Origin: Candidatus Kuenenia stuttgartensis | GTDB lineage: Bacteria; Planctomycetota; Phycisphaerae; Phycisphaerales; SM1A02 | Reading direction: 5' to 3' | DNA: 64,000 nucleotides | Assembly: GCA_945902075.1 (NCBI GenBank) | Contig: CAMDMA010000006.1 | Coordinates: 1 to 64,000 of the forward strand | Part shown: positions 1-64,000 of the stretch, piece after piece | Numbering within the stretch: position 1 is the first letter of the stretch | Layout: the number at the start of each line of letters is the position of its first letter | Made by a program: the position numbers and the translations under genes | The notes under the pieces: model-generated | Seen by the model: the letters and a program-made list of their open reading frames with translations, nothing else | Told to the model about the DNA's origin: nothing | The model's database searches: none

Positions 1-458
1 AAACGGTGACTGGTGTAGCGGGTCACTCATTCTTTTCGAGCGCTGATAGTTTCGCAATGATTCGCGGCGGTCACATCGATCTCGCGATTCTCGGCGCGAT
101 GGAAGTCAGTCAAGAAGGCGACATCGCCAACTGGATGATTCCAGGCAAACTCGTCAAGGGCATGGGCGGCGCAATGGATCTCGTCGCAGGCGTCAAGCGC
201 GTGGTGGTGATGATGGAACACGCGAACAAAAAGGGCGAATCAAAAATCATTCCGCAGTGCACGCTGCCGCTGACTGGCCGCCGCTGCATCGACATGATCA
301 TCACGGAACTCTGCGTGCTTGAAATGGACGCAACGAATCCCAACAAGCGCCGCTTCGTACTGAAAGAACTCGCACCTGGCGTGACGACAGAAGAAGTGCT
401 CGCGAAGACAACTGCTGAGATCTTCGTGCCCGCGTCAGTCGGCACGGTGGCATGCTGA
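1..458 (+). CDS. scoB: 3-oxoacid CoA-transferase subunit B, 3' part
   Basis: This is the C-terminal ~150 residues of a family I CoA-transferase beta subunit; the start lies before the window. The enzyme moves CoA between succinyl-CoA (or another acyl-CoA) and a 3-oxoacid such as acetoacetate in the cytoplasm. Family motifs visible are [19 protein letters not shown] and [20 protein letters not shown], followed by the usual VMMEH and [16 protein letters not shown] segments. The catalytic Glu motif of the family lies nearer the N terminus and is outside the window. The partner subunit A would be expected just upstream. The TGA stop (456-458) lies inside the first, degenerate unit of a short tandem array. 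Subunit B of acetate/butyrate CoA-transferases is the alternative; substrate cannot be fixed from this part. Confidence 0.9.
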
Positions 459-502
459 GTCGGTGGCGTGCTGAATAGGGGCGTGCTGAATAGGGGCGTG
501 CT
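451..502. repeat. 15-bp tandem array at the scoB stop codon
   Basis: Two exact copies of CGTGCTGAATAGGGG (467-481, 482-496) are followed by a partial copy. They are preceded by a degenerate 16-nt copy (451-466) which contains the last codons and TGA stop of the CoA-transferase gene. The array ends about 20 bases before the convergent gene. Confidence 0.85.
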
Positions 503-520
503 CGTGCAGCGCGACGCGTG

Positions 521-2584
521 CTACTCACATGCACCCCAGTTTGAAAGCAGTAATGCGAGATCGGTGCCGTCGGTTTCGCCGTCGCCTGAGAGATCGCCTT
601 CGGTGGAACCTGGGCCGTTTTGCCAGCCTGAAAGCACAATTGTGACATCCGCGCCCGCAACTTGACCATCGCCGTTGAGGTCCCCGAAGCAGGAGCATGC
701 GGCGTTGAAGTTGTTGCCGCCGAGATCTGACCAACAGCATTCGAAGATCGGTGATGAGCAGTCGCAGAATGTCGAGGAAGCGATGGCGTAGCTGAGGCTG
801 TAGGTTTGAATGAACAAGCCGATGTCGCAGTGGCAATGTTCGAAGCTGCACTCATCGATGAGCACTTGTCCGGATCGTCCATCCATCACCGAGACTGCCG
901 TGAAGTTTCGGAAGGTCGATCGGCGCACGGTGTAAGGCGCCCATCCAAACAAGGCGGTTTGCAATGATCCACCGTCGAAGAGCGAGTCTTCGATGGTCAA
1001 GGATCCAGACGCGTTGTAGATCTGCGGAGTCCAACTCGTTTGTCCGCCGACAAGCGAGCAGTTGCGAAACACACTCACGCCGCCTTCTTGCACAAAGCAG
1101 TTTCCGTGAATGCCTTCATTGTCAAGGAAGTTGCAGTAGTCCACGATGATGGAACCACCGACTGAACGGATCGCTCCGCCGTCGCCGTAAAAGCCGACGA
1201 TCTCATCAGCGACGCAGCGCACAAAGTCGCAGCCAATGAACATCGGCGCGCCGCCCGCAACATGCGCGCCTCCGCCAGTGCCGTTGCGACATTCGATGAA
1301 CGCGCAGTTGTCAAACACTGCGGACGCGTTGCTCACACTCACGCCACCTCCACGCTTTCCTGCGCGTCCAAGGTTAAAACCAATCACGCGCGTCGCGGAA
1401 CTCTCTCCTGTATGCGCAACAAAACATCGCGTGTTCTGCGGCGCAAGCACTCGCGCGCCATGCACCACGGCGCTCTTCACGAGAATCGCTTTGCCGCGCA
1501 GATCAACCGACTCAACATAGTCGCCGCTCGCAACAAGCACCGTGTCACCCGCAACAGCCGCATCTACCGCTGCTTGAATCGTTGCGTAATCTGCTGGGAC
1601 ATTGAGCGTGCTCGATTGCACACTCATCGCCAACTCCCATGTTTCAGGCACATTTCCGCGACCACTCGGCGTTGGACCCATGCCGCCTGGCAGCACGATC
1701 ACATCACGCGCGCGGTCGAAAGCAATATTTGTGTAGCCACGCGCTGGCCCAAGTGTTGGACAAAGCGACCATGCCGAACCATCCCAAAGATAAGTCTGCG
1801 GGTACTCGACTTCACCACAGCATGTGGTGCCTCCATGAATGACCGCTTGCTGTCGACCGCTGTCGTAGGTCATGCCAAACACATAGCGCGCCGGGCCCGT
1901 GTTGCTTGCGAAGGACCACGCCGAACCATTCCAACGCCATGTGTCGTTTTTGTTGGCGAAGTAATAGCCGCCATGCAGGATGATCTCGCCGCGCGCCTCG
2001 TCGTAGGCCATCTTGTGTGCGTATCGATTTCCGATCGGACTCGTCGCCCATCTTGACCACGAGTTGGTCCCTGGGTCGTATTCCAGCGTGTCGGTCAACA
2101 GCAGCCCCGAGCCTGGCCAACCTCCGTGCACAACGAGTCGATTTCGACCGCGGTCAAACGCCATCGCGAAATCGCCGCGACCAAGCGCCTCGGGCGGCGC
2201 AGACGCGAGTTGCGTCCACGTCACGCCGTCCCATGACCAGAGATCCTTCCGCCCTCCCATGCTTGAGTAGCCGCCAAAGAGGAGGCAGCGCTGCCCCGCG
2301 GGGTCATAGGCCATGGCTGCAGCTCCGCGATCCGGTGGCCCCAAAACAGCGACGGTTTCCCAGGTCGTTCCGTCCCACTCATATGTGGTCGTGCCGCTGA
2401 ATAGGACAGTGCGCTGCCGACTTTCGTCGTAGCACACCTCATACGAACTGGGCCCAACCCCAGCAGCAAGCGTCCAACCTTCGCCGCACTGCGCGAATGC
2501 CGAACTTGTAGAAACGAAAAGTCCAAGAACTGCCACCCCGAGACATGCGAAATCCGTCGCCAACCTCAAAATCATCGTGCGCAT
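521..2584 (-). CDS. secreted Kelch-like / right-handed beta-helix protein with dockerin-like tail
   Basis: A 687-residue exported protein. The chosen ATG at 2584 has an AAAGGAG ribosome site and is followed directly by a signal peptide (MRTMILRLATDFACLG… to SAFAQ); the reading frame stays open further upstream but has no such support. Residues ~40-310 carry six Kelch-like blade motifs of the form (Y/F)DxxRxxxVLxGG. Residues ~330-610 begin with a classic polydisaccharide-type beta-helix opener (NVPADYATIQAAVDAAVAGD) and contain several Cys. The last ~58 residues are two dockerin-like EF-hand-type repeats ending WGACE. Role is unknown; the build suggests a cell-surface or extracellular binding protein. 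It is divergent from the ABC-F gene. Confidence 0.85.
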   Translation of the reverse strand: MRTMILRLATDFACLGVAVLGLFVSTSSAFAQCGEGWTLAAGVGPSSYEVCYDESRQRTVLFSGTTTYEWDGTTWETVAVLGPPDRGAAAMAYDPAGQRCLLFGGYSSMGGRKDLWSWDGVTWTQLASAPPEALGRGDFAMAFDRGRNRLVVHGGWPGSGLLLTDTLEYDPGTNSWSRWATSPIGNRYAHKMAYDEARGEIILHGGYYFANKNDTWRWNGSAWSFASNTGPARYVFGMTYDSGRQQAVIHGGTTCCGEVEYPQTYLWDGSAWSLCPTLGPARGYTNIAFDRARDVIVLPGGMGPTPSGRGNVPETWELAMSVQSSTLNVPADYATIQAAVDAAVAGDTVLVASGDYVESVDLRGKAILVKSAVVHGARVLAPQNTRCFVAHTGESSATRVIGFNLGRAGKRGGGVSVSNASAVFDNCAFIECRNGTGGGAHVAGGAPMFIGCDFVRCVADEIVGFYGDGGAIRSVGGSIIVDYCNFLDNEGIHGNCFVQEGGVSVFRNCSLVGGQTSWTPQIYNASGSLTIEDSLFDGGSLQTALFGWAPYTVRRSTFRNFTAVSVMDGRSGQVLIDECSFEHCHCDIGLFIQTYSLSYAIASSTFCDCSSPIFECCWSDLGGNNFNAACSCFGDLNGDGQVAGADVTIVLSGWQNGPGSTEGDLSGDGETDGTDLALLLSNWGACE

Positions 2585-2694
2585 CGTGACTCCTTTGTGC
2601 CAAGAAATCCTCGGCACGTGGACATACGCCATCTCGCGCAAATTCTGCACGACAAGTCGCCGAATCAATCCTGCAGTCGGCTACGCTCTCTCGC

Positions 2695-4599
2695 TTGCTC
2701 CTGACCGCCAACCGCCTCTCCAAGTCCCATGGGCTCCGTGAACTCTTCAGTGGGGTCTCAATTTCGATTGACGACGGCGAACGCATCGGCATGATCGGGC
2801 CGAATGGCGCCGGAAAGTCAACGCTTCTGCGCATGCTCGCGGGGCGCGAGGATCCTGACGATGGGCTCATCCGGAGCCCCCGCGGCACGGTCACGGTCTA
2901 TGTGCCGCAGCGCGACGATTTTGAACCCGGAGTCACGCCGCGCGCCGCGTGTACGGCATCTGCGCTCACCTGCGCCGACTGCCACGGCGACATTCACGAG
3001 GCTGAGGTGTTGGCAGCGGTTGTCCTCGGGAAAATTGGCTTCGACGATGCACGGATGGATCAAGTCGCTGAAAGCCTCTCGGGCGGGTGGCGAAAGCGCC
3101 TCTCCGTCGCGTGCGCTCTCGCGTCAGCCGGAGGCACTCCGGATGTACTTTTCCTCGACGAACCGACCAACCATCTCGATGTCGAAGGGCTTGATTGGCT
3201 CGAAAATTTCATCCTCTACGGAAGCCAGGATCTTCGCGCCCGCGCGGTGATCTTCGTCACCCACGACCGCGTCTTCCTTGAGAACTGCGCCACGCGCATT
3301 GTCGAACTTTCACGCGCCTATCCCGAAGGCACGCTCTCGGTCGATGGAAACTACACCGAGTTCCGTCGCCGTCGCGGCGAATTCCTTCAGATGCAAGCAC
3401 GCGCAGAGGCGTCGCTCGCGAACGAAGTCCGCGAGGACGATCGATGGCTCTCTCGCGGCGCAAAAGCTCGACGTACGAAGGCAAAGGGACGCATTGAAGA
3501 AAGCGGCGTGCGTCGTGATGAACTCGCAGGCCTTGCCTCGCGCAACTCGGCTGCCAACATGGGAAGCGCAGGCATCGACTTCAATTCGAGTGGACGCCGC
3601 ACGCGCAAACTCATCTCCGCGGAAGGCGTTGCAAAGTCGATGGGCGGAAAGCTTCTCTTCCGAAACCTCGATCTCGAGTTGGTACCAGGCGAATGCGTTG
3701 GGCTGATGGGTCCGAACGGCTCCGGAAAGACCACGCTGCTTCGCGTCCTCCTCGGCGAACTGCCGCCCGATGCAGGCCTCGTCAAGCGCGCCGATCCCAC
3801 ACCGCGCGTTGTCTCAATGACGCAAACCCGCTCGGAGTTTCCAAAGGGAACACTGCTCCGCGAAGCGATTTCGCCACTCGGCGACAAGGTGCGTTTCCGT
3901 GATTCTGAGATGCATGTGACCGCATGGTCGCGGCGATTTCTCTTCCGCGATGAACAGTTGCTGCAACAAGTTTCGATGCTCTCCGGCGGAGAACTCGCGC
4001 GCGCGCATGTTGCGCGCATGATGCTCGAGCCCGCGGACGTGCTGGTGCTCGATGAGCCCACGAACGACCTTGATATTCCGACGCTTGAGGTTCTTGAAGA
4101 TGCGGTCGAGGGTTTTGGTGGCGCAACGCTGCTCGTGACCCACGACCGTGCCATGCTCGATCGACTCGCATCGCGCATCGTTGTCCTTGGCGCGCCCGAT
4201 GGCATTCCACGAATCGTCGCGAGCTTGCCGCAGGCGCTGCGCGCACTCGAAGAGTTCGAATCGCTCGCACTCGCCGCAGCGAAAGTTGCCGTCCCAGCAA
4301 GCCGCACGATTACGTCCGCTCCCGCGGCGGCTATCGATGTTCCGAACGCCGTAGCGGCAGTTGCCGCAACGCCCAAGAAAAAATTAGGTTACAGCGAACA
4401 GCGCGAACTCGACGGAATGGAAAAAGCCATCGCAGTTGCGGAGGCGAAATCCGCGGAGTTGAGCGCCCGGTTGAATGATGCAACGTTGCTCGCGAACCAC
4501 GCTGCCTACGCCAAAGCGTGCGACACAGCGGGCGAAGCTCAAGCTGCGGTCACGCGAATGTACGCGCGCTGGGAAGAGCTTGAGGCGAAGCGCGCGTAA
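2695..4599 (+). CDS. uup: ABC-F family ATPase, Uup type
   Basis: A 634-residue soluble protein with two ABC ATPase domains and no membrane segments, the ABC-F arrangement. Domain 1 has Walker A GPNGAGKST, signature LSGGWRKR and Walker B VLFLDEPTNHLD. Domain 2 has GPNGSGKTT, LSGGELARAHVAR and VLVLDEPTNDLD. The C-terminal ~75 residues (KKKLGYSEQRELDGMEKAI…) form the coiled-coil arm that separates Uup from EttA-like members; length matches Uup (~635). Uup-type proteins act on ribosomes and are linked to DNA repair and transposon stability. The start is TTG at 2695, giving MLLTANRLSKSHG; no clear Shine-Dalgarno is present. In domain 2 the linker contains a 50-residue stretch before the P-loop that is typical of the family. 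Confidence 0.9.
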   Translation: MLLTANRLSKSHGLRELFSGVSISIDDGERIGMIGPNGAGKSTLLRMLAGREDPDDGLIRSPRGTVTVYVPQRDDFEPGVTPRAACTASALTCADCHGDIHEAEVLAAVVLGKIGFDDARMDQVAESLSGGWRKRLSVACALASAGGTPDVLFLDEPTNHLDVEGLDWLENFILYGSQDLRARAVIFVTHDRVFLENCATRIVELSRAYPEGTLSVDGNYTEFRRRRGEFLQMQARAEASLANEVREDDRWLSRGAKARRTKAKGRIEESGVRRDELAGLASRNSAANMGSAGIDFNSSGRRTRKLISAEGVAKSMGGKLLFRNLDLELVPGECVGLMGPNGSGKTTLLRVLLGELPPDAGLVKRADPTPRVVSMTQTRSEFPKGTLLREAISPLGDKVRFRDSEMHVTAWSRRFLFRDEQLLQQVSMLSGGELARAHVARMMLEPADVLVLDEPTNDLDIPTLEVLEDAVEGFGGATLLVTHDRAMLDRLASRIVVLGAPDGIPRIVASLPQALRALEEFESLALAAAKVAVPASRTITSAPAAAIDVPNAVAAVAATPKKKLGYSEQRELDGMEKAIAVAEAKSAELSARLNDATLLANHAAYAKACDTAGEAQAAVTRMYARWEELEAKRA

Positions 4600-4652
4600 T
4601 CGCACGCGAAACCGCGCGAAGATTGCAGCGGCAGTTTTCCCAAGCCAGCATT

Positions 4653-4730
4653 TACGAGCCAAGTGTTACGAACCAAGTGTTACGAGCCAAGTGTTACGAA
4701 CCAAGTGTTACGAACCAAGTGTTACGAGCC
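4653..4730. repeat. 14-bp tandem array at the 3' end of the TPR gene
   Basis: Five full units of TACGARCCAAGTGT (R = A or G) plus an 8-bp partial unit. The minus-strand TPR gene stops (TAA, 4724-4722) in the junction of the last units, so each further unit repeats the same TAA on that strand. It lies between two convergent genes. Confidence 0.92.
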
Positions 4731-6212
4731 GCGCTGCTTCGACGCGCGTTCTACCTGCTCGACATACTGTTGAATGTTTTCGCGTGGCTTGATCTGCTGC
4801 GCACTCCGAAGGAGCGGAAGTGCCTCGCTGTAGCGCTGCTGCCCTACGAGTAACTGCGCGTGACGAACCTTCGCATCCGCCTCGCACTTCTCAATCTTCG
4901 CCGCGCGTTCGTAGAGGAAAATCGCCTTGTCGATCTCGCCCTTGCGGCCGTGAAACTGACCGAGCAAGATGAGTGCCTCTCCATCAAGCGGATCAATCTC
5001 AACGATCTCGCTGAGAATACGCGCTTCCTCGTCGCCCGCGCCCTTCGCGACCGCCATGCGCGCCTTCATCTTCAGAATGTCCTTGCGCTCTCCTTCGCCG
5101 AGCTCCGCGCCGTAGGTGGATTCGACCGTACCCAGCAGGCGTTCCGCCTCGATCGCAGCACCGCGTCCAACCATGACCTTCGCGGCGCGAATCGGTCGCT
5201 CAGCCGAACCACGCGGGGACTTCGCGAGCGCACGCTCGTAGCACGACACCGCGTTGTCGTAGAGACTCTCGTTGATATAGATGTCGCCAAGCATGTTGAG
5301 GCTGTCGATCGTTGTCTTGCCAAGACGATCGACCACTTCGTAATTCTGCGCAGCTTTCATCGCCTGACCAAGTCCGACATAGGCATTCGCCTGCAAGAGC
5401 CAAAGATCAGCGGCATCGGGAGTCTCTGCGATCAAGTCGCCCGTGAGCGCAACCGCGTCCGCAAATCGCTTTTGCTTGAAGAAACTCTTCGCAAGCCCAA
5501 GTTTCCAGTCACGCGTCGCAGGATCAAGAAGAATCGCCATGCGATAGGCACTCTCCGCTGCAATCGGATTGTCGTTCGATGAATAGGCGAAGCCCATGAG
5601 CCCGTATGTCATTGCGTCGCCGCCACCGAGTTCGACAACCTTGATCAACGCGGGGAGTGCTTTCACCATGTCGCCATTACGAACATGTATGAGAGCAAGG
5701 TTACGCCATGCGCGGCGAAACTTCGGAAACTTCTGCACTGCGGTGGTGTACTCCACAACAGCTTTGTCGAGCTTCTCATCTTGGAAATAGATATTTGCGA
5801 GCGTGAAATCGAAGACAGCGCTCGACGATGGCGACCGAAGTTTCTCGATCGCTGCTGCCGCTTCACCCATCTTTTCAACTTGAAGCAGCTTCAAAACTTC
5901 GACCATCTGCTTCTTCTCGGGATCCGCAAGTTTGGGCTCAATGTCGGTTTCGGCCGCGTAGCTCTCCGCGAATCGGCGCTGAAAATCTTCGGCAGTAAAA
6001 ACAGCGAGCTGACCCGAAGGAATGATGACAGGGTCGATCGATGCAGGATCGATCTGCGGCAGCCCAGGAAGATCTTGCTCTTTTTGCTTCCGCTTTGACG
6101 ACTGTGCCATCAGCGGCGTTGTTGCAGAAAGAATGACCGCGAGCGCGAGACAACCTCTGACGGCTGCGCTGGTGGAGTTTAGAAAAGCTATACGCTGCGT
6201 GATGAAGTTCAT
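4722..6212 (-). CDS. exported TPR protein of the TonB cluster
   Basis: About 496 residues from the ATG at 6212, which is preceded by GAGAG nine bases upstream; in-frame ATGs at 6221 and 6242 are alternatives. A signal peptide (LALAVILSATTPLMAQ) is followed by a Lys-rich stretch and then TPR-like helical repeats across residues ~90-480, e.g. FDFTLANIYFQDEKLDKAVVE, MLGDIYINESLYDNAVSCYE and ILLGQFHGRKGEIDKAIFLYE type units. It is the last gene of the DUF3450-TtpC-ExbB-ExbD-TonB set. In gammaproteobacterial TonB2 operons a TPR protein occupies the same last place, so a periplasmic or outer-membrane-facing scaffold for TonB is likely; biochemical role unproven. Confidence 0.85.
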   Translation of the reverse strand: MNFITQRIAFLNSTSAAVRGCLALAVILSATTPLMAQSSKRKQKEQDLPGLPQIDPASIDPVIIPSGQLAVFTAEDFQRRFAESYAAETDIEPKLADPEKKQMVEVLKLLQVEKMGEAAAAIEKLRSPSSSAVFDFTLANIYFQDEKLDKAVVEYTTAVQKFPKFRRAWRNLALIHVRNGDMVKALPALIKVVELGGGDAMTYGLMGFAYSSNDNPIAAESAYRMAILLDPATRDWKLGLAKSFFKQKRFADAVALTGDLIAETPDAADLWLLQANAYVGLGQAMKAAQNYEVVDRLGKTTIDSLNMLGDIYINESLYDNAVSCYERALAKSPRGSAERPIRAAKVMVGRGAAIEAERLLGTVESTYGAELGEGERKDILKMKARMAVAKGAGDEEARILSEIVEIDPLDGEALILLGQFHGRKGEIDKAIFLYERAAKIEKCEADAKVRHAQLLVGQQRYSEALPLLRSAQQIKPRENIQQYVEQVERASKQRGS

Positions 6213-6272
6213 GGGTTGCATCTCTCGTCTAGATTCGGGCATGATCGGCTCAACACCCGCACGCTGACTTCG

Positions 6273-6962
6273 TTAGGACTTCTTTGGGAAGGTGATCGGA
6301 ACGCGCATGCGGAACTTGACCGCTTGCCCGTTGCGCTTTCCAGGCTCAAACTTCCATTGTTTGACTGCAGCAACCGCGGCCGCCTCAAACTTCGGATCGG
6401 TTGAACTCTGCACCATCGGACTCTCGACGCGGCCACGTTGGTCGACGACGAAAAGAACATACACCGTCGCTGGCGCGGCCTTCTGCAGTTTCGGATTGGT
6501 CTGCGGACTGATCTGGTAAATCGCGCGTGGCTTCTGATCGAGGTCACTCATCGAGAAAAGTTCGTCGACGGTGCCAGCTCCTTCACTGTCTTTTGACTCG
6601 CCAACTGGGAGTTTGACCGCGAAGTCGCCACCCCCAAGGCCACCGCCGGTGCCAGGGTTCAGCGCGAGCTCGAGCATCGAGAGGTCGAGCGGAGGTGCGT
6701 CTTCCGCAAGTTTGGGCGGCTCCGGCTGCTCCTCGGGCTTCTCTTCCTCTTTCTCCTCCTCCTCAGCCGGTGGCGGAGGCGGAGGCGGCACGTTTGCCGT
6801 GGAAATCCCCTGGAGAACAAGGTCGCTTGGAGGAGTCGACGTAATGCTCTCGAGAAGCGGAAGCACGAGCATGAGACCAAACATGCCTGCGAGTCCAAAC
6901 ACGAACGCGAGAAGCCGAAGGCTGCCCTGTCCGAGGGTAAAGATGATGCCGCTGCGCTTCAC
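6273..6962 (-). CDS. tonB: TonB energy-transducing protein
   Basis: A 229-residue TonB. One N-terminal membrane helix (LLAFVFGLAGMFGLMLVLPLL), a Pro/Glu-rich spacer (seven consecutive prolines, then a Glu/Lys run, residues ~57-85), a Gly-rich linker, and a C-terminal TonB domain of ~90 residues with VYVLFVVDQRGRVESP and AAVAAVKQWKFEPGKRNG (the family's FxxAAxxAVxxWxFxP pattern). It carries energy from the ExbB-ExbD motor to the TonB-dependent receptor of the same cluster. The spacer is short, as in TonB2-type proteins. It follows ExbD by 49 bp. Confidence 0.93.
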   Translation of the reverse strand: MKRSGIIFTLGQGSLRLLAFVFGLAGMFGLMLVLPLLESITSTPPSDLVLQGISTANVPPPPPPPAEEEEKEEEKPEEQPEPPKLAEDAPPLDLSMLELALNPGTGGGLGGGDFAVKLPVGESKDSEGAGTVDELFSMSDLDQKPRAIYQISPQTNPKLQKAAPATVYVLFVVDQRGRVESPMVQSSTDPKFEAAAVAAVKQWKFEPGKRNGQAVKFRMRVPITFPKKS

Positions 6963-7011
6963 TGGAGTATTGTTCCGGAGCTCTCTGCACGCTGTTGAGC
7001 GCGCGTCGGTG

Positions 7012-7422
7012 TCACTTGGCCTTCGCGCTTGCGATGCTCACTTTGGACGCGCCCGCGAGCTTCGACTCGTCGATGATGCGAACAAGAATTCCTGCCGGCG
7101 CCTCTTTGTCGGCTTGGATGATCACAGGAACATCCTCCTTCGCGATCATGCGTTTCACCAGCGTTTGCACGCCGTTGATGCCAATCTCACGTCCGCCGTA
7201 GACAACTTCGCCCTTCTTAGTCAACGCGAGCAAGATGCTCGTCTTCTCAAGTTGCACCGCGCTCGCCGCCTGTGGCTTGTCAACCTCCACGCCCGTCTCG
7301 TCGACGAAGGTTGTCGTCACGATGAAAAAGATGAGCAGAATGAACACGCAGTCAAGCATTGGCGAGAGGTCAATACCTGGTTCGCCAGAGTCGCCCGAAG
7401 ATGCATTGCGAAATCGTCCCAT
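7012..7422 (-). CDS. exbD: ExbD/TolR biopolymer transport protein
   Basis: 136 residues with a single N-terminal membrane helix containing the motor Asp in the [17 protein letters not shown] motif and a periplasmic domain ending in a Lys/Ala tail. With ExbB it forms the proton-driven inner-membrane motor that powers TonB. It sits 18 bp after exbB and 49 bp before tonB, in the usual order. Confidence 0.93.
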
Positions 7423-7440
7423 GGTGTCCTTCCGTGTCTC

Positions 7441-8082
7441 TCAAAAAGCGCGACCGAGCGCGGCCTTGCGGCACAACGTCTCAGCGTCGTCGATGTGATT
7501 TTGAAACCCGCGCAGTTTGCGCGAGAGGTAGTAGTGGAGAAAAAGTCCAGGTAGCGCAACGACGAGACCCGCTTCCGTCGTGATGAGCGCTTCTGAAATT
7601 CCCTTCGCGATATCGCCCATCGTCTGCTCGCCTCCTGAACCAGAAGCCAGCGCGGCAAAAGTTCCGAGCATGCCGGTGACCGTCCCGAACAGACCGAGGA
7701 GTGGAGCAGTATTGACGCAGATTTTCATAAACTTGAGTTGACGATCAAATGGCTCAAGCTCGTCGGACTTGTACTCCGCAAACGCGAGTGATGCAGCGTC
7801 GGGAGTTACCGAAGTTCTTGCTTCGCAGATGAGTCGGCCAACCACACCTCGTGCGAGCGAGGGATCTGCGACCCATGCTCGGATTTTGCGCTTCGAGCGA
7901 CAGCGCATACCTGAAAACGTCATGGTGAGCCAGACATTTGCACCAAGCGCGATCATGAGAAACGCGACGAACCAGATGAGCACCATCGATGGCCCGCCGT
8001 CAAGTGTGATCTCCCAGGCACGGCGCACCAACACGGGTCCGGCCGAGAGTTCGTTGGTGATGATGTCAAGCATGTGCTCCAT
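7441..8082 (-). CDS. exbB: ExbB / MotA-TolQ-ExbB proton channel protein
   Basis: 213 residues with three predicted membrane helices: one near residues 30-55, and two in the conserved C-terminal region with TAPLLGLFGTVTGMLGTF and ISEALITTEAGLVVALPGL, the ExbB/TolQ signature. It forms the proton channel with ExbD. It lies between the larger TtpC-like ExbB relative and exbD, exactly as in TonB2 systems that carry two ExbB-like proteins. Confidence 0.93.
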   Translation of the reverse strand: MEHMLDIITNELSAGPVLVRRAWEITLDGGPSMVLIWFVAFLMIALGANVWLTMTFSGMRCRSKRKIRAWVADPSLARGVVGRLICEARTSVTPDAASLAFAEYKSDELEPFDRQLKFMKICVNTAPLLGLFGTVTGMLGTFAALASGSGGEQTMGDIAKGISEALITTEAGLVVALPGLFLHYYLSRKLRGFQNHIDDAETLCRKAALGRAF

Positions 8083-8139
8083 AGCGTCTCGTCGTAGGCT
8101 GCATTCGGTCGAATGTGAAGAGGCGAATCCCGTTGAAAA

Positions 8140-9669
8140 TCAGGCTGCACCAACTGGGACCGGCGAAACCATCGGAGCTATCGATACTGGCTTCGCGTCG
8201 CGTCGCGCAACCTCATTCACGAAGCTAATACCTGCCGTTTCGAGCCGATTCGAGATCTTTCGTGCCTTCGACGAGAGGTATGCGTGGAGGAGAAGCGAAG
8301 GAATCGCAACGATCAGTCCATATTCTGTGGTGATGAGTGCCTCAGAGATTCCGCTCGAGAGAGTCTTCACATCACCGGTTCCGTAGATGGTGATCAGACT
8401 GAAGGTGTTCATGATGCCCGTAACGGTTCCGAGGAGACCAAGAAGCGGCGCAGCAGCAGCGGAAGTCGCAACAAAGGGAAGCATGGACTGAGCCTTCAAC
8501 TGTGTCCGGTGCATCACCTCATACATGCTCTCCTCCATGATCTCGCGTCCCGAGTCCATGGTGGATACGCCGGTCTCAAACATACGGCCAAGCGGACCAG
8601 GAAGCTTCGCAGCAAGTGCCGCGGCCTTCGCACGCTCACCCGCACCGACAGCACGGAGAACATCGCGCACGCGGCGCTCGGAAGGCATCCGAATGAACAT
8701 CATCATCACCCACTTAAAGAGCGCAACGAGAAGCGCTGCGCCAGCGAGTACACCGATGGGCCACATGACCGGGCCGCCCTTTTTGATGTGCTCCCAAAGT
8801 GTCTCTTCCGTCTCAGCGATGCGATGAGCGTTGCCGAGCGTCGGATCGAACGGCATGCTGCCTGTGCCGCTCGCGACGTAACTTGCAGCCGCAGTGCGGA
8901 CCTCAGGGACTTCGAAGATGGTCACGTTCGGTTCGAGCGATCCGAGCCGCTGCTCCGCGGTACCGACGAGATTTCCATCCGCACTTCGGAAGAGCGCGAC
9001 TGGTCCCGCAAGAACGAATGTTCCGGGGATGACGGCACCCGTCGAGTCGACGGCAGATCCGTCGAAACGCGTTCCATTGAAAGCCTCGTGAAGCCGTTCA
9101 ATTCCAGCCGAAAGCATCTTCACCTGTACTTCAAAGCGCTGCTTGGCGGGAAGTTCATCATTCTCCGTCACGTCACGCGTTGCCTCAAGATCTTTCCGCA
9201 TGCGCTGAAGTTCAGTGATGTGGAGACCCGACTCAAAATTGCGCAGGTACTCGACGAGGAGGTTTGATAGATACGCAACCTCTTCCTCACGGGACTTGAT
9301 CTCAGCAGTCAGCTTCGTCAAGTCGAGCGAGCGCGTTGCGAGCAAGTTTGTCGTCGCTTGATACTTCTGCCGCGCCTTGATGAGCGATTGCTCAAGATCA
9401 CCAATCTCTCGCATCAGCGGAATCTTTTCCGCTGCCGTGTTTGTGCGGAAGGCTGAGAGCTCAGCAAGACTCGATTCGAGTTTTGCCTCGATATCCTTTG
9501 CCGCTGCGGCAAAGGTAGGCGCTGCTACAGCCGGAGTTTCCGCCTGCGCGGTGGATTCGGGTTGCGCGGGCGACTGCGCGAGCGCTGAAGAAAGCGCAGT
9601 GAGCGCAATCATCACGGAAACGCTGCGGCCGGCGGTACGGAGCAAATTTGTTTGGTGCGTCGTGTTCAT
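8140..9669 (-). CDS. TtpC-like coiled-coil plus MotA/TolQ/ExbB protein
   Basis: 509 residues. A signal peptide (to SSALAQ), a long periplasmic coiled coil (residues ~55-200, e.g. KDIEAKLESSLAELSAF and LTAEIKSREEEVAYLSNLL), a beta-rich part (~215-290), then a membrane part with GPVMWPIGVLAGAALLVALF and a TolQ/ExbB core (AAPLLGLLGTVTGIMNTF, SSGISEALITTEYGLIVAIPSLL). This is the build of TtpC, the extra ExbB-like subunit that TonB2 systems of Vibrio and relatives need. The large N-terminal part probably contacts the DUF3450 protein encoded 19 bp upstream. Confidence 0.9.
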   Translation of the reverse strand: MNTTHQTNLLRTAGRSVSVMIALTALSSALAQSPAQPESTAQAETPAVAAPTFAAAAKDIEAKLESSLAELSAFRTNTAAEKIPLMREIGDLEQSLIKARQKYQATTNLLATRSLDLTKLTAEIKSREEEVAYLSNLLVEYLRNFESGLHITELQRMRKDLEATRDVTENDELPAKQRFEVQVKMLSAGIERLHEAFNGTRFDGSAVDSTGAVIPGTFVLAGPVALFRSADGNLVGTAEQRLGSLEPNVTIFEVPEVRTAAASYVASGTGSMPFDPTLGNAHRIAETEETLWEHIKKGGPVMWPIGVLAGAALLVALFKWVMMMFIRMPSERRVRDVLRAVGAGERAKAAALAAKLPGPLGRMFETGVSTMDSGREIMEESMYEVMHRTQLKAQSMLPFVATSAAAAPLLGLLGTVTGIMNTFSLITIYGTGDVKTLSSGISEALITTEYGLIVAIPSLLLHAYLSSKARKISNRLETAGISFVNEVARRDAKPVSIAPMVSPVPVGAA

Positions 9670-9688
9670 GGCGTTAGCTCCTTGCTCC

Positions 9689-10510
9689 TTACTTCACTCC
9701 GAGTGGAACCGGCACAAACTCGGCCGGACTCTCGTTCTTCAAAATCGCGACGACCTTGGCGATCTGCAGCGCGTAGTCGTTGGCGGGTGTCCAGGTCCAA
9801 CCTGAATCACTCGCGCCACCCACTCCAGCGAGCTTCCCGCCACCACCAACGTAGTAGCCCTGCGCGAGTCCAAGGTAGACCGCTGTGACCTCTGCGCTCG
9901 AGCCGTCGGCGAGCTTGCGTACCTCGCTCGTGACGGTGATCTCGCGACTGAACTTGTTGACCTCATTGATGATGCCGACCACGTTTTGAAACCGTGTCGA
10001 AAGTGCAAGCTCAGATTTTGCAGGGTCGTCGGGAAGCCGCTGTGTCAACGGACGAATCTTCTCGCGGATCGGATCAGGAAGACGCTTTACAAGTTCCTTC
10101 GTTCGCGTCTCAAGTGCCGACGCGACTGAAGCGAATTCGCTGCTTGCGGACTTCAGTGCATCGTTCTTCGCGACGAGTTCCGCCGCCGTCCGATCTGCAC
10201 CGGTCACTGACTTCTCTGCCTCCACGATGCGCCCTTCGACCTCGCCGACCTCGCCCTTCAACATGTCGACGCGCGAATCAAGCATGTCCTTTCCAAGTGA
10301 CCAGTCGCGCATCTCTTCAGACAAGATGCGGCGGCACTCGACCCACCGTTCAAGCGTGGCGCGTGTCTCTTCGATCCGCGCTCCAATGTCGGCGGGCGTC
10401 TGAACCGACGCCGCGTCCTGCGCCGAAGCAGCCGCGACGAGAGCGAAAGGTGCAGAGAGGATCGCTGCAGAAAACAGGGCCGTTCGCGAGAGAATTCGTG
10501 CGTTTGTCAT
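9689..10510 (-). CDS. DUF3450 periplasmic coiled-coil protein of the TonB unit
   Basis: 273 residues from the ATG at 10510; an upstream TTG frame exists but this ATG opens a signal peptide (ILSRTALFSAAILSAPFALVAAASAQ). The mature N-terminal half is a coiled coil (RIEETRATLERWVECRRILSEEM, then DMLKGEVGEVEGRIVEAEKS), and the C-terminal half has AEVTAVYLGLAQGYYV, diagnostic of the DUF3450 family. DUF3450 genes regularly precede ttpC-exbB-exbD-tonB in other phyla; the function is unknown but an accessory or stator role in the TonB machine is the usual guess. It begins 47 bp after the receptor gene. Confidence 0.88.
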   Translation of the reverse strand: MTNARILSRTALFSAAILSAPFALVAAASAQDAASVQTPADIGARIEETRATLERWVECRRILSEEMRDWSLGKDMLDSRVDMLKGEVGEVEGRIVEAEKSVTGADRTAAELVAKNDALKSASSEFASVASALETRTKELVKRLPDPIREKIRPLTQRLPDDPAKSELALSTRFQNVVGIINEVNKFSREITVTSEVRKLADGSSAEVTAVYLGLAQGYYVGGGGKLAGVGGASDSGWTWTPANDYALQIAKVVAILKNESPAEFVPVPLGVK

Positions 10511-10557
10511 AGGTTGCTGCCTGATGGCGCCTGGTGCATGGCCGGGGCGGTTTGGGT

Positions 10558-13500
10558 TCAAAAGTTCATCTGGAAGGACAGGCCGACCGCGAAGTCGATG
10601 CCTGCCGTGTAGGAGGTATTGAGAATGTCGGGACCGATGTACTCAGAGCGGTACACGGTCTGAATCTCCGGATTCAGAAGGTTCTTCGCCTGGAAAAACA
10701 ACTTCCAATGCTCAGTGATTTGCTGCTGCATCGTGAAGTTGAGCGTGGCATAGGACAGCGAGTAGACGCTTGGAATAAACACGCCAGTTAGCCGCTCTGC
10801 GCCTGCACCGGTTTCAAGTGTTTCGCCTTGCACGTTGTAAAACAGGCCAAGCGTCGTTCCCAACGGCTCCCACTCGTACGTAGCATTGAGGTTGAGCAGA
10901 AAGCCTGGCGTCCCTGCCATGTCACGCGAAGCAATTGGAAAGCCGATTTCGGTGAAATCTGCCTGCTCGTCCTCAGGCAACGTCACACTCGAACGAATGA
11001 AAGTAGCGTTCGCACCGAGAGACAATCCTTGCAGATCCTCGTGCACCGCCTCCATGTCGAGGCGCATTTCAAGTTCGGCGCCCGTCATGGATCCCTCTGG
11101 GTAGTTCACTGCAGTCGTGTACGCGAAGTTTTGTGGCGCGACGAATTGCGCGTACTCAATCGGAAGATCGATCGACTTGTAAAAGAGTGAGCCAGAGAAG
11201 AACAGTCCCTCGACCGGCTTGTAGTCGGCGCGGAGATCAAAATTCTCAACTGAACTCATCTCAAGCTCGGGGTTTCCGATGAAAATTGGGCCACCGAGAA
11301 ACTCCTGCTGCAGAATCGGTGTGAGCTCGCGGAACGTCTGCCGCGCAATCGTTTTCGCAGCGTTGGCCGTGAGAACCCAACACTCATCTGGTGTCCACTT
11401 CACACCAATCTGGGGCAGCAGATCGTTCTGCTTAAAATCGACATTCGCAGCGTCTGGATTGTCAGCGAAGCTGATCGGCACGAGTCCGCCTGGCGGAAAC
11501 CACGTCGCCCCAGCCTCGCCGTACACCTCTGTTGACAGTGATGTCGACTCAACGCGAGCGCCGGTGATGAGATTGAACTGCTCACCTAATGGCAAGTCCA
11601 CCATGCCATACACCGCGCCAATTTTTTGCTGCCCGTCGTAATCGATGTCATAGACCGACTCAATCATCGGGTGATTCTGGTCGGGGAAGACTGCACTCCA
11701 TGGCTCGTCCCAACCCGACACATAAAATGTGTCGGGATCATCGGCATTGCTGAAACTCTCTTGCGTGTACGAGCGCTCGACGCTGTCACCAAAAAATCCA
11801 AACTTCGCGTAGCCCTGCCGCTCGTTGTCGGTCAGAAATGGCAACTTCACGTTGCCTGCGAGTTGCGTGCTCGATTCGGTGACCTTCTGCCAGATGTGCT
11901 GCGCCCAACCAAGACCCGTCGACTCGGCAGGGCGAAGTGCGAGCCACGCGCCGGGCTCACCGGGAAAATACTCATCGGACTCAGGGAGCCAGTAGGCAGA
12001 AAATTGCGTTTTGTCGGGCTGATCGAATACTGCCTCGCTAAACGCAACTCGCCAGTCGATGATCGGCGCAAGTGCGGCTTCCTCTTCCGACACGCCCTCG
12101 TCGAACGTGAGCCTGTGCTCGCCGTTGAAGATCGCGGATGATGTCGAGCGTTCGGTGTACACCAGGGTTTCGAGTCGCTGGTACGGCGACCACAGCCACT
12201 GCGCGTTGTTGCCGGGTGCTGACGGATCGTTCGGGTCGTACTCAGGATTTCCTGGCGTGAACTCGGGGCCGGTGAAGTACGCTTTTCCGCGCGTATTTTC
12301 AGACAGTACGGCCGTGTTGTCGGCGACGCGCGTGTAGAGGAGTGCGACACCAAACTTGTGGTTTGTGGATTCAATGCCGAAGGAACCCAGTGTGCCCCAC
12401 TGCACAGACTCAGAGCCTTGGGTGACATCCAGTAGGCTCGACTGAAACTCACCCTGTGATGGCGACCCAGAGTAGTACTCCGGTACCACTCCCTCGTCGG
12501 GTGTTACGAACCAGCTGTCCTCAACGCCATTGTCAAAGTACGACGAATCCCGCTCGTAGAAAAAGCTCAGGAAGCCGCCGATCTTTACGTCATCGGTGAG
12601 ATCCCACTTCCCGCCGCCGGACGCAGACCACTTGTAGTCAAGAGGCGAACTCTCGGTGGTCGTGCCGACAGCGCTTGACCACGACTCGCCGATGATGTCC
12701 GTCGGAATCCCACGGTCCGCCCCCGTGCCCCACGTGTTCACTCCGCCGCCGGGCTCGTAGGTGAGAAAATCGTCGCGGAACGATGCCTGCGAATTGAAGT
12801 TCGCCTGCGCCTTGATCTCGAAGGAAGATTCCTCGGGAATATCCTTCAGATCAATGTTGATCGCGCCACCCGACGCATCGCCCTGCTGATCAGGCGTGAA
12901 AGTCTTACTGACCTGCACACTCTCGATCACCGCAGTCGGAAACTGATCGAGCTGCACCGCGCGCCGCTCAGCATCGGAAGTCGGCAACCGAACACCATCG
13001 AGCTGCGCGCTGACGTAGCGGTCCGGAAGTCCGCGGATCACCGCGTATTTGCCGTCCTGGACTGATGCACCTGGGACAAGGAGAAGAGCCGCTGCCGCAT
13101 CACTTGCACCCGCCTTCGAGAGGATTTCAGCACCAACAGAGTCAAGGAGTTGGGGGCTCTCAAGGCGAAGGGTCAGCAGCGCTGCCTCAGTCCCGCCGAG
13201 TTCGAGTTCCTGCACCACAAACTCGTCCATGTCCTCAAACTCACCGACGAGTTCGGAGTTCATGTTCGCCACCTGACCCGCGACCACCACCACGTCTGCT
13301 TTCACCTGCCGGACAAAGCCCTCCTTTGAAAGGATGAGCGTGTACCGCCCGGCCGGAAGCGAGAGCCCAAAGTCGCCGTCGTTGCCAGTGGTCGTCTTCA
13401 GACCCGTCTCAACGACGGTGACGGTGGCACCAACAACCGGGCCGCCTAAGTCTCGGTCCGTGAGAAATCCGCGAAGCGTGCCAGCATCCTGCACAACCGC

Positions 13501-13566
13501 AGCACCAACTGCCGATGAGACGATCGCAGTGACCGTCGCGATAAAGATGAAGGGTCGGCTGTGCAT
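10558..13566 (-). CDS. TonB-dependent outer-membrane receptor
   Basis: 1002 residues. Signal peptide (1-~22), a carboxypeptidase-regulatory-like beta domain (~28-110, GTLRGFLTDRDLGGPVVGATV), a plug domain (~150-255, with VIRGLPDRYVSAQLDGVRLP and DASGGAINIDLKDIP) and a 22-strand barrel ending in a C-terminal Phe (VGLSFQMNF), the Bam recognition signal. The long barrel and added N-terminal domain fit SusC-like or outer-membrane polymer/siderophore uptake receptors; no SusD follows. The substrate is not readable. Being joined to its own TonB machine and to a beta-helix surface protein implies dedicated uptake of one ligand class. No strong ribosome site precedes the ATG. Confidence 0.93.
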   Translation of the reverse strand: MHSRPFIFIATVTAIVSSAVGAAVVQDAGTLRGFLTDRDLGGPVVGATVTVVETGLKTTTGNDGDFGLSLPAGRYTLILSKEGFVRQVKADVVVVAGQVANMNSELVGEFEDMDEFVVQELELGGTEAALLTLRLESPQLLDSVGAEILSKAGASDAAAALLLVPGASVQDGKYAVIRGLPDRYVSAQLDGVRLPTSDAERRAVQLDQFPTAVIESVQVSKTFTPDQQGDASGGAINIDLKDIPEESSFEIKAQANFNSQASFRDDFLTYEPGGGVNTWGTGADRGIPTDIIGESWSSAVGTTTESSPLDYKWSASGGGKWDLTDDVKIGGFLSFFYERDSSYFDNGVEDSWFVTPDEGVVPEYYSGSPSQGEFQSSLLDVTQGSESVQWGTLGSFGIESTNHKFGVALLYTRVADNTAVLSENTRGKAYFTGPEFTPGNPEYDPNDPSAPGNNAQWLWSPYQRLETLVYTERSTSSAIFNGEHRLTFDEGVSEEEAALAPIIDWRVAFSEAVFDQPDKTQFSAYWLPESDEYFPGEPGAWLALRPAESTGLGWAQHIWQKVTESSTQLAGNVKLPFLTDNERQGYAKFGFFGDSVERSYTQESFSNADDPDTFYVSGWDEPWSAVFPDQNHPMIESVYDIDYDGQQKIGAVYGMVDLPLGEQFNLITGARVESTSLSTEVYGEAGATWFPPGGLVPISFADNPDAANVDFKQNDLLPQIGVKWTPDECWVLTANAAKTIARQTFRELTPILQQEFLGGPIFIGNPELEMSSVENFDLRADYKPVEGLFFSGSLFYKSIDLPIEYAQFVAPQNFAYTTAVNYPEGSMTGAELEMRLDMEAVHEDLQGLSLGANATFIRSSVTLPEDEQADFTEIGFPIASRDMAGTPGFLLNLNATYEWEPLGTTLGLFYNVQGETLETGAGAERLTGVFIPSVYSLSYATLNFTMQQQITEHWKLFFQAKNLLNPEIQTVYRSEYIGPDILNTSYTAGIDFAVGLSFQMNF

Positions 13567-13889
13567 AGAACGAGCGTTGCGTGGAAATCACGTCGGCACA
13601 TCCCAGACGGGACAGGTCGAATGAAGGGGCGTAAGGTATGAGCGCGACTCTTGACCGAGGCTGTGAAGAGATTCAAGTTGAGTTCGGATGTCATCAACTG
13701 TGTGTTCACGCCGTGTAAAGCGTGGCGATCCAAGCAGCGCATGACACACTCTCTCGGACTCGGCTAGCGCGCGACAAAGTCTCGACATCTTGGCTTCCGC
13801 GCCAAAGAGCATGGCTGTAATCGCGATTCCATGCCTTGGGCGTTGCGCCCTGATGGCGGGCCAAAGAACCTCTGACGCGCACGCGCCAC
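13567..13889. other. spacer before the receptor gene; possible small ORF
   Basis: 323 bases between the helical-repeat gene and the receptor gene, both on the minus strand. A short frame at 13588-13812 (minus, ~74 residues, MLFGAEAKMSRLCRALAESE…) could be read as a small helical protein, but it has no recognisable domain or good ribosome site. I see no terminator with a U-tract here, so read-through into the receptor gene is possible. Confidence 0.3.
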
Positions 13890-15143
13890 TCACCACGGAG
13901 TAGACAAACCCGCACGGATCGCAGCCAGCCGCGTCCACATCGCCTCATCGGGTTCTGTTCCCGAAATCGCGAGTGATGCACAGGTCTGGGCAAGGTCCTC
14001 AGCGCGCGGGCGCGCGTTCGGGTTGAGGGCCCCCGCTTCAATCGCCCAACGGTAGATCTCGACAGCGCGATCACGCGCACCAAATGCGACAAATGCCTCG
14101 GCAGCCGGACGAAGTGCCTGTGCACGAAAAACATTCGCGACCGCTTCTTCGTTCGCCTTGAACGCAGCGATGCCAGTCTCAAGCGCCGAAACGCCAGCAT
14201 CGTCGCCTTGGGCACGCGCGATGCGCCGCGCAAGGGCTGCTGTGATAGGAAGCTCTGACTCGGGTGCCCAACGCACCTCATCACGCACAGCACGTGCACG
14301 CTCGATCAGCGCAACCGCTGCAGTTTTTGCTCCGTCATCCAATCGCACATCGGCAAGGCGCAGCAGCGCATGGATGTAGAGCTCGCGCGCGATCTTGCCA
14401 TTCGCAGCAGTAAAGACAGACTCGATCTCAGACCAGCGGACCTCATCGCCATCGAGCATGGTCGCAAGTTGCACACATGCTTCGAGGGCGTTGATCGTTG
14501 CATCAAGGCTTCCTGATGCAACCGACTTGCGGATATCCTCGAGAATCGCAGCGAACTGCTCAGGGGTCGCGGTTGCCGCGCGCGTTGCCGTGATCTTGCC
14601 GCGCTCGGCGTCGCCCACCAGCGCTTCCAAATCGCGCACGCGGTCGGCCTCGCCCAAGAGTGCTTCGGCCTGCGCGACACCAACACGAATCCGATCGCGC
14701 TGCCAATCAAGGACGCGCGGACCAAGTGACTCCGCGCGTGCGATGAATCGCTCCGCCGACACACGATCCCCAGCCTTGGCTGCAGAGACCGCAAGATCGC
14801 TGTAGACAACACCGCGCCGCCATGTCGTGATGTTCGTAGCAAAATCTTCGCCCCTTGCTACATCACCCAGCGCAACAGCCGCGCGAGCGACCACTTCCTG
14901 TACCCGCGCGCGGTCGCGCTCGTGGGGATCGGTGGGAATTGCGTCGGCCGCGTCGCGACCAAGATCAAGTAAGCGAGCGCGGGCCGCGCTGATCAACTGA
15001 TTTTGCGCCGCCGACGCGGTCACGCCAACAGTCTCTTGCTTCGTTGCATTCGTGTTTGCATTTGTGGCTCCCTCAGCCCCAAGTGCCGACGCGCAAACGG
15101 TGAACAGAATCATCAGAAAGATCGTCATCGAGATCATGGTCAC
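13890..15143 (-). CDS. exported alpha-helical repeat protein of unknown function
   Basis: 417 residues with a signal peptide (MTMISMTIFLMILFTVCASALGAE). The rest is Ala/Arg-rich and almost entirely helical, with TPR-like or solenoid pairs (VVYSDLAVSAAKAGDRVSAERFIA, LYIHALLRLADVRLDDGAKTAAVALIE, AAEAFVAFGARDRAVEIYRWAIE). No enzyme motif is seen. It lies between a beta-helix surface protein gene and the TonB-dependent receptor gene on the same strand, so it may belong to the same periplasmic uptake or secretion machine. I do not recognise a named family. Confidence 0.75.
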   Translation of the reverse strand: MTMISMTIFLMILFTVCASALGAEGATNANTNATKQETVGVTASAAQNQLISAARARLLDLGRDAADAIPTDPHERDRARVQEVVARAAVALGDVARGEDFATNITTWRRGVVYSDLAVSAAKAGDRVSAERFIARAESLGPRVLDWQRDRIRVGVAQAEALLGEADRVRDLEALVGDAERGKITATRAATATPEQFAAILEDIRKSVASGSLDATINALEACVQLATMLDGDEVRWSEIESVFTAANGKIARELYIHALLRLADVRLDDGAKTAAVALIERARAVRDEVRWAPESELPITAALARRIARAQGDDAGVSALETGIAAFKANEEAVANVFRAQALRPAAEAFVAFGARDRAVEIYRWAIEAGALNPNARPRAEDLAQTCASLAISGTEPDEAMWTRLAAIRAGLSTPW

Positions 15144-15189
15144 TTTCGGAATTGGCTAGACGCGTTGAGACAACCATTCACCTGCTATT

Positions 15190-15257
15190 CGAGAAGCCTC
15201 CCGCACAACGCTGGAGGCTTCTCGGAAAGGGCCTGACGGCACGAATGCCGCCAGGCC
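15190..15257 (-). terminator. two adjacent hairpins after the beta-helix gene
   Basis: First hairpin met on the minus strand: 12-bp arms 15257-15246 / 15241-15230 with one mismatch and a TTCG tetraloop. Second: perfect 12-bp arms 15224-15213 / 15201-15190 with an 11-base loop. Neither is followed by a U-tract. They lie between the beta-helix gene and the helical-repeat gene and could attenuate or stabilise the mRNA, giving more transcript of the upstream gene. Confidence 0.6.
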
Positions 15258-15286
15258 GTGGTTCCATTCGTTTTGAACGGCTTTGA

Positions 15287-17083
15287 TCAGCCGCAGCTAC
15301 CCCACGCGGCAAGAAGCGCAGAAAGGTCGGCAGCGTCAATCTGGCCATTGTTGTCGATGTCGCCGGTACCCGAATTTCCCCAGTTTCCGAGCAGGCTGGA
15401 AAGGTCGGCAGCGGAGATCTCGCCATCGCCATTAAGGTCAGCGGGGCAAGAAACTGCAACCGTGCAGAACGATCGCGGAGTTGAGATGATGCCGTAGTCG
15501 TCCGCTGCGGTCCAACCACAGGTCCAAACTGAGTCTGTCGCGAACGCGCCACGGAAGCTAGACGCCTCGAAGAAACCATCGTTTGGTGCGGGGGCAACGA
15601 GCGCTGCGGTCACCGCGTCATTTGCAGCACGCGGATCGATCGACGCCACTGGCGAGACAGAGAGACTCGGCGAAACAACAATCGTCGTTCCACGAACGAG
15701 CCCGACCATCGGGAGCGCGGTTGCCTTCACGTTTCCGTTACCCGCAGTTGAGAAGCCAAGGAAATCAGCCTCTGCAAACGGACCAGTCGGGAGACTCGCG
15801 ATCGTCGATCCCGAGTTCGAGAGATTCGTATTCGGGAAGTTGTGGGCGACTGTGTCCTTCATCTCGCAGAGTTTGCCGTTCACCTGGGCGCGGTAAAAGG
15901 AGATTGGGTTCGCCGGTGCGTTGAGATTTGAAGCACCTGCTGCCTGGAGAAAAGAGTACGAAGTCGACCAGCGCGTCTGGAAGTTGAGAGTGCCGTTGAG
16001 ACCGAAGCCACCGGATCCATCTGAGGGATTTTCGCTTCGAACGAGCGCCTCGCCGAAGCCAGTGAAGACCGACTGACGGATCTGCATGTTCACGTTGTCG
16101 CGCCATGCAGTCGCAAGATCGCCACCGTTTGAGCCTGTGCCACTCCCGGGATTTCCAACAACAGTCATGTTGTAAAGGACACCTGAGGTCACTGGCTGAT
16201 AGTCGGAGCGCTCCGCCCCGTCCATCTCGATGCCGTTATCGCCGAAGCCAGAGCCCGAAGTTGAGCCAGCCTTGCAGTAACCCTGCACGATGAGCCCGTA
16301 CTGGATCTTGCCGCGCCAACCCTGATCGAGGTCGAGGCTGTCGTCGCCGACGTTCCAGATGCTGACGTACTGCATATTCACAGTGCCGCCCCAAACCTCA
16401 ATGCCGTCGTCAAGGTTGTTGATCACATCGATGTGGTCGATGATCGTTTCGCGACCAACGCCGCCGCAGGCGAGACCGTTGAGCTCGACGTTGTTACCAA
16501 CGAACTGACCACCGTAACGAAGCGATACAAACGAGAGCGTGCCGCTGTTGTCGTCATCGTTGCCGCCGCCGTAGTACGGACGAGTATCCTTCGCACTCGA
16601 CGCAATCAGACCTTCCATGATCGCGCGATTGTTCGCATTCGGTGAAGCCGTGTTGCCAGGGACAGCGTCCTCAGAAATGTAGCCTGCGCCAAGGAGGGTT
16701 ACGTTGCCCCACTCAGAGGTCGCTGTCGGGCGGAATGCGCCGCGCGGATTTCCCGCGTTCCACGAATCGAAATCTGCCTGCGAGGTGAAGATGATCGGCT
16801 CATCCTGCGTACCGATGGCAATGAGGCGTGCACCCTTGGTCGCGACGAGTGCGGCGCGCGTGTTGCCGTTCAGCTCGCTCGCGATGACAGTGCCTTCCTG
16901 GATCTCAAGCGTGGCACCTGGGTTGATGTAGACATCAGCCTTGAGGACGTAGACGTTGTTCTTTGTCCAAGTCGTCGAAGCAGTGATATCCGAGGCGACG
17001 AGGATCTCGGCACCGTGGGCGGAAGCTGCGGCGGCAAGGCCGAAGCCGATCGTGGCGAGGTATGCGCTGGTGTTGCTCTTCAT
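15287..17083 (-). CDS. secreted right-handed beta-helix surface protein with dockerin-like tail
   Basis: 598 residues from the ATG at 17083, which has AAGGA nine bases upstream and opens a signal peptide (TSAYLATIGFGLAAAASAHGAE). The body is a beta-helix with a repeated pattern of short strands, rich in Asn/Gly (DHIDVINNLDDGIEVWGGTV, MQYVSIWNVGDDSLDLDQGW). The final ~53 residues are the dockerin-like pair, from CPADLNGDG to a terminal WGSCG. Proteins of this type are often encoded next to TonB-dependent receptors in marine bacteria; here it is the first gene of the nine-gene TonB cluster. A role in capturing substrate at the surface is inference. Confidence 0.82.
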   Translation of the reverse strand: MKSNTSAYLATIGFGLAAAASAHGAEILVASDITASTTWTKNNVYVLKADVYINPGATLEIQEGTVIASELNGNTRAALVATKGARLIAIGTQDEPIIFTSQADFDSWNAGNPRGAFRPTATSEWGNVTLLGAGYISEDAVPGNTASPNANNRAIMEGLIASSAKDTRPYYGGGNDDDNSGTLSFVSLRYGGQFVGNNVELNGLACGGVGRETIIDHIDVINNLDDGIEVWGGTVNMQYVSIWNVGDDSLDLDQGWRGKIQYGLIVQGYCKAGSTSGSGFGDNGIEMDGAERSDYQPVTSGVLYNMTVVGNPGSGTGSNGGDLATAWRDNVNMQIRQSVFTGFGEALVRSENPSDGSGGFGLNGTLNFQTRWSTSYSFLQAAGASNLNAPANPISFYRAQVNGKLCEMKDTVAHNFPNTNLSNSGSTIASLPTGPFAEADFLGFSTAGNGNVKATALPMVGLVRGTTIVVSPSLSVSPVASIDPRAANDAVTAALVAPAPNDGFFEASSFRGAFATDSVWTCGWTAADDYGIISTPRSFCTVAVSCPADLNGDGEISAADLSSLLGNWGNSGTGDIDNNGQIDAADLSALLAAWGSCG

Positions 17084-17543
17084 GGTCAGGTCCTTCAGTA
17101 GGGAGAACGGGATGGAGCCAAATGCTCCGCGAATCGATGGTGAACTCGCAGATTTCCGCGAGACAGAGGACAATGCGTGGCGAATCTTCACGAGGTGCTT
17201 GTTCTCGGCTCAGGTTGCGCGAAGATTGCGCTTGCACCGAGAGTCGTTGGAGTTCTCTCCAACGGACGAGATGAAGGTAGAAGCCGTCTGTGTGCGAACG
17301 ATGAAGAGCGCGTTTGTTCGACGCGTAAAGTGGACTCTTGATGGAGTCGCTTCCTTGACCGTTTCTTCACGTGATCTGAGTGATGTGCACGAGTGAGGCC
17401 TTGCTTCGCAGAGTCGTCGAGCCTCGCAGCACGCGACTGCACTCGCCGCAACTCGCTGCCACATCAGTGCATGCGCCGAAACAACGCGGAATCGCTGCGT
17501 CTGCCGCGACCAACGACACAGCGCCTTCCGGTACCTTACGCCG
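17084..17543. other. divergent promoter region
   Basis: 460 bases between divergent secreted-protein genes. No supported gene. It contains a perfect 8-bp hairpin with a TTCT loop (17245-17264). On the plus strand TACCTT (17532-17537) lies six bases before the ATG of the DUF1080 gene and could be a -10 box for a leaderless message; no good -35 is seen. Confidence 0.5.
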
Positions 17544-18905
17544 ATGCAAACGAAGATCCTCGCCGCCACGCTTGCAGCGCTCGTCGGCCTTCCGTCCACC
17601 GTCCTCGCGCAATCCGTTGACCTCTTCAACGGCAGCAACCTCTCCGGTTGGGTCAATGTGAACACAGCGCCGTCGACCTTCACCGTCGCGAAGGACGAGT
17701 CGGGTTCGCCAATCATCCGCTGCTCGGGTGTACCGACTGGCATCCTTCGCACGGAAAAGGCCTACGAAAACTTCGTCCTCGAATTCGATTGGAAACACCT
17801 GTCAGAACCGGGAAACGCTGGGCTCTTCGTATGGAGCGATCCGTACTGCGCGACCGGCGTGCCGTTCTCACGGTCGATTGAGGTCCAGATCATGCTCACC
17901 CCCGACAACATCGACGGCGAGGGTCGCACGATGTACACGGGCCAGGGCGACATTTTCTCGATCTGGGGCGCGAGCATGAAGCCTGATCGTCCGCATCCAG
18001 GCGGCTGGGAGCGTTGCCTCCCAAGTGCGCGCATGACCAAAGGCAAAGGCGAGTGGAACCACTACAAGGTGACGTGTAACAAAGGCGTCATCAAACTCGC
18101 GGTCAATGGCACAGAAGTTTCCGGCTGCTCAGAGGTCACCCCGCGTAAGGGTTTCATCTGCCTCGAGAGCGAAGGCACTGAGATCTGGTTTAAGAATCTC
18201 AAAATCACCGAGCTTCCCGCCGCCGAACCCGCACTTGCACCTGAAATGGTGTGCGACCTCGCGCGCGCGGGACTGCGGCCCATCTTCAACGGCCTCACGC
18301 TCGAAGGTTGGCACGAAGGTGATGTGAACGGAAACACGGCAGCTGGTGAGCATTGGTCGGTTGGTGGCAACGTGATCCACTTCGATGGCAAGGGGCGCGA
18401 CCTTTGGACAAACGAAAGCTTCGGCGACTTTGAGATGCAAGTCGACTGGCGTTGGACTGGCGAACACCAAGGAAAAATGAACCGTCCATACATCGGGTTG
18501 GACGGGAAAACCGTCAAGAACCCTGACGGTTCGGACAAGGTGGCTGAGGTCGAAGAGCGCGATAGCGGTATCTATCTGCGCGGCAATTCGAAGAGCCAGG
18601 TCAACATGTGGGTTTGGCCCTGTGGTTCGGGCGAGGTGTACGGCTACCGGACCGATGCGGCGCTCCCGCCGGAAATTCGCGCTGCGTGCGCGCCGCGATT
18701 GAATGCCGACGCTCCGGTCGGTCAGTGGAATCGATTCCGCATCCGCATGATTGGTGAAACGCTGAATGTGTGGCTGAATGGCAAGCATGTGCTCGTCGAT
18801 GCGCGTTTGCCTGGCGTACCGAAGACCGGACCAATCGCGCTTCAGTGCCACGGCTCGCCAATCGAATTTACCAATGTCATGGTTGAGAGCCTTGATTCGA
18901 AGTGA
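17544..18905 (+). CDS. secreted protein with two DUF1080 (3-keto-disaccharide hydrolase) domains
   Basis: 453 residues. Signal peptide (LAATLAALVGLPSTVLAQ), then two concanavalin-like jelly-roll domains of the DUF1080 / 3-keto-disaccharide hydrolase family: residues ~25-225 (VDLFNGSNLSGWVNV … FVLEFDWKHL … NAGLFVW) and ~245-450 (PIFNGLTLEGWHEGD … DFEMQVDWRW … DSGIYLRGN … GQWNRFRIRM … VWLNGKHV). Most family members have one domain, so this is a tandem fusion. Planctomycetes carry many of these and they are linked to polysaccharide breakdown through 3-keto sugars. The stop codon overlaps the GTG start of the protease gene, so the two are likely co-translated. Confidence 0.88.
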   Translation: MQTKILAATLAALVGLPSTVLAQSVDLFNGSNLSGWVNVNTAPSTFTVAKDESGSPIIRCSGVPTGILRTEKAYENFVLEFDWKHLSEPGNAGLFVWSDPYCATGVPFSRSIEVQIMLTPDNIDGEGRTMYTGQGDIFSIWGASMKPDRPHPGGWERCLPSARMTKGKGEWNHYKVTCNKGVIKLAVNGTEVSGCSEVTPRKGFICLESEGTEIWFKNLKITELPAAEPALAPEMVCDLARAGLRPIFNGLTLEGWHEGDVNGNTAAGEHWSVGGNVIHFDGKGRDLWTNESFGDFEMQVDWRWTGEHQGKMNRPYIGLDGKTVKNPDGSDKVAEVEERDSGIYLRGNSKSQVNMWVWPCGSGEVYGYRTDAALPPEIRAACAPRLNADAPVGQWNRFRIRMIGETLNVWLNGKHVLVDARLPGVPKTGPIALQCHGSPIEFTNVMVESLDSK

Positions 18906-20293
18906 GCTTCTGCGATCGTGCGATGATGCTCACTTTCTGCGCCTCCACCGCTCTGCTCGCATTTCTGGCTCCGACCGCATCCGCGCGATCCGCTGAACTT
19001 GTCTTGATCAAGCAGCAAGTGGCGACGGAGACTTTCCACTTTGACTCAACCGCTCTAGAGGGACTCCGTCCGGGACAGCCGCTCCCCGCGAGTTTCGATG
19101 CCGTTGGTGGGCGCGGGCTGCTGCTCGTCGCACGAAACTCGATTGAGGATGCCGAGCACTTCGTCTTCGAGCATCCGCTGCATGCCGCGCGCGCTGCATC
19201 GCTCCTTCTCCGCGACGGGCGGTTGACCGGAACGATCGCACATCTCGGCGAGTCTCGAACCGTTCTTGGTTCGACGCGTGCAGGCGAGTCCACACTGCGC
19301 GTTGAAGACGCCACGAAGGATCTGCCGTGCGGACAGGGTGATGTCGTGCAGCCGCCTCTCACGAGCAACGGGAAGGGCGGCCGCGACAGCGGCCATGATG
19401 AAGGCTCCGTTGCTGGGGTCGCATGTGATGATGGGTCGCGCGTTGACCTGCTCGTTGCGTACACCGACGCCGCGATCGCTCAAGCGGGCGGTGAAACCCA
19501 GTTGCAGGATTCGATCCTTTGGGCCGTTGCCGATTCAAACGCAACCTACGCAGCGTCCGGCATCAGCCTCGTCGCACGGCTTGTTGGTACGACCCATGTT
19601 TCCGGATACGTCGAGGACTCTGCCTCAATGGCGAACGACCTCTATCGCCTCCGAGATCCCGCCGATGGCACCCTCGACGAGGTCAGCGCACTTCGCGACA
19701 CGCTCGGTGCAGACCTCGTCGCACTTATCCGCGCTGACGGCGGCGGCGCGTGTGGCATCGCCTTCCTGGTGAGTTCGTCCATCGATCAGCAGAGTTACGG
19801 AGTCAGCGTGACCGCGCTCGGTTGTTTCCCTGGCAAGACTTTCACCCATGAACTTGGCCACAACATGGGTTGTTGCCACGCGCCGGGCGACGGCGGTGGC
19901 TGCACCAGCGGTGGAGTGTTTCCTTACTCGACTGGTCACCGCTTCTTCGGGACGAATGACGCGCAGTACCGAACGGTCATGGCATACGCACCTGGGGCGC
20001 GCATCGGCCGCTTTTCTTCGCCTGCCGTGATCTTCGAAGGCTCACCAACCGGAATCGCCGACGAACGCGACAACGTCCGCTCGATGAACGAGAGCCGATT
20101 CATTTTCACGAACTTCCGCTGCGAAGTCTGCTTTGGAGACTTCGACTCGAGCGGCGAAGTTAACGCCGCTGACCTCGCGTCGATGCTCTCAAACTGGGGA
20201 GTTGGAAGTAAGAGCGCAGACCTCACTGGAGACGGCAATACCGACGCGGCTGACCTCGCGATTCTCCTCGGCAACTGGGGTGCTTGCGACTGA
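18902..20293 (+). CDS. secreted metzincin-type zinc metalloprotease with dockerin-like tail
   Basis: 463 residues. The GTG at 18902 overlaps the preceding stop (GTGA) and supplies an Arg before the signal peptide hydrophobic core; ATGs at 18923/18926 are possible but give an uncharged signal. A propeptide-like region (~30-160) leads to the catalytic domain (~180-400) with the zinc motif HELGHNMGCCH (first His about residue 316, HExxHxxxxxH) and a Met-turn (TVMAYAPG), as in reprolysin-like (M12B) proteases. The C-terminal ~54 residues are the dockerin-like pair, from CFGDF to a terminal WGACD. It probably acts outside the cell; substrate unknown. Confidence 0.88.
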   Translation: MSFCDRAMMLTFCASTALLAFLAPTASARSAELVLIKQQVATETFHFDSTALEGLRPGQPLPASFDAVGGRGLLLVARNSIEDAEHFVFEHPLHAARAASLLLRDGRLTGTIAHLGESRTVLGSTRAGESTLRVEDATKDLPCGQGDVVQPPLTSNGKGGRDSGHDEGSVAGVACDDGSRVDLLVAYTDAAIAQAGGETQLQDSILWAVADSNATYAASGISLVARLVGTTHVSGYVEDSASMANDLYRLRDPADGTLDEVSALRDTLGADLVALIRADGGGACGIAFLVSSSIDQQSYGVSVTALGCFPGKTFTHELGHNMGCCHAPGDGGGCTSGGVFPYSTGHRFFGTNDAQYRTVMAYAPGARIGRFSSPAVIFEGSPTGIADERDNVRSMNESRFIFTNFRCEVCFGDFDSSGEVNAADLASMLSNWGVGSKSADLTGDGNTDAADLAILLGNWGACD

Positions 20294-20339
20294 CGCGCGG
20301 ATCACGCTTGATTTCGTGATCGGTGAACACGCAAAAACG

Positions 20340-20371
20340 ACACGGGCCGCGGCGATCGCTGCGGCCCGTGT
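20340..20371. terminator. bidirectional intrinsic terminator between protease gene and fliA
   Basis: Perfect 11-bp inverted repeat (20340-20350 / 20361-20371) with a 10-base loop. On the minus strand it is followed by five T, ending the fliA transcript; on the plus strand only a weaker GTTTGATT follows. Confidence 0.75.
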
Positions 20372-20417
20372 GTTTGATTGGCTTTGCGACGGATCGATGA
20401 ACCGTCGGTCGCGCGAG

Positions 20418-21734
20418 TTACTCTTCGACGGTCTCGCGATGTTGCATTTGCGCTTTCAGACGCGCGAGAATCGACGAATGCATCTGGCTGACGCGGCTCT
20501 CTGAAAGGTCAAGCGTCGCGCCAATTTCCTTCATCGTCATTTCCTCGTAGTAGTAGAGGATGACGATGAGTCGCTCTGCGCGCGAGAGTCCCTTGGTGAT
20601 GAGCTGCTGAAGATCCTGCTTCTGCACCGCTTGGAGCGGATTCTCCTGTCGACCGTCTTCCACCACATCGATCTCGCGAACGTCTTTCGAACTGTCAGTC
20701 TCGAAACACTTGCGTGTGAGGCTCACCATCGAGATTGGACGAGAATCCTTGTGGAGCTTGTCGAACTCGTCGCCGGACACGTTCAACCGCGATGCGACTT
20801 CATCCTCTGTTGGACGCGCGCCCGTCTCCATCTCAATCGACTTTCGCACCTTCTCAACCTTCGCAGTTCGGCTGCGGACGAGACGCGGAACCCAGTCCAT
20901 GGAGCGCAACTCGTCGAACATCGCGCCGCGAATACGCTGGGTGCAGAAGGTCTCGAACTTGACCCCGCGGTCCGGATCGAAACCATCAACCGCATCCATC
21001 AGGCCGAAAGCACCCGCACTCTTCAGGTCATTGATTTCGACCTCGCTGGGAAGTCGCTTGTGGAGGCGCTCCGCGGCATAGGCCACAAGGTCAAGGTGGC
21101 GAGCGATGAGGAAGTTGCGAATCTCCGTCGTCGGGGAGACACGGTACTCGCGCCAAACTTGATCGATTGGGCGCTCGGATAGCGGCACGATCTTCGAGGG
21201 ATTGCGCGCGGGAGTTAGGGTCGATCCATGTGAGGCACGGGCTGCTGCCGCAGCAGATCCGCTCACCTTCGAGATCGAACGCGGCACAATCTCCACGGAC
21301 TTTTGACGCAGCGTCTTCGTCGCAGCGATCTCAACACAGGTGTCGAGAGTCGCAGCGGAACCCGGAGCGATGGCCGTACTTGCAGCGGACTTGCTGCGGG
21401 CCGTTGCAGCGCTCAGCGGACGGGCGGTGCCAGTTCGGGCGCGCTTCGTCGTGTTGGAACCTGATGCTGGACTAGACGCCGACGTTACAGCGGGATTGGC
21501 AGCAGGATTGGCAGCGGGGCTTGTTGCTCCAACTCCCTCCGCGACTGTCGCAGATGCCGTGCCGCGACTGCGGGGTGCTGGACTGCCTGCCGAGCGAATC
21601 ACGGGGTCGGATTTGTTGGCACCTTTCGCGTGGCGCGCCAACGCGACTTGAGCGTGGACCTTTGAATTGGTTGTCGAATCGGGGGTCGGAACGAGTGCGA
21701 GTTTCGATGTGTTTGCTGCGGTTTTCCTGGACAT
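20418..21734 (-). CDS. fliA: flagellar-type sigma factor (FliA/WhiG family) with long N-terminal extension
   Basis: 438 residues from the ATG at 21734, which has AAGGAG nine bases upstream. The C-terminal ~250 residues are a sigma-28 family protein: region 2 (NFLIARHLDLVAYAAERL, LKSAGAFGLMDAVDGFDP, FETFCTQRIRGAMFDELRSM), region 3 (GARPTEDEVASRLNVS) and region 4 (LSRAERLIVILYYYEEMTMK, ESRVSQMHSSIL). Normal FliA is ~240 residues; here ~188 extra N-terminal residues are low-complexity, rich in Ala, Ser, Thr, Pro and basic residues, with no known domain. It ends the flagellar block after flhF-flhG, as in many bacteria, and should direct late flagellar genes. Confidence 0.92.
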   Translation of the reverse strand: MSRKTAANTSKLALVPTPDSTTNSKVHAQVALARHAKGANKSDPVIRSAGSPAPRSRGTASATVAEGVGATSPAANPAANPAVTSASSPASGSNTTKRARTGTARPLSAATARSKSAASTAIAPGSAATLDTCVEIAATKTLRQKSVEIVPRSISKVSGSAAAAARASHGSTLTPARNPSKIVPLSERPIDQVWREYRVSPTTEIRNFLIARHLDLVAYAAERLHKRLPSEVEINDLKSAGAFGLMDAVDGFDPDRGVKFETFCTQRIRGAMFDELRSMDWVPRLVRSRTAKVEKVRKSIEMETGARPTEDEVASRLNVSGDEFDKLHKDSRPISMVSLTRKCFETDSSKDVREIDVVEDGRQENPLQAVQKQDLQQLITKGLSRAERLIVILYYYEEMTMKEIGATLDLSESRVSQMHSSILARLKAQMQHRETVEE

Positions 21735-22201
21735 TCGGTCGGCTCCTTGACCTGTCGTCCCATGTTCTGGAGTCGTGCGCTTGAGTGACGCACAACCCAC
21801 TCACCTTTCCTCAGCCACCGTACGCACGACGCATACGACAACCGAGAAACCGACTCAGACGCGCCGTTCTCCGGACGATGCGCCTGCGTTCCTTCAGGAT
21901 GAACGTCGTGTTGAATCCGTTTCGAATGGGAGCGCGTGCGCGTTGCGCGGTGGCGAGATCCATTCGCGACGGATGCACGACGTGCACCCTTGCGCCTGCC
22001 TCTGCGCTCGACGCGCTTTGACAGGACCTGTGCAGACTTCATTTCGCAGAGTGGATCAGCTGGTTTGGGTCGGCGTCATTGCCGGAAAACAAGCTGTTTT
22101 TGATCTGCGCGAACGACCACACATCGCGATCAACGAACATCCATGTCCGTTGTCACGACGTCAGTATAACGAGAATCCAGATCACGCAACTGCCTTTCGG
22201 C
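21735..22201. other. long leader/intergenic region upstream of fliA
   Basis: 467 bases without a supported gene. On the minus strand a possible sigma-70 promoter is seen: -35-like TTGCGT (22189-22184) and -10 TATACT (22168-22163), spaced 15 bp. If used, fliA would have a leader of roughly 420 bases. A plus-strand frame crosses this region but has no recognisable protein features. Confidence 0.4.
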
Positions 22202-22600
22202 TCAAGCTGCATTCTTTTCACGACGCCGTCCAACGGCATCGCGATTTTCCGATCGGACGGCTCGCGATGCCATTGATTCGACATCATCTTCGAGCACATC
22301 GACTCCGGTGAGCCCATCCAGATCAACCTCGCGCGCCGCACGATCCTCAGCATCCGCTTGAACTGCGTCCTCGATACGAGCGACTTCCTCAGAGACGATC
22401 CAGTCGCAGACCAGTCCCAGCAGAAATCCACCTGCGAAAGCGGCCGCCATGGCAAGCAGCGCGCGCGAAAGCACCGTTTCCACAGGATTACTGCTTGAGA
22501 TTCCAACGATCACCGAAACGGTAAATGCCGCGAATCCGGTACATGCCCCCACTGCTTGAGGAATCGGAATACGCGCGGATGGACGGGTGACGGAGGGCAT
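22202..22600 (-). CDS. small membrane protein in the flagellar block
   Basis: 132 residues from the ATG at 22600 (a longer reading to 22639 is possible). Two hydrophobic segments, GACTGFAAFTVSVIVGISS and LLAMAAAFAGGFLLGLVCDW, are followed by an acidic and then Arg/Lys-rich cytoplasmic tail. The position between flhG and fliA on the same strand suggests co-expression with flagellar genes. I do not recognise a family; function unknown. Confidence 0.65.
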   Translation of the reverse strand: MPSVTRPSARIPIPQAVGACTGFAAFTVSVIVGISSSNPVETVLSRALLAMAAAFAGGFLLGLVCDWIVSEEVARIEDAVQADAEDRAAREVDLDGLTGVDVLEDDVESMASRAVRSENRDAVGRRREKNAA

Positions 22601-22721
22601 GTCATCGAGCCTACACACAGAGGATCCGCGGATCCGCAAAACCGTTCGTGGTGCACGCAGCCGAGAAGATGGCCGTCATACATCGGCGGAGGAGCGCCTC
22701 TACGGAAGATCGGCAAAATAG

Positions 22722-23693
22722 TCAGCGAGACGCGAGGAAACCGGTCAGCCGGGCAAGAAAGCCCTGACGAATCTGCGGCGGCGTCGACGCTGAACCCTCA
22801 CCAACGAGTTCGCGTGCAAGTTGCCGGATTGCTCTAGATGCGGGCGCGTAGGGCGACGCAATGGCAACAGGCTCGCGCTTTCGAACCGCCGCTGGCACCG
22901 CCGGGTCGTGCGGAATAGAGCCGGCATAACTGATCCGGGTATTGAGAAACGCTTTCGCGACGCGATCCATGCGCGCGTGCACCGCGCGGCCTTCCTCGTC
23001 ATTGGCAACCATGTTGACGACGAGTTGAATTCCGCTGCGACGACCACGAGCAACGAGCGTCTTGATCGCGCCGTAGGCATCGGCGATCGATGTTGGTTCG
23101 GGCGTGGTCGCGACGATGATCGTGTGTGCGGCGGCGGCAAACGCCATCGAGTTCGCGCCAATACCCGCACCGGTATCGATGATGAGCATGTCGACGGAGC
23201 GCTCCAACTCCATGAGTTGCATCAGCACATCGCGACGCTGGCTCTGCCCCATATCCGCGAGCCGCGAAACGCCAGACGCGCCTGGAAGCAGCCGGAATCC
23301 GCCGGGTGCAAGCACCATGACTTCTTCGAGCGAGCGCTCGCGACCCACAACATCTTCAAGGGTTGATCGCGGCGAAATTCCGCACAGAACGTCGGCATTT
23401 GCAAGACCAAGGTCGGCATCCAGCAGTGCCGTCTTGAGTCCGCGCTGCGCGAAGCTCACCGCAAGGTTCACTGCGAGATTGGTCTTTCCAACCCCGCCCT
23501 TTCCGCTTGACACTGCGATTGCCCGCGCAAGACTCACAGGTCGCGTGCGCTCTGCTGCGTTCAGCGGACCAACGCTTATGGCTGCTGCAACTGGATCCAC
23601 CGCAGGAGCGGCGACTTCATGAACCATGCGGGGTGCGGACACAAGCCGCCGCAACTTCTCGGCTTGATCAGACGTCAGTATTCCTTCACGCAT
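22722..23693 (-). CDS. flhG: FlhG (FleN/YlxH) MinD-like ATPase
   Basis: 323 residues; the ATG at 23693 overlaps the flhF stop (TGATG). An N-terminal DQAEKLRRLV motif matches the FlhG activation helix that stimulates the FlhF GTPase. The MinD-type deviant Walker A is SSGKGGVGKTN (~residue 63), with LLDADLGLANADVL and LIIDTGAGI as the other nucleotide motifs, and a basic/hydrophobic C-terminal end (FLARLTGFLASR) that could be an amphipathic membrane helix as in MinD. It controls flagellar number and placement with FlhF. Confidence 0.93.
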   Translation of the reverse strand: MREGILTSDQAEKLRRLVSAPRMVHEVAAPAVDPVAAAISVGPLNAAERTRPVSLARAIAVSSGKGGVGKTNLAVNLAVSFAQRGLKTALLDADLGLANADVLCGISPRSTLEDVVGRERSLEEVMVLAPGGFRLLPGASGVSRLADMGQSQRRDVLMQLMELERSVDMLIIDTGAGIGANSMAFAAAAHTIIVATTPEPTSIADAYGAIKTLVARGRRSGIQLVVNMVANDEEGRAVHARMDRVAKAFLNTRISYAGSIPHDPAVPAAVRKREPVAIASPYAPASRAIRQLARELVGEGSASTPPQIRQGFLARLTGFLASR

Positions 23694-25546
23694 CAACGAA
23701 CCTCACTACCCATGACAAGTGCCGCGAGACGACGGCCTCTTGCAACTTCGATGTGATCGGGGACCTCTTGGCCATGGGTGAGGAAACTCACCCGTGTTCC
23801 AAGACGCTCAACGAGGGAAACAAGCGTACCAAATGATGCGGCTTCATCGAGCTTTGTGAGCGCCAAACGGTCGATTCCAAGTGCGCCAAATGCTTCGACC
23901 TCACGCGCGAGCGTGCGCGCACCAGCTGTCGCCGATAGAACAAGATGTGTCTCATCGGGCTCGGCCGCCGCGAGAAACGCCCGCAATTCCGAGAGTTTCA
24001 TTCGGTCGTTCTGGCTGCGGCCTGCAGTGTCGATCAGAATGACATCGACATCGCCGAGTCTCTCGCAGGCGCGCGATGCGTCCGCTGGAGAGGACGCAAC
24101 TTCGACGGGAATACCGAGAATCTCCGCGTAGGTTCGCAACTGGTCAACCGCAGCGATGCGGTACGTGTCCGCGGCGACGATACCCACACGAAGCCCTCGT
24201 TTGAGGGCGAGTTGTGCAGCGATCTTCGCAAGGGTGGTTGTCTTGCCAACACCGGTCGGCCCAACAAAGGCGATGCGCCTAGCACCACCGTTGCGTCCCG
24301 GAAGGATGCGAAACGCGTCGGTGTCGTCGCTTGGAAGAAGCGCGGCGATGCGTCGCTCGATGGACTCACGAACAGCCGCCTCGGATGGAGCAACGCCCGC
24401 ATCGATCACGGAGTCAAACTCGCGCGCAACATCACGGAGAATTCGGTCGGCAAGCTCAGCGGCAACCTCTTGCTCGATGAGTCGCGCGTAGGCGGATTCG
24501 AGTGACGCTGGTCGCGCATCGCGCGTTGTCGCCGGGATTGTTGGAGCGGCACCCAAGTTCGGCGCGGGCGTTGCCGACGAGTTTCCGGCGAGCACGCGGC
24601 CAACAAAGGCGGAGATGGTGTCAAGCTCGGTGGCAAGGGTGGGAATGGCACGCGCCCGCTCCGCGACAGACGCGACAGACGCGACAGACGCGACAGACGC
24701 GACAGACGCGACAGAAAGGAGTGGTTCGGGCCGTGACGTACTCAGCGCAGGAGTCACGCTCCCGACCGCGGTCGCTGGCAGTTCTCGAACAACCGCAGCC
24801 GTCAGTTTTCCCGTGAATCCTGCACCGCTCTGTTCCGGAACCAACACGAAGCGCTGCGCGGGGCCGGTCGCCGTAGCGGACGGCATCGATACCGGCGCGA
24901 AATTTGCTGCGACCGTTGCCGCCGCTTCGCCGGTGGCTCGCTCGTTTCGCGCAGCCATCGAACGCGTCGTCGCCTGCTTCTCGAGTTGAATCGCCATCGA
25001 CTGGGCGAGCCGTCTCGTCTTCTCGCGCTCCGCATTCATATCGATGGGGCTCACGTCGACCGCAGCCTGAGCAGCGGAGGCGAGGGGCGTGTTCAGCGGC
25101 AACGCTGACGTCGAAGTTGTCGCTGAAGTTCCCGGAGCGGTTTGAGAGCCGTAGGCACGGGCAGCGGCAGAGAAGCGGACTGTTTCCACGGGGCGCGCTG
25201 CGCCGCCTTCTGGGACACGATCAAGGACACGATCAAGGACACGATCTGGTGCACGATCTGGTGCACGATCTGGTGCACGATCTGGTGCACGATGCGCGTT
25301 GGTCGTCACACGCGGGGTAGCAGCACCCTTTGTTCGCGTCGACCGGGCCGCAGTTGCCGCATCCGTGGCTGGCATATCCGCAGCGCGCGCCGCGGTGATC
25401 TCGACCACCGCGCGTCGACCAAATCCAAAGAATCCCCCCCGCTCGAACGTGCGCGTGTGAAGAATCACAGCGTCTACGCCAAGATCTTTTTTCACGAAGG
25501 CGAGCGCCTCCGCCATCGTCCATGCCTGATAGGTCTTGAGCTTCAA
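23693..25546 (-). CDS. flhF: FlhF, SRP-type GTPase for flagellar placement
   Basis: 617 residues when started at the TTG at 25546, which has AGGAGG six bases upstream and gives MKLKTYQAWTMAEAL, matching the normal FlhF N terminus; a GTG frame 30 codons upstream lacks this support. N-terminal B domain start (~1-60), a very long low-complexity linker (~60-370) with tandem-repeat-encoded DRAP/DRVL and SVA runs, then the NG GTPase domain: GPTGVGKTTTLAKIA (G1), ADTYRIAAVDQLR, LIDTAGRSQND (G3), LTKLDEAASFG (G4). FlhF family members are usually 360-500 residues, so the linker is expanded. It recruits the first flagellar parts to the pole together with FlhG. Confidence 0.93.
   Translation of the reverse strand: MKLKTYQAWTMAEALAFVKKDLGVDAVILHTRTFERGGFFGFGRRAVVEITAARAADMPATDAATAARSTRTKGAATPRVTTNAHRAPDRAPDRAPDRAPDRVLDRVLDRVPEGGAARPVETVRFSAAARAYGSQTAPGTSATTSTSALPLNTPLASAAQAAVDVSPIDMNAEREKTRRLAQSMAIQLEKQATTRSMAARNERATGEAAATVAANFAPVSMPSATATGPAQRFVLVPEQSGAGFTGKLTAAVVRELPATAVGSVTPALSTSRPEPLLSVASVASVASVASVASVAERARAIPTLATELDTISAFVGRVLAGNSSATPAPNLGAAPTIPATTRDARPASLESAYARLIEQEVAAELADRILRDVAREFDSVIDAGVAPSEAAVRESIERRIAALLPSDDTDAFRILPGRNGGARRIAFVGPTGVGKTTTLAKIAAQLALKRGLRVGIVAADTYRIAAVDQLRTYAEILGIPVEVASSPADASRACERLGDVDVILIDTAGRSQNDRMKLSELRAFLAAAEPDETHLVLSATAGARTLAREVEAFGALGIDRLALTKLDEAASFGTLVSLVERLGTRVSFLTHGQEVPDHIEVARGRRLAALVMGSEVR
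24663..24716. repeat. 9-bp tandem array inside flhF
   Basis: Six copies of GCGACAGAC (last copy imperfect), in frame, coding a Ser-Val-Ala tripeptide run in the FlhF linker. Copy number could change without a frameshift. Confidence 0.9.
25214..25294. repeat. 12-bp tandem array inside flhF
   Basis: About seven 12-bp units in two variants, GACACGATCAAG-like (3) and TGCACGATCTGG-like (4), coding APDR/VLDR tetrapeptides in the FlhF linker. In frame, so length changes keep the protein intact. Confidence 0.9.
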
Positions 25547-25750
25547 GGCGGCCCTCCTGGCACTCGCGCCGCATTCGCGACGCATTCGCTCAACTTCGAG
25601 GCGGAGCCGAAGGGCTGCCGTCCTCTCCCGCAGCACGCGCCGACATCCTGTCGCGCGACCTGCTCCGGGCTTGCAAGCCTTTCGGCCCGCTCACTCGGTT
25701 CACAATCATCCACGAGAAGCTTTCGTTTCGATGTTTTGGGCCAATCTCGC

Positions 25751-27916
25751 CTACGCCGCGCCGACCACCGCCTGAGGCGACTGCGACGCATTCAACTGGA
25801 CGAGCCCAACACTCTCAACGTCCGTTCCGCGGACCACTTCGTTGTACCCGAGGACGGCAACATCCGCAATGTGCGGATCGAGGATCTGCCGGACTTGCGC
25901 GCGAACCGACGGCGAGGCAAGCACCACAACCTTACGACCTGCTTCGGCGAGCGGACGCGCACTCTCGGCGACCGCACGCGCAATCCGATTGGCAAGTTGA
26001 GGCGGAATCGTGAAGGTGGTGCCCGACGGATTGCGGTCGATATAGCCCGAAATCGTGTCCTCAAGCGACGGATCCATGGTCACGCAGCGCAAGCGCGCGC
26101 GCCCGCGATCGTCCACTTCACTGAATTGCGCACAGATCGCTCGGCGTAATCCGTTTCGGACATACTCAACGAGCACGTCATGGTCCTTCGTGTGCGGGAT
26201 CCATTCGGCGAGCGTCTCAATGATGGTCTCAAGGTCACGAATTGCAACACGCTCGCGGAGCAGTGCCTGAAGCACCTTCTGCAAGTCGCTGGGCTTCACG
26301 ACGCCAGGAATGAGGTCTTCGACGAGCTTCGGGGTCTTCTGCTTCAGTTGCGCGATCAGGTTCGAGACTTCTTCGCGCGTAAGTAGTTCGTCCGCGTGCT
26401 GACGAACAATCTCTGAGAGGTGCGTCGCAAGGACACTCGTCGCATCGACGACCGTCCAGTTCGAACTCTCAGCCTTGTCCCGGAGCGACCGCTCAATCCA
26501 AATCGCTTCAAGGCCGAAGGCTGGTTCCTTCGTCGCAATTCCATCAAGACGGCCGTGCGCAAGTCCAGAGTCCATCGCCATCATCAAGTCGGGATAGATC
26601 ATTCCCGTAGCAACGACGGCGCCACGAATTTTGACGCGGTACTCATTTGGGTCGAGTTGCATGTTGTCGCGGATGCGCACCGACGGCATCACGAGCCCAA
26701 GATCAACCGCAAGATGGCGCCGAATTCCCGCGATGCGGTCGAGTAAGTCGCCGCCGCGTGATGCGTCGACGAGACCCACAACTGCGTAGCCAACCTCAAG
26801 TTCAAGTGTGTCGATGGCGAGCAGTTCCTCGACCTTTGGCGGCTCCGCAGGCTTGCGCGACGCCTCGTCACGCGCGGTGGCTGCATCGTTCGAGCCGCGC
26901 TTCTTCTTAAGCCATTGCATTGAGTACGCAGTACCGCCGAGAAGAAGACCAGCAGAAATCAGCGGGAATGATGGAAGCGGCGTGAAGGACAACAGAATGA
27001 GGAAGCCGCCAATGAGGTAAAGCGCCATCGGCTGCGATGCGAGCTGATTCGGGATTTCCTCGCCGACAGTTTTTCCGCCACCTGCGCGCGCGACGATGAG
27101 ACCAGATGCGATGGCGACCAGAAATGCGGGGAGCTGCGAAGTGAGTCCGTCGCCGATCGCGAGGAGCATGAAGGTCTTCATCGCGTCCGTAGCGGACCAG
27201 CCAAGCTGAAACTTGGCAATTGCGAAGCCGGCAACGATATTGATGATCGTGATCAGAATGCCGGCGATTGCATCACCGCGAACAAACTTGGACGCGCCGT
27301 CCATCGCTCCGTAAAAGTCAGCTTCACGCGAAACCTCATCCCGTCGGTTCCGCGCCTCTTTCTCGTCGATCATGCCAGCGGAGAGATCGGCGTCGATCGC
27401 CATCTGCTTTCCGGGCATGGCGTCGAGTGTGAATCGCGCCGCAACCTCGGACATGCGTGTGGCGCCCTTGGTAATCACGAGAAACTGCACGATGACGAGG
27501 ATCACGAAGATAATCGCGCCAACAACTGCGTTCGAGCCCGCAACGAAATTTGCGAACGCTTGGATGACGTGCCCTGCCGCTGTCGATGCTGTGGCGGGAT
27601 CCTTTGACTCAATGGAGAGAATCAGTCGGGTGGTTGCAACATTGAGGACGAGTCGCAACAGTGTTGTGCCAAGTAGCAACGCGGGAAAAACGCTGAAATC
27701 GAGCGGTTTCCGCATGTAGATCGTGGTCATCAAGATGATGGCGCCGATCGCGATGTTCAAGCAGATCAGCAGATCGAGGATCACGGCGGGCAGCGGAACC
27801 ACGAGTACGCCGATGAGTGCCAGAAAAGAGAGCGGAACGATGAGGTGGCTATACCGCGCGACGACGTGAAAGATCGTCGGGATGCCATCGTTCGCATGTG
27901 GTGCTGCTGTTGCCAT
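25751..27916 (-). CDS. flhA: FlhA, flagellar type III export gate protein
   Basis: 721 residues, close to the family norm (~690-700). N-terminal half has eight membrane helices and the conserved stretches LLICLNIAIGAIILM, FPALLLGTTLLRLVLNVATTRLIL and RFTLDAMPGKQMAIDADLSAGMI (FHIPEP region, with the proton-linked Asp). A charged linker near residue 345 leads to the cytoplasmic domain (~365-700) that docks chaperone-substrate complexes. It follows flhB by 21 bp and is separated from flhF by 204 bases in which I see no gene. Confidence 0.96.
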   Translation of the reverse strand: MATAAPHANDGIPTIFHVVARYSHLIVPLSFLALIGVLVVPLPAVILDLLICLNIAIGAIILMTTIYMRKPLDFSVFPALLLGTTLLRLVLNVATTRLILSIESKDPATASTAAGHVIQAFANFVAGSNAVVGAIIFVILVIVQFLVITKGATRMSEVAARFTLDAMPGKQMAIDADLSAGMIDEKEARNRRDEVSREADFYGAMDGASKFVRGDAIAGILITIINIVAGFAIAKFQLGWSATDAMKTFMLLAIGDGLTSQLPAFLVAIASGLIVARAGGGKTVGEEIPNQLASQPMALYLIGGFLILLSFTPLPSFPLISAGLLLGGTAYSMQWLKKKRGSNDAATARDEASRKPAEPPKVEELLAIDTLELEVGYAVVGLVDASRGGDLLDRIAGIRRHLAVDLGLVMPSVRIRDNMQLDPNEYRVKIRGAVVATGMIYPDLMMAMDSGLAHGRLDGIATKEPAFGLEAIWIERSLRDKAESSNWTVVDATSVLATHLSEIVRQHADELLTREEVSNLIAQLKQKTPKLVEDLIPGVVKPSDLQKVLQALLRERVAIRDLETIIETLAEWIPHTKDHDVLVEYVRNGLRRAICAQFSEVDDRGRARLRCVTMDPSLEDTISGYIDRNPSGTTFTIPPQLANRIARAVAESARPLAEAGRKVVVLASPSVRAQVRQILDPHIADVAVLGYNEVVRGTDVESVGLVQLNASQSPQAVVGAA

Positions 27917-27937
27917 CGTGGGTTCCTATGCCTGCGG

Positions 27938-29008
27938 TCAGGCGACCGCTTTGCCCTTCAGCCGATAGACGTACGCGAGGATCTCAGCGACGGCCTTGTA
28001 ATGGTCGGCTGGGATCTCCTGTCCAATCTTTGCCGTCGCGTAAAGAGCGCGCGCGAGCGGTTTCCGCTCAATGATCGGGATTCCGTTTTTGGTTGCGATC
28101 TGCCGGATACGCATCGCAAGATGATCCGCGCCCATCGCGACGATGCGGGGCGCGGCCATGGTGTCGGGGTCGTACTGAATCGCGACGGAGATGTGCTCAG
28201 GATTGGTGACGATGACATCAGCCTTCGGCACAGCTGTTTGCAGACGCTGCATCGCGATTTGTCGCGCGATTTGCATGCGACGTCGTTTGACTTCCGGATC
28301 ACCGTCAGACTCCTTGAACTCCTCTTTCACCTGTTGTTTGGTCATACGGAGATCGCGTTCATGCTTGAAGCGCTGCACCGCATAATCTGCGATGCCGAGG
28401 ACAAGGAGCGCGATCCCAACCTGCACCGCGAGCGTGAGCCCCATTGATCCGATCTCTTCGAATCCGCGGAGTACGCCAAACTCTGGAAGCGCGACGATTT
28501 GCGGAAGGACGCCAGCACCAATCGTCCAAGTGATCCACACCACGATCGCAACCTTCAACACGTCCATCGCCGTCTTGATCGCTCCCTGGGCGCCGAAAAT
28601 TCGACCAAAACCAGAGACTGGATTGATGCGCGAAAGTTTGGGCTCGAGTGCTTTGGCGGAAACGAGAAACCCAACCTGCCACAGATGCGCAAGTACCGCA
28701 ATCGCGGAGGCACCAAGCACGATTGGAGTCGCAGCCCACACTCCCTCGACGACGCTTGGGTAGACAAGCTCAGCGACTTCGTCCGGATGGACTCCGGTCG
28801 TCATATGGTCGCCGGAAAGTGACTTCTCAAGGAGCGACGCAAGCGTGCCAAGAAGTGGCTTGATTCCCGAGGAAAGTACCAGGATTGCCCCAAGAAGCAG
28901 AATGGCGTTCGACGCATCATTTGAACGCGCGATATTGCCTTCTTCGCGGGCCTCGCGGCGACGCTTGGGCGTTGCGTCCTCGGTACGTTCGCCGAGATCG
29001 TCAGACAT
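27938..29008 (-). CDS. flhB: FlhB, export substrate-specificity switch
   Basis: 356 residues with the family N terminus (ERTEDATPKRRREAREEGNIARS), four membrane helices and a cytoplasmic domain. The autocleavage site, normally NPTH, reads NPEH here (Asn about residue 269, VIVTNPEHISVAIQYD); the Asn-Pro pair cut by the family and the His are kept. The protein sets export order by switching from rod/hook to filament substrates. It lies 36 bp after fliR and 21 bp before flhA. Confidence 0.95.
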   Translation of the reverse strand: MSDDLGERTEDATPKRRREAREEGNIARSNDASNAILLLGAILVLSSGIKPLLGTLASLLEKSLSGDHMTTGVHPDEVAELVYPSVVEGVWAATPIVLGASAIAVLAHLWQVGFLVSAKALEPKLSRINPVSGFGRIFGAQGAIKTAMDVLKVAIVVWITWTIGAGVLPQIVALPEFGVLRGFEEIGSMGLTLAVQVGIALLVLGIADYAVQRFKHERDLRMTKQQVKEEFKESDGDPEVKRRRMQIARQIAMQRLQTAVPKADVIVTNPEHISVAIQYDPDTMAAPRIVAMGADHLAMRIRQIATKNGIPIIERKPLARALYATAKIGQEIPADHYKAVAEILAYVYRLKGKAVA

Positions 29009-29044
29009 CGCGCCTCCTCAGTTGAAGGCGGGTAGAAACCGGAT

Positions 29045-29857
29045 TCATGTCGCGTCCCCTGTCACAGCCTGGGTCGCGATGAGCAGTGACTCAAGCGCAC
29101 CAGATGTTCCGTCAACGAGCGCTTCATCGATGGCTGCGAGCGAGAGCACAATGACGCCGAGCCCGACAATGATGCGCACCGGAAATCCGATCGACATCAC
29201 ATTGAGTTGCGGCACACTCTTCGAAAGGTAGCCCATGACAACCGTTTCAAGGCAAACGATGGCGAGGAGCGGCGCGGCAACGCGAAGGCCAAGTTCAAAG
29301 GCAGCGGTAATCCCACCGGTGAAGATCGCGAGTGGCGTGGTTGCGTGATCGCCAACGAGCATTGACGGAACCGCGCTCGTCGGAAGGCTCTGAAAGCTTG
29401 CAACAACAGCGGAAAACATCGACTCAAGTCCGCCAAGCGATAGAAACGTCGCGAGCGCAAGGAAGAAGAGAATCTGTTCGAGCGCGTCCGATTCTTCGCC
29501 GATCGCGGGGTTATAGAAGCGCGCAAAACCAAGTCCGATTTGTTGGCCCATTGCGAGGCCGCCGAACTGCGCAGCCAGCAACGGCAACGATGCCATGAAT
29601 CCAATAAAGGCGCCGATCCCAAGCTCAAGCGCGACGAGTGGCAGCGCTGCACCAAGCGAAATATCTGCGGGAAGAGTTGCGCTCGCAGCGACTGCCGGAT
29701 AGACCGCAAGGCCGAGTGCGGCGACCAAAAGTGCTTTGATCCGAATTGGGATTGCTGGCGACGAGAGCACCGGACCATGGAGCGCAAGACCACTCACACG
29801 CGCGACGACCATGGTCGCGGGCACAAGGTGCTGTGAGAGTGCATCGATCGCGTTCAT
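29045..29857 (-). CDS. fliR: FliR, flagellar export gate protein
   Basis: 270 residues, about the usual length (~260), with six hydrophobic segments and the family pattern FGGLAMGQQIGLGFARFYNPAI plus a C-terminal IVGLGVIVLSLAAI. It joins FliP and FliQ in the export gate. It starts 7 bp after fliQ. Confidence 0.94.
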   Translation of the reverse strand: MNAIDALSQHLVPATMVVARVSGLALHGPVLSSPAIPIRIKALLVAALGLAVYPAVAASATLPADISLGAALPLVALELGIGAFIGFMASLPLLAAQFGGLAMGQQIGLGFARFYNPAIGEESDALEQILFFLALATFLSLGGLESMFSAVVASFQSLPTSAVPSMLVGDHATTPLAIFTGGITAAFELGLRVAAPLLAIVCLETVVMGYLSKSVPQLNVMSIGFPVRIIVGLGVIVLSLAAIDEALVDGTSGALESLLIATQAVTGDAT

Positions 29858-29864
29858 CGGATAC

Positions 29865-30131
29865 TCAACCGCCGGTTGCGGGCGACCATGAGAACATGTC
29901 GATAGAAAACTCCATGAGTTTCATCGTGATCCAAGAGAGCAGTGCGATCGTCATACCGATCATCGCGAGAATCTTGGGCACGAAGACGAGCGTCTGCTCC
30001 TGAATCTGCGTGACTGCCTGCAGCACGCTCACCACCAGTCCGACCACAAGGCCAACGGCGAGGATCGGCGCGCTGATGAGCAGCATCAGGAAGAAGGTCT
30101 CACGCACAATATCGATTGCGTCCATGTCCAT
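29865..30131 (-). CDS. fliQ: FliQ, flagellar export gate protein
   Basis: 88 residues, the normal FliQ size, with two membrane helices (ETFFLMLLISAPILAVGLVVG and the ILAMIGMTIALLSWITMKL segment) and the conserved QAVTQIQEQTLVFVPKI loop. The ATG at 30131 overlaps the fliP stop and has GGAGG upstream; a second ATG two codons in is less likely. Confidence 0.94.
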   Translation of the reverse strand: MDMDAIDIVRETFFLMLLISAPILAVGLVVGLVVSVLQAVTQIQEQTLVFVPKILAMIGMTIALLSWITMKLMEFSIDMFSWSPATGG

Positions 30132-30934
30132 CACGTACCTCCGATGGGCGCCATCACGCCGGTGAGCAGTGCGCCGACGACGAGTGTCCAACCGTCGACA
30201 AGCACAAACAGCAAGAGCTTGAACGGCAGCGACACAAGCACCGGGGGAAGCATCATCATTCCCATGGAGACGAGCAAACTTGAAATCACCATGTCGATGA
30301 CAAGGAACGGCAGGTAGACCCGGAATCCAATGAGAAACGATGTTTTGAGTTCTGAGATCACGAAGGACGGAATCAGCGTCAGCAGATCGACATCACGTTC
30401 CCAAGTCAGATTTTCTGGCTCACTCGTATCGATACCACGATGCTCAAGCATCATCATCACCGTCGGTACGTTTCCGGTCGCCTCAATCTGCGCGATCATG
30501 AACTCGCGGAGCGGCTTCTTTGCGCCCTCCCATGCGACCATTTGGTCTTTCTGTTCGCCGCGCGCGTACGGCCCAAGCCCCTCGTCCCACATGCGGGTGA
30601 ACGTTGGGCCCATCGCAACCGCGGTCAAAAGCACAGAGAGCCCGACAATGACTTGTGACGGAGGGAGCGACTGGGTTCCGAGCGATTGCCGCAGCAGACC
30701 AAGCACCACAACCATGCGCGTGAAGCATGTGCAGAGGATGAGAATGGACGGCGCGACTGTTAGCACCGTGAGAAGGAGCACGATGTTGAGAGCGGAACTC
30801 AATCCACCCTCAAAGCCCGGCACATTCTTCGATGCGTCCTCAAGTATGCCGATCGGATTGATGGTGTCGAGTGCTGGCGCAGCCTGGGCGAGCACGCCCA
30901 CTGAAACGCCCGACAGCGAAGCAAAGATTGTCAT
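30131..30934 (-). CDS. fliP: FliP, flagellar export gate protein
   Basis: 267 residues with an N-terminal signal-like segment and the FliP signatures ILILCTCFTRMVVVLGLLRQ, SQVIVGLSVLLTAVAM and FVISELKTSFLIGFRVYLPF, ending in LPFKLLLFVLVDGW. It forms the pentameric core of the export gate. Start and stop overlap fliO and fliQ by ATGA, so translation is coupled. Confidence 0.95.
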   Translation of the reverse strand: MTIFASLSGVSVGVLAQAAPALDTINPIGILEDASKNVPGFEGGLSSALNIVLLLTVLTVAPSILILCTCFTRMVVVLGLLRQSLGTQSLPPSQVIVGLSVLLTAVAMGPTFTRMWDEGLGPYARGEQKDQMVAWEGAKKPLREFMIAQIEATGNVPTVMMMLEHRGIDTSEPENLTWERDVDLLTLIPSFVISELKTSFLIGFRVYLPFLVIDMVISSLLVSMGMMMLPPVLVSLPFKLLLFVLVDGWTLVVGALLTGVMAPIGGT

Positions 30935-31695
30935 CGTCGACCCCCACCGCGGCGCGTCAGGTCGACGGTCTCGATCTCAGCATCTCGCATGACGGCTGGG
31001 AGCGTGTCGCGCGGATCAATCCGCGCCGACTTCTGGCGCGAGCTGGCTCGGGCGTTGGTTTCGGCGCCGGCGCGAATGTTGTCGTTTGCGACGGTATCCC
31101 CCGATGCATCCACCGCGTCGAACGCCTTGCGGGACTGGCGCAGCACCGAGTCAAACGAGAACTCCTTCGTTCCTCGAGCGCCGGCTTCGCAGCGGGTCAT
31201 GATGTCCGCAACATCCTCGGGCGTACTGAACTCGCTGAGTGCCTGCATTGCCTGCCCGTTTTGATGGGCAACGATTACGCGACGACCAACTTTGAGGAGG
31301 ATCACTTGCTGGCCGCGCGCGACCGGGTAGCGCGCGAGGATTTCAACGACACCGGAGGGGCGCTTACCAACGCCAAGATTTCCACCGAAACGCTTCACCG
31401 CACTGCGCGCAAGCACAATTACGAGAAGCGTCCCGCCGAGTGCGGCTGCAGTGGGAAGGACTTCGTCCATGAAACTTTGCGAAGCTGCGCCGCTCGCAAG
31501 TGTGGCGTTCTTGTCCTCCGGAGTGACCGACGATGCCGCGCCCTCCAGAACAGCCACAGCCTTTGGGGCGGGGCTTGTTCCCGGCGCAAACAGTGGACGA
31601 TCTTGAGTGGGAACGGCACCTGCAGCGCCGGCGATCACGATCGCGGCAAGGCCGGCGGTGCAACCGGCAAGAAATCGTGTCGTCGTTTTTTGCAT
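30931..31695 (-). CDS. fliO: FliO-like flagellar assembly protein
   Basis: 254 residues, longer than the usual 120-180. A signal-like N terminus, an Ala/Pro-rich periplasmic part, one membrane helix (LPTAAALGGTLLVIVLAR) and the FliO domain (VVEILARYPVARGQQVILLKVG…VIVAH). The last ~70 residues are charged and disordered. FliO helps assemble the FliP ring. AGGAAGG precedes the ATG, and its stop overlaps fliP. Identification rests on the short domain and on position. Confidence 0.85.
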   Translation of the reverse strand: MQKTTTRFLAGCTAGLAAIVIAGAAGAVPTQDRPLFAPGTSPAPKAVAVLEGAASSVTPEDKNATLASGAASQSFMDEVLPTAAALGGTLLVIVLARSAVKRFGGNLGVGKRPSGVVEILARYPVARGQQVILLKVGRRVIVAHQNGQAMQALSEFSTPEDVADIMTRCEAGARGTKEFSFDSVLRQSRKAFDAVDASGDTVANDNIRAGAETNARASSRQKSARIDPRDTLPAVMRDAEIETVDLTRRGGGRR

Positions 31696-31787
31696 GCGCC
31701 TTCCTGGCGGTGTCGTCGAGGCTCCGCCTAGACGCTGTGTGATTCGATCTGGGCGTCGCGAACGCCAACGTCGCCCGGCACGACTAC

Positions 31788-32147
31788 TCAGCCTTCGTAC
31801 GGCTCAAGGATCTCACTCACGCGCACGCAGAAATTCTCGTTGAGCACCAGGACCTCGCCGCGGGCGATTCGACGGCCGTTGACGTAAATGTCGACGGGGT
31901 CACCCGCAGCCTTATCAAGCTCAACCACCGAGTCGGCGTTGAGTTTGAGGACATCCTCAACCAACATCTTGGTCCGTCCGAGTTCGATGCGGACCTGCAG
32001 GGAAACGTCGCCTAGCAACCCAATGCCGCTTGAAGTTCCGGCTGAGGTCACCGCGCCGCCGAAATCTGGAAGCCCGACCGGGGTGGGGCCAGTGCTCCCA
32101 AAACCAGCGATAGGAGGCGTCGTTTCGGATGTAGTTGGTTCGGACAT
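31788..32147 (-). CDS. fliN: FliN, flagellar C-ring switch protein
   Basis: 119 residues: a disordered Thr/Pro/Gly N terminus (1-~45) and a SpoA/FliN domain ([58 protein letters not shown]). It forms the cytoplasmic ring with FliM and FliG. GAGGAAA precedes the ATG. It is separated from fliL by 356 bases with a terminator, and fliM does not lie between them. Confidence 0.94.
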
Positions 32148-32355
32148 GGTCGGCTTTCCTCAGGCTCCGCCTGATGCCTTCTGACCGCCGGAGCGAAGGA
32201 CGTCCTGTCCAACGAGTACTCCGACGTGTGGTGATCGGCCGCGCAAGGCTTGCGCCTGCAGAGAATCATCGACGCACCTTCGGCCTTTCACATGCAATTT
32301 CTGCCGACGACCAAAATCGCAAGTGCGAAGCCACTGAATGCCTCCCGACCTACCC

Positions 32356-32389
32356 GCAAAAAGATCGCCCCGACGACTGCCGGGGCGAT
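32356..32389 (-). terminator. intrinsic terminator after fliL
   Basis: Perfect 9-bp stem (32389-32381 / 32372-32364) with an 8-base loop, followed on the minus strand by five T. It ends fliL transcription and makes fliN the first gene of its own unit. Confidence 0.75.
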
Positions 32390-32430
32390 GAAGAGGCAAT
32401 GAAGAGGCGATGAAGAGGCAATGAAAAGGC
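32385..32430. repeat. 11-bp tandem array overlapping the fliL terminator
   Basis: Four units of GCRATGAARAG alternating GCG and GCA starts; the first unit overlaps the outer arm of the terminator hairpin. Confidence 0.85.
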
Positions 32431-32464
32431 TTGGTGTGAGCCGGGTTTGGGAGGGTGCGCTTAC

Positions 32465-32495
32465 GACGTGGACCGATCCGTGACGTGGACCGATC
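32465..32495. repeat. 14-bp direct repeat just after the fliL stop
   Basis: GACGTGGACCGATC occurs at 32465-32478 and 32482-32495, period 17, beginning eight bases beyond the fliL stop codon on the minus strand. Confidence 0.85.
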
Positions 32496-32503
32496 AGCGA
32501 CCG

Positions 32504-33082
32504 CTAGCGGTTCACGCGGATACCGCTCCCGATGACCACTACGACGCCATCGATGTCGACAGCTGACTTCTTGTGTTTGTCGGCCTCATCGTGCACGAAG
32601 ACTTTGCCCTCGATCCGTTCGCGCAGGAGCGATTCAATCCGACGCCGCAGCGTTTCGTGAAGCGGTTCGAGGAAATGCTGGGGCTCGGCCGTGCGGAAGA
32701 TCCCACAAAGCTCCTGACGCAGCGAATTGCGCGTCTTGGTGACATAGTCAATCATCTGCTTCTCACCCGAAGGTTTGACCTTCAGGTAGATGTCAGCCTT
32801 GTACTGGTAGGTCACGCCGGACGCGTCGTTGTAAACGCGGTCCTCAAACACCGCCACCTCGACCGGCTCCATCTCCTCAGGATGCTCGACTTCAGCAGCG
32901 GGAGGCTCACCTGCACTGGCCTGCTTGGGGGTTCCCATTGAGAAAACGGCGAACAGCACGCCACCCTCGATGAGCAGCAGCGCCACGGTGATGAGCGCGA
33001 ACTTTTTCCCACCAGACTTCGCTGCGTTCGCCGCAGCATCGGGTGTGGAATCGGACTTGGCTTCAGACTTTTTTTCGGCCAT
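32504..33082 (-). CDS. fliL: FliL-like basal-body associated protein
   Basis: 192 residues from the ATG at 33082, which has GGAGA nine bases upstream; a GTG three codons earlier would leave no room for a ribosome site. Short Ala/Lys cytoplasmic N terminus, one membrane helix (FALITVALLLIEGGVLFAVF) and a periplasmic FliL-type domain (YKADIYLKVKPSGEKQMIDYV … IESLLRERIEGKVFVHDEAD). FliL surrounds the stator and modulates torque. It is the first gene of the flagellar block here. Confidence 0.85.
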   Translation of the reverse strand: MAEKKSEAKSDSTPDAAANAAKSGGKKFALITVALLLIEGGVLFAVFSMGTPKQASAGEPPAAEVEHPEEMEPVEVAVFEDRVYNDASGVTYQYKADIYLKVKPSGEKQMIDYVTKTRNSLRQELCGIFRTAEPQHFLEPLHETLRRRIESLLRERIEGKVFVHDEADKHKKSAVDIDGVVVVIGSGIRVNR

Positions 33083-33207
33083 GGGGCTCACTCTCCTACC
33101 GGAATGCCGCGTTCAGGCACCTCTCCTGAAAAACCGATCGCGGGTTTGTGTTCGCATCGGCCGCGGAGCGCGCCGACTTGAGCCGCATCTCGGCGGATCG
33201 CGACAAA

Positions 33208-34104
33208 TCACCCCCCGACAGGCGCCGAATGAGGAAGAAGCACCAGAAGCGCGTGGGGCGAAACCGAGAGCATCGTCTCGGTCATAGGAGCCCGGCCGAC
33301 CGGATCTCCATCGAGTTGAAGCCTTGCCGCGGGCGTCGCGTGGAGAACAATGCTGCGGGCGCGGCGGACCCGGAGCCGCGGGTGCCACAGGTGGAGGCCG
33401 GTACGAAGCAACGGGACCCACGGAAGAAGGCCGAGCGCGCTCTCGGCCGGGATATAGACCGCGTCGAGCGCTCTGTCGTCGGGCAGCGCCTCGGCCGCCG
33501 GGTTGAGCCGGACCCCATAGTTTGGGAGGTTTCCAACCACCACGACTCCCCGGCCCAGCGCCTCATGCTCGCCATCGATGGTCCACGCGAGGGCGCTAGG
33601 CCTCCAATCGCGGAACAGTCGGAGGATGGGCGTCAGATAGGAAAGATGAGAAATCTTGCCGGTGCGGCGCGCACCCAATTCATGGACCACTTCCGCATCG
33701 AAGCCCACCGAAGCCATGATCGTGAAGTGTTCAGCACCCGCGCATCCAAGATCGATCGCCCGCGTTCGCCCAGCGATCAGCGCTCGGGTCACGTCGCGTG
33801 GCGAACGCGTCATCGCAAACGCGCGGGCAAAGAGATTCTCCGTGCCACAGGGCGCGTGCCAAATCGGAATCCCCGCGCGCGCAGCCTCCCCTGCCGCAAG
33901 TCGAACCGAACCATCGCCGCCGGCCACGACAAGCGTTGTGACATCGCGCAACTTAGGGCGAAGCCACTCTTCCAACGCCCCCCGCTCGGACGGAATCAGA
34001 CGCACCGCGATGCCGCCCGATTCAAGCCCCTGCCGCAATCGCTCGGCGACGGCAAGCGCGCGCCCAGATCCAGAGATTGGGTTGAAGAGAATCGCAAGCA
34101 GCAT
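33208..34104 (-). CDS. diacylglycerol/sphingosine kinase-like lipid kinase (YegS family)
   Basis: 298 residues with the DAGK catalytic fold: ILFNPISGSGRA at the N terminus, the nucleotide motif VVAGGDGSVRLAA (~residues 60-72) and HAPCGTENLFARAF in place of the common PxGTxNDxA, then a C-terminal beta-sandwich with GNLPNYGVRLNPAAEALP. It probably phosphorylates a lipid alcohol at the inner membrane. The Asn-Asp of the usual PxGTxND motif reads Glu-Asn, as in many distant bacterial members, so substrate is uncertain. It is divergent from the BamD-like gene. Confidence 0.85.
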   Translation of the reverse strand: MLLAILFNPISGSGRALAVAERLRQGLESGGIAVRLIPSERGALEEWLRPKLRDVTTLVVAGGDGSVRLAAGEAARAGIPIWHAPCGTENLFARAFAMTRSPRDVTRALIAGRTRAIDLGCAGAEHFTIMASVGFDAEVVHELGARRTGKISHLSYLTPILRLFRDWRPSALAWTIDGEHEALGRGVVVVGNLPNYGVRLNPAAEALPDDRALDAVYIPAESALGLLPWVPLLRTGLHLWHPRLRVRRARSIVLHATPAARLQLDGDPVGRAPMTETMLSVSPHALLVLLPHSAPVGG

Positions 34105-34190
34105 TTGGTGGTGGAGTGACAGAGGTCGAAACGGCAGAGGTTCGAGTGGCGGACACGGGTGAGGGTACCTCGAGCCTCCAAAACGTCGGT

Positions 34191-34220
34191 TTGAGGAAAC
34201 GCCCCGATCGCGCGTACTAT
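34191..34220 (+). promoter_or_regulatory. candidate sigma-70 promoter, leaderless start of BamD-like gene
   Basis: TTGAGG (34191-34196) and TACTAT (34215-34220) are spaced 18 bp; TACTAT ends seven bases before the ATG at 34228, so transcription would begin at or next to the start codon. No Shine-Dalgarno is present, which fits a leaderless message. Confidence 0.45.
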
Positions 34221-34227
34221 CGGCACC

Positions 34228-35364
34228 ATGCTCCGCCTGCCTTCGACCTTCTCCACCATTGCGCTCCGCGCCACGGCTCTTGCCTTCGCCGTTGCTTCAG
34301 CCCTCGCGCTGACCAATCGCGCATCGGCGCAAGCGGAGCGGTACCAACTTGACGCGCTCGATCGTTGGCAGAAAGTCGCGACGGTTGACCCAGGCAGTGA
34401 AGAAGCACAACTTCTCGCAGCCCGCCGGGCGCTTGTCGATGGCGAAGTCTCGCGCGCGAAGAATCTCGCCAATGCCTTCATCGAGCGTTTCCCCCTTTCG
34501 CGCTACCGCGCCGATGCGCTCTTGATCCGCGGTGACGCAAAGGTTGCGGGTGGAAACGAGTATGAGGCCCTCTTTGACTACGAAGAGATTTGTCGTCGAT
34601 ACTCCGGCAGTGATGCGTTTATTCCCACGCTTGAGCGCGAGTACGAGATCGCAACGGCCTACGCGAAGGGACTCAAGAAACGTTTCTTCGGAACCTTCCG
34701 CATTGTCGATGCGAGCGAAGACGCACAAGAACTCCTGATCCGCGTACAGGAGCGCCTTCCCGGCAGCGAACTCGCGGAGAAGGCGGGCATGGAACTCGCC
34801 GATTTTTACTTCAACCGCCGCGAGATGCTGATGGCCGCTGAGGCGTATTCGCTCTTTCTCGAAAACTACCCTCGAAGCACGCAACTTTCTAAGGCGCGCC
34901 TTCGACTCATCTATTCGTATCTCGCTGGATTCCGCGGCCCAGAGTATGACGCCAGCGGATTGCTCGAGGCGCGTGCCAAGCTTCGCTCGATGCAGGCGCT
35001 TCAGCCCGGGCTCGCGCAGCAGGTTGGTGCGACAAGCATCCTCGTGCGCATCGAGGAATCGGAAGCCGCGAAGTTTCTCTCGACGGCAAGCTGGTATCTC
35101 GAGGTGAACGACCCGATCTCCGCGGAGATGTTCATTCGTCGGCTGCTGCAGCGTCACCCCCGCTCCATCGCGACGCTCGAGGCGCTTCGTATCGTGCCAA
35201 GTGTCATCGCGCGGCTCCCCGCGAGTGTGATCCGCGAGGCACCAGACTACCCCTCAATCCGCAAGAAATTGCTGGGAATTGAGTGGAACGACATGGCCGT
35301 CATGGCATCACCAACTCAGCCGCCGGAGCCTGTTGCGCCGACTACTCAGGAGGCTTCCAAGTGA
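34228..35364 (+). CDS. BamD-like outer-membrane assembly TPR protein
   Basis: 378 residues. Signal peptide (ALAFAVASALALTNRASAQ) without a lipobox Cys, then BamD/YfiO-type TPR units: AKNLANAFIERFPLSRYRADALLIRGDA, LADFYFNRREMLMAAEAYSLFLENYP and SAEMFIRRLLQRHPRS. BamD-type proteins help fold outer-membrane proteins; most are ~240-residue lipoproteins, so this is a longer, non-lipidated relative. Its stop overlaps the GTG start of the LptE-like gene, linking protein and LPS export functions. Confidence 0.75.
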   Translation: MLRLPSTFSTIALRATALAFAVASALALTNRASAQAERYQLDALDRWQKVATVDPGSEEAQLLAARRALVDGEVSRAKNLANAFIERFPLSRYRADALLIRGDAKVAGGNEYEALFDYEEICRRYSGSDAFIPTLEREYEIATAYAKGLKKRFFGTFRIVDASEDAQELLIRVQERLPGSELAEKAGMELADFYFNRREMLMAAEAYSLFLENYPRSTQLSKARLRLIYSYLAGFRGPEYDASGLLEARAKLRSMQALQPGLAQQVGATSILVRIEESEAAKFLSTASWYLEVNDPISAEMFIRRLLQRHPRSIATLEALRIVPSVIARLPASVIREAPDYPSIRKKLLGIEWNDMAVMASPTQPPEPVAPTTQEASK

Positions 35365-35906
35365 ACATTCCGATGAAGCCATGGCCGAATATGTCTTTGA
35401 TTCTCGCAATCACGCTCGTCGGTATCAGTGCCTTCCAAGGCTGCGCCAGTACTGCGTCTGAAGGCTATTCCGCGACCTCTCCGTACCCCAACAAGTATCG
35501 GAGCGTCGCGCTCCCGATCTTCCGCAACCAAAGTTTCATGCGCGGCTTTGAGCTTGACCTCGCAGATGCTCTGGTGAAGCAGGTCGAGCAGTCGACGCCC
35601 TACAAGGTCCAATCAGAGGCGACCGCCGACACCGTCTTACGCGGCTCCATTACCTCAATCGACATGGTCGAACTCTCGAAGGACCCTTCAACCGGACTCG
35701 CGAACGAAATGATGGTGCGGGTGCGTGTCAATTTCGAATGGGTCGATCTTCGCAGCGGCGAACGAATCGTTGCGAAAGATGCCGTCGAGTCGTCTGCCCT
35801 CTTCGTCCCGTCCTATCCTGCACGCGAGCCCCTCGAACTCGGGAGGTTTGCGGCCGTAGAGCAGCTCGCTCGCGAACTCGTCGCGGCAATGCAATCGAAG
35901 TGGTAA
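35361..35906 (+). CDS. LptE-like LPS-assembly lipoprotein
   Basis: 181 residues from the GTG at 35361, which overlaps the previous stop (GTGA) and has AGGAGG eight bases upstream. Signal peptide with a near-lipobox FQGC, then the LptE-type pattern YRSVALPIFRNQSFMRGFE, LADALVKQVEQSTPYKV and LRGSITSIDMVEL, ending in WVDLRSGERI and a helix. LptE plugs the LptD barrel that inserts lipopolysaccharide in the outer membrane. The lipobox is not classical, so lipidation is likely but unproven. Confidence 0.82.
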   Translation: MNIPMKPWPNMSLILAITLVGISAFQGCASTASEGYSATSPYPNKYRSVALPIFRNQSFMRGFELDLADALVKQVEQSTPYKVQSEATADTVLRGSITSIDMVELSKDPSTGLANEMMVRVRVNFEWVDLRSGERIVAKDAVESSALFVPSYPAREPLELGRFAAVEQLARELVAAMQSKW

Positions 35907-36045
35907 ACGGGCACTTTTTGATCGAACGAGATCACGGCCTGCATCGGGGAATGCCGAAGACCGAAGCGCCAACGTCATTTGTTTAGACTCAAGTTCGCGC
36001 TTCCAAGACAACATTCCGCCGCAATCGCGGTTCATCAGGACACGC

Positions 36046-38118
36046 ATGAAAAGACTCCTCTCACGCCTGAACCCGCTCGCTTCTGTCGGCCGCTTGGCGA
36101 TGGCCGCGCCGGACAACAAGCCAGAAGGCAACCAACCCGACGGCAATCGCGGCCAACGGCCCGGTGGGCCCTCCATGCCGCCACAGAGCGGCAATCGCCA
36201 GGTGATGGGCTGGCTTGTCTTTGCCGCGGTCGTGGTGCTGATCGTCCTCGCGCTCTCTCCGGGGCGGGATGGTCAGCAAGAGCTGAGCTGGGTCGATTTC
36301 CGCAATCTCGCGCAATCGAAGATGCTCGACGAGGGCTCTGTGATCGTCAACGGCGCTGGCAACAAGGTCACCGCCACGGTCAGCAAAGAATCGCCGCTCC
36401 TTCCTGGAAAGACCGTCACAGTAAATGTCATGGAAAGGCAAGACTACTGGGTCAAAGACCTTGAGTCTGCGAACGTCAACTTTAAGAAGGTCGAAGAGTC
36501 CTACTGGCCCGTGGTACTGCTTCAGCTTCTTCCGGTCATTCTCATCATCGGCATCATTTGGTTCATCGCTCGTTCGATGCGTGGAGCTGGCGGCGGTCCC
36601 GGCGGCATGCTCGGGAGTTTCGGCAAGAGCCGGCATCGCATGCAGTCGAAGGAGAACGTCAAAGTCACCTTCGGCGACGTCGCTGGCGTAGATGAGGCGA
36701 AGGAAGAGGTTCAAGAAATCGTCGAGTTCCTCAAGACACCAAAACGATTCTCCAAACTCGGCGGTCGCATTCCGCGCGGAGTGCTGCTTTCCGGTCCCCC
36801 GGGCTGCGGTAAAACGCTGCTCGCAAAGGCGATCGCCGGTGAAGCCGATGTGCCGTTCTTCTCGATCTCCGGCTCCGATTTCGTTGAGATGTTCGTCGGT
36901 GTCGGCGCAAGCCGTGTGCGTGACCTCTTCAAGCAGGCAAAGGAGAACTCACCCTGCATCATTTTCCTTGACGAGATTGACGCTGTTGGTCGGCGCCGTG
37001 GCGGCGGGTTCTCCTCGGGCGGAAACGACGAGCGCGAGCAAACCCTCAATGCGGTGCTTGTCGAGATGGACGGCTTCGACGCCAACACGCAGGTGATCGT
37101 CATCGCGTCGACCAATCGTCCGGACGTGCTCGACCCTGCGCTCACGCGACCCGGCCGATTCGATCGCTCGGTTGCCGTGAATCTGCCGGACATCGTTGGT
37201 CGTCGACAGATCTTGGCCGTGCATGCCAAGAAAGTGAAGCTCTCTGAAGACGTTGACCTCGAGAAGGTTGCGCGCGGAACTCCGATGTTCTCCGGAGCCG
37301 ATCTCGCTGCGCTTATCAACGAGGCCGCAATCATCGCGACGATGGCCGACAAAGATTTCGTCGAACTCGCAGACCTTGAGGAGGCGCGCGACAAGGTTCG
37401 GTTCGGCCGGGCAAACAAGAGCCGAAAGATTGAACAGCAAGAGCGCGTGGCAACGGCGTACCACGAGGCGGGCCACGCTGTTTTGCAGATGATGCTTGAG
37501 CACGCAGATCCGCTCCACAAGGTCACAATCATTCCGCGCGGACAGGCGATGGGTGCGACGTTCTCGCTTCCTGAGAAGGATCGTTACGGCTACGGGCGCA
37601 AGCATGTGCTCGCGACTTTGCGGGTGCTCTGCGGCGGACGAATCGCAGAAGAGCGCAAAACAAGCGATATCAGCTCGGGTGCTTCTATGGATATCAAGAT
37701 GGCGACGAACTATTCGCGCGCCATGATTCTCCAGTGGGGGATGTCCAGTCGGCTCGGGTTCGTGAACTACTCAGGGAACGGTGAAAACGAGTCGATTTTC
37801 GCCGAAAAAGACTACTCACCCGAGACAGCACGGGTGATCGACGAAGAGACTCGGCAGTTCATTGACGATGCGTACGAGGATGCGCGTCGGATGCTCGACA
37901 CGAACTGGGAAAAGGTTGTTGCGGTGGCTGAAGCGCTCTTGCGCTACGAAACACTTCAGCGTGACGATGTTGATCGCCTCATGCGCGGGGAGCAAATGGG
38001 ACGCCCAACGGTGGCCGACCTTCTCGCCGCGGAGTCTGCACGCAAGCCGCTCCAGGTTGAGACGCAGGCAGATGACCCTGAAGCTGGACTTGGCGGAGCG
38101 ATTCCGACTCCGGCCTGA
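36046..38118 (+). CDS. ftsH: FtsH ATP-dependent zinc metalloprotease
   Basis: 690 residues. A cytoplasmic N-terminal stretch (1-~52, Pro/Asn/Gly-rich, longer than usual), membrane helix 1 ([19 protein letters not shown]), a periplasmic domain, helix 2 ([20 protein letters not shown]), then the AAA domain: [14 protein letters not shown], Walker [14 protein letters not shown], Walker [12 protein letters not shown], second region of homology [21 protein letters not shown]. The protease domain has the zinc motif HEAGH (first His about residue 473). It degrades unneeded membrane and regulatory proteins. A strong terminator follows. Confidence 0.97.
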
Positions 38119-38136
38119 CATCACATCGATAGAAAC

Positions 38137-38173
38137 AGCGAGGGCGTCCCATCAGGACGCCCTCGCTTGTTTT
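38137..38173 (+). terminator. intrinsic terminator of ftsH
   Basis: Perfect 13-bp stem (38137-38149 / 38155-38167) with loop CATCA, followed by TGTTTTTG. Confidence 0.9.
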
Positions 38174-38210
38174 TGCTCCTCTAAGGTTGTGCGTTTCGCG
38201 GAGACGCGCA

Positions 38211-38771
38211 CTACATCTTGAGATCAAAACTGGTCACAAACTTTTCGCCGCCCTCAACCTCGAACTCAATCCAAAGTGCACTATTCGCTGGCATCGGCGA
38301 TGGTGACTCTGCGTGTGTATGCCAGTTGTCCTTCTCGAGCTCAGCCTTCGCTTTCATCGAGCCCTTCGCGTCCTCACTGCCCACCCAGAACCGCAAAGCG
38401 ACGACCTTTGCCGCTTCGCCAGTCACCCACACATCAATCGGAAGTTCTGCTCCCGCCACGACCGCGCCATCACGCGATGCTCTGACTGCGTAGGCACCAA
38501 CCGACTTCTCACCAAGGCTCACTGTTGCACCATGCCCGGATTCAGAGCTTTGCGCTGTCGCTCCGCCCGCTCCATCTGCCTTCGGCGCCTCAGCATGGTC
38601 GTGATCGGCATGATCGTGGTCATGATCATGATCGTGACCCGCCGAGGACTCTGGCTTTGCCCCTCCATCGCAACCTGGGAGAAGCGCCGTCGAACTGGCC
38701 ACAAAAATGGCCATCGAGGTAACGCAAAGGATGTGCTTGACCGAGTCTTGCATGTTTTTCATGTCTTTCAT
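38211..38771 (-). CDS. His-rich lipoprotein of the metal-efflux operon
   Basis: 186 residues from the ATG at 38771; codons 4 and 7 are further ATGs. A lipoprotein signal ends in the lipobox LLPGC, followed by a His-Asp run (GHDHDHDHDHADHDHAEAP) encoded by short DNA repeats. The remaining ~130 residues form a beta-rich domain with VAGAELPIDVWVTGEAAKVVALRFWVG and a conserved-looking NWHTHAE. It is the last gene of the RND efflux operon, 43 bp after the pump gene, so a periplasmic metal-buffering or metal-delivery role is likely. I do not recognise a named family. Confidence 0.82.
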   Translation of the reverse strand: MKDMKNMQDSVKHILCVTSMAIFVASSTALLPGCDGGAKPESSAGHDHDHDHDHADHDHAEAPKADGAGGATAQSSESGHGATVSLGEKSVGAYAVRASRDGAVVAGAELPIDVWVTGEAAKVVALRFWVGSEDAKGSMKAKAELEKDNWHTHAESPSPMPANSALWIEFEVEGGEKFVTSFDLKM

Positions 38772-38814
38772 GGCATTGTGGTGATCCACAGACTTCAAAC
38801 GACGGATCGCGTCC

Positions 38815-41800
38815 TTAGGACGCGCGAAACGATACTCCAAACGCAAGCGCGTAGCCTGCGGGGATGACAAAGAGGTTGAGCAGCGTGGACGAGGCAAGGC
38901 CTCCGAGAACCACAATCGCAAGCGGCGCGAGGAGTTCACTTCCCGGCTCACCCGATGCGAGTGCAAGCGGCACAAGACCCAATGCCGCGGTGAGCGCCGT
39001 CATCACGATGGGAACGAGCCGTTCCATCGACCCTTCTAGGATCGCCTCCGCTCGACTGCGAGACTCATGCCGTTCAAGGTGATCGTAGTGATTGACAAGC
39101 AAGATTCCGTTTCGTACCGCGATCCCGAAGAGCGTCACAAAACCGACCATGCTTGCAATCGAGACAACCGGAGCGATGTACCGGGCTTCGCCAATACCCA
39201 CGAGTGCAAGCGTATTCCCGATCACCGTGGGAGAACCTGAGATGTAGACCGCCGCGATCCCGCCGATCAGTGCGAGCGGAAGATTCAGCATCACGAGAAA
39301 CGCCGTGCGTGATCGTCCAGTCGAGAGTTGCAGCAAAAGAAACATCACCACTGCGACGACGCTTCCCATGGTGTAGATGGTCCGGCTTGCAGACTGTTGT
39401 GCTTCGAACTGCCCGCCGTAGTGCACAGTGCAACCCTGGCGCGCGACGATCGGATCGATGCGGCGCCGGACCTCTGCGATGAGGTCGCCAAGGTTGTAGC
39501 CATCAGCGACATTGGTTGAGACGAGTGCCTTCCGCTGCGCATTTTCGCGGGTGATCAGATTACTCGTTTGCTCTGGGCCGATATCCGCGACCTCACGCAA
39601 TCGAACCGTTGCTCCGCCGACACCGCGAAGCCGCAGATCCATGATCTGCTCGATACGTTCGCGCTCACTCTCCGCAAGTCGCACGACCATTTCGTAGCGC
39701 CGCACGCCCGCGTTCACCTCCGCAACCCGCTCACCACGCAAAGCCTGCTGCACTTGCGCGGCCGCCACGGCCGGTGTGAGCCCAACCGCTGCAAGCTCCT
39801 GCGCGCGATAGCGAATCGGAAGCGACGTCACCAGCACTTCACGGTTGGCTGCAACGTCGCGCGTGCCTGGAATCTGGAGGAGTTCCGTTTCAATCTCTTT
39901 CGCGAGTGCGCGAAGCTTGGCAAGGTCGTCACCAAAAACGTTGATGGCAATCGCAGCAGGTGTTCCTGCAAGGATATGTGAGAGCCGATGCTCGATTGGC
40001 TGACCGATCATCGTGGTCACGCCAGGAATGTTTGCCACAAGTGCATCAATCGATGCGCGAACACTGTCTTGGCTCGCACCCTGCGCGACCGTAACTTCGA
40101 TTTCCGAACTACTCACCGGTTCTGCATGTTCGTCTCGCTCCGCACGTCCAGTGCGCCGAGTAACGCTCTGCACACCATCAATACCAACCAGTTGAGACTC
40201 CACACCACGGGCGAGGCGATCGCTTTCTTGGAGCGATGTGCCCGGCGGTGCCATGAGAAACACTGTGAAGGTTCCTTCTTGAAATGCTGGAAGAAACGAT
40301 GTGCCAAAGGTCGAGAGTAACGCGATTGAGAGTGCAGTCAGCACGCCAGCTCCGCCGAGCACGGCTCCCCGATGACGGACGCTCGCCTCAAGAAATGGTC
40401 GGTACAGGCGCTTCAAGGCGCGTACCAAGAAGCCGTCGCCACCATGTGCTGCGCCTGCTTTGACACGCGCTGGATCAAATGGCCCCGAGAACAGCAATCG
40501 ACACATTGCCGGCGTGACCGTCAGTGCGACGAGAAGCGACGCAAGAATCGAAACGATGTACGCGATACCAAGCGGCTGGAAGAATCGTCCTTCCAGTCCA
40601 TCGAGAAACAGCAGCGGCACGAAAACGATGCAAATGATGATCGTAGCGAACACGACCGACGAACGAATCTCGTTACTTGCAGCCCCGACAACCTCTGTCA
40701 CACCACGACGCTCACCAATCGGCCGAAGTGCGTTTTCACGCAACCGACGCAGGACATTTTCGACATCAATGATGGCGTCGTCGACGAGCTCACCAATCGC
40801 CACAGCGAGGCCACCAAGAGTCATCACGTTGATGGAAAGTCCCCAAGCCCAGAGCACAAGCACCGCCACCGCAAGCGACAGCGGAAGTGCCGCGAGCGTG
40901 ACAAGTGTCGCGCGTACATTCAGCAGAAAGAGGATGAGAATCACCGCAACAACGATGGTCGCCTCAATGAGCACGCGTACGACATTGTTGACGGATCGAT
41001 CAATAAACCGTGCTGCACGAAATGGATCGCGATTCAACGACATTCCTGAGGGCATCGATGTAGTAACACCGTCAAGTACTGCATCGACTGCGCGTGTGAG
41101 CGCAAGGGTATTCGTCCCAGGCGACTTTTGTACGCTCAGCACCACCGCAGGAAGAGCATTGTCAGACGCTGTGCCTCGCTTCGGTGCCGGCCCAAGCGTC
41201 ACCTCTGCAACGTCGCCGATCGTCACTGGCACACCAGATCGAAGCGTGACAAGCGTTCGTCGAATGTCGTCGACTCCAGAGACTCGCGCGTATTGTCGAA
41301 TCGGTAGTTCTTGACTTCCAACATCTGCCATGTAGCCGGCACTCGCGGTGCTGTGCGCGGCGCGCGTGGCGTCAACGACATCACTGATCGAAAGTCCATG
41401 GAGTGCGAGCATGTCCTGCTTGACATGAATCTGAAACTGCGGAAGTTCACCGCCGATTGCAACGACCTGCGAAACACCTGGCACACCAAGAATCTTTTTT
41501 CGAAGTTCAAACTCTGCAAAGGATCGGAGTTCAAGCGGAGTCGCAGTACCGTCTGGAGACGACAACGCGATCAACATGATTTCACCCGTAATACTCGTTA
41601 CCGGCGTGATTTCTGCATGGGCATCAGGTGGCAGCGATTCGCGCACCGCCGTGAGCCGTTCAGAAACGAGTTGACGCGCACGGTAGAGGTCGGTCCCCCA
41701 GTCGAATTCAACCCACACAATCGAGAGCCCGGTTGTGCTCGATGAACGCACGCGCCGCGTACCCGGCAGTCCATTGACGGAAGTTTCAATTGGGAAGGTG

Positions 41801-41994
41801 ACGGAGCCTTCAACCTCGTCTGCGGCGAGGCCACCAGCCTCGGTCATGACAACGACGGTCGGTGCGTTGAGTTCTGGAAACACATCGACTGGCATTTCAC
41901 CAGTCTTCAGCCCCGCGAACACAAGCAACATGCCTGCCGTGACCACGACGAGCGTTGCGTTTTTCAGGGAAAACGCGATGAGTCGCTCGAGCAT
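38815..41994 (-). CDS. heavy-metal efflux RND pump (CusA/CzcA family)
   Basis: 1059 residues with the RND layout: helix 1, large periplasmic loop, helices 2-6, second loop, helices 7-12. Family marks are MPVDVFPELNAPTVVVMTEA, GLSIVWVEFDWGTDLYRARQ and the helix 4 motif AIGELVDDAIIDVENVLRR. That helix carries acidic residues (Glu-Leu-Val-Asp-Asp and a later Asp) unlike the DFG..DG form of CzcA-type Zn/Co pumps or the AIG..DAA form of CusA-type Cu/Ag pumps, so the metal cannot be assigned by analogy. It is the inner-membrane proton-driven pump of a three-part efflux system. Confidence 0.94.
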   Translation of the reverse strand: MLERLIAFSLKNATLVVVTAGMLLVFAGLKTGEMPVDVFPELNAPTVVVMTEAGGLAADEVEGSVTFPIETSVNGLPGTRRVRSSSTTGLSIVWVEFDWGTDLYRARQLVSERLTAVRESLPPDAHAEITPVTSITGEIMLIALSSPDGTATPLELRSFAEFELRKKILGVPGVSQVVAIGGELPQFQIHVKQDMLALHGLSISDVVDATRAAHSTASAGYMADVGSQELPIRQYARVSGVDDIRRTLVTLRSGVPVTIGDVAEVTLGPAPKRGTASDNALPAVVLSVQKSPGTNTLALTRAVDAVLDGVTTSMPSGMSLNRDPFRAARFIDRSVNNVVRVLIEATIVVAVILILFLLNVRATLVTLAALPLSLAVAVLVLWAWGLSINVMTLGGLAVAIGELVDDAIIDVENVLRRLRENALRPIGERRGVTEVVGAASNEIRSSVVFATIIICIVFVPLLFLDGLEGRFFQPLGIAYIVSILASLLVALTVTPAMCRLLFSGPFDPARVKAGAAHGGDGFLVRALKRLYRPFLEASVRHRGAVLGGAGVLTALSIALLSTFGTSFLPAFQEGTFTVFLMAPPGTSLQESDRLARGVESQLVGIDGVQSVTRRTGRAERDEHAEPVSSSEIEVTVAQGASQDSVRASIDALVANIPGVTTMIGQPIEHRLSHILAGTPAAIAINVFGDDLAKLRALAKEIETELLQIPGTRDVAANREVLVTSLPIRYRAQELAAVGLTPAVAAAQVQQALRGERVAEVNAGVRRYEMVVRLAESERERIEQIMDLRLRGVGGATVRLREVADIGPEQTSNLITRENAQRKALVSTNVADGYNLGDLIAEVRRRIDPIVARQGCTVHYGGQFEAQQSASRTIYTMGSVVAVVMFLLLQLSTGRSRTAFLVMLNLPLALIGGIAAVYISGSPTVIGNTLALVGIGEARYIAPVVSIASMVGFVTLFGIAVRNGILLVNHYDHLERHESRSRAEAILEGSMERLVPIVMTALTAALGLVPLALASGEPGSELLAPLAIVVLGGLASSTLLNLFVIPAGYALAFGVSFRAS

Positions 41995-41996
41995 GC

Positions 41997-43346
41997 TTAA
42001 TCCTCTCCTTCATGGAATGTTCCGTCCGAGTGGAAATGTCCACCCTTCGGCGCGGATCCGCTTGATGCAAGCATGAGTTGGTAGTTTCCGCCAACAACGA
42101 TCTCGTCGCCCAACTTGACGCCACTCCGAAGTTCGACCCATCGACCATCCGATACCCCAAGATCCGCTTCGAGACGAATCACCTTGTCTGCATTGGCTGG
42201 ATCACGGCGAAAGATGACGGATACCGTGCCGTCTCGCACCACCGCAGAGGAAGGAATGGCAAGCTCCTCACGACCTCCGGCAAGGACGAGTTCGAGGTAA
42301 CCCGCAACTCCGGCCCGTGCCCACCGAGCAAGCGAAGCTGGCGTCACAAGGAGCCCAATTGTCCGAGCGTCTGCGTCGGCTGCAGGCGCAAGTTCAAGCG
42401 TCCCTGTCATGGAATCATCGAGTGCGATGGTTCCACCAACTGGCGGAACGATGCGCGCGGCGAGCCCATCACGGAGTCGTCCAAGATCAGACTGCAGTGC
42501 ATGCGCGCGAAAACGAACCTTTTCAGGCTGTAAGACCACCAATACCGGCGCACCTGCCTCGACGAGTCCGCCATTGGTAACTGCGATGGTTTCGACCAGA
42601 CCCGCGTCTGCCGCGCGCACCACGATCATGCCATCTGTATTCGGCTCACCACCAGTTGCACGAAGCACGGATGCACGACGCGCACGCGCAGCACGCAACT
42701 CAGACTCTGCCAACTTCTGCTCCGCATCGAGTGCGGCATCTTTCTCCATCACATCGGCAAGCTCCGCCTCAGTTTCAACAAGCGTCGCTCGTGCATCAGT
42801 TGTTTGTGTTGCGTTTCCACCTCCAGCATTTCGGATCTCGTCGAGTTGGAGCAGTCGTTCTTTCCAAAGCTCGACTTTTCGCGTGAGGCTCGCTTCGTGC
42901 ACACGATGCGCTTCGCGAATGGGACCCATCGAAGCGACCTTGGCCTCACCGGATGCAATTCGCTCTTCGAGATCGCGCCACTCGATCGAATCGATTTCGT
43001 ACAAGACATCACCACGCGAAAGCATCGCGTACTGCGCCGCGCGCAGTTCGACGCGGCCGCCGAGCGGAGCGCGGTACTCACGACGGGCTGTAGGAAGCAG
43101 CTCGAATTGGCCGGGAACGCGCAAGGTTTCTGCGACAGCCCGCGACTCGACCTTCGCAAATGTGATCGCCAGATTTTGGCGTACTACCGCTGGAATATCG
43201 ATGCGATTTGTGGGCGCGGGCTGCGTGGGTGTCGCCGAGGTTGCAGCAGATTTCGCAGCATCGCCAACTTTGGGCGCGTCCGCTCTGTTGCAAGCGAGGA
43301 CAATGAAAGACGCCGCAACGAGGAGCGTGAAGAGGGTTCGATTCAT
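41997..43346 (-). CDS. periplasmic adaptor (CusB/HlyD family) of the metal RND system
   Basis: 449 residues with an apparent lipoprotein signal (ASFIVLACNRA), a barrel-sandwich region (PLGGRVELRAAQYAMLSRGDVLYEID and VRAADAGLVETIAVTNGGLVEAGAPVLVV), a helical hairpin (~140-230), a beta-barrel and a membrane-proximal domain near KLGDEIVVGGNYQLML. The C terminus is His-containing (GGHFHSDGTFHEGED), consistent with metal handling. It links pump and outer-membrane channel. The ATG overlaps the OMF gene stop. Confidence 0.92.
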   Translation of the reverse strand: MNRTLFTLLVAASFIVLACNRADAPKVGDAAKSAATSATPTQPAPTNRIDIPAVVRQNLAITFAKVESRAVAETLRVPGQFELLPTARREYRAPLGGRVELRAAQYAMLSRGDVLYEIDSIEWRDLEERIASGEAKVASMGPIREAHRVHEASLTRKVELWKERLLQLDEIRNAGGGNATQTTDARATLVETEAELADVMEKDAALDAEQKLAESELRAARARRASVLRATGGEPNTDGMIVVRAADAGLVETIAVTNGGLVEAGAPVLVVLQPEKVRFRAHALQSDLGRLRDGLAARIVPPVGGTIALDDSMTGTLELAPAADADARTIGLLVTPASLARWARAGVAGYLELVLAGGREELAIPSSAVVRDGTVSVIFRRDPANADKVIRLEADLGVSDGRWVELRSGVKLGDEIVVGGNYQLMLASSGSAPKGGHFHSDGTFHEGED

Positions 43347-44785
43347 GGCGTAGTCTCCGACATGCGTGGCGCAACAGTTGTGGTTGCGGACGCCGTGCTT
43401 GTACTTTCAGATGCTCCCGCGCATTCAGGAACACGCGGTCCGGCGATTTCCATGATGCGTAGGGCTGCGCGTGATTCAGCGTGAGTTGTCTCGATCAACT
43501 TCAGTCGGACCTCATGCTCACGTTTGAGACTTTCAAGCAGGATGAGCGCATCGATCTCGCCGCCAAGCTGCGCGAGACGTCGAACATCCATGTCCTGCGC
43601 CTCCATCAGTGGAAGAATCTCCTCGGCAATCAACGTTCGATGCGCGGAACTCGCACGCCACTCGATCTCAACCGCGGCGATCTCTGCGAGGAGCGATTCC
43701 ACCGCATTCTCCGCGGATGCACGCGCGACCTCGCGCGTCGCGATCGCCTCGGCGATCGCCTGCCGGTTTGCGTTGAAAATAGGAAGCGCAATTCCGAGCC
43801 CGAGTACGAATTGACGGTCTCCATCTTGCTCACCGTAGCCGGGGCCGATTTGAAGATCGGGATACTGTCGTTCCACTTCAAGCTCGACCGAATGCTCCGC
43901 CAAAAGGTATTCCGCGCGGAGCACTTGGACGGACGGATTCGTTGCGACAATATTCTGACGCATCCTCTCGGTATCCACCGGGGAATCCGTTTCGAACGGG
44001 CTGTTCTGCATCTTCAAGACAGCATTTGGCGGAAGCCCAATCAACGCTAAAATCGCAAGTCGCGCAGACTCCACGCGTGCTACGAGTGACTGGAATGACG
44101 CTATCGCCGACATGCGTTCGAGCCGGAAGAGGCGTGCTTCAATCCGAGAAATTTCACCGCGAGCTTCCATCGTATCGACGAGCCGAAGGATCTCCGACAC
44201 GCGCGCGAAGAAGCGTTCCTCGCTTACGAAGCTCGCTTGCGCAGCGATCCACTCCGCCCATGCGCGACGAATCGCGATGCGCACCAGCCACTCGTCACGC
44301 GCAACGCGGAGGAGTTCGACCATTTCAGCCGACCCCGCCCGGGCCTTCTCAATCTCAAGCCTGCCAGAGATCGGGACGGTAAGCCCGACGCTACCGAGCA
44401 CTTCCCATCCCTGACCCGAGCCCTCGAGGAGCCGGGTGAGATCGATGCCAATCGTGGGATCATTCCAGAGTCCGGCGTTTTCCGCTGTCGCGCGCGCAAC
44501 ACCAGACTTCAATCGTGCGATCCGGAGCTGCGGATTGAGTACGAGCCCGATCGCCTCTGCCTGCGCACAGTTTATTGTGCTGCCTCCTTCGGCAGCCTCT
44601 ATCTCTGCAGGCGGCGTCCGCTCAAGATATGCGGCCCGATGCGCCTCGAGATCAAGCGGTTGTGCGCGATACTTGGCACAGCCGACGGCAACCAAGTCGG
44701 CGGCAAGGGCGGCGGCCGCAAAAGCCGCCATGCGGTATCGACGACCAGCCCCGGGAAGGTGGAGTGAATTGTGAGTTGTATGCAT
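43343..44785 (-). CDS. outer-membrane efflux channel (TolC/CusC family)
   Basis: 480 residues. An N-terminal signal ends at a possible lipobox (LVAVGC). Two repeats of the OEP fold follow, with AEAIGLVLNPQLRIARLKSGVARA, an amphipathic helix rich in Glu/Arg, and in the second half LEVERQYPDLQIGPGYGEQDGDRQFVLGLGIALPIFN, the usual strand-turn signature. The Cys near residue 36 suggests a lipid anchor as in CusC/OprM. It is the outer channel of the RND pump. Confidence 0.9.
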   Translation of the reverse strand: MHTTHNSLHLPGAGRRYRMAAFAAAALAADLVAVGCAKYRAQPLDLEAHRAAYLERTPPAEIEAAEGGSTINCAQAEAIGLVLNPQLRIARLKSGVARATAENAGLWNDPTIGIDLTRLLEGSGQGWEVLGSVGLTVPISGRLEIEKARAGSAEMVELLRVARDEWLVRIAIRRAWAEWIAAQASFVSEERFFARVSEILRLVDTMEARGEISRIEARLFRLERMSAIASFQSLVARVESARLAILALIGLPPNAVLKMQNSPFETDSPVDTERMRQNIVATNPSVQVLRAEYLLAEHSVELEVERQYPDLQIGPGYGEQDGDRQFVLGLGIALPIFNANRQAIAEAIATREVARASAENAVESLLAEIAAVEIEWRASSAHRTLIAEEILPLMEAQDMDVRRLAQLGGEIDALILLESLKREHEVRLKLIETTHAESRAALRIMEIAGPRVPECAGASESTSTASATTTVAPRMSETTP

Positions 44786-44854
44786 GTCCTGCGCTCTTTG
44801 TTTGAGGAGTGATCACGGCGCACCCGCACGATGCAGGGCGCATGGACTCACTCA

Positions 44855-45328
44855 TCACACGAGCAGAACAGTCACATCAAGCGCGCGTTGACGGACGCGC
44901 GAAGGATCCACACTCGCGACTCGGCTCCTTGGCGGCGGACGGTCGTCAGTCGGCGCGCAGGCCGCAAGCATCCAACGATTCACCGAGCGCACACATCCCG
45001 TGACGGAAAGCGAGAGAGCGAAGGAAACCGTGCTGCGTACGGGCTCGTCGTCGGGAGTTGCAAGGTGGATGTGGCAATCGCATGGAGTCACCTCAAGTGC
45101 TGCATGGGATGCAATCCATCCGTGCGTGTGATCGTGCGCATGACCTAAAACGTGATCGTGCACATGATCGTGCATGCGACAGGCATCCCCTTCGCCGCCG
45201 CTTGAAACCGTGACGCATGCGCGACACATACCAAGCGGAATGCAGAGATCCATCCCACGCAACGAACCGACCCATGTTTGAGAGAGGATCAGGAGCGAAA
45301 CGAGGATGCGAACCACATTTGTCGACAT
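44855..45328 (-). CDS. small Cys/His-rich exported protein leading the metal-efflux operon
   Basis: 157 residues from the ATG at 45328. A hydrophobic signal (VVRILVSLLILSQTWVGS) is followed by a Cys-rich stretch (MDLCIPLGMCRACVTV, then DACRM) and a His-Asp run (HDHVHDHVLGHAHDHTHG) and CDCHIH. The rest is a hydrophobic segment plus an Arg/Pro-rich tail. The metal-ligand density and position 69 bp before the OMF gene suggest a periplasmic metal sensor, chaperone or sink. No known family is recognised. The His run is encoded by imperfect 6- and 12-base repeats. Confidence 0.72.
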   Translation of the reverse strand: MSTNVVRILVSLLILSQTWVGSLRGMDLCIPLGMCRACVTVSSGGEGDACRMHDHVHDHVLGHAHDHTHGWIASHAALEVTPCDCHIHLATPDDEPVRSTVSFALSLSVTGCVRSVNRWMLAACAPTDDRPPPRSRVASVDPSRVRQRALDVTVLLV

Positions 45329-45441
45329 GCAGGAGGAGCCTTTCGGCGAAATGGATCCTACCACTTGAGCCCTGGACTGATTTCGGACCGTGGGACAAAG
45401 GGTTCCAAACGCCATTTCCACAGTCGGCCTTGGAGGCTTGG

Positions 45442-45750
45442 TTACGCCCCCCGAAGCAAACCCACTATTGCTTCGATTCGAGTTGCACCGTCGCGAAGCA
45501 AAAATGTCTTCATCGGGTTCGAAGTGCCCTGCACAAGTTCAAGGTCGCGCTCGACGACCCCAAGTGCCTTGGCGAGCAATGACACGATGGCGGCGTTGGC
45601 TTTGCCATCCTCGGGCGGCGCCGCAACTCGAACTTTGATCCGATCGCCGAGGAGTCCGACAATCTCATCACGCCGCGCACCTGGCACTGCCTTCACTCGC
45701 AGCACTGCGTCGCCACCTCGAAGTTCTGCGAACGATGGAAGCGTGCTCAT
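45442..45750 (-). CDS. DUF167 / YggU family protein
   Basis: 102 residues with the DUF167 pattern LRVKAVPGARRDEIVGL, IKVRVAAPPEDGKANAAIVSLLA and a final LELVQGTSNPMKTFLL. Cytoplasmic, function unknown in all bacteria. Its start overlaps the stop of uvrC, so both are co-translated. Confidence 0.93.
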   Translation of the reverse strand: MSTLPSFAELRGGDAVLRVKAVPGARRDEIVGLLGDRIKVRVAAPPEDGKANAAIVSLLAKALGVVERDLELVQGTSNPMKTFLLRDGATRIEAIVGLLRGA

Positions 45751-47294
45751 CCCTCCGAACCGCCGTCATCCGATTCCGGATCGCTGCTTGACGAAGCATC
45801 CTTTTCTGCCTGCAGTTTGCCGATCGCTCGGGTCTTGCGAACTTGCCGCGCAGTTTCGCCGAGCAAACTCTTCTCTCGCAGCAAATGGTGGTAGTGCTGA
45901 GCGAAGCGATGCGCCTCATCGCGGATTGCCTGGCAAAGCTTGAGCCCGAGATGCTCGCGTCCGAGCCGGATCGGATCGGGGCTCTCCGTGGTGTAGATGA
46001 TCTCCTCTTTTTTCGCGAGCGAAATCACCCGCGGCGGCTGTACACGCAATTGCGCAAATGCCTCAAGTGCAGCATTGAGCTGCCCAACGCCGCCATCGAT
46101 CAGGATCAGGTCTGGATAGAGCTCCTGCCCGTCGCCCGCGTCACGGTAGCGACGACTGACAACCTCGCGCATCGCGCTGTAATCATCGTTGGTGACAGTT
46201 GTGATCCGGTAGCGACGATAGCCCTCCTTGAACGGCCGTCCGTCGATGAAGCAGACCTTGGAAGCGACCGTTTCGCCGCCGCGGAGGTGGGCAATATCGA
46301 TCGCTTCCATGCAGCGAATTGGGACATCGACGCCAAGCACGCGCGCGAGACTTCGCGCTCCCGCTGCTGGATCGTGCACAAAACCAGTCGCTTCTGGCTG
46401 CCAATCGAAATCCGCGTCGTCACCGCCCTTTCCTGATCGCGTCTCACGCTCGTCGAGTTTCTCGATGGCCTTGATCTGATCGCGCAGCACAGCGGCCCGC
46501 TCAAACTCAAGCCGCGCGCTCGCCGAAGACATCTCCTCGCGCATCTCACGCAACATCGCGCTCCGTTTCGAACCGAGGAACCGTAGAAAGCGATCGATGT
46601 CGGCGCGATACGCCTCCTTCGTAATCCGTCCCGCACATGGAGCCGTGCACTGATTGATCGCAGCGAGAAGACATGGGCGGAATCGACGGTTTTTCGGATC
46701 GCCGTCGATGATCTCCAGTTCACAAGTGCGATACTTGAAGACCCGCTGCAAGAGTTGCATCGCGTGGCGCAGACTCCCGACTGCGACGAATGGTCCGAAC
46801 ACGCGGCCACCCTTGAAACGGTCGTCGCCAGGATTGCGCGTGATAGAGACCGCAGGAAAGTCATCGCGCATGGTGACGACCAAGTACGGAAACGTCTTGT
46901 CGTCCTGCAACCGATCATTAAACGACGGATGAATGTCCTTGACGAGGCGCGCCTCCATTAGCAGCGCCTCCCACTCACCCTCACACGCGATGAAGTCAAA
47001 GTCGACGACAACATCGAGCATCGGCTGCTTGCGGAAACCGAGATCTGCGGAGGGAATGAAGTAACTCGCCACCCGATTTGGCAGAACCGACGCCTTTCCG
47101 ACGTACAAAACTGATCCCGCTTGATCTTTCATCAAGTAGACCCCGGGCACGTCGGGCAGCGCTCGGGCCTTTCGGGAGAGTCGACCAAGGCGCTCCTCAC
47201 GCGTTTCTGGGCCTTCTGGAGGCTCAAATCTCGCGTCCGCAGAACCACTTCGCGGCTGTGGAAGGGAATCGGGCGGCTGTTCGTCCGGGGACAT
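45747..47294 (-). CDS. uvrC: UvrC, excinuclease ABC subunit C, lacking the C-terminal HhH domain
   Basis: 515 residues, ~90 shorter than typical UvrC. A disordered N terminus (1-~38) is followed by the GIY-YIG nuclease (~45-125, DVPGVYLMKDQAGSVLYVGKA), a Cys-containing linker (CLLAAINQCTAPCAGRI), the UVR motif (~245-280) and the RNase H-like second nuclease (~330-490, MEAIDIAHLRGGETVASKV, LILIDGGVGQLNAA). It ends in an acidic Ser/Glu/Asp tail after HHLLREKSLLGET, where other UvrC proteins continue into two helix-hairpin-helix motifs. It makes both cuts in nucleotide excision repair. All catalytic parts look present. Confidence 0.93.
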   Translation of the reverse strand: MSPDEQPPDSLPQPRSGSADARFEPPEGPETREERLGRLSRKARALPDVPGVYLMKDQAGSVLYVGKASVLPNRVASYFIPSADLGFRKQPMLDVVVDFDFIACEGEWEALLMEARLVKDIHPSFNDRLQDDKTFPYLVVTMRDDFPAVSITRNPGDDRFKGGRVFGPFVAVGSLRHAMQLLQRVFKYRTCELEIIDGDPKNRRFRPCLLAAINQCTAPCAGRITKEAYRADIDRFLRFLGSKRSAMLREMREEMSSASARLEFERAAVLRDQIKAIEKLDERETRSGKGGDDADFDWQPEATGFVHDPAAGARSLARVLGVDVPIRCMEAIDIAHLRGGETVASKVCFIDGRPFKEGYRRYRITTVTNDDYSAMREVVSRRYRDAGDGQELYPDLILIDGGVGQLNAALEAFAQLRVQPPRVISLAKKEEIIYTTESPDPIRLGREHLGLKLCQAIRDEAHRFAQHYHHLLREKSLLGETARQVRKTRAIGKLQAEKDASSSSDPESDDGGSEG

Positions 47295-47589
47295 GGCGTG
47301 GAATGTAGGCGGAAGATCCTTGCAATTCCGTCATCTAGCCATGGAACTGGACGATCGTGACGCGGTACACTCGCGGCTCTCAAGTCGCCTAGGTTGTTTG
47401 GCCGATGCCCGCCAACCCGAGCTCTCGAGGGAAAAGACATCAAGGGTCTGTTTTTCAGAGCAACTGATTCCAACAATCTGCGAGACCGCACCGTCGCGGC
47501 TCGCGACAATCACCCCCGCGTGTTGCGGGTTTCCTAAATGTCCGTACACGCGGACGTGTCACGACAGGCTTTCGATAAAGGAACTCACC
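47295..47589. other. divergent promoter region uvrC / Cys-rich lipoprotein
   Basis: 295 bases with no supported gene. AAAGGA lies eight bases before the ATG at 47590. No clear promoter or inverted repeat with arms of 10 bp or more was found by eye. Confidence 0.4.
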
Positions 47590-47916
47590 ATGAAGACGAT
47601 CGCAACCCTCGCCGCTCTCTCCGTCGCCCTCTTCGCTGGATGCGCCAGCAGCGGGAACACCGCCGCCCCGGGCGCGGTCGGTGCAACCAAGTCTGATTGC
47701 TGCGCGACCAAGTCGACCTGCTCCGAAACCAAGCAGGCCGCTCCGGGCGCCGTTGGCGCCGAGAAGTCCGGCTGCTCTGCGAAGGCCGAGTGCTCGGCTA
47801 CGAAGAGCGAGTGCTCCACGATGAAGGCCGCTCCGGCCTCTGCTCCCGGTGCCGTCGGCACCAAGAAGTCCGGCTGCTGCAGTGGCGCGGCCAAGTGCCC
47901 CGTCACCCAGAACTGA
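47590..47916 (+). CDS. small Cys-rich repeat lipoprotein
   Basis: 108 residues. Lipoprotein signal ending in LFAGC, then three imperfect repeats, each opening APGAVG followed by a Lys/Thr/Ser stretch with Cys pairs (KSDCCATKSTC, KSGCSAKAEC, KSGCCSGAAKC). The mature protein has ten Cys including the lipidated one, no Trp, Tyr, Phe or His, and almost no hydrophobic residues. Such composition suggests an extended, metallothionein-like or redox-buffering surface protein. AAAGGA precedes the ATG, and a perfect terminator follows, so it is a single-gene unit. The family is unrecognised. Confidence 0.85.
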   Translation: MKTIATLAALSVALFAGCASSGNTAAPGAVGATKSDCCATKSTCSETKQAAPGAVGAEKSGCSAKAECSATKSECSTMKAAPASAPGAVGTKKSGCCSGAAKCPVTQN

Positions 47917-47973
47917 ATGAAGGAAACCTTCATGAACGCGCGACTTCGGACGCGCGTCATCAGTTGATCACCT

Positions 47974-48009
47974 CGCAACGCTCGGCCTCGCGCCGAGCGT
48001 TGCGCTTTT
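47974..48009 (+). terminator. intrinsic terminator of the Cys-rich lipoprotein gene
   Basis: Perfect 13-bp stem (47974-47986 / 47992-48004), loop CTCGC, followed by CTTTTT. Confidence 0.9.
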
Positions 48010-48050
48010 TCATGCTGCACGCGCGTCGCGCGAGTCTTTATCATCCGGCG

Positions 48051-48689
48051 ATGCCACGCGCCAAAGCCACGATTTCTTCAGTCGCCTCTCTCACCCTCGC
48101 AAGCGCCCTCCTGCTTCTCGGCGGGTGCCAACATCCAACTGCCGCGCAATACGACGCCGAGCACGGATGGAGCGTGTTTGGAACGCTCACGCCAACGGTG
48201 CGCGGCGAAACACCCGAAGTCACTGCAGCAAATGCTGCTGAGTACGCCAACACGGGTCAACTTGTAGCGCTCTCTGGCACCGTCTCTGATGTATGCCGCA
48301 CCATGGGATGTTGGATTGAGGTCGAAAATGACACTGCTCAAGATCGCAATGCGCGCATTCTCGTCATGAGCAAGGATCACGCGTTCTTTGTGCCGCGCAA
48401 CTGTCGCGGACGCCGCGTGCATGCGACCGGTCAAGTTGTTGTCGAGACGCAGTCTGTTGAAATGCGCAAGCACCTCGCGATGGATGCTGGCAAGAGCCAA
48501 ATGGAGATCGATGCGATCACCGAACCCTCGACGGTCGTCATCTTCGTTGCCGACGCGATCATTCTTCCTGGGGGCGGCCTTGAGAAGCCCGTGGAGCCGT
48601 TGCCAGCCGAGCAGGAAATCGCGCCGATTCCGGACACAAGCATGACGCCCCCGGCGGACGCCGCTCCTCAACAGGGCGCGCAGCAGTGA
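48051..48689 (+). CDS. DUF4920-type lipoprotein
   Basis: 212 residues from the ATG at 48051. Lipoprotein signal ends in LLLLGGCQH. The core (~60-165) has LVALSGTVSDVCRTMGCWIEVEND, ILVMSKDHAFFVPRNCRGRRVHATGQV, the DUF4920 pattern with three Cys that could bind a metal, then an acidic Pro-rich tail. TATCAT (48039-48044) lies six bases before the ATG and no ribosome site is present, so a leaderless mRNA is possible. The gene ends GTGA, overlapping pyrC. Function unknown. Confidence 0.82.
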   Translation: MPRAKATISSVASLTLASALLLLGGCQHPTAAQYDAEHGWSVFGTLTPTVRGETPEVTAANAAEYANTGQLVALSGTVSDVCRTMGCWIEVENDTAQDRNARILVMSKDHAFFVPRNCRGRRVHATGQVVVETQSVEMRKHLAMDAGKSQMEIDAITEPSTVVIFVADAIILPGGGLEKPVEPLPAEQEIAPIPDTSMTPPADAAPQQGAQQ

Positions 48690-50029
48690 GCGAGACGCGC
48701 AGCGCCATGAATGTGTCGTCTGCTGAGGCTGCGGTGCTCTTTTCTAATGGCCGCATCCTCGACGCGGCGAATGGAATTGACAGCGAGGGCGATGTCCTTG
48801 TGGTCGGCGGGCGCATCGCGCGCGTCGCGCCCGGAGGAACGATCGCGCTTCCAGAGGGCGCACGTCGCATCGATTGCGGTGGGCTCATCGTGGCGCCCGG
48901 TCTTGTGGATCCGCACGTCCATCTTCGCGAACCAGGTGGTGAGGCGAAGGAAACGATTCTTACTGGCACGCAGTCTGCAATTGCGGGCGGCTTCACCACC
49001 GTGTGCTGCATGCCAAACACGACACCCGCCATTGACTCCGTTCCAACGGTTCGCTTCGTGCAGCAAGCTGCACGCGACGCGGGGCGCGCGCGTGTCCATG
49101 TCGTCGCTGCGGCGACGATCGGACGGAAGGGCGAGCAACTCGCACCGATGGCTGCGATGGCGGCAGCGGGTGCTGTCGCGTTTTCTGATGACGGCGAGTG
49201 CATCATGAATCCAGCGTTGATGCGACGCGTACTTGAGGTCTGTGCTGCGCTAGGCCGCACCTTCATGCAGCACTGTCAAGATCATGTGCTCTCCGAGGGC
49301 GGCACGATGCATGAAGGCCCAACTGCAACGCGCCTCGGTTTACTCCCCTGGCCGCGTGAAGCCGAGGAGATCATTGTGGAGCGCGATGTTCGGCTCAACA
49401 AGTCGATTGGTGCCCACTATCACGCGCAACATCTTTCTTCTGGAGGGAGTGCCGCGATCCTCCGTCGCGCGCAAGCAGAGGGAATCCGCGCGACGGGTGA
49501 AGCGAGCCCACACCACTTGCTGCTGACCGACGTCGCATGTGATGGCTACGACACTCAGGCCAAGATGAATCCACCGCTGCGTACTGCGCGCGATATCGCT
49601 GAACTGAAACTTGCGATCGCGGATGGAACCATTGATGTGCTCGCCACCGATCACGCACCACATACTGCAGCGGAAAAGGCTCGCGATTTCGCGAGCGCGC
49701 CGTTCGGAATCATCGGTCTTGACTGCGCACTTCCGCTCTACGTCAAAGCACTCGTTGATGATGGCGTCATCGGCTGGCCGCGACTCATCGAGCTCATGAC
49801 GCGGATGCCAGCGAAATTATGTGGTCTTGACGCACAGGGCATCGGCACGCTCAACGAGGGTACCTCGGCAGACATCACCGTCATCGACCCGATGCTTGAG
49901 TGGACGATCCAAGCGTCGGAGTTTGCCTCAAAGAGTCGCAATTGTCCGTTCGACGGTTGGACCGTGCGCGGCCGAGCGGTGCTCACGATGGTCGGCGGCC
50001 GCATGCTGCATGATCGAATGCGTGCATGA
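48686..50029 (+). CDS. pyrC: dihydroorotase (type I, zinc)
   Basis: 447 residues. Converts carbamoyl aspartate to dihydroorotate in pyrimidine synthesis. Metal ligands are in HVHLREPGGEAKETI, the second-shell motif KMNPPLRTARDI and ATDHAPHTAAEKA. The length and GGFTTVCCMPNT signature mark the class I amidohydrolase form. The GTG start overlaps the stop of the preceding lipoprotein gene; an ATG lies seven codons downstream (SAMNVSS). Its TGA stop (50027-50029) is inside the first unit of a 12-bp tandem array. Confidence 0.95.
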   Translation: MSETRSAMNVSSAEAAVLFSNGRILDAANGIDSEGDVLVVGGRIARVAPGGTIALPEGARRIDCGGLIVAPGLVDPHVHLREPGGEAKETILTGTQSAIAGGFTTVCCMPNTTPAIDSVPTVRFVQQAARDAGRARVHVVAAATIGRKGEQLAPMAAMAAAGAVAFSDDGECIMNPALMRRVLEVCAALGRTFMQHCQDHVLSEGGTMHEGPTATRLGLLPWPREAEEIIVERDVRLNKSIGAHYHAQHLSSGGSAAILRRAQAEGIRATGEASPHHLLLTDVACDGYDTQAKMNPPLRTARDIAELKLAIADGTIDVLATDHAPHTAAEKARDFASAPFGIIGLDCALPLYVKALVDDGVIGWPRLIELMTRMPAKLCGLDAQGIGTLNEGTSADITVIDPMLEWTIQASEFASKSRNCPFDGWTVRGRAVLTMVGGRMLHDRMRA

Positions 50030-50081
50030 CCGTGTGCATGACCGTGTGCATGACCGTGTGCATGACCGTGTGCATGACCGC
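50022..50081. repeat. 12-bp tandem array at the pyrC stop codon
   Basis: Five units of GTGCATGACCGT (the last ends in C). The first unit contains the pyrC TGA. Since 12 is a multiple of 3, each unit repeats an in-frame TGA, so the gene has five consecutive in-frame stops. Confidence 0.93.
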
Positions 50082-50143
50082 GTGACCGCTCTCAAGGTCC
50101 CACGCGACCCGTCATCACCCCATCATTCCAACGCAAACAGGAT

Positions 50144-52150
50144 TTACGGGCATGCGCCCCATGAGGCGAGGATCAGCGACAGGTCCGAGGCGTTTACAAC
50201 ACCATCTCCGCTGAGGTCGTACGCAACCTGCGTCGTGCCCCAAGCGGCGAGGATCATCGAAAGATCAGACGCGCCGACGGTGCCGTCGCTATCGAAATCC
50301 GCGTCACACGCGTTCCCGTCGAGTCCAAACAGCGCCATCGCACGAGCATGCGCACGGTTGGCGACGCGCGATCCAAGTACACGGCCCTCAAAGTCGTCGA
50401 AGTCGGGGTGGATTCCGCCATAGAGCCGCGAGAGTCCCGATTGGTCGGCCGCGTCGTAATAGGTTGCCCACTGGAAGGTGAAGGTCTGCGACGGACCGTC
50501 CTCGAAGACGAGGAATTGGTTCTGCGCGCAGACAAACTCGCCGACACCGCCGGGGAAATAGGCAGAGCCGGTCAGGCGCGTCATCATCTCCGCTGCGGTG
50601 CGACTGTAGGTCGAATGTCCAGAGACGTATCCAGCAAACGGCGGCGTGACGAAGGTTGGACGCTGGTACGAGACCCAAGATCCACCAAGAATCCACTGCA
50701 CGCCCGAGTATTGCGACGCAGGAAGCGCTGGCGCACCCGGCCAGGACTTCACGGCAATCTCACCCTCGTAGCCTGCGAGATCCTGGTGGCGCTGACCAAA
50801 CTCCGTGGTCGCAGGCGTAATCATTTCGACAACGTCAGGCAGCAGATGGAGTCCGTCGGGATCGTAACTCGGAAGCGAGGGGTCGCTGCACTGGCCTTTC
50901 TGTGCGCAGTACCGAATAGCACCGATCGGGCGCATGGTGTCGTAGTGCCCCTTCACGCCCCATGCGGTGACGGCTGCGTCGTGCATGGCGCCGTTGAGTG
51001 CGACATACATCTTCACGTCCCACTCAAGCTCTCCCAGTACGGCGCCGACACCACCCATTCGCCGCGCAAAGGTCGGTTGATCAACAACCTTGTTCGCGAT
51101 TTCATTCCAGTGCCCGGGAGGCGTGGTTGAGTTGGGTCCGTCGGCCCAGAATTCGGCCAAGCAGCGCGCCCAGTCTCCGCGCTTCACAACGTTTGACGGG
51201 TACGGCAAACCGGTCACCGGATTCAGCGCGTGTCCTGTTCCATTGTTCGTTCCGAGCGCGCTGTTTCCCAGCACCGACGGAGAAATGTCGATGTAAACGC
51301 CATCGTCGGGTGAGAGCATGCTTGACTTGAGAACCACATCCTCATGACCTGCGCGCCACGCGATATCGCCCTGGCCACCCAGCACCGGCGGCGGCGCGGC
51401 GTTGAGGTATACCCCCGGCCTCGCTGGATCCATGTCGGAAGCGAGCAGGCCAAACGGCGTGACGTGGCCCCAAAACGGCGCAACCTTCGCGGGAAACCCA
51501 CCGGGGATGACATTTCCGTTCTGATCCACAAAAAACTCAAGCGCGAGTGGTTGGTACCGAGTCGGGTCAATCACATTCGGATTGAACGGTAGTGCCACAA
51601 CCAACGGCGGATTGACATCTGTGTAAGTCCCGGGAAAGCTCGCGTGATTGATCGATTCGTGAGAGTTGTCCGCAAGGCCTTGGCTGATCACGAGCGCGGC
51701 AACGCGATTTCCGACGGCAGCCGGCGTGTTCCCAACAACCGTGGTCACTTTGATCGAGTAGCCCAGTGCAGCCATCTGCGCATTGAGAATGGAGTTGATC
51801 ACCGTGACATTCGGGCTCGCGGCAAAGCGATGCTTCATCACGCGGTACGCGGCATATGAAATCGCTTCATGACGCGCGGACTCGGTATTTTTTGAAGTGA
51901 CTTTTTCATTGAAGAAGTAGCCCTGCGCCTCGGCGTCGTAGGCTGCCCAAGCGTCATACATCGCGACTGAGGTATGGAAGAGATTGCGCGCTTGGACCGG
52001 CGGTCTCACGAGGTCGCGCTTAATCGACTCGAGGAGCGTCTCATTCCAGCCGCGGGCAACCGAGTGCTGCCCGAACGCAACTCCACTGCCAAGCGTGAGC
52101 GAAGCAGCCGCAACAGTTGCGCAGAGAAGTCCCGCGAATCGAGTGGTCAT
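50144..52150 (-). CDS. secreted vanadium-haloperoxidase / PAP2-like protein with dockerin-like tail
   Basis: 668 residues. Signal peptide (LLCATVAAASLTLGSGVAFGQ), an all-helical body of the vanadium chloroperoxidase family and PAP2 motifs: FAGYVSGHSTYSRTAAEMM and SRLYGGIHPDFDDFEG, the latter with the His-x-x-x-Asp of the active site. The C-terminal ~50 residues are the dockerin-like pair, from CDADFDSDG to a terminal WGACP. Relatives use peroxide to halogenate organics; acid phosphatase activity is the other option. It is one of four proteins here sharing this tail. It is convergent with pyrC. Confidence 0.88.
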   Translation of the reverse strand: MTTRFAGLLCATVAAASLTLGSGVAFGQHSVARGWNETLLESIKRDLVRPPVQARNLFHTSVAMYDAWAAYDAEAQGYFFNEKVTSKNTESARHEAISYAAYRVMKHRFAASPNVTVINSILNAQMAALGYSIKVTTVVGNTPAAVGNRVAALVISQGLADNSHESINHASFPGTYTDVNPPLVVALPFNPNVIDPTRYQPLALEFFVDQNGNVIPGGFPAKVAPFWGHVTPFGLLASDMDPARPGVYLNAAPPPVLGGQGDIAWRAGHEDVVLKSSMLSPDDGVYIDISPSVLGNSALGTNNGTGHALNPVTGLPYPSNVVKRGDWARCLAEFWADGPNSTTPPGHWNEIANKVVDQPTFARRMGGVGAVLGELEWDVKMYVALNGAMHDAAVTAWGVKGHYDTMRPIGAIRYCAQKGQCSDPSLPSYDPDGLHLLPDVVEMITPATTEFGQRHQDLAGYEGEIAVKSWPGAPALPASQYSGVQWILGGSWVSYQRPTFVTPPFAGYVSGHSTYSRTAAEMMTRLTGSAYFPGGVGEFVCAQNQFLVFEDGPSQTFTFQWATYYDAADQSGLSRLYGGIHPDFDDFEGRVLGSRVANRAHARAMALFGLDGNACDADFDSDGTVGASDLSMILAAWGTTQVAYDLSGDGVVNASDLSLILASWGACP

Positions 52151-52377
52151 AATTTTAATCCTGTGAACGGTTCAATCTCAATAAGGTAAACCGAAAGTTG
52201 CGCGAGGCAAGGTGGCGCGATGACCGAAACACGGAATCGCCCGATTTCCGAATCTTCCACCCACAAAGCCTCAGGTGCGAGATCCGTACAATTGCCTTTC
52301 CGTCGTGAGCGGTTCGATCTCTCTGTAGAGCGGGCCACTTTCCCGTCTTTCTTGGGGAATCTTCCCGTATCCCACCT

Positions 52378-53838
52378 TTGGGCGATGCCAACGCCGTTCT
52401 GAGCACTTCAACCGTGTCCTTTGACCTTCATCGCCTCCTCGCGGACCACGTCGGCCGCAACGCAGCACTCCACACCGAACATGTGAATCCTCGATTCGCG
52501 CGGGTTCTCCGGACGATTGGTTACGACCGCTGTTATGTGCGCGCGCAAGGTCCTCATATTTTCGACGACAGCGGTCACCGCTACCTCGACATGCTCGGCG
52601 GCTACGCGGTCTGCAACTTTGGTCGCAACCACCCCACTATTAAAAAGGCGCTCGCCGATTGCATCGCGCTTGATCTTCCATCGATGGTGCAATTTGAGAC
52701 TCCGCTCCTCTCGGGGATCCTTGCTGAAGAACTTAAGCGTCGCGTAGGTCGCGGACTGGATTACGTTTTCTTTACGAACTCCGGAACGGAAGGCGTCGAA
52801 GCAGCGATCAAGTTTGCGAAGTGTGCCACTGGTCGGCCCGCACTGGTTCATGCGACCAAATCCTTCCACGGCCTGACAAGTGGGTCTGTATCAATCAACG
52901 GCTGCGACAGTTTTCGCAACGGATTTGCACCGTTTTTACCTGAGTGCCGCATGGTGGCATTCAACGACTTCGCAGCACTCGAACGCGAAATCGCACGAGG
53001 CGATGTTGCAGCGTTTGTCATCGAACCCATTCAGGGGAAAGGCGTGAACATCCATGCGCCGGGATACCTCGCAGCAGCAGCCAGACTTTGCCGCAAACAT
53101 GGCACCTTGTTTGTCGCCGACGAAGTGCAGACTGGACTTGGGCGTACTGGCTCATTCCTTGCCATCGACCAAGAGGGCGATGCGGCGGGCGTGATCGAGC
53201 CCGACATGGTGATTCTTTCGAAGGCGCTCTCAGGCGGATTTGTGCCCGTCGGCGCAGTGCTCGTGCGCGGTGATGTTTGGAAAAAAGTGTTTAGTTCGCT
53301 CGATCGGGCGATTGTGCATTCCTCCACGTTCCATCAGGGAACGCTCGCGATGACGGCTGGACTTGCAGCGCTCGCCGCGTATGACGAAACCGATGCTGCC
53401 GCCAACGCCGTGCGAATGGGCGCCATGATTCGCGATGGCGTCGAAGCGATGATGCCGCGGTTTGAGATGCTCAAAGCGGTACGCCAACGCGGACTCATGA
53501 TTGGTATCGAGTTTGGGGCACCGAAGTCGCTGATGTTGCGCGCTGCGTGGAGTGCCACGCACGCGATGGATGCGAATCTTTTTGCGCAGGCCGTGGTCAT
53601 TCCTTTGATGGAGGATCACCGCATCATCTGCCAAGTCGCTGGACACAATCTCGATGTCGTGAAGCTGATCCCACCCCTTGTTATTGATGAGAGTGATGTT
53701 CGCTGGTTTCTCTGCGCTTTTGAGGATGTCATGGTGAAACTTCATCGCGCGACAGTGCCCGTGAGTCTCCTCGCGCGACTTGGGCGCAACGCCATCTTCG
53801 GCGGCCGCAAGATTGTGGCGGAGGCAGGCGCACCGTGA
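52378..53838 (+). CDS. class III PLP aminotransferase, possibly HpnO-like
   Basis: 486 residues from a TTG at 52378; a GTG at 52414 is an equally weak alternative and no ribosome site decides it. PLP fold type I motifs: FFTNSGTEGVEAAIKFAKCATGR, LFVADEVQTGLGRTG and the Schiff-base Lys in VILSKALSGGFVP (about residue 282). The closest named types are acetylornithine/ornithine aminotransferase and HpnO, which makes aminobacteriohopanetriol. Its stop overlaps the start of an MMPL/HpnN-like transporter gene (GTGA), which favours the hopanoid reading; no squalene-hopene cyclase is in the window. Confidence 0.85.
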   Translation: MGDANAVLSTSTVSFDLHRLLADHVGRNAALHTEHVNPRFARVLRTIGYDRCYVRAQGPHIFDDSGHRYLDMLGGYAVCNFGRNHPTIKKALADCIALDLPSMVQFETPLLSGILAEELKRRVGRGLDYVFFTNSGTEGVEAAIKFAKCATGRPALVHATKSFHGLTSGSVSINGCDSFRNGFAPFLPECRMVAFNDFAALEREIARGDVAAFVIEPIQGKGVNIHAPGYLAAAARLCRKHGTLFVADEVQTGLGRTGSFLAIDQEGDAAGVIEPDMVILSKALSGGFVPVGAVLVRGDVWKKVFSSLDRAIVHSSTFHQGTLAMTAGLAALAAYDETDAAANAVRMGAMIRDGVEAMMPRFEMLKAVRQRGLMIGIEFGAPKSLMLRAAWSATHAMDANLFAQAVVIPLMEDHRIICQVAGHNLDVVKLIPPLVIDESDVRWFLCAFEDVMVKLHRATVPVSLLARLGRNAIFGGRKIVAEAGAP

Positions 53839-56150
53839 GTCTCCCTGCACGCGCAATTCAACAACTCGCGACGCTCGTCACCGCACGTCCCCGGACAGTG
53901 CTCGTAGTCAGCACACTTCTCGCAATGCTCGGGGCGTGGCTCGGCGCAACGCGTCTCGCCATCGACGCGGACACGGATTCGCTTATCTCGCCCGACCGTC
54001 CTTTCATGCGTGGATACAGGGCGTTTAAAGAGGAGTTTGGTGATCTCGAGGGTGTCGTCATTGCGGTCGATGGGATGCGCGAACGGGGCGTTGTCGCAGA
54101 CGATGCGCAATCGGCAGTCGATGCGATTGCCGACGCCATGCGCGTGCTTGAAGCGACAGGACATGTGCAATGGTGGGCGGCGCGAATCGAGCCGTATGAG
54201 CAATGGCGGTTGGCGACTTGGTCAGCGTCCGATGATGAACTCGAGGCGCTCGCGGCATCGGCTCAGGAAATTGTCGCAATCGCGCGCGGTGACGCATCGG
54301 CGAATCCACTGGTCGCCGCTGGACTCAACCGTCGCCGCGAGCCTGAGTACCTGCGTGCAGAGGGCGGGACATTTCTTTTCGTCGAGGCGATGCCCACAAA
54401 AGACTTCTCACTGCTCGACCCGGTCGGTGCATCGATCCGCGCCATCCGCGCATCGATTGAGTCCATCGCCAAACTTCATCCGACCGTACGAATTGGTCTC
54501 ACCGGAAAGCCTGTACTGCAACACGACGAGATGAAGACAGCAAATCTTGACATGGCGCGCGCCAGCGCCGGCTCGCTTGCTGTGATCACCGTACTCTTCA
54601 TCATCGTCTTTCGCGGTGTGCGCCGACCGCTCCTTGCCGTTGCAGCATTCGTCATCGCAAGTGGTTGGACGTACGGCGCAGCCACGCTCCTCGTCGGGCA
54701 TCTCAATCTACTTTCAACGGTGTTTATGCTTGTGCTCGTCGGTGCAGGACTCGATTACGGCGTGCATGTCGTCAGTCGATTCAGCGAAATGCGCCGCACG
54801 ATGCCGCGCTCCACTGCAGTACGCGCCGCACTCATCACAATCGCGCCTGGAACACTGAGCGGCGCGGTCGGTTCGGCCGTTGTATTTTTTCTCGCGCTCA
54901 CAACTGATTTTGGCGGCTTGCGCGAACTCGGCATCATCGCCGGTGTCGGCCTTCTTCTGTGCGCCATCGCGATGGTGACGGTGCTACCGGCACTTCTCGC
55001 CCTCTTTGATGCATCAGCCGATCCAAAGCCCAGCACCCGCCCAGCCACGCTCACCCTCCCACGTCGCCTCCCACTCCCACTCGTTCTTGTACCGGTCGTC
55101 TCATGTCTTGCGCTCTTACCGTGGTCGCTCGGATTTCAGTCGAATCTGCTCGATCTTCAATCGCAGGATCTCGAAAGTGTTCGTTGGGAACGACGTATTT
55201 TTGAAGACAGCGCAAGCGCGTCATGGTTCGCCGTTTCGATCGTCGAGGACTTCGACGCTGTGGCGCGAATGACAGCGAATGCGCAGTCACGACCCGAGAT
55301 TCTCAAAACAGAGTCGGTGCTGGACATCGTCCGTATCGACACGCCGACTCGCGTGAAGTTGCGACAGCAAATCGCCTCCATCGCGAACGCGCCAATCGCG
55401 CCGCTTGTAGAGCCAACCCCTGCGTCCGAGGCTGCACGCGCGATCCTCGATGGCGCACGCGTATCGCTTCGCGAGGCTCTCCCCGCTGCTGTTCGCGCAC
55501 GAATGATTTCGCCGAACGGAAACTTCCTAGTCCGCTATCTGCCGCGTGAAGATGCATGGGAAGAAGCGCCACTCGAACGCTTCGTTCATGCGATCCGCAC
55601 GGTCGATCCGGCTGCAACCGGCGTCCCCATCACCCAACTCGAGTCAATCCGTGACATGCGGCATGCGTTCATCACTGTGTCGTGGCTCTCCGTGATCGCG
55701 GTGTTTGCGATTGCGTGGATCGACTTTCGCCGCTTCGGAGCGGCACTGATCGCGACTGCAACAGTGCTTGCCGGAGTTGCGATGGCACTTGGCATCATGC
55801 CGCTGTTTGGCGCGCAGCTGAATCTCGCAAACTTCTTTGCGATTCCGATGCTCATCGGTCTCGGTATCGACAGCGCGATTCACCTCTTGCACCGTTGGCG
55901 AGAACAGCCAGAAAACCTCGGCCCCACCATCCGCGCAGTTGCATTCACGGCACTCACAACTGCGATCGGATTCGGCGCATTGATCTTTGCCCAACACCGC
56001 GGCATGCGATCACTTGGTGTCGCGATGGGCGTTGGGAGCCTGACCTGCATGTATGTCGCGTGCGTTGTGCTGCCTGTATTGCTCGCGCGTTACGGCACGA
56101 TCTCGGGCTCAACACCGTCTGGAAGCGCGGCCATGAATCGCTTGCCATAA
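53835..56150 (+). CDS. MMPL/RND-type transporter, HpnN-like
   Basis: 771 residues with twelve predicted membrane helices in two halves, each with an SSD-like core (GSLAVITVLFIIVFRGVRRPLLAV and the ADTDSLISPDRPF outside loop; second half LGIMPLFGAQLNLANFFAIPMLIGLGIDSAIHLLHR). The GxxxDY/GIDSAIH motifs are typical of the HpnN/MmpL branch that moves hopanoids or lipids to the outer membrane. It overlaps the aminotransferase gene start and overlaps the helicase gene tail by 61 bp on the other strand. Confidence 0.85.
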   Translation: MSLPARAIQQLATLVTARPRTVLVVSTLLAMLGAWLGATRLAIDADTDSLISPDRPFMRGYRAFKEEFGDLEGVVIAVDGMRERGVVADDAQSAVDAIADAMRVLEATGHVQWWAARIEPYEQWRLATWSASDDELEALAASAQEIVAIARGDASANPLVAAGLNRRREPEYLRAEGGTFLFVEAMPTKDFSLLDPVGASIRAIRASIESIAKLHPTVRIGLTGKPVLQHDEMKTANLDMARASAGSLAVITVLFIIVFRGVRRPLLAVAAFVIASGWTYGAATLLVGHLNLLSTVFMLVLVGAGLDYGVHVVSRFSEMRRTMPRSTAVRAALITIAPGTLSGAVGSAVVFFLALTTDFGGLRELGIIAGVGLLLCAIAMVTVLPALLALFDASADPKPSTRPATLTLPRRLPLPLVLVPVVSCLALLPWSLGFQSNLLDLQSQDLESVRWERRIFEDSASASWFAVSIVEDFDAVARMTANAQSRPEILKTESVLDIVRIDTPTRVKLRQQIASIANAPIAPLVEPTPASEAARAILDGARVSLREALPAAVRARMISPNGNFLVRYLPREDAWEEAPLERFVHAIRTVDPAATGVPITQLESIRDMRHAFITVSWLSVIAVFAIAWIDFRRFGAALIATATVLAGVAMALGIMPLFGAQLNLANFFAIPMLIGLGIDSAIHLLHRWREQPENLGPTIRAVAFTALTTAIGFGALIFAQHRGMRSLGVAMGVGSLTCMYVACVVLPVLLARYGTISGSTPSGSAAMNRLP

Positions 56151-58084
56151 AATTTGGTCACGATTCGGGGATCAAGCACAACGATTCGACCTGAATCATC
56201 GGCGCTGCGAATCAGCCGACCAATACCTTGCTTGAATCGTAAGACCGCACGCGGCAGTTGATCGTCTCGAAACGCGTTCCCTCCGAGTGCCTCAATCCGC
56301 TCATGCCGCGCTTGAATCAGCGGATGGTCAGGAACATCAAACGGCAACTTGGCGATGATGACGTTTCGTAACGCCCGCCCACGCACGTCAACACCTTCCC
56401 AAAAGCTCGATGTCCCAAAGAGCACCGACCGCTCGCTTTCGCGAAAGCGCTTGAGGAGTTGGCTTCGCTCGCCGTCCTCCCCATGGATGAAAACCGGATG
56501 ACCAGCCGCGCGCAGCACCGGGGCGCATCGCTCTGCGACTTCGCGCAGCATGCGAAAGCTCGTGAAAAGAACAAACGCGCCGCCACCGGTTTCCTCAATG
56601 TGCGTAAGGATTCTCGGCACAAGTTCGCGTATGGAACGCGGATCCTCCGGAGGCGGCATAGCGCGATCGACAATCACCCGCATTTGGCTCGCGTAGTCGA
56701 ACGGACTTCCGAGTGCGAGCGTCTTCGCCTCATCGCAACCAAGTCGGCCAATCACATGGGAGAAATCGTCACCCGATGCCGCAAGCGTCGCGCTCGTCAT
56801 CGTGATCGATACTGGCATATTGAATAGCCGATCGCGGAGCACCGGCCCCACATCGATCGTCGCGCACGAGAGCGTGATCGACGGACGGGTTGATCCGTAC
56901 GCCGGACGATTGCGCTCAATCCAGTAGACGCAGCCCTCTACACCATGGCCGATGAAGAGGTCGATTTCTGCCGCAAGATCGGTCACCCGTTGCGCAGCAC
57001 TTCCGAGATCAAACTGCAGCGACTCGTCCACCGCGCGCTCACGCAGAAGTTTCAGCCTTGTCGCAACATCACCGAGTGCTGGCGAAAGCGGATTGTCAAA
57101 CGCATCAGGCTCTGCGACGCGTCCGCTCTGCGCGATGCCCGAAGCACCACCTTCGCACTTCCGCCACACGCCGTCGAAAAATGCCTCAGCGGCCGCCTGC
57201 GCATCGAGACACGCAGCGATCGCTGCATCGACCTCAACTACCGGGAGGCCCGCGCCCTCGATACCGGCGAGCGTGCCGCGTCCATTCGTCGCGTTGTACA
57301 GACTGCGCAACACATGCCGCGCGCGCGCCTCGGAGACTCGAATACCAAAGTGGCCGCTTGCGACATCCTCAAGATGATGTGCCTCGTCAAAGATCACGTG
57401 GTCGTAGGCCGGCAAAAAGCCAGCACCCTTCGATCTCAGCGCCAGATCACTGAAGAAGAGCGCGTGATTACAAATCAGTAGATCGGCGTTCTCCATTCGG
57501 CGCCGCGCAGATTGGTAGAAGCACTTGTCGTAGGTGGGACATCGTCGACCCATGCAGTTTCCGGCATCGCTCTCAACATGCTCCCAAACGCTCCGCCGTG
57601 GCAACTGCGGTAGCGTTGCGAGTGAGCCATCAGTCGTTTCATACGCCCAGTCCTCGACGAGATCGAGTGAGTGCTCTTCTTCCTCGCTGTGGCAAACCTT
57701 CGACTTTTTCTCGCTGGCAATACGGAGCCGCCGCAGCGACATGTAATTCCCGCGCCCCTTGCAGAGAACGGTGGTGAACTCGTCAGGGATCACGGCCTTG
57801 AGGAGCGGTACATCCTTCTCGAAGATCTGCTCCTGCAGCGAAATCGTGTGGGTGCACACGACGACACGCTCACGCTTCTCGAGAATCCGCCGAATCGCTG
57901 GCACGAGGTAGGCGAAACTCTTCCCGACCCCGGTACCGGCTTCGACCAACAGTCGGCCCTTCGATGCAAGGTTCGCCTCGACCGCCTCAGCCATGCGGAG
58001 TTGCTCCGGTCGCGACTCAAACCCGCCGATCCGGCGTGCGAGTGGGCTTTCCGGGCCGAGAAAATGGGCGGGATAGAGCGACAC
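56090..58084 (-). CDS. DinG-family Fe-S DNA helicase
   Basis: 664 residues from the GTG at 58084; the frame runs further upstream through the tRNA but that part has no helicase homology. SF2 motifs: Walker A VEAGTGVGKS, DEAH box VIFDEAHHLED, later GTSSFWEGVDVRGRALRNVI and QGIGRLIRSADDSG. Cys residues in NCMGRRCPTYDKC (Cys-x4-Cys-x5-Cys) match three ligands of the DinG/XPD 4Fe-4S cluster; the usual first Cys after the KGRxNY motif reads KGRGNYMSLRR, with a Cys seven residues earlier (LCKGR). It likely unwinds R-loop or damaged DNA substrates. Confidence 0.9.
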   Translation of the reverse strand: MSLYPAHFLGPESPLARRIGGFESRPEQLRMAEAVEANLASKGRLLVEAGTGVGKSFAYLVPAIRRILEKRERVVVCTHTISLQEQIFEKDVPLLKAVIPDEFTTVLCKGRGNYMSLRRLRIASEKKSKVCHSEEEEHSLDLVEDWAYETTDGSLATLPQLPRRSVWEHVESDAGNCMGRRCPTYDKCFYQSARRRMENADLLICNHALFFSDLALRSKGAGFLPAYDHVIFDEAHHLEDVASGHFGIRVSEARARHVLRSLYNATNGRGTLAGIEGAGLPVVEVDAAIAACLDAQAAAEAFFDGVWRKCEGGASGIAQSGRVAEPDAFDNPLSPALGDVATRLKLLRERAVDESLQFDLGSAAQRVTDLAAEIDLFIGHGVEGCVYWIERNRPAYGSTRPSITLSCATIDVGPVLRDRLFNMPVSITMTSATLAASGDDFSHVIGRLGCDEAKTLALGSPFDYASQMRVIVDRAMPPPEDPRSIRELVPRILTHIEETGGGAFVLFTSFRMLREVAERCAPVLRAAGHPVFIHGEDGERSQLLKRFRESERSVLFGTSSFWEGVDVRGRALRNVIIAKLPFDVPDHPLIQARHERIEALGGNAFRDDQLPRAVLRFKQGIGRLIRSADDSGRIVVLDPRIVTKFYGKRFMAALPDGVEPEIVP

Positions 58085-58192
58085 GGTCCGAGAGGGTACC
58101 GCGGCGGGAATCCATGACCCGCGTGATGGCGTCGCCGCGCGAGGATCGCCACAAATGATCGCTCCGAAGGTGTATAGTGTCCACCCTCTCAC

Positions 58193-58283
58193 GGACAGGT
58201 GCCCGAGAGGCCGAAGGGAACGGTTTGCTAAACCGTCGTACGGGTAATTGCCTGTACCGAGGGTTCGAATCCCTCCCTGTCCG
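58193..58283 (+). tRNA. tRNA-Ser (anticodon GCT)
   Basis: 91 nt with 7-bp acceptor stem (GGACAGG/CCTGTCC), anticodon stem ACGGT/ACCGT, loop TTGCTAA with anticodon GCT at 58227-58229, a long variable arm (class II tRNA) and T-arm GAGGG-TTCGAAT-CCCTC. CCA is not encoded. Reads AGC/AGT. TATAGT (58173-58178) is a possible -10 box. Confidence 0.97.
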
Positions 58284-58287
58284 CTCC

Positions 58288-58330
58288 AACCGAGACGTGT
58301 CTCGAACCACGAGGCACGCCTCGGTTTTTT
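58288..58330 (+). terminator. terminator of tRNA-Ser
   Basis: 17-bp stem with two G·U pairs (58288-58304 / 58310-58326), loop of five bases, followed by six T starting within the stem foot. Confidence 0.9.
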
Positions 58331-58371
58331 CTGGCCGCGATTTTTTCTTGCCGCGATTTTTCTGGCCTCGA
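58325..58371. repeat. 16-bp tandem array built on the tRNA terminator T-tract
   Basis: Three imperfect copies of TTTTTTCTKGCCGCGA (58325-58340, 58341-58356, 58357-58371), the first being the T-run of the terminator. Each copy carries a run of five or six T. Confidence 0.85.
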
Positions 58372-58449
58372 TTCCTTGCCTCCGCTGCTGTTCAGCATTC
58401 GCGATGCACTCACCTCCTCGCCGTGCTGCCGTGATATCTTCCCCAACCC

Positions 58450-59655
58450 ATGAAGATCCACGAGTATCAGGCCCGTCAGTTGCTCGCCGAGGCGGGCGTC
58501 GCAGTGCCAGCGTTTGCCGTCGCAGAGGACATTCCGACTGCGGTTCGTGAGGCAAAGAAGCTCTTTGACTCCGGAATCCAGGAGATCGTCGTCAAGGGCC
58601 AGGTGCACGCTGGTGGCCGCGGCAAAGCGGGCTTTGTGAAGTTGGTGAAGACCCTCGCCGACGCCGAAGCCGCAGCAACCTTCATGCTGACGAACAAGAT
58701 GGTTTCGTACCAGACTGGCCCGGAAGGGCTTGTGGTACGCAAACTCCTCATCGCTGCCGCAGAGGCAATCGAGAAAGAGTACTACCTCGCGATCACCGTC
58801 GACCGCACGCGCCGCACCACGACGCTCATTGCAAGTGCAGAGGGTGGCGTTGAGATTGAGGTCGTCGCTGAAAATAACCCCGCCGCAATTCTGAAAGTAC
58901 CGCTGCACCCAATCATGGGGCTGCAAGCGTTTCAAGCGCGCGAAGTCGCGTTTCAGCTCGGCTTCAAAGGGAAGCAAGTTGGACAGGCGGTCGACATCAT
59001 GATGAAGATCGCCAAGGTCTTCCGCGAAAAGGATGCGAGCCTCGTCGAGATCAATCCACTCGTGGTCACACCGCCGGATGCGAAGAACCCCGACGGTCGA
59101 GTGCTCGCGCTCGATGCGAAGTTCCAGTTTGACGACAACGCACTCTTCCGCCAACCCGCGGTCAATCTGCTGTTTGACCCAGCCGAGGAGAATCCGGCAG
59201 AAATCCGCGCGCATGAGTTCGGACTTTCGTATGTCGCGCTTGACGGCAACATCGGTTGCCTCGTGAACGGCGCGGGACTTGCGATGTCAACGATGGACAT
59301 CGTGAAGCTGCACGGCGGCGAGCCGGCCAACTTTCTCGATGTCGGCGGCAGTGCGAGCGAAGAAGCGGTCACGGAAGCATTCCGCATCATCCTCGGCGAC
59401 CCAGCAGTCAAGGGCATCCTTGTCAACATCTTCGGTGGCATCATGCAGTGTGACAAAATCGCGCGCGCCATCGTGTCAAGCGCGAAGACCGTCGGCTTCC
59501 AAGTGCCGCTCGTCGTGCGATTGGAGGGCACCAATGTCGCCGCGGCGCGGAAGATTCTCGCAGATGCGCAGGCGGAGATTCCCGCGATGCAGGCCGCGAC
59601 GGATCTCACCGACGCAGCGAGTCGCATCGTCGCGGCAGTAAAGAAGGCCGGCTGA
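58450..59655 (+). CDS. sucC: succinyl-CoA synthetase beta subunit
   Basis: 401 residues (typical 385-400). ATP-grasp N-terminal domain begins MKIHEYQARQLLAEAGV, with VHAGGRGKAGFVKLV, followed by VEINPLVVT and the C-terminal CoA-ligase domain with GLAMSTMDIVKLHGG, FLDVGGSA and VNIFGGIMQCDKIARAIV. TCA-cycle step succinyl-CoA to succinate with ATP/GTP. sucD does not follow in this window; a HAD phosphatase does. Confidence 0.97.
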   Translation: MKIHEYQARQLLAEAGVAVPAFAVAEDIPTAVREAKKLFDSGIQEIVVKGQVHAGGRGKAGFVKLVKTLADAEAAATFMLTNKMVSYQTGPEGLVVRKLLIAAAEAIEKEYYLAITVDRTRRTTTLIASAEGGVEIEVVAENNPAAILKVPLHPIMGLQAFQAREVAFQLGFKGKQVGQAVDIMMKIAKVFREKDASLVEINPLVVTPPDAKNPDGRVLALDAKFQFDDNALFRQPAVNLLFDPAEENPAEIRAHEFGLSYVALDGNIGCLVNGAGLAMSTMDIVKLHGGEPANFLDVGGSASEEAVTEAFRIILGDPAVKGILVNIFGGIMQCDKIARAIVSSAKTVGFQVPLVVRLEGTNVAAARKILADAQAEIPAMQAATDLTDAASRIVAAVKKAG

Positions 59656-59665
59656 CCCCGCCGCG

Positions 59666-60376
59666 ATGCCTGAACGATCACTCGTCCTCTTCGACATCGA
59701 CGGCACGCTTCTCCGCTCGGAGGGCGCAGGTATCGCTGCGATGCTGTCGGCGTTTCGACAGATTCACGGGGACCTCGGCTTCTCCTTCGATGGCCTTGAA
59801 ATCGCAGGAGCGCTTGATGGCTTACTCTTTGCGAAGCTTATGTCACGCCACGGACTCCCCGCGCACGCCGAGGCGGAGGAACATTTTCGGAATACCTACC
59901 GAGCGGAACTTGATCGCACGATGACCGCGGAGCGCACGCGGCGCATGCCAGGTGCCGCGGAGCTCGCACATTCGCTCTCTGCGCGCGGAACCGCAGTCGG
60001 ACTCCTCACGGGAAACTACGAGGTGACCGCGCACATCAAGATTCGAGTTGCTGGATTTGACGAACGCATCTTTCCCTTTGGCGCATTCGGCTCGGATGGG
60101 CCTTCGCGGAGGCACCTTACGCCGGTCGCGATGAACCGCGCGACTGCCCATCATGGCCGCAGCTTCGATCCGTCAAAAGTCACGATCATTGGTGACACCC
60201 CGCTCGACATTGACTGTGCGAAAGCCCATGGCTGCCGAGCGATCGGCGTTGCAACCGGTCCGTTCACTGTCGAACAATTGCGCGATTCAGGCGCGGATCT
60301 CGCGGTTTCAACGCTCGCGGAAACGGACATGCTTGAGCGTTGGATTCTTAGCGACAGCTCGTGCGCACAACAGTGA
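59666..60376 (+). CDS. HAD-superfamily hydrolase, phosphoglycolate-phosphatase-like
   Basis: 236 residues with HAD motifs: I LVLFDIDGTLLRSEGA (Asp nucleophile and Asp+2), II LLTGNYEVTAHIKI (Thr in TGN), III/IV TIIGDTPLDIDCAKAHGC. A helical cap lies between I and II (~20-85). It probably removes phosphate from a small metabolite. It starts 10 bp after sucC, so they may be co-transcribed. Confidence 0.9.
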   Translation: MPERSLVLFDIDGTLLRSEGAGIAAMLSAFRQIHGDLGFSFDGLEIAGALDGLLFAKLMSRHGLPAHAEAEEHFRNTYRAELDRTMTAERTRRMPGAAELAHSLSARGTAVGLLTGNYEVTAHIKIRVAGFDERIFPFGAFGSDGPSRRHLTPVAMNRATAHHGRSFDPSKVTIIGDTPLDIDCAKAHGCRAIGVATGPFTVEQLRDSGADLAVSTLAETDMLERWILSDSSCAQQ

Positions 60377-60436
60377 ACGAACGAAATCCTGCGGCTCCCC
60401 TGCATGCCCTCTGAGAATTCGCCACAATAAGCGGGC

Positions 60437-61177
60437 ATGAGTTCTCTCTCCGCATTCTGCAGCGACTTCTACGTGAACCAGAAACTCGGGCTCAAACTCG
60501 ATCTTCCGGAGCGACGGGAGACGGTGCTTGATCTCTTTGACCGCGTACGACGCGCGTTTCCGCGGCTCTCAAACTTTCAGCGCTACGAAGGCGAAGTTGC
60601 GCTTGAGTCGGACAGTGCCGAGCGGGAGTGGCAGTGGGTTGCGCTGCGGCAGACATCCATTCGATCAGGTCACGTGAATCCCCCCACGCTCGCCGACGCG
60701 TACAACTTTCATCAATCACTCCTTGAGGTGGCGCCCTACTTTCTTTCGATCTCGCCCCTTGACATCGATATGCTCGAAGTGGTCTTCGGCTTTGATTTCG
60801 ATACGGAGCATGACCGCGATGGGGTTGTGTTCGATGCACTCCTCGCACAGACTCCTTTCGCGCAACTCGTCGATCTGGAGTTTGATCGTGTGATCGACGC
60901 GCAGCCTTCTTTGAGTTTGACCCTTGGCGATCAACGCAACCTGCAAGCATCGTTCGAGGTTCGGACCAAGCCGCGCATCCTTGTTGCGGGTGAGCGTGGC
61001 GGCGACCCTATTTCTGTGTTTCTCACGGTCCGAAAGTTCGGACCGCTGGCTTCGCTCGATGACCTCAAGACGGCTTTCGCTTCAATTGTCGGCCATGCGG
61101 AAATGCTTGCCGAACAGCGCGTCATTCCCCATCTCGTGATTCCTATCTATGAAGTGCTCCAAGCACGCGGCGCATAG
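60437..61177 (+). CDS. conserved hypothetical protein
   Basis: 246 residues, cytoplasmic, no signal or membrane segments. Begins MSSLSAFCSDFYVNQKLGLK followed by LPERRETVLDLFDRVRRAFP. Two alpha/beta repeats appear (EVALESDSAERE, LTVRKFGPLASLDDLKTAFA) and a central acidic section near FDFDTEHDRDG. Proteins of this build appear in planctomycetes as a family with no known function. CACAAT lies eight bases before the ATG; no strong ribosome site is seen. Confidence 0.75.
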   Translation: MSSLSAFCSDFYVNQKLGLKLDLPERRETVLDLFDRVRRAFPRLSNFQRYEGEVALESDSAEREWQWVALRQTSIRSGHVNPPTLADAYNFHQSLLEVAPYFLSISPLDIDMLEVVFGFDFDTEHDRDGVVFDALLAQTPFAQLVDLEFDRVIDAQPSLSLTLGDQRNLQASFEVRTKPRILVAGERGGDPISVFLTVRKFGPLASLDDLKTAFASIVGHAEMLAEQRVIPHLVIPIYEVLQARGA

Positions 61178-61201
61178 ATTCGCGCACCGAGTACACCCAA
61201 C

Positions 61202-62395
61202 ATGATTCATCCATCCCTTGTAATCGCGCTCGCCATTTTCGCGAAGCCGCCCGTCGTTCAACAGGAGGTAGGTCTTCCCGCAGCGACTACGCAGGAAACG
61301 AACACCGAACGCGCTCTCGCGGAAACGGTGCTTTCGAGTGACATCGCGCTCCTTCGCCGACTCGACACGCCGTGGACAGCAGTTCCTTCATTTGATCAAA
61401 CGCCTGCGGGAGAAATCATCGCGGCAATCCGCAACGAAACCGGCGTGCGCATCGCGATCGATCAGCGAGCACTCGGAACGAGCGGCGGCTGGGAGTTGAA
61501 GCCGGTGACTTGCGAGCCCTCTACCCCGCGTGCCGCGCTTGACGCTGTGGTTCGTGAGCTCTCGTGGGAGGACGATGCATACCGCGTCGATGTTGCATCA
61601 GGAATCGTTGTCATCACCGATACCTCAGGCCAACGCACACTCCGAACGACCGCGCGATACACCCTCGACGACCTGCTCAATCGGATCTCGCCGCGCGATC
61701 GACGAGGAAATCCCGGAGACGATGACATTGCTGGCTTTACACTCGCGACCGCGAAACTACGCGATTTCATGCTGACGGTCGACAGCGAAAGTTGGGTTGA
61801 AAACGGCGGGGATCTCGCGAGCGTGGAGTTTCTCGACAATGTCGCAAGCGTGAAGGCGACGCCCGCACTTCACAGCGCGCTGCGAACGCTGTTCGATGAA
61901 CTCGCCCGCGCGCTGCCAGCGCCCACGATGGAATGGACGTCGCGAATTGTGGAGTTTACTCCCGAAGCAAGCGATGCCGAAGTTGCAGCATCTCTTGCCG
62001 ATGATGTGAGGCTACAAACACTCATCGATGTCGGGCAAGCGTCGATTCTCGCGGCGCCCAAGGTCCTCGCGTTGCGAACGGAGCCAGCTGAGATCACCAT
62101 CGGGAACGAAAGCGAATCCTTCACCATCAAGATCGAGCCCGCGGTAAGCCCGGGTCAAGATATCTTTCTCGTACGCGCCACCTTTGCCCGCAAGAGACCG
62201 ACTGGCGACACCGTCAGTTCGGTCGTCCTTCGCGCCGTGTCAGGCCTCCACGCGGCTTGCCTGATCGAAATTCCAGGTGAATCGCGCCCACGTCGGCTCT
62301 TGCTTGATGCGTTGGGGGTCTCCCACACAGCCTCGCAACTCCTCAGGAACACTGCACCGCGCCAAGCACCCGTCGAAGACCCGGCACCGAAGTGA
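61202..62395 (+). CDS. exported protein with secretin/STN-like N domain
   Basis: 397 residues. The N terminus (MIHPSLVIALAIFAKPP) is a weak signal. Residues ~60-135 (FDQTPAGEIIAAIRNETGVR … DALDAVVRELSWEDDAYRV) look like a secretin N-domain or STN-like fold, then LDDLLNRI and a beta-rich part (~250-380). No pore or TonB-box motif is seen. It could be a pilotin- or secretin-related periplasmic protein. A hairpin without a strong U-tract follows. Confidence 0.7.
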   Translation: MIHPSLVIALAIFAKPPVVQQEVGLPAATTQETNTERALAETVLSSDIALLRRLDTPWTAVPSFDQTPAGEIIAAIRNETGVRIAIDQRALGTSGGWELKPVTCEPSTPRAALDAVVRELSWEDDAYRVDVASGIVVITDTSGQRTLRTTARYTLDDLLNRISPRDRRGNPGDDDIAGFTLATAKLRDFMLTVDSESWVENGGDLASVEFLDNVASVKATPALHSALRTLFDELARALPAPTMEWTSRIVEFTPEASDAEVAASLADDVRLQTLIDVGQASILAAPKVLALRTEPAEITIGNESESFTIKIEPAVSPGQDIFLVRATFARKRPTGDTVSSVVLRAVSGLHAACLIEIPGESRPRRLLLDALGVSHTASQLLRNTAPRQAPVEDPAPK

Positions 62396-62447
62396 GAACT
62401 CCATGAACGAGGGCGCGCGACGGGCTCGAAACCCCGTCGTGCCAAAG

Positions 62448-62477
62448 AAACGCGCCGCCTGAGTGGGCGGCGCGTTT
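62448..62477 (+). terminator. hairpin after the secretin-like gene
   Basis: Perfect 12-bp stem (62448-62459 / 62466-62477), 6-base loop, followed by GGAATTTC; the U-tract is weak. Confidence 0.6.
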
Positions 62478-62530
62478 GGAATTTCTATGATCGCGTTCCG
62501 GCAATCGTGGCGATTCGACACGACCTGCCC

Positions 62531-62620
62531 TAAATCAAGAAGCCTTCAATCAAGAAGCTTAAAATCAAGTCGTCTTAAAATCAAGTCGTCTTAAAATCAA
62601 GTCGTCTTAAAATCAAGGTG
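62531..62620. repeat. 16-bp tandem array at the 3' end of a small minus-strand gene
   Basis: Three exact copies of TTAAAATCAAGTCGTC (62559-62574, 62575-62590, 62591-62606), a partial copy (62607-62620) and two degenerate 14-nt copies (62531-62558). The TGA stop of the minus-strand gene (62599-62597) lies inside the third copy, and the gene's last codons (LDFKTT) are made from repeat DNA. Confidence 0.93.
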
Positions 62621-62914
62621 TTTGGCCACGCTCGCGAGATCCTTCGCCAGCTGCGGCGTGACCTGGATCGTGAAGCTCTGACCGGCTTCAACGCGCACGA
62701 GGCGCGTGCAGCGGGCGCGAACAAGCCATTCACGGCCTGCGCGGGCGCGCCACTGATTGAGCTTGGTCAGACGCTGCTTTTGGAGCTGCTTGAGGATGCG
62801 CTGGGCTCCGCGCTCGAGACGCATAAGGCGCTCGACGGTGCGGAAACCACCATCAGTCTGCGGGACAGACTTGATGGTGAAGGTAACGGTGCCGGTGTAT
62901 GGAATCGTGCTCAT
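62597..62914 (-). CDS. small conserved hypothetical protein
   Basis: 105 residues, basic, soluble: a short beta strand (YTGTVTFTIKSVPQ), a helical Arg/Leu/Lys-rich region (ERGAQRILKQLQKQRLTKL) and a C-terminal segment (FTIQVTPQLAKDLASVAKH). It has no known motif. ATG start at 62914. It is unusual in that its final six codons belong to the downstream tandem array. Confidence 0.6.
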   Translation of the reverse strand: MSTIPYTGTVTFTIKSVPQTDGGFRTVERLMRLERGAQRILKQLQKQRLTKLNQWRARAGREWLVRARCTRLVRVEAGQSFTIQVTPQLAKDLASVAKHLDFKTT

Positions 62915-63019
62915 TCGAGGCTCGCTTTGGAGAGTCGCGAAAGATACACGAAGTACCGCCGCTCAGCAACAACCTTCCTCAGAGGAACTTGGGCGTTTAT
63001 CGGCCCACCCTCAACGCCG

Positions 63020-63937
63020 TCACGCGAGGCGATCTCGGTAGAGGAGATAGACCCCCTGCGTACCCTTGCGGCCAAATCCGGCAGCGATCAGCCGCTCGTA
63101 GCGGGCGAGGCAGAGGTCAACCAATGGCAGCTCGTGCCCGAGTTCTGCCGCCTCTTCCCGTGCAATCTGCAGGTCTTTGACCAAGTGTTCGACGATAAAG
63201 CCTGGCTCAAAGTCGCCATTCAAGACGCGCGGGGCAAGTACCGAGATCGACCATGACGCTGCCGCGCCGCCGCCAACCGACGCCAGCACCGCATGCGGAT
63301 CAAGCCCAGCCTCCGTCGCGAAGTGCATCGCCTCGCACATTCCGAGCGTATTGGCCGCAACAAGCACCTGATTGACGATCTTCGTGCGTTGCCCAGCACC
63401 AGCCGCGCCTTGATGAACGATCGTTTTGCCAAGCAGATCAAAGAGCGGCCTCACTCGGGCAAACGCGTCCGCGTCGCCACCGACCATGATCGAAAGCGTT
63501 GCATTTCGAGCGCCGATATCGCCACCGGACACCGGCGCATCAAGGCTCTTCGCACCCCGCGCTTCTGCGGCATCGGCGATGCGACGGGCGGTGGATGGCC
63601 GGGAAGTTCCAAAGTCGATCAGTACCTGTCCCGCGCGCGCCGCGCCAAGCACGCCCGACGCGCCAAAATAGACTTCCTCGACTTCAGCGGGCATCGCGAC
63701 GTTTGTACAAACAACATCCGAGGCCGCAGTCGCAGCGGCTGCGCTTGCCGCCCATGTTGCGCCGAGCGCGATGAGGGGTTCCGCCTTCGCTCGCGTACGG
63801 GTGTGAATGATCACGGGATGGCCCGCTCGAAGCAGATGTCCCGCCATAGACGCGCCCATGATGCCCGCACCGATCCATGCGACTCGGAGGGTGCGATCGG
63901 CTGTTTGCGGCGATGACTCGGTGACGTGCTCGGCCAT
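63020..63937 (-). CDS. beta-hydroxyacid dehydrogenase (3-hydroxyisobutyrate / tartronate semialdehyde reductase family)
   Basis: 305 residues from the ATG at 63937, which has GGAG seven bases upstream. N-terminal Rossmann fold with the dinucleotide motif VAWIGAGIMGASMAGHLLRAG, the substrate motif LDAPVSGGDIGARNATL, and the catalytic Lys region AGQRTKIVNQVLVA (GxxxxxKxxxN). C-terminal helical domain ends near FGRKGTQGVYLLY. It oxidises or reduces a 3-hydroxyacid with NAD(P); the exact substrate is not readable. Confidence 0.9.
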   Translation of the reverse strand: MAEHVTESSPQTADRTLRVAWIGAGIMGASMAGHLLRAGHPVIIHTRTRAKAEPLIALGATWAASAAAATAASDVVCTNVAMPAEVEEVYFGASGVLGAARAGQVLIDFGTSRPSTARRIADAAEARGAKSLDAPVSGGDIGARNATLSIMVGGDADAFARVRPLFDLLGKTIVHQGAAGAGQRTKIVNQVLVAANTLGMCEAMHFATEAGLDPHAVLASVGGGAAASWSISVLAPRVLNGDFEPGFIVEHLVKDLQIAREEAAELGHELPLVDLCLARYERLIAAGFGRKGTQGVYLLYRDRLA

Positions 63938-63961
63938 GGAGAACTCCACTTGGCAAAAACA

Positions 63962-64000
63962 ATGACGACGGAACCCATCTCGGCAGTGCATCCGCCGCGG
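63962..64000 (+). CDS. possible start of a divergent gene, cut by the window end
   Basis: ATG at 63962 opens 13 codons (MTTEPISAVHPPR) to the window edge, 24 bases from the divergent dehydrogenase start. TTGGCA lies upstream. Too short to identify; may not be a gene. Confidence 0.25.
   Translation, partial: MTTEPISAVHPPR

Follow-up and report, generated by a model that had tools for sequence, protein, structure and literature searches.

Dockerins are known as one half of a binding pair, and in other systems it is PEP-CTERM and comparable tails that keep proteins at the cell surface. In at least some dockerins the two ends of the module are held together by a non-covalent clasp, described in PMC4728124 as Tyr-5/Pro-66 stacking. 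Within the Phycisphaerae, the published account of the planctosome proposes a peptide-degrading complex for one freshwater family (Andrei et al. 2019, PMC6461901). The window considered here, a stretch of 64,000 nucleotides (contig C6, positions 1-64000, of a genome of 3.31 Mb in 70 contigs), encodes four proteins that end in a module of dockerin type, and these four belong to a set of about 100 such modules in the same genome.

Four tagged proteins in the window

A profile of the tail matched the window at four places only (C6:524, 15293, 20129 and 50147). As the initial annotation had described, each of the four tails begins with C-x-x-D, carries two EF-type repeats (D-x-[DNS]-...-D-L-...-W) and closes with W-G-x-C and one further residue, the termini being CFGD...WGACD in 18902-20293 (plus strand) and, on the minus strand, CFGD...WGACE in 521-2668, CPAD...WGSCG in 15287-17191 and CDAD...WGACP in 50144-52150. 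All four proteins passed the gathering score (22.9) of Pfam Dockerin_1 (PF00404) with 23.7-25.0 bits and scored 15.5-23.6 bits against NCBIfam NF041540, under its cut-off of 29, a value exceeded by a sibling tail from elsewhere in this genome (34.0 bits) and by one from genome G164 (33.3 bits). Two further tail matches lie on contig C6 past position 64000.

The four proteins differ in the parts that precede the tag. The protein at 18902..20293 (plus strand) is an M12B reprolysin-type metalloprotease, with the zinc motif HELGHNMGCCH, a signal peptide recognised by eye and a match to Reprolysin_5 (E 1.6e-16) ahead of a C-terminal dockerin tag (Dockerin_1, 25.0 bits) whose module occupies 20129..20290, with the Cys codons at 20129-20131 and 20285-20287. 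It also matches NCBIfam Mep72 (E 5e-26, under that family's cut-off) and, weakly, a family named for GlyGly-CTERM. The protein at 521..2668 (minus strand; open reading frame as listed, with a true start possibly further in) has Kelch_3 over cut-off and a beta-helix-like part (Beta_helix, 25.0 vs a cut-off of 25.9 bits), followed by a dockerin module (Dockerin_1, 24.2 bits) at 524..691 with Cys codons at 689-691 and 527-529. The protein at 15287..17191 (minus strand), with a signal peptide by eye, has its module (Dockerin_1, 23.7 bits) at 15290..15448 and Cys codons at 15446-15448 and 15293-15295; the Pfam search gave no domain in it besides Dockerin_1, leaving the beta-helix of the initial annotation without Pfam support. 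The fourth protein (50144..52150, minus strand; signal peptide by eye) weakly resembles vanadium haloperoxidases (DUF6851, 43.8 bits, cut-off 27; VCPO_2nd, 19.8 bits, under its cut-off of 27) and has its module (Dockerin_1, 24.5 bits) at 50147..50308, with Cys codons at 50306-50308 and 50150-50152.

The module is predicted to adopt a dockerin fold, in line with the dockerin-like tail that had been proposed. An AF2 model of the protease tail (62-row alignment) reached a pLDDT of 93.8, and its best solved match was the dockerin 2y3n_B (TMq 0.90, Z 9.8, rmsd 1.2 over 54 residues), with 2ozn_B at Z 8.7, 1ohz at Z 5.7 and the other top rows also dockerins. A module of this kind would be expected to bind calcium.

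Paired cysteines and a candidate disulfide clasp

Across the 3.3-Mb genome the tail profile gave 120 matches at E<=0.1, a recurrence far beyond chance; 116 were kept, and the 115 with surrounding sequence fell into 109 open frames, of which 102 with two clean repeats entered the Cys counts and seven (single repeats, truncated or atypical) were left out. With about 100 copies in 3.3 Mb, roughly 3% of genes would carry the tag, on an estimated gene number. The module is mostly C-terminal: 95 of the 102 copies have 0-7 residues between the last Trp and the C-terminus, with no membrane helix, for which this stretch is too short, and no basic C-terminus behind the module. Strict C-terminal placement, as it had been claimed, does not hold, however, since two of the 48 two-Cys copies lie near the N-terminus directly behind the signal peptide (3-6 residues follow the last Trp in 45 and nine in one) and four of the 54 Cys-less copies are internal (at most seven residues to the end in 50). 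Likewise, exactly one residue follows the last Cys in 32 of the 48 two-Cys tails. By a crude test, signal peptides were present in 32/37 and 47/51 tagged open reading frames vs 27/39 controls, and the cargo as a whole is presumably exported. Beyond the calcium ligands, about 100 copies from this genome share mostly small residues at helix positions 10, 14 and 18 and a nearly fixed Trp20.

Counted by regular expressions at exact positions (C-x-x-D of loop 1; W-x-x-C after repeat 2), the outer pair of Cys is complete in 48 of the 102 modules, absent in 54 and never reduced to a single Cys (Fisher p 3e-30). A pseudo-symmetric linker pair (W-x-x-C of repeat 1 with C-x-x-D of repeat 2) follows the same pattern, with both Cys in 10/102, none in 92/102 and a single one in 0; four of these ten modules have the outer pair too and six do not. 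The module thus has two slots, each all-or-none and each also found alone. When the first Cys was allowed anywhere from -4 to -2 and the last from +2 to +5 (looser windows), the counts for 97 modules of this genome are 46 with both, 48 with neither, two with the first only and one with the last only. The conservation of the two Cys in the initial annotation thus stands in part: the pair is kept as a pair, but 54 of 102 copies have neither Cys, and a staple would not be essential because half of the copies lack it.

Outside this genome the pairing rule is kept with some exceptions, and where the first Cys is absent a loop-1 Cys often takes its place. A further 137 distinct tails, taken from the class search and named genome contigs and mostly from planctomycete MAGs, comprised 68 with both Cys, 57 with neither and 12 strict mismatches; by eye, the second Cys was off by one or two residues in nine of the 12, one was truncated by a contig end and two were real (L150, L237). 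A lone linker Cys occurs in L224. In a sample of 77 modules drawn from G164 and G229 (family f21) and a few from G124 and G188, which includes at least two repeats of one module and a few doubtful parses (13 sampled loci were unparsed), 47 had both Cys, 13 neither, 16 the last only and one the first only. By eye, eight of the 16 last-only modules have a Cys at position 6 or 7 of loop 1 and one has it two residues further up; two were truncated or misparsed and five had no visible partner. The sole first-only module was, by eye, a misparse.

Combining all loci with the looser windows gave 333 distinct modules (both, 199; neither, 111; first only, 8; last only, 15). A Cys at loop-1 positions 5-8 was present in 7/15 last-only modules, 0/199 two-Cys modules (Fisher 2e-9 for these two classes), 0/8 first-only modules and 5/111 with neither, and a loop-2 Cys occurred in 5/11 modules with a single linker Cys vs 2/276 with none. 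Such replacement fits an internal disulfide, which predicts substitution of this kind. The tail model has strand residues at 10-11 and 51-52 only; if these two strands pair, as we infer, the C-terminal Cys would lie next to position 7 of loop 1, consistent with the replacement Cys. The parity of Cys number was set aside as proof of a disulfide, with 204 even and 56 odd counts among modules with Cys and an additional Cys just upstream in many of the odd ones.

A tree of 225 tails requires at least 48 changes of the first Cys and at least 45 of the second, with two independent switches of both Cys on well-supported branches (one in this genome alone). The tails are short and duplicates of one another. 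The case therefore leans on homologous passengers and the replacement Cys. Among 222 pairs of homologous passengers, from which other-genome tails with a single Cys had been omitted beforehand, 34 differ in Cys state, both Cys switching together; the window protease differs in this way from L177 (35% over 381 residues), as do two paralogs within the source genome from each other (53% over 484). Judged by sequence, a disulfide clasp joining the ends of the module, as had been suggested, is well supported by the counts in this genome and by the replacement Cys.

Cargo, distribution and the search for a receptor

The passengers of the tag are diverse, including proteases of the M12B, S8 and M14 types, a sulfatase, PhoD, LPMO, GH18, MauG-type peroxidases, RCC1 propellers, C-type lectins, PA14 and the choice-of-anchor families B, C, I and Q. 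One of these, choice_anch_I, was found in 18 of 198 genomes of the class, where its C-terminal end is PEP-CTERM-like in four, a dockerin in three (this genome, its genus mate and G092), without a tag in seven and unassigned in the other four. The occurrence of one passenger with PEP-CTERM, a dockerin or no tag fits an anchoring tag, and an anchoring role is likely. The earlier proposal that the tail sorts or anchors proteins of otherwise unrelated fold thus gains indirect support from the unrelated passengers, the choice-of-anchor families and this interchange, which form the chief evidence for anchoring, and is weakened by the untagged state of several homologs of one passenger.

PEP-CTERM itself gave 16 matches at E<=0.1 in this genome. 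Among the class-sample genomes of f1 and f2 the matches were over the model cut-off but weak (best E 1.4e-4 to 0.024), and those in f3 and f4 genomes were strong, G126 excepted. A replacement of PEP-CTERM by dockerin was considered, but the tail-poor f2 genomes have weak matches as well, which makes this a lineage trait and no demonstration of replacement.

Within the family, 60 of 61 genomes have 25-123 tail-profile matches, and one complete genome (G009) has a single match; these per-genome numbers are mostly lower bounds, since at most about 110 candidates were scored in each genome (33 in the class search), and genomes other than the source genome were counted with a mixed profile (Cys and Cys-less). 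In the class, at least one tail match was present in 106 of 198 genomes, with large numbers in f1 as well as in parts of f2, f4, f10, f14 and f21.

The absence of a visible cohesin, noted in the initial annotation, is correct within the window. Elsewhere in the genome there are five cohesin-type domains, all found by a lineage profile whose construction used the three that Pfam recognises. The proteins that carry them have dockerin-like ends, one being truncated at the edge of its contig; in three an HYR or HYR-like domain is also present, which exceeds the Pfam cut-off in one case and falls short of it in two. One modelled cohesin (pLDDT 73) resembles solved cohesins. Cohesins were detected in 9/61 family genomes by Pfam at E<=0.001 (seven over cut-off), in 12/61 by the lineage profile and in 14/61 by the union of the two. 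No match to either profile was found in the other 47, where divergent cohesins could escape both, and 48 genomes with at least 25 tails had no match to the lineage profile; neither profile found one in G045, the genus mate, where the tail profile matches 110 times. Cohesin-bearing genomes have more tails than the rest (median 102 vs 65, p 0.01), including at >=90% completeness (102 vs 76, p 0.03); per Mb the comparison gives p 0.19. Cohesin as the general receptor of the tag is unlikely on these numbers, with tails in 60/61 and cohesins in 14/61 family genomes.

Two other candidates were also rejected. On contig C60, a divergent domain that resembles a cohesin by eye adjoins cohesins and is fused to a two-Cys tail (Pfam gives EF-hand/dockerin matches only for this protein); it is present in 11/61 genomes, eight of them among the 12 with a lineage-profile cohesin. 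Exosortase is present in this genome and is near-universal in the class (194/198 genomes, G009 among them), without contrast in relation to tail number. The search for a co-occurring receptor or protease, which the initial annotation had proposed, thus found no general receptor among cohesin, the C60 domain and exosortase.

A proposed surface tag and its relation to known systems

We propose that this Phycisphaerae lineage employs the dockerin module as a generic tag for about a hundred proteins, most of them exported. Roughly half of the copies would bear a staple, a disulfide between the Cys three residues ahead of EF-loop 1 and the Cys just past the last Trp, as the covalent counterpart of the head-to-tail clasp by which cellulosomal dockerins are closed; a pseudo-symmetric bond may be possible in a second slot, which runs from behind repeat 1 to the front of repeat 2. 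Such a staple would arise in the periplasm and help the small module stay folded outside the cell, while the tag would most likely retain its passenger on the cell surface or in the matrix through a partner that, in most family genomes searched, is probably not a recognisable cohesin. Taken as a whole, this reading of a partly stapled, calcium-binding anchoring tag with a receptor other than recognisable cohesin is one we regard as probable, with some reserve. A broader version is more tentative, and we hold it to be somewhat short of an even chance: a genome-wide system of surface display in the Phycisphaerae, in which stapled dockerins were freed from cohesin, a new receptor recognises some hundred tags in each genome, at least two families (f1 and f21) amplified the tag separately and cargo was taken from PEP-CTERM in f1 and f2, where PEP-CTERM matches are weak.

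An ordinary cohesin-dockerin assembly, in which the tails dock onto the cohesins of adaptor proteins as in the planctosome (Andrei et al. 2019), would account for the five cohesin-type domains of this genome, which lie in adaptors like those described for the planctosome (PMC6461901), for the likeness of the modelled cohesin to solved ones, for the larger number of tails in cohesin-bearing genomes (not significant per Mb) and for a published planctosome cargo that includes M12B reprolysins, like the window protease. Five cohesins stand against about 100 tails, however, most family genomes lack a detected cohesin and the tail-rich genus mate is one of these, and we consider this assembly unlikely as the general explanation. 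A somewhat lower probability is given to an end cap without receptor, stabilised by calcium and disulfide, that shields the C-terminus, helps folding and spreads as a convenient cassette. The lack of a general receptor among the candidates searched, the existence of Cys-less copies and untagged homologs, and the two-Cys copies at the N-terminus would all suit such a cap, but the constraint on positions 10, 14, 18 and Trp20 is what a shared partner could require, and the alternation of PEP-CTERM and dockerin on the same passenger also speaks against it.

Far less probable is a cleaved C-terminal sorting signal, processed by an exosortase- or rhombosortase-like enzyme: the near-terminal position of most copies and the exosortase of this genome are compatible with it, but the module has no trailing membrane helix or basic end, some copies are N-terminal, and exosortase, present even in the almost tail-less G009, does not track the tag. 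Equally remote is a cross-linked surface coat in which the Cys pair forms bonds between molecules; both Cys could be exposed and the counts alone are compatible with this, but the all-or-none pairing, the separability of the inner and outer pairs and the loop-1 replacement Cys better match an internal bond. Roughly 3% of genes carry a dockerin while the cohesin half is mostly not found. Should the tag have a different receptor, this large class of mostly uncultured bacteria would possess a new system for displaying proteins. Protein engineers, too, would gain a naturally locked dockerin from the disulfide staple.

The module itself is already represented in NCBIfam by NF041540 (dockerin_GC, 'GC-type dockerin domain-anchored protein'), which was compared by name and scores only; this family covers nearly the whole module and also matches Cys-less copies (31/54 vs 32/48 two-Cys copies at E<=0.01). 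No paper using the name 'GC-type dockerin' was found in the open-licence full-text literature, and neither a bacterial dockerin clasped by a disulfide nor a dockerin that serves generally for sorting came up among the open-licence papers listed. The spacing of the repeats is shorter in the tail than in cellulosomal dockerins. The two EF-type loop-helix repeats and, as modelled, the fold are alike in the tail and in cellulosomal dockerins (PF00404; 2y3n, 2ozn, 1ohz), whereas the tail has a Cys pair where at least some of these have a non-covalent clasp, and Trp-Gly at the helix ends where, by our placing of the contacts described in PMC4728124, the C. thermocellum type I dockerin has Lys/Arg contacts. 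Unlike that of cellulosomal dockerins, the cargo is mostly not cellulolytic and a cohesin is usually not found. The planctosome, as presented in PMC6461901, is similar in its Phycisphaerae host, its M12B reprolysin cargo and its cohesin, HYR and dockerin adaptors, much as here, and differs in that the tag described here sits on about 100 diverse proteins and is retained in genomes without a recognisable cohesin. With PEP-CTERM/exosortase-type tags the module shares its many unrelated passengers, its near-terminal position and the interchange on one passenger; PEP-CTERM consists of a motif, a membrane helix and a basic end, whereas the tag here would be a folded calcium module that can also be placed at the N-terminus.

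Cohesin genes and a nearly tail-less relative

The lineage profile, a cohesin profile built with the three Pfam cohesins of the genome itself, identified a cohesin-domain gene cluster at loci L366 and L070 of this genome (contig C60:2399-10385(-)), with cohesin domains at C60:3314, 7103, and 9630, of which Pfam detects only the last. The cluster also holds a divergent domain, cohesin-like as judged by eye, that is fused to a two-Cys tail, and two or three adjacent cohesin matches likewise occur in six other genomes (G015, G023, G026, G032, G040, and G059). Based on the profile search, one member of the same family, G009 (3.84 Mb in one contig, 99% complete), has a single tail match, compared to 25–123 in each of the 60 other family genomes searched, and so offers a natural negative in the hunt for a receptor of the tag.

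Gene neighborhoods in the window

A 3-keto-disaccharide hydrolase gene (PF06439; 17544-18905) runs four bases into the frame of the tagged protease, a frame that opens at 18902, through a GTGA overlap; translation of the two genes may therefore be coupled, provided that the true protease start is not an ATG further in. In the vicinity of the tagged gene at 15287-17191 are genes for a TonB-dependent receptor with a carboxypeptidase-like N-terminal domain (10561-13566) and an ExbB-type protein (8143-9669).

Exosortases and a single-repeat tail

Genomes of f1 and f2, two families within the class sample, possess an exosortase, yet their PEP-CTERM tail matches are all weak, and these exosortases may act on substrates other than PEP-CTERM tails. 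A 362-aa frame of this genome (L098, C27:32659) ends in a single repeat that has Cys at each end and is thus a half-dockerin bearing its own Cys pair.
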